A DNA stretch of 15,894 bases from Monoraphidium neglectum (taxonomy: Eukaryota; Chlorophyta; Chlorophyceae; Sphaeropleales; Selenastraceae): NCBI RefSeq assembly GCF_000611645.1, contig NW_014013505.1:1-15894 (forward strand), given 5' to 3'. The translations under genes and the position numbers were made by a program. The notes beneath the pieces are model-generated. The model was not told the origin of the DNA and did no database searches. It worked only from the letters and a program-made list of their open reading frames with translations. Shown one piece after another: positions 1 to 15,894 of this stretch (its first letter is position 1; every line of letters starts with the position of its first letter).

Positions 1-23
1 GATCTTGGGTGGTGCAAGACGTT

Positions 24-24
24 G

Positions 25-80
<56 letters not shown>

Positions 81-110
81 CGTGCGCACGCGCGTGTGTA
101 TGTGTGTATG
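24..110. repeat. (TG)23 and alternating purine-pyrimidine tract
   Basis: Positions 27-72 are 23 uninterrupted TG units. Strict purine/pyrimidine alternation continues as CG, CA and TA steps, so 24-110 alternates without a break, followed by a run of nine G (110-118). Read on the minus strand it is a C run followed by CA repeats. It lies in the last, unfinished UBA1 intron, probably on its acceptor side. Such tracts are prone to Z-DNA and to slippage. The 63-residue Cys-Val ORF across it is a repeat artefact. Confidence 0.95.
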
Positions 111-455
111 GGGGGGGGCATGTGTGGAGTGTGTATGAAGGTCCCAGTTGAGGGTGTGTATCTGGACAAGCATGCAGGAGTGTGCTTGGGCTTGAGGTGA
201 AAGGGGTGGCCGAGCGTGCAAGGGTTGAGCAGCGACATCGGAGGCCACGGCGATGGCACCAACTGCAAACGCTGAGCACCGCAGGCGCTAGTGGAGCAAC
301 GAGATTGAGATCCATAGCGCCTGCAGCGCCCACGCCGCCAATAATGTGCGCGCCTCATGAGGCCTCAACTCGCTGCCCTCACCCCCCCCCCCCAAACACT
401 CCCCCAATAAGAAAACGCCTTCACGACAGACTCGAGAACCGCCTCAACAACCCAC

Positions 456-3400
456 CTGCAGCGCGTTGATGCGAATGGCTGGGTTGAGCTTCTGCGCTGC
501 CTCTGCCGCCACCGTGCTCTTGGAGCTGCACACAGCGGTGGTATTTGCGGGGAGGTGGGACAAAGGGCGGTCATGCCTGGGAGCTGCCGCGTGACACAAA
601 TCCCCACCGTGTTCGGACATTCGGCTGGCCTCACAGATGCAGTTGCAATCCCCCCGAAAGCGAGCAACACGTAGTGGTGGTGCACCCCCATGGTTGCCCC
701 CCACCCTGTCCCCCAAACAAACAGAGACACACACGGACACACACTCACGCACCTTCCTATGTGCCAGTTCCTGAAGAGGAACTGGCGGCTGAGGTTGCTC
801 TTCTCAATGGTGTCGTCGTCCGTCACAGTCAGCTCACCACCCTCTGGCGGGGGGCGACGGTGCGGGGCGCGTGGAAGCAGCGGGCCACAGGGGAACGCCT
901 GAGCCGGCGGGTGTGACATACACATGCAGGTGCTGCCGTGGTCCCAACCCATGCGCTGTGGGCCTGGCGAGAAATCATAACAACCGCACGTGCCCTCTTG
1001 TTGAGGCCACAGCCCACCCCACGCTTTCCCTCCGAGCTGCCCCCGCCCCGCCCCGCCCCACACTGCTGCAAGGCTACAACCCGGGGGACGTTGACGGCCC
1101 ACACTCTCGCTTTTCCTGACCCGCCCGCCCACCTGTGGCCACTCCCATCATCGCGAAATTCTTGAGGAACTCGCAGCCCAGGGCGCCCGCGCCCACCAGG
1201 AACACCTTGAGCCCGGCCAGCCGCTGCTGCACGGCGCGGCCAAACACGGCCACCTGGCCCTCGTACCTTGAGGGGTGTGTGTGAGTGTGTGTGTGTGGGG
1301 GGGGGATGGGGTTGAGGCAGGGAAAGGGCGGTGCACGGCACGCACAAACACACACAAACACACACACACACACACACACACACCATAAAAAGTCAAACGA
1401 CACTCCGCACACCCCACTGGCCCCCCCCCTTCCCACCTGCTGCCGGGTGCCTCGTACTCCGCCTCTGGCAGCAGCTCCTCCGGCAGAGACTCGACGCTGT
1501 CAAAGAAGAACCACTGGAACAGGGGCGTGAACTTCCCGCTCACGGCCTTCACCACCTCCTGGCCCACAAAGCCGCCAAACATGGCCGCCATGGGGTTGAG
1601 CTCCCCGCTCGCACCTGTGAGACGGCCACAGGGCACAGGTGGGTGTGGCGGCGGTTGTTGGACTCAGGGCTGCACGTCGACCAGGGCAAGGGCTCCCCTT
1701 GCCCTTCACAGCCACATGCCACCCTCAGCCCTGCCCCCGACACCCCCCCCCCCACAAACACACAGACATTTAGACGCAGAGACACCACCCCCGCGCCCCA
1801 TCCAGGCTCACCGCTGGCCAGCTTGCGCAGCACGCCCCTGGCGGCGTCATCCAGCTCCAGCCGCGCCTCCTGGGGGGCCGCCGCGTTGAGGCCCTCCACC
1901 AGGGCCACCAGCCTGGCAGCGTCACCCGCGTTGCCGGGGCGCGGCAGGGCGCCAGACTCGGCCTGGAGGGGTGCAGAGTTGCAGGAAAGGGCCGGAAGGT
2001 CACGATGCAAGCTGGTGCACAGGGTGGAAGGCTGGGGGTGCGTGTGTCACGAGCGTGTGGTAGCCTGCCAAGGGCGTAAATTGCAGTTTGTGGCCACGCC
2101 CCAGACTCCAGAAGCAGTGGGCTTGCAGCGCGAGTCAGGCTGAATGTGTCAGCCACTTGGGCTCTGCATCGTGGTATGACAAACCCGCGCCACGATGCAA
2201 AGCCAAGGAATTGCGCAGGGTCAGCCAATGAATGATGTCAGCGCCGCGCAGCATCCCCTACAAGCCCTGATCCGCCAGGCCCCCCTGTGACTGTCCTAGA
2301 CGGCCCAGTTCACCGTAGCTTATGCTTCATTTCGCTTCTTGAGCGCAAGTGATATCAATTCACGACGCCACGCCCCGAGAAACCACACTTGTACACAAAC
2401 AAACAAACCTCCCCGGGCCCCTTCCCCGTCCCTCACAACCGGCCCCTAGAACTCTGCATTTCCCCCGTGCCCCGCCTCAACCCGGATGCTCTGTCCACCC
2501 CAGCACCCCTCCAGAGCTGACCCCCCTTGACCCCCCTTGCCCCTTGAAAACCCTTGCCCCCCCACCTGGAAGGCGTCCAGGGCCTGGAATGCGAGGTGCA
2601 GCAGCGGGGGGCGGTCCATCTTGGAAAAGTCTGACAGCAGGAACTCACCGGGGGACTCAATGGCCTGGGGATGATTTTCGCATGTGTGTGTGTGTGTGTG
2701 GGGGGGGGGGTGTTAGACATGAAAGGACACATGTCAGTGAAGGGGCAAGTGACAGGCGGGCATTGACTCTTTGGCAGGCAGCGTGAAGCTACGTGCATTG
2801 CCGACTGCTGAGCAGCGACGCTGAAGCCCGTCTCATGCACGAAGAAGCAGCTGACTCGAGGCACCACCACAAGCGCCAGGCCACACACCACAAGCCCTGC
2901 ACCACATGCACCGAACAACGGCCTCTGTGCCACATGAGTAGCCATCGCCACCCGCGTGCTGCAACGCGCACCCCCCCCCCCCCCTCGCCGTCAAGAGCCC
3001 AGTGCACGAGTCACCCCCTCACTCCCAAGTTTGTTCCTCCTTGCCCGAGGGCCCCCACCTCTGCCAGGCTCTTGAAAGCGAGCGTCTTGTGCTCCTTGAA
3101 CTGCGTCACAATGCCGCCACGGCTGTACTCTCCAAAGCCGGTCGTGTCCAGATCCAGCTCGAAAGAGTGGGCCTGCCAGATCCAGGGAGGGACCGGCAGG
3201 GGGGGGGGGAGAAACGCGTGGCTCAGGACAGCACACAAGGAGGGGGTGCTCGACCTTGAGGGCTGGTGCGCAGGCCCAATTCCTTCATCGCTTCACCAAC
3301 TAAATCACACTACACCCCTGCCAGCATTCCAGACGTTCAACAGATTCATGAGCTGAGCACTCATACCCCCCCCCCCCCGCCCGGTCCCATGCACGCCAGG

Positions 3401-5622
3401 CATCACAAGCCCACCTTGGGGTTTTTGACGCGAATGGGCTTGTGGGTGTTGAGCTCCTCCATGCCCACCACCTCGGTGAACTTGACCAGGTCACCATCCT
3501 TTGGGGAGGACCAACATTGTGTGTCGCAGCATTGTGGCTACTGAGCAGCCGGGCCCACAAACGCAACCAGCTGAGGGGAGTCAGGCACACCAGCTGCGGC
3601 CCCAGTGACGCACGGCTGGCGTGGGAGAGAGAATGCACTCCTCGCTCGCCCATCCTGTCTTACATCAGCTCAGCTCTTCTGAAGACAGTGTCCCCATGAT
3701 CCCACTGAGAACAACAAGCGCTTCACATCCGCGCCCCCCCTCCACCTGGTGGCCCCCTCACCTGGAACTGCAGGCGCTCGTCGTCGATGCAGGTGACGAG
3801 GGCCGGGTTGCCGCTGGTCACGGAGGCCACGATACCGCTGTGGGGCTCCTCGCCTGAGACGTTTTAGGGAGGGGCGCAGGCGGGGGTGGTCAGGAGGGGG
3901 GAGACGTATTATTGCAAAGAGTAGGGCAACAGCAGTCAGACTCAAACGAGAGGGGCTTGGCATCCCTGTCATCCAACGAGCTGCATCATCATAACAGGTT
4001 TTGCACTGCGCTATCCCATTAAATACATTGTAGCCACGGCTGAAAAGTGCTGGGCTGCAATGCAAGCACCGGGCGTCACGCCACCAGATGTCCGCAAATG
4101 CGCCGAGGGCCGGCCGCTGCTGCAACAGGCTCTGCAAACGACCGTGACACCAAGAGGTGCACTAGCTACTACACAGCCGCTGCACCATCATGCACTGCTC
4201 CAAACCAGCCGCAAATCACCCTGTCAGGTCCATGGCACCGCGGCTGCTGCAGCTGCTGGCGCGGCTGCCAGTGCTGTTGCCCCTAGCGAAGCTGCCGCCG
4301 CTGCAGCTGCCATCATCGCCGCTGCTGCTGCCGCCGCCGCCGCTGCTGCTGCCGCCGCTACTGCTGCCGCCGCTGCTGCTGCCGCCGCTGCTACCACCAC
4401 TGCTGCTGCCGCCGCTGCTTCTGCAACTATCGCTGCGGGAGCCAGCGCCGCTGCTGCTGCTGCTCCGTCTGTTGCTGCGTATGCCCGCACCAGTACCCAC
4501 ACGAGCGCCCACCCAGGTCCCAAAGGCCTCACCGTCCGTATCAAACACCGTGAAGGACGGGCCAAAGTCCGTAAATACACTGGCAAACACGCCCCGCGTC
4601 TCCGCACGAATGAAGGCGATTGGCGGGCTGTGGGTGCGGCACACCTCGTTGATGCGCTTGGACTCCTCCAGGCTCGCCGTCGTGAGCACCACCACCTTGG
4701 GTGGTGGACCGGGGGCCAGGAGGTGTATGCGGCTCAGTGTGCATGTGTGCATGCACATGCGCGCAGGCGTGCATGGTGGTGGGTCGGTTACAGGGAGGGT
4801 AGGCTGGGGCATAGGAAACGCTGATTGGCCTACGGCTGTTGTTTGTGCAGCCAGAGTTTGCACATGCAGCTGCCGGACGGGAATAGCTTAGCTGCTACAA
4901 TGCATGCCTGCAGGCCAGCGGCGTTGATGAAGAAGCACCCCACTTCATCGCGCTGCCTCTCAAGGCACGGTGCAGGGCCGCGACGGCTGCCAGCACGCGC
5001 AGCGCCCAACCGCCTGCTCAACCGCTGGCATTGCTCGCGCATGTCTGTAAGCTTTTCTATCCCACCTGGAATTGTCCAATGAATTCAGCAGTCAGCTCCT
5101 GCGAGCTAGCGGCCACCTCGACAGCGCCGTTGAGCTCCTGCAGCTTGTCGCGGCACGCCTCTGCCCGGTTCTGGCCCACGTCGTCCTGTGTCAGGTAAAA
5201 CTGCGCGCCAAGGTCGCGCGTCTCCACTGCCTTGGTGTCGTGGATCGTGACGGCACGCACGCCGGCCAGGATCACGTTCTTGGCTGCGAAAAGGGAAAAG
5301 AGAGGCCCGCACGCGCGATCTCAGATCCCTCCCGCCTTACTAGGCCACCCTGTGGCCGCATACGGCCGCCTCGATCAGCGCGCCAATGCCCATACTCACC
5401 GACTTCGACGCCGAGGGCGTTCATGCCAGCCACCAGCACGCTGGCCGTCTGGAACTTGCGGAACGCCTCGCGGCCATAGACCGCCAACTGCCTGCTGTGA
5501 AGGTTCTCATCAATGTCCATGGTTTCAGGTGCTTCGGCCATCCTCTGCTTCTTGCTGCGCTCGCTGGCGGGGACGTCGTCAGAACTTGGCCGCTTTGCTG
5601 TGTTCTTCACCGGCCCCTGCAT
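456..5622 (-). CDS. UBA1: Ubiquitin-activating enzyme E1 (5' half, partial)
   Basis: E1 adenylates the C-terminal Gly of ubiquitin with ATP, takes it onto a catalytic Cys as a thioester and passes it to E2 enzymes, in cytosol and nucleus. Exons, minus strand, all phase-consistent: 5622-5400, 5283-5066, 4695-4533, 3853-3762, 3498-3415, 3172-3059, 2664-2566, 1962-1812, 1614-1437, 1266-1133, 843-753, 525-456 (1617 nt, about 539 residues). The start at 5622 gives a basic leader with SERSKKQR, resembling the nuclear signal of plant and animal E1; later Met codons at 5541 and 5520 are alternatives. Domains in order: inactive adenylation domain ([17 protein letters not shown], then AKNVILAGV and [20 protein letters not shown]), FCCH region ([18 protein letters not shown]), four-helix part ([16 protein letters not shown]), [18 protein letters not shown], then the active adenylation domain with GAGALGCE and [18 protein letters not shown]. 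The catalytic-Cys and ubiquitin-fold domains must lie left of the window; no exon matching the next E1 segment is seen in 1-455. Family assignment is very secure. Confidence 0.96.
1275..1382. repeat. Paired TG/G and CA repeats inside a UBA1 intron
   Basis: Within the 170-bp UBA1 intron 1436-1267 there is a TG-rich stretch at 1275-1297 running into nine G (1297-1305), and a CA tract with pure (CA)12 at 1359-1382, then nine C at 1421-1429. On the gene's strand the GT repeat follows the donor and the C/CA repeat precedes the acceptor, so the two could pair in RNA. ORFs reading poly-His/Thr or poly-Cys/Val here are repeat artefacts. Confidence 0.9.
1963..2565 (-). other. Long UBA1 intron, no further feature
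   Basis: This is the 603-bp intron between UBA1 exons ending DAFQ and starting [11 protein letters not shown]. On the gene strand it opens with a G-rich stretch (2565 to about 2510) and ends with a CCCCTCCAG acceptor. I searched both strands for a nested gene or RNA. The ORFs here are Pro/Arg-rich, resemble no family I know, and lack splice-compatible partners. Confidence 0.6.
2683..2710. repeat. (TG)9 plus poly-G tract near a UBA1 acceptor
   Basis: Nine TG units (2683-2700) are followed by about ten G. On the UBA1 strand this is poly-C then CA repeats about 20 nt before the acceptor of intron 3058-2665. The same intron carries a run of 14 C on the plus strand (2971-2984), which reads as poly-G on the donor side. 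Confidence 0.9.
3199..3378. repeat. G-run and C-run flanking a UBA1 intron interior
   Basis: Plus strand G11 (3199-3209) and C13 (3366-3378) both lie in UBA1 intron 3414-3173. On the gene strand the donor is followed by poly-G and the acceptor preceded by poly-C, complementary to each other. This is the clearest homopolymer example of the intron pattern seen across the gene. Confidence 0.85.
4240..4467. repeat. Imperfect GCN (CTG/CCG) trinucleotide tract
   Basis: About 230 bp of mixed GCT/GCC/GCG/GCA triplets form the core of the 679-bp UBA1 intron 4532-3854. The tract is open in several frames: poly-Ala or poly-Leu/Pro on the plus strand, Gly/Ser on the minus strand. The UBA1 reading frame would stay open through this intron as a Gly/Ser tail until a stop at 4216. 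Splicing it out restores the family sequence DTDGEEPHSG exactly, so I treat it as intronic. Such tracts are length-variable. Confidence 0.9.
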
Positions 5623-6716
5623 GACCCTGCCGCCTGTAACGTCTCAAGAGTTTGTGAATTCAACATGCAATTGATCGCGCGGCCGACAAGAGGCCGGCTC
5701 CAACGGGAGCCGAGCGCGCGCTGCTCTGAAGCTGCTGCAAACATGATGCACTGCCGGCACACGCATTCATGCAGAGGCGCAGCGGCTGGCCTCCAGCTTG
5801 GGGATGCCACCCATGTTGCTTGACCAAGGTCGCAATACCTATATATCACTGCCATGCTTGTGCCCACATGCAAATGTCACCCTTTGTCACTGAGGGTAGG
5901 TAACAGCGGTTGGATGCCGGTCGGGACAGCTGAGAAGGCTGTCTGTCAGGAATGGGATAATGTTGACTCAAGCAATCACTTCGCAGCGCGGTAGCAGTGG
6001 TGGCTGCAAGGCGTTGAGGGGGATCGGGCTGGGGACGCCTGCAGCACCACACTGGGCATTGCGCCCGCCCAACAGCCGGGTGTGGGAAATGCGCAGCAGG
6101 AGGCCGATGGCACAAAGTCAGCACGGACTATGTGCCTTTGGCCCACACACGGCTTGCACACAAGTAAGGTCCCTGAACCGGTTGAACACCTGAAGGTTTA
6201 TGCAGATTGCGAGCACTGGAGCACCTGGAGTTCATGGCACGCACAAGTGGATGAGCTGCGTGATGGGCCAGCAGGGCCCGCGCGTGTTTCTGAGCGGTGG
6301 AACAATCATAAGACTCTTGTGTTCTCTGGTGGAATGTACTGTATGGAGCAGGCCAGGCTGGTGCAGTATGGTGCTGGCATTGTGCATGGTGCCGCTCTGC
6401 AAGGCAAGGCCAGTTGAGGCTGGCATGAAGTGCAACCTGAATAACACGGCAGTTATGTCTGCTGGTGTGCTGAATCTTCAAGTTTGTAGCTGCATGGAAC
6501 CTGTTGTGCACGCTGGTTGTGGGCCCTCGTAGCTGCGCTCCTCGGAAATCTCAAAGCACTGGTGTGTGGTGTCGCTGACAATGGGGCTCCGCCAACTGCG
6601 GTGCAAGCAGCAGATGCAATTTACTGCATAACGCCTGTCCGGTGGAATGGGTACGGGCAGGGATACCCCACTCGCTTTGCCGCACACTTGTCACTTCACG
6701 CCCCTGTGAGATGGTG
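5623..6716. other. Divergent intergenic region between UBA1 and PRMT
   Basis: About 1.1 kb separates the UBA1 start (minus) from the first possible methyltransferase exon (plus). It should hold both promoters and 5' UTRs. It is less GC-rich than the genes and has overlapping ORFs on both strands (e.g. 6082-6417 plus, 6128-6511 minus), none resembling a known family. A 17-bp near-repeat at 6623-6639 recurs at 6767-6783 with one mismatch. I see no tRNA or mobile element. Confidence 0.6.
5840..5846 (-). promoter_or_regulatory. Possible TATA box for UBA1
   Basis: TATATAT lies about 220 bp upstream of the UBA1 start codon, in a stretch otherwise poor in A/T runs. The motif reads nearly the same on both strands, but UBA1 is the nearest gene. 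Distance would allow a 5' UTR of roughly 190 nt. No transcript evidence is available, so this is a suggestion only. Confidence 0.35.
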
Positions 6717-6746
6717 ATGGCTGACTACGACACCATGGTGATTGAG
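6717..6746 (+). CDS. Possible extra 5' exon of the PRMT gene
   Basis: ATG at 6717 reads MADYDTMVIE and ends at a good donor, GAG|GTAAAC. The bases just before the ATG at 6891 (CGCATCAG) form an acceptor, and joining 6746 to 6891 keeps phase 0, adding ten residues to the methyltransferase. An in-frame ATG at 6711 would add two more. The alternative is that translation simply begins at 6891, which is the first in-frame ATG after an upstream TGA. Neither choice affects a known domain. Confidence 0.35.
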
Positions 6747-6890
6747 GTAAACTTCTATTCTACTATACTGCATCACGCCTGTCATGGCTATTACAATAGA
6801 AAAAACTTGGTTTCTGTTCTAATCTGAACAATACGAGTTTGCCTCGGTCGCTCGAATCCCCGCGAACTGGGCTGGCAACTCGCGCATCAG

Positions 6891-9800
6891 ATGGAGGCCG
6901 CCACGGTGCTCAAGGAGCGTCTGAAGGCCCAGGCAAATGCGGCATACGAAGCTCGCAGCTTTGGAGGTGACCGCGGGCCCCTCCTGCACAGCTCCAAGGC
7001 CCGGCCTGATGCTCAGCGGTTTGTGCGCTTGCTTCAGTCCACCGTTCTCCCCTGTTTTCATTGTCCAAACACAGTTGCTGTGGAGCTGTACACACGTGCT
7101 CTGGAGCTGGTGCCTGGCGACAGGGTGCTCCTATCCAACCGCAGTGCCGCCCACCTGGCTGTCGGGAACGTGGACGAGGCGCTGACAGACGCACAGGTGT
7201 GCGCACGCATGCATGCGTTTGCGCAAAAGCTTTGTAAACCTATCAGGTATTGAGCACCTGACACCACAGATGACCCCGCTGTGTACGTATCACTTTTGCT
7301 TTTTCGCACGGCTCTCTGCAGGCGGCAACAACCGCCGATCCCTTATGGCACAAGGGCTGGTTCCGCCTGGGGCGCGCTCTCGCCGCCGCAGAGCTCTGGC
7401 CCGAGGCCGCAGCTGCCTTGGGCCGCGCCGCCACCCTTGACCCCGCCAGTGCAGGCGCCAGTGGAAGGCCCAGCTCGCTGCTGGCCAAGGCCCAAGACAA
7501 TGCCGCCCGTGCCATGCGCCGTGCCGCTGCGCAGTCGGAACTGTACAGGGGCCACGCGGCATGGGCGGCGCGTGCCGCTCGTGAGACAGCTTGCAGGCAG
7601 GCGCTAGTGTCTCAGCTTGAGCAGGGGATGGCAGCGTACGAGTGGGAGGTGGAGGATTGGGAGTGGCGGCCGACATGGCTGCCTGCAATGGCGCGCATGC
7701 AGAGCACCAAGCAGGGCTGCGGCAACCAGGAGCAGCCGGCAGCACTGGGGCCTCGCGACGAGGGGGAGGCCCTGGCGCGGGCTCTGCTCGCGGGGCCAAA
7801 GCATGGCGCAGCACGCGACGAGCACCAGGTGGGCGGCGGCGGGAGTGCATAGGTCGTCGGGGGACCGGTCATTGTGGGCGATTTGTTCACAAGAGCTGAG
7901 GTGGGGGCGTTGCTGGGGGAGGGTGCCTGACGAGCCTACAAGGAAATCTACCTTGCAGCGCTCGGCGCTGCCTGGATGTCAGCACACCCCACACTAACCT
8001 CAGTATGTAAGACGCTCCTGCCTGTCAGTGCCGCTGCGTTAAACATACGCGATGCACCAAGTCGCCTGGCATACGCTCCTCTTTGTAAGGCCAACCTGGC
8101 ACTGCTGGGCGGGCTCTCTCACGCACTGGCGGACCTGGAGGCACCGGCCAGGGGACTGGCAATGGCCCGAGACTCCGGGCTGCTGACGTGGTATGCAGAA
8201 TCCCTGAGCCGCGCGCTGCTGGGCAATGGTTGGGGCAGTGGCGGCTTGTCCGGGCCTATGGGAGACGCGCACGTGCTCGTGCTGGGCGCTGGAGGCGGCG
8301 GCGTTTTGGCGCTGCTGGCGGCCTCCGCCGGCGCGCGCCGCGTGACCGTGATCGAGCGGCACCCTCTGGCATTGGGTGCGGCGCGGCGGCTGGTCAGCGC
8401 CAACGCAGAGCTGGTTGAGGAGCTGGGCTGCCACATCGAGCTCGTGCCCGTGCCGCTTGAGCAGTGCTGGTTGCGTAACGGGCTGCCTGCCGCAACCGGC
8501 CATGATGCCATGGGTTGCGGCGGCGGTTGTGAACGCGGCGAGCAGGGAGGTTTGGCTGCTGCTCAGAGGCGTGGCAATCATGACGGTGTGCAATTCTGGG
8601 TTGACGGTCCCCCAGCTGACTTGGTCGTGACAGACCTTTGGGCGCACCCCAGGTGGGTGAGCAAGTGTTCGTACGGACAAGTAGAGATGTCAGCTGCCAA
8701 GGCAGGGCGGCCACCTCTCGCCTCACGTCTTGAGACGAGGACCAGCAGCCTTGACGGCACAGCCAAGTGCGTCATAGCAGCAAGCAATCGTGCACGTGTG
8801 CTGCAGTCTCATGAGCCGCTTGCGCCCACCTTTTCTGCTGCAGTCTCGCGGGCCTGGGCCTCCTGCCAGCGCTCGACGCCGCGGCCTCCCGCAATCTCAT
8901 ATCGCCGGGCGTGCGCGTGGTTCCAGAGCGCGTCGCAGTCCTGGGAGCCCTGGCAGAGTGCAGCGTGCCGCGCGCTTGTGGGTTTGACCTGGAACCGGCA
9001 CTGCGGCGATTTAAGTGGCACCCCGGACTGGCGGAGGTGGATGCCGCATGGTGCGTGACTGTGCTCACATGTGTGGCCAGCCACCAGCAGAACAGGATTG
9101 CCATGACTGAGGAGGGTGGCAGGCGCAATGCACCATCGTTCACTTGCTCTGTGGACCAACCCAAAAGGCACAGAGCCTGCCAACCTACTGAGTACCACAC
9201 CCTGATCGGGGAGGCTTACGGTGCTGGAACTCTTCTTGGTTTGCATCATCCTTGGCCCTTCCAACAAACGCAGTGAACCCGGCCTCTCGCTGCTGTCGCA
9301 GCCAACGCGCATTGCGGCCCTCGACCTGCAGCAGATGCTCAGGTCCGCAGCTGCAGCAGCATGGCGCACGCCCGCCATCGAGCCGCCGGCATCGCCGTCG
9401 CCAGCCCCGAGCGGCACGAGCACTAGCCCGCGTGCACTAGAGCCGTTGCAAGAGCCCGCGCCGATGGAGCGGGCGGCCTTTCGGCAGCTCGACAAGGCAG
9501 CAGAGGTGTCTGCTGTTGCGTGTGGCCAGTGCGATGCAGCCCTGCTGTGGCTGGAGCTGGAGGCTGCAGGAGGCAGCATCCAGGCCTCAACAGCTCCACT
9601 GCTTGCCGGCTGCCACGCGCACGTGGCCTGCGACGCCCAAAACGGCACAGATTCGGTTGAGGGGCATGGTGCAGCGCCTGCTGAGGTGTTTGTGAGGGTC
9701 GGCAGCGTCAAGCAGGGGCTGTCATATCTGGATGCACCCGTGCAGCTGCGGCCCGGCCAGAAGGTGCAGTTGCGCCTGCGGCCCGCGCAGGAAGGACGCA

Positions 9801-12800
9801 GCCTGTGCGTGACAGTGACGGCGGCGCCGGCGCTTGGCGACCCCCCCTTGGCTCTGACGATGGGCCCGGCTGGCTGGCCTCGGCACGCTCTCCTGGCGCA
9901 CTGGCACTGGCCCATGCTGGCGGACGAGGCCCGCAACGGCGCCTTTGACGCCGCCATAAGGCGAGCCGCTTGGGTTTTGAGCCGAGGGAAGGGGCGCTTG
10001 TACAGGCCACCCTGTTTGCTGTGGCTGCTGGGCGGTGGCCTAATGTGTGGCTTGTAGCGACCTCACACCGATTGTGTGCTCCACTGCAAACCAGCACTGT
10101 TCATGTGCACAGCTGAGATGCGTAAAACATGTTCCCTTTCCACTGCGCGACTGCAGGGCGGCGGTCTCAGCTGTGCGGCAGCGCAAAAGCGCAGAGCTGG
10201 CTGCTGCTGGTGTCGTCCTGCCCGGCGACAGTGTGCCCGTAAGGGTGCTGGATCTGGGGGCTGGCTCGGGGCTGCTATCACTGATGGCCGCAAGGTGAGC
10301 TGCTGCACCTGATGGTACGCACCGCTGGCTAGCCTAATTGTGCAAATTTGGCAACACGAGGTTTACATCGTGGGCCGAGCGACAAGAACACCTGCAGCAC
10401 CGACAGCATGATCGCTCATGTGCCTGACTGCCAAGAGGGTGGGAGGTGCCTGGGGTCAGACGCTCAGCAATCATAGCATTTTGTGCTGGGCAGCGTCAAC
10501 GCCGTATGGCACCAGCCACGCATCTGATGAGGTGACTTCGCAGTAGCCCCCAGGGCGTTGACGCGCGATGCAGCAAGCAAGAAAACCTCCAAGCGGCCCC
10601 CTCCCCGTCCCTCAATTTGCGTTGAAGACCATATCCATCCCCAGTAGATGGGGAATGGCAAAGCGGCCCAGCTGCGGGGTTGGGGGGCGAAGGATCGTAA
10701 AGGAGGCGGGGCAAGGGTAATAAGCACTCCATCTGCACCAGGTGACGCATCAGCGGCGGCTGCCATGACGCGTGCAAGGGCAGCCCCATGCATGCAGCAC
10801 GACACAGCTCACCGAGGGCAGCATGCAGCACACGCACAGCACAGCAGCACAGGGAGCCCATGCAGCGTTGATCGTCCATCCAGGCAATACCGCCCACTCA
10901 AGCACCCACCGATTCAAAGACGTAGTACTCTGCGCGGGTGAGGGGGACTGTGATGTTGGCTTTGGTGGCGCTGGTGCCACCGATGGACGCGCTGATGAAG
11001 TAGGCCTTGCCGTCTGGCGCCAGGGACCAGCGCAGGGCCTTGGACACCGCACCCCTGGACGATGCGTCCATGATGTTGGGGTCGTGGTAGAAGCTGTGCT
11101 CCTAGGGTGATAGGGGGGTAATGGGTGGGGTGCGGCATGCAAAGTGCTAGGTAAGACAGCAGTGACATCAAGGTTGAGGACTGCCATGCCAACAGGCACG
11201 CACATGGCGTGGCATGTGTGCATGCGCACTGACACCCTTGTTGGCGTGGCTGGTGCCACGCCAACAAGACATGTGTGATACCTCTGCGCTGCGCTGCTGG
11301 GCCTCCAATCCCACCCATCACATGAAGCCCCCTGTTTCCCTCAACCTCGTGATTGCAACTCACCACGATCCCACCAAAACCCTCATACCCACCTGATTGG
11401 GGTCTGCGAAGATCTGACCCAGCTCAGTGGCGCTCATGGCCAGGCTGATCTTGTTGTCCCAGCTGTACTGCCGCTCACCGGAGGCCGCCGCAAACTCAAG
11501 CAGCACCTTGCCCACCCTTTGCTCAAAGGATTGTGCATGCGTGCGTGCGTGTGCCGATGTGGATGTCAGAGGAAAGACGGGAAGCACAAGGCAACACAGC
11601 AGCAAGCAGCAGCTGCTAACCAGCTGCGGACACCAGAGAAAAAGGGGAGGAGCAGTGATGGCAGCACGCACCTGTCCATGGTGAAGCCGCCGCCGGGGCT
11701 GTTGGCTGGCACCCATGTGGGCTTTAAGAACTTGACGGCCATGGCCCCCTTGGTTTTGTACACCGTCCAATTACTGTACACTCGGGTCGCCGCGCCTTGC
11801 TGGTCTGCAGGGCTGCTGTCTGCAGGGATTTGGGAGACAGGGCCGGTATGTGGGGGGGTGGAGGGACGGCAGCTGCGGCACACATGCTTGCAGCCAGGAC
11901 ACCGGCTGCGTGCGCAACAAGAACCCTTGGACCTGCAGCTGCAACTCACCATAAGGCGCCTCTATAGCGGCTCGCGTGACGGCAGACCCCGAATAGTGGC
12001 GCCGAGGTGCCGCTGCCCGCTGCCGCACAACCGGCACTGCTGCGCGCATCCCGCCGCTGCGGCTGCTCCGGGAACCCGAGGCTGCGCGGCAGAGTGCCGC
12101 AGTGCGTCCCATGAGCATCTGCATACTTATTTGTGTGTCAACCTGAATTGATGTAGTAGTGGCGGCGTTGTGAGCACATACTGACAAGGCGCTGCGCCCG
12201 CCATATTTTCGTGCAGGGCCGGTGCCACCCAGGCGGTCGCCGTCGAGAGCGTGCGGCACCTGTGCGAGGCAGCCGAGACAGCAACAGCCCTATCCAATGT
12301 CCGAGTAGTGCACAAAGACGCCCGGTACGTGGAGCTGTGCGCGCCTGGAAAGCCTGGCGGTGATCTGGATGAGCAGGCTGACGTGATCGTTTTCGAGGTG
12401 AGCAAATGGTACGCTGAAGATTTGGCCGGCAGTGTTGCGGAATCGCACTCTTCGCTTACGGTACTGTCCGGTAGCCTTTCAGTCTGGGCGCTTGATCTCA
12501 CGGTCCACGGACGGGTTCGAGGCGCGCCAGAAACCAGCCAAGAAGTCAGAGCCCCGGCATCTGTGACAAAATTTGTTGGGCTGCTGCTTAGTACAAGCTA
12601 CTCGCAACAGCGCTACTCCGCACGCTGTCATGTGCTTCGCCATGCTGGGCCTGCTGCGATTCAAACCATGCAGCAGGTGGACGTGAGGCACCCAGCTCGC
12701 GCCATATGCATGCGCCCTGCCCCCGCAGCCTGCTGGCTCATCCACCCCACACTACTGGGCCCTCAATCATGCCTGCTCCCTGCCCCTTCCTGCATGGCCG

Positions 12801-13842
12801 GGGGCCCCAAATCACCTGGCAGGTGTTTGATAGCGGCTGCATCGGCGAGGGTGCCCTCCACATAGCAGCTGCCGCGCGAGCGCGAGGCCTGCTCTCCCCA
12901 GGCGGCGCGCTACTGCCGGCACGTGCCACAATACTTGCGCAGCCAGTTGAATTCGACCGGCCGGGGCAGCTGCTGCACGCCACAAACTGCACCGCCAATG
13001 TTGGCGGTGGAGCAGCCCACAGATGCCAGCCGTCTGCTGGAGTTGGCTTTGACCTGAGCCCGCTCGGCGCATACGCCTGGGGTACCGGCGATTACCTTGC
13101 CGCCGACCTGGCCGGTGCCACACCAGCCGGCCCGCCCACTTGGACGCCCCTCGCGCCGCCCGAGGAGGCGTTCTCGTTCGACTTTGCTGGAGGCGACGTC
13201 AGCGCACTGTTGCAGCCGGCGCGGCAGGAGCTGGTGTTCCAGGTGGATCAGGCCGGGACCTGCAACGCGGTAGCCACCTGGTTCGAGCTCGACCTGCTGG
13301 GGGATGGCCGCCACTGCGTCACCACCAGCCCCCATACCTATGTTGCCGCTGCTGTGTGCGCGGCGAGCGCAGGGAGTAGCGACGCCGCAACGCAACCTAG
13401 GCCACAGGCGGCCGCGCTTGGCGTGGGCGCAGTGCCGGTCTACGCGGCGTCATGGCGGCAGGCGGTGCACCCACTGCCGCATGAGTGCCGGGTGCGCAAG
13501 GGCGAGGCTCTAATGGTTGCCGCCAGCCATGACTCGTATGGGGTCAGCTTTGACTACGCGGGAGACCACGCAGCAGCTGCTGCAGGTATTGGGGCCGGCG
13601 GTGGCTCCATCGGCGCGGCCCAGGAGCAGAGCGGCGCTCCGTACTTGCAGCGCGACAGCGCGTGGGCACAGCGCCTGGCAGAGGTGCGGGCGCTCGAGGC
13701 AGGGCTCGGCCGCCAAGCAGCGCAGCAGCCGCGGCGCCATGCGGCAGTGGTGCGTGCCGTAACGGCACTGGCGGCGCAGCCTGTTTCGCTGGAGGCGGAC
13801 GCGGTGCAGGCGGTTGCGATGTGTGCGCGCATGATGCTGTGA
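6891..13842 (+). CDS. TPR-containing tandem protein arginine methyltransferase (PRMT7/PRMT9 type)
   Basis: Predicted S-adenosylmethionine-dependent protein arginine N-methyltransferase. Model exons: 6891-6966, 7075-7196, 7322-7828, 7943-8652, 8844-9050, 9274-9960, 10157-10294, 12217-12397, 12823-13842 (about 1215 residues). Residues 1 to about 105 are TPR-like (AVELYTRALELVPGDRVLLSNRSA, shown in part). Methyltransferase module 1: motif I VLVLGAGGGG near 346-355, then VVTDLWAHPSLAGLGLLPAL, where Asp466 and Gly475 stand at the double-Glu positions and no HW loop is visible (SVKQGLSYLD instead). Module 2 begins near residue 750 (HWHWPMLADEARNGAFDAA); motif I is VLDLGAGSGLLS (Asp802), the double-Glu loop is VFEVFDSGCIGEG (Glu876, Glu885, nine apart as in PRMTs), and SWRQAVHPL (Trp1087) fits the THW loop. 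TPR plus two modules is the human PRMT9 layout, but there the first module is the active one. The start of exon 4 is the weak point: 7943 fits the phase but has a poor acceptor. Exon 6 ends at a GC donor. Intron 7 houses the Whirly gene. Confidence 0.85.
7205..7218. repeat. 14-bp perfect palindrome in PRMT intron 2
   Basis: ACGCATGCATGCGT is its own reverse complement and lies nine bases after the donor at 7197, flanked by GCGC on both sides. Purines and pyrimidines alternate through it. It may be chance in a repeat-rich genome. Confidence 0.8.
9961..10156 (+). other. Probable GC-AG intron in the PRMT gene
   Basis: Exon 6 ends AAG|GCGAGC, a perfect donor apart from C for T, and the acceptor is GACTGCAG. 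With this junction the protein reads FDAAIR-AAVSAVRQRKSAEL, which fits the conserved helix before motif I. The nearest GT (TTGG|GTTTTG) would shift the frame and add residues that fit no PRMT. Confidence 0.7.
10363..10367 (-). terminator. Possible poly(A) signal of the Whirly gene
   Basis: TTACA on the plus strand is TGTAA on the minus strand, the usual green-algal polyadenylation signal, about 245 nt after the Whirly stop codon. It lies inside the methyltransferase intron, so the whole nested transcript would fit in the intron. Five-base motifs occur by chance, so confidence is modest. Confidence 0.4.
10493..10564. repeat. 11-bp perfect inverted repeat in the Whirly 3' UTR region
   Basis: GCGTCAACGCC (10493-10503) and GGCGTTGACGC (10554-10564) are exact reverse complements separated by 50 nt. 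They sit between the Whirly stop (10612) and its candidate poly(A) signal, and also in the methyltransferase intron. A stem-loop could form in either transcript. Confidence 0.85.
10612..12124 (-). CDS. WHY1: Whirly single-stranded DNA-binding protein, nested in a PRMT intron
   Basis: Whirly proteins are plant/algal ssDNA-binding proteins that protect organelle genome stability and can act in transcription. Exons, minus: 12124-11950, 11819-11672, 11516-11393, 11101-10910, 10671-10612, giving about 232 residues with every phase matching. The first 58 residues are Arg/Ser/Ala-rich with no acid until residue 54 (MQMLMGRTAALCRAASGS at the start), a transit peptide for plastid or mitochondrion; Met at 12118 or 12112 are alternative starts. 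The Whirly domain follows: VYSNWTVYKTKGAMAVKF at the position of the family's KGKAAL signature (about residue 80), VGKVLLEFAAASGERQYSW, KISLAMSATELGQIF, EHSFYHDPN, VPLTRAEYYVFES and the C-terminal FAIPHLLGMDMVFNAN. KTKGAMAV departs from KGKAALSV, so the DNA-contact motif is shifted. Exon 2 has two in-phase acceptors 15 nt apart (start 11819 or 11804). The gene lies entirely within the intron 10295-12216 of the methyltransferase on the opposite strand. The family call is firm; WHY1 versus another numbered paralogue cannot be told. Confidence 0.92.
11237..11268. repeat. Perfect 14-bp hairpin with 4-nt loop
   Basis: CTTGTTGGCGTGGC, loop TGGT, then its exact reverse complement ending at 11268. 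It lies in Whirly intron 11392-11102 and so also in the methyltransferase intron. Upstream at about 11185-11215 a related GCCAAC and a CATGCCA/TGGCATG pair offer competing folds. The arms outside the stem do not pair further, so it is shorter than a typical miRNA precursor. Confidence 0.95.
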
Positions 13843-14431
13843 CGGCGGTCAGTAGAAATGCTGGTGTGCGAGTTTCCTGGCTGGCTCTGATTGTTGTGAG
13901 GCTTGGAACGCCCATGACGGCAGTGGCCGCGTCTAGCGCTTGGGTGTAACAGCGGTGCAAATGGCAGAGTGTGCCTGGTCTGTGCGCTGCAGCAGCCGTC
14001 AGGCCAGGATTGAAATGAGAGCCTCGTAGGCCCCCTATGTGAGCTTTCAATAATAATGTGTGGGGCTTAATGGCGGGGTGCACTCTGACGCGCACTGGCG
14101 GCCCTGCGGGCTGTGAGACTTGTCGTGGTGGGACCCATCCACCACCCGGGTTGCTGCGTGCTGCCCCACCTGTGTGGGTCTTCCTTGTTCCTGCTGCCAA
14201 TCAAATTGAGACCAAATAGGGCCTTTACTACCACCCCGCTTGACACAAGCCGAGGGCCGCTGCAGCATGCGAGCGCAGAGGGCGCAACACAACCTGCAGC
14301 GCCACCCAACCCCTCGGCCAGCTGGGATGGGATTGAGCGCCACCCCGAAGTTGTCGGAGTAAAGACACTCGGCGCTCGATGGACGAGAATCAAGTAGAAA
14401 TTAAACATATCGGCACTGGACAAGCCGCGGC
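13843..14431. other. Convergent spacer between PRMT and ATG101
   Basis: The 3' ends of the methyltransferase (plus) and ATG101 (minus) face each other across 589 bp. ORFs here are shadows without known similarity. One TGTAA on the plus strand is the likely methyltransferase poly(A) signal. I found no clear TGTAA on the minus strand for ATG101, so its 3' end is undefined and the two transcripts may overlap. Confidence 0.6.
13945..13949 (+). terminator. Probable poly(A) signal of the PRMT gene
   Basis: TGTAA, the green-algal polyadenylation signal, about 100 nt after the stop codon at 13840-13842. It is the first such motif after the stop on this strand that I can see. Confidence 0.5.
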
Positions 14432-15762
14432 TCACGCGCCCAGCACAGGAGGGGGCGTGGCAGAGGTGAGCATCTTGCGCACAGCGCTCAGGCCGAAGGA
14501 AGATCGCGATCCCCTGCAGCGCGGTGGCAATGGTTGCGGGCGTGGGCGGCATCGGCGGAAGGGTTGCTGGCTGCTGCGGGCATGACGCCTGGGGCCAGCA
14601 GGACACAGAACAAGAGCAGGCGCGGCTACACCCCGCCGCTTTCTCCCTGTACGGCCCTCCGCCCTCGCCCCACCACCGCCCCGCCTCACCCCGACATGCT
14701 GATGTCAAAAGGGAACGTGACGGTGCTGCTGCTGACCACGGGGGGTATGTGGTGTCGCTTGTCGTTGACAGCCCGCACCACCGCCGTCACGAGGCCCTCT
14801 ACGGCAGACTGCAGCCGCGCCTGGCGCACGGAGGCAGCTGCAGGGATGGGGGGGGGGGTGAGGTCCATCCAGGTGTGAAGGCACGGCGTACTTTTGGAGA
14901 GTGCCGCTGCTGCATGCCCCATCCAATCGTGAGCAGCGTGTGTGGACACCGACACAGACAGCCTGCAACAAGCTCAGTCTGGGTTGTGCCCCGCTCAGCA
15001 GGTGCGGCCCAACACCACGCATCACCAGACTCGGGTGACGCCTGGTGTTGGCACCCGAGTCAAGCATGCTGCTGGGCTGCTGCGCAGCGAACGCCCACCA
15101 TCTGTGTATGCTAATGAAGTGTGGTCCTGCGTAAATGGGTCCGGCTGCACGATGCACAGGTTTATGCACCTATTGTGGTGGCGCGATGAGGGGAATGCAG
15201 TGGGCACAAGCGCCCCAGGCTGCAAGCCGTGGCACCCTGCTCGCCGACTGATCCCGCGCAGACGTTGACAGGATCCTGGCGGCCCGACTCGTGCATTGAA
15301 ACGCTCCCAGGTGCGCCAGGCCCTGCCAGTTACCGCGCGCTAGGCCTCTGCAGGCGTCTGAACGCTGGCCCAGCCTCTCCGCATCCCCATGGTCCCTGCG
15401 TGCGGGTGACAGTGCGAAGCGACGCACCACTGCTCCCAGTAGAGCCTCTCATCCTGCTGCAGCATGAACCAGCCCGCCTGGCGCCGCCGCTTCTCGTAGA
15501 AGGACAGCCGCAGCTGAGTGTTTTGAAGGGCGCCGAGGCAGGGCGTGCGATTATGTCGCACGGCTTTGGGTCGGGCAGGCGCCGCACGTGCCTGAGGGCT
15601 CAACCTGCAAAACCCCGCTGCGACCCCATGCGCGCCCGCTCGCGCACCAAGGTGTCCCCCAACCTGTGCGATGTCCTGTGCCCTCTGCCGCTCTATGAAG
15701 GCCACAAACTCCCCTATCCTGGCCTCCAGCAGGGCGTCAACCTCCGGGTCACCACACTTGAC
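14432..15762 (-). CDS. ATG101: Autophagy-related protein 101 (3' part, partial)
   Basis: ATG101 is a HORMA-fold subunit that binds and stabilises ATG13 in the ATG1/ULK kinase complex that starts autophagosome formation in the cytosol. Exons, minus: 15762-15664, 15513-15428, 14962-14690, 14513-14432, about 179 residues, phases consistent. Family landmarks in order: VKCGDPEVDALLEARIGEFV (plant versions have a similar CGD-E motif), LRLSFYEKRRRQAGWF, DERLYWEQW followed across the junction by LSVSVST as the next strand, VNDKRHHIPPV, STVTFPFDISMS, and the C-terminal SSFGLSAVRKMLTSATPPPV typical of plant ATG101. The first roughly 55 residues are missing beyond the right edge; 15763-15894 reads as intron. 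Within exon 14962-14690, positions 14891-14838 form a possible 54-nt GT-AG intron with a C-run before the AG; both forms keep the frame, so about 161 residues is also possible. Confidence 0.9.
15009..15061. repeat. Two interlocking perfect inverted repeats
   Basis: CCAACACCA (15009-15017) is complementary to TGGTGTTGG (15043-15051), and GACTCGGGTG (15028-15037) to CACCCGAGTC (15052-15061). The arms alternate (A, B, A', B'), so the stems are either mutually exclusive or knotted. Both lie in ATG101 intron 15427-14963. Confidence 0.9.
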
Positions 15763-15894
15763 CTGAATGATGACAGCCGGGAGAAGGGGCGCGCGTTGTG
15801 GAGGGGCAGGGGTCCAAGGCTGGAAGAGAATGACTAATAACCAGCACCGTAAAATCACATTGCTCCCCGCGCTCCTCGCGCCCTCCCCCGCACA

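Follow-up and report, generated by a model that had tools for sequence, protein, structure and literature searches.

A Whirly gene nested antisense in a PRMT intron of a green alga, with traces of the layout in two relatives

In the window (the whole 15,894-nt stretch of DNA analysed here), the coding region of a Whirly gene lies wholly within a single intron of an arginine methyltransferase (PRMT) gene, on the opposite strand. We put at roughly 0.88 the probability that this is an opposite-strand nested pair from near the Selenastraceae, in which the Whirly gene accounts for a long intron, and that the layout descends from a common ancestor shared with Monoraphidium minutum and Raphidocelis subcapitata, the nearest named relatives for the PRMT and the Whirly protein, respectively. 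Nesting in these two relatives is something we infer from protein records. The first-pass annotation had described a Whirly gene nested antisense in this PRMT intron, a methyltransferase that breaks at 10294 and resumes in phase at 12217, five Whirly exons on the other strand in between, and an intron more than four times longer than any other in the host; the gene models bear out all of this (Table 1).

Opposite-strand nested genes are well known, and what is new here is this pair, which looks both shared and old. One report gives 567 opposite-strand nested pairs in C. elegans and, for many animals, Drosophila and human among them, several hundreds of genes so arranged (PMC12274878). The present pair resembles those in having a protein-coding gene within another gene's intron on the other strand, and differs in coming from a green alga, in a five-exon nested gene that fills nearly the whole intron, and in being described by genomic layout alone. 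Within the non-subscription literature, no report of Whirly/PRMT nesting was found by title or abstract, and no paper was found naming Rsub_08206-08208. A green-algal pair that seems to have held together from the shared ancestor of three lineages onwards would allow the cost and use of such layouts to be studied outside animals.

Anatomy of the host and nested genes

The host protein carries an N-terminal TPR region and two PRMT-like domains. Pfam scores for TPR_2 (39.9 bits) and Methyltransf_25 (37 bits) are above cut-off, and PRMT_C falls below it (24.5 bits against a cut-off of 27, E 3e-5). The best matches among solved structures are PRMT7 (9.3e-15) and PRMT9 (2.5e-7), and the M. minutum protein P0003 is 50% identical in an alignment that spans residues 1-1166. 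A C-terminal PRMT query against the window's own assembly returned three matches, all of them exons of the host gene; one PRMT locus was thus matched, in a search that reads exons apart and could miss a strongly diverged copy or one in a missing part of the assembly. Across both gene models every join is in phase and 11 of 12 introns are GT-AG, with one GC-AG; the latter is the host F/G intron, leaving seven of eight host introns and all four Whirly introns with GT-AG borders. This F/G intron (9961-10156) has the donor AAG/GCGAGC and ends in GCAG, and its join is backed by FDAAIR/AAVSAV aligning with M. minutum FDAAIRMAVAAT. The nesting intron is bordered by the donor GCAAG/GTGAGC and the acceptor TTTCGTGCAG/GGCC. 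In this model the remaining seven host introns measure 108, 125, 261, 191, 223, 196 and 425 nt, the longest of which the nesting intron exceeds 4.5-fold (1922/425). From its ATG to a downstream TGTAA the Whirly gene spans 1,762 nt, and without it the intron would be 160 nt (68 + 92), an ordinary length for this gene, whose other introns run from 108 to 425 nt.

Table 1 Coordinates of the host gene and the nested Whirly gene in the window
Feature	Position	Strand	Description
Host gene, TPR + two PRMT-like domains	6891..13842	+	9 coding exons, 1,166 aa; spliced model open throughout
Host exons, first four (A-D)	6891-6966, 7075-7196, 7322-7828, 8090-8652	+	
Host exons, fifth to seventh (E-G)	8844-9050, 9274-9960, 10157-10294	+	
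Host exons, last two (H, I)	12217-12397, 12823-13842	+	
Host exon G	10157..10294	+	Ends within SAM-binding motif I (VLDLGAGSGLLSLMAA); donor AAG/GTGAGC
Host intron with Whirly gene	10295..12216	+	1,922 nt, phase 2, GT-AG; seventh of eight introns
Host exon H	12217..12397	+	Motif I resumes (RAGATQAVAVES...); acceptor TTTCGTGCAG/GGC
Candidate host poly(A) signal TGTAA	13945..13949	+	~100 nt past host stop
Whirly gene CDS	12124-10612	-	Five exons, 699 nt open from ATG to TGA, 232 aa
Whirly exon 1	11950..12124	-	ATG and Ala/Arg-rich N-terminal extension
Whirly exon 2	11672..11819	-	
Whirly exon 3	11393..11516	-	Antisense (plus strand 11400-11462) resembles M. minutum PRMT insert
Whirly exon 4	10910..11101	-	
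Whirly exon 5	10612..10671	-	Encodes LGRFAIPHLLGMDMVFNAN + stop; protein end conserved in Raphidocelis P0001
Candidate Whirly poly(A) signal TGTAA	10363..10367	-	~245 nt past stop, 68 nt inside host donor

The protein of the nested gene has clear relatives. It scores 113.6 bits against Pfam PF08536 (cut-off 23), covering profile positions 1-135 of 136; among PDB entries it has six distinct Whirly matches (best E 2.8e-27); and it is 59% identical to the Raphidocelis protein Rsub_08207 over 99% of its length, the part encoded by the last exon included. Like the plant Whirly proteins (StWhy1/PBF-2, 1l3a; StWhy2, 3n1h; AtWHY1/2/3), the algal protein has a full Whirly domain, and it differs from them at the KGKAAL motif, which reads KTKGAM in both the window and Raphidocelis, with three of six positions kept. 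According to a review, KGKAAL is largely confined to angiosperms (PMC10909546), so this difference is not decisive against Whirly identity. No acidic residue occurs before position 55 in the window protein or position 46 in Raphidocelis. Both proteins have RHY at 42, with S next in the window and A next in Raphidocelis; under a cleavage rule this may point to the mitochondrion as destination. A further family member, P0002 (231 aa; longest contig 3,331 bases), is a partial Whirly whose second half diverges from the family and is perhaps a mis-spliced gene model.

TGTAA serves as a poly(A) signal in green algae. On the minus strand it occurs once in the host intron, at 10367-10363; the first-pass annotation had likewise placed a candidate poly(A) signal for Whirly inside the intron. 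The chance expectation for the 317 nt from the Whirly stop to exon G is 0.11 occurrences, and this one short motif is weak alone and is kept as a candidate only. No RNA gene was found in the window by Rfam at gathering score.

Traces of the layout in two relatives

In Raphidocelis the two genes adjoin. Rsub_08207 is the Whirly protein, and the tag beside it, Rsub_08206, corresponds to the 3′ part of the host PRMT: its 391 aa align to host residues 789-1166 at 46% identity, starting about 22 residues past the junction at 767, so it is without motif I. Both proteins are listed with a longest contig of 266,203 bases, and together with the consecutive tags this places the 3′ part of the host next to Whirly. 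Searching with the full-length PRMT gave 16 matches, none named as Raphidocelis (most are without an organism name). Rsub_08206 was the second of 55 matches when exons G-I alone formed the query, a query chosen on the guess that the nested gene splits the host annotation in Raphidocelis. The adjacency thus concerns the 3′ half; full nesting is probable, with the upstream half expected under the next tag. Relatives' DNA was sought in viral and genome contig collections with the PRMT alignment as the only query, and no match was found. Annotation of the Raphidocelis genome relied on funannotate, and Raphidocelis and M. neglectum both belong to the Selenastraceae, of which Raphidocelis is the most basal member in the plastid tree of the genome report, which also names the RNA reads DRR090200 (PMC5966456).

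In M. minutum the trace lies within the PRMT protein. At the host join, where the window has two residues, P0003 has 42 (787-828), and 21 of these line up with antisense Whirly exon 3 (window 11400-11462, plus strand). The insert GSAKIWPSSVTLMATLILEPQ aligns with GSAKI*PSSVALMARLILLSQ (asterisk, stop codon) at a score of 63, with 16 of 21 residues identical; the best scores of the other five window frames are 26-34. In 3,000 shuffles scored against the intron by itself the maximum was 50 (mean 30.3, s.d. 3.6), and in 1,000 scored against the whole window it was 56 (mean 35.9, s.d. 3.7). Among 1,674 real segments of 42 residues, taken from the matches of both PRMT protein searches and scored against the intron, the best (63) overlaps the insert and the next (52) likewise comes from P0003. 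The longest exactly compatible antisense run is ten residues (TELGQIFADP), a length equalled by the maximum of 500 shuffles (10), so the M. minutum case rests on the scored match. Read in genome order, P0003 would place antisense Whirly exon 3 between the M. minutum counterparts of host exons G and H, at the locus of J3K34DRAFT_460671. The window's version has a stop codon here, which points to a gene-model error behind the stray residues rather than a conserved exon. The Whirly protein search gave two matches, neither named as M. minutum, a species that we take from its genus to be a member of the Selenastraceae.

Such layouts are also an annotation trap. Among the matches examined, each related genome has only one of the two genes annotated whole, and protein databases now hold a PRMT piece without a SAM-binding motif (Rsub_08206) and a PRMT with an antisense Whirly piece (M. 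minutum).

Coupling, continuity and age

The host transcript would carry antisense Whirly until it is spliced out as intron, and Whirly would have a promoter of its own, either at host exon H or upstream of it, with its transcript ending near the TGTAA at 10367-10363. As the Whirly start lies 92 nt from exon H, this promoter probably overlaps exon H or sits deeper in the host gene. We consider independent working of the two genes most likely, with no more than mild interference between their transcription, and we know of no functional link between the host PRMT and Whirly. The nesting might instead have been kept because the two depend on each other for expression, through convergent transcription or through double-stranded RNA formed by Whirly and the host pre-mRNA. 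The probable promoter overlap and the traces of the layout in two further lineages are in keeping with such coupling, and in one tested C. elegans case the nested gene is reported to induce its host, although on average opposite-strand nested pairs in that animal are co-expressed less than non-nested neighbours (PMC12274878). Inertia also predicts conservation, however, as excising a nested gene without harm to either partner is hard, and we regard coupling as unlikely. A shade less likely again is the fuller proposal that the nesting is a conserved regulatory device, in which the sole Whirly gene and the PRMT would have been mutually controlled by convergent transcription or antisense RNA since before the Selenastraceae split, with the M. 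minutum antisense piece perhaps part of a PRMT isoform; if true, it would link organelle-genome upkeep to protein methylation.

Homology across the join makes it very improbable that Whirly is flanked by two methyltransferase genes, separate or broken. This possibility, which the first-pass annotation had itself raised, is implied by the Raphidocelis annotation, in which Rsub_08206 stands as a protein on its own. The host join, LMAA/RAGAT, sits inside SAM motif I, which a split there would cut, and alone Rsub_08206, beginning past that motif, would be a methyltransferase part without a SAM-binding motif. The donor and acceptor at 10294/12217 are consensus and in phase, and two alignments to PRMT7 sequences of solved structure cross the join gap-free. 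The join is also free of gap or insert in 15 of 16 aligned homologues, M. minutum P0003 being the exception; these 16 are all the matches of the PRMT protein search (7,990 candidates, scored on residues 600-1166).

Least probable of all is a recent nesting in this genome through insertion of an extra Whirly copy, to which the long intron might point; the first-pass annotation had suggested insertion of a Whirly copy or expansion of the intron around it. Unless both are coincidental, the traces in M. minutum and Raphidocelis contradict a recent nesting. In addition, the nested gene holds four introns, has no further match in the assembly and is bracketed by no direct repeat, at the lengths searched (14 nt and up). 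Searching the assembly (34.6 Mb, 1,632 contigs) with Pfam, which works exon by exon, revealed no second Whirly locus, both matches being exons of the nested gene; as this recovered two of its five exons and the assembly is perhaps incomplete, a diverged second copy could escape. Even so, a sole matched locus makes an extra copy unlikely. Origin as a retrocopy was rejected on account of the four introns. The levels of identity in the relatives (59% for Whirly; 50% and 46% for the M. minutum and Raphidocelis PRMT, respectively) likewise make a recent or genome-specific nesting unlikely.

The shared, older nesting thus remains the favoured reading. Since the two host parts form one domain in homologues, Whirly likely entered a pre-existing short intron, and we infer, for both direction and route, that it would have moved as genomic DNA, introns included, before the lineages split. 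Searched at repeat lengths of 14 nt or more, the region gave no direct repeats around the Whirly gene that would mark a mobile-element insertion; imperfect inverted pairs are present, such as 10158-10183 with 12018-12043 (77% complementary). A search that skips simple repeats gave no other match in the assembly for the host intron or for Whirly intron 3. Within Whirly intron 3, 11237-11268 forms a perfect 14-nt inverted repeat with a 4-nt loop, part of which also pairs with 10507-10521; the stretch 11100-11392, which contains this repeat, matched nowhere else in the assembly.

Methyltransferase motifs and neighbouring genes

As in PRMT7/PRMT9-like double arginine methyltransferases, motif I and a double-E loop occur in the second PRMT domain of the host (SAM motif I VLDLGAGSGLLSLMAA; double-E loop FEVFDSGCIGEG). 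The host differs from PRMT7 and PRMT9 in its N-terminal TPR, in a THW motif that reads ASW (13 of 16 homologues have TW there rather than THW), and in having lost the double-E loop from its first domain and not its second. At residues 412-430 (exons D/E) TDLWAH stands in place of the first-domain loop, and at residues 822-840 (exons H/I) the second domain retains E...E. The same pattern runs through the homologues, with the first-domain E replaced by D in 13 of 16 and the second-domain double E kept in 15 of 16. In animal PRMT7 and PRMT9 the first domain is the active one, so that the active half seems to be swapped in the family of the host PRMT.

Elsewhere in the window, a gene resembling ubiquitin-activating enzyme E1 occupies about 365-5643 on the minus strand, with limits estimated by eye. 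E1 sequences of solved structure are matched by the ORF at 1148-1663 (best 1.6e-13), and the ORFs at 1148-1663, 4216-4887 and 5272-5643 gave no Pfam match at E 0.01. An ATG101 (autophagy) gene at 14686-15894, also on the minus strand, continues beyond the window; it scores 49.7 bits for 15340-15894 (cut-off 26.5) and 16.3 bits, below cut-off, for 14686-14973. A run of GT dinucleotides lies at the window start, at about 25-72.
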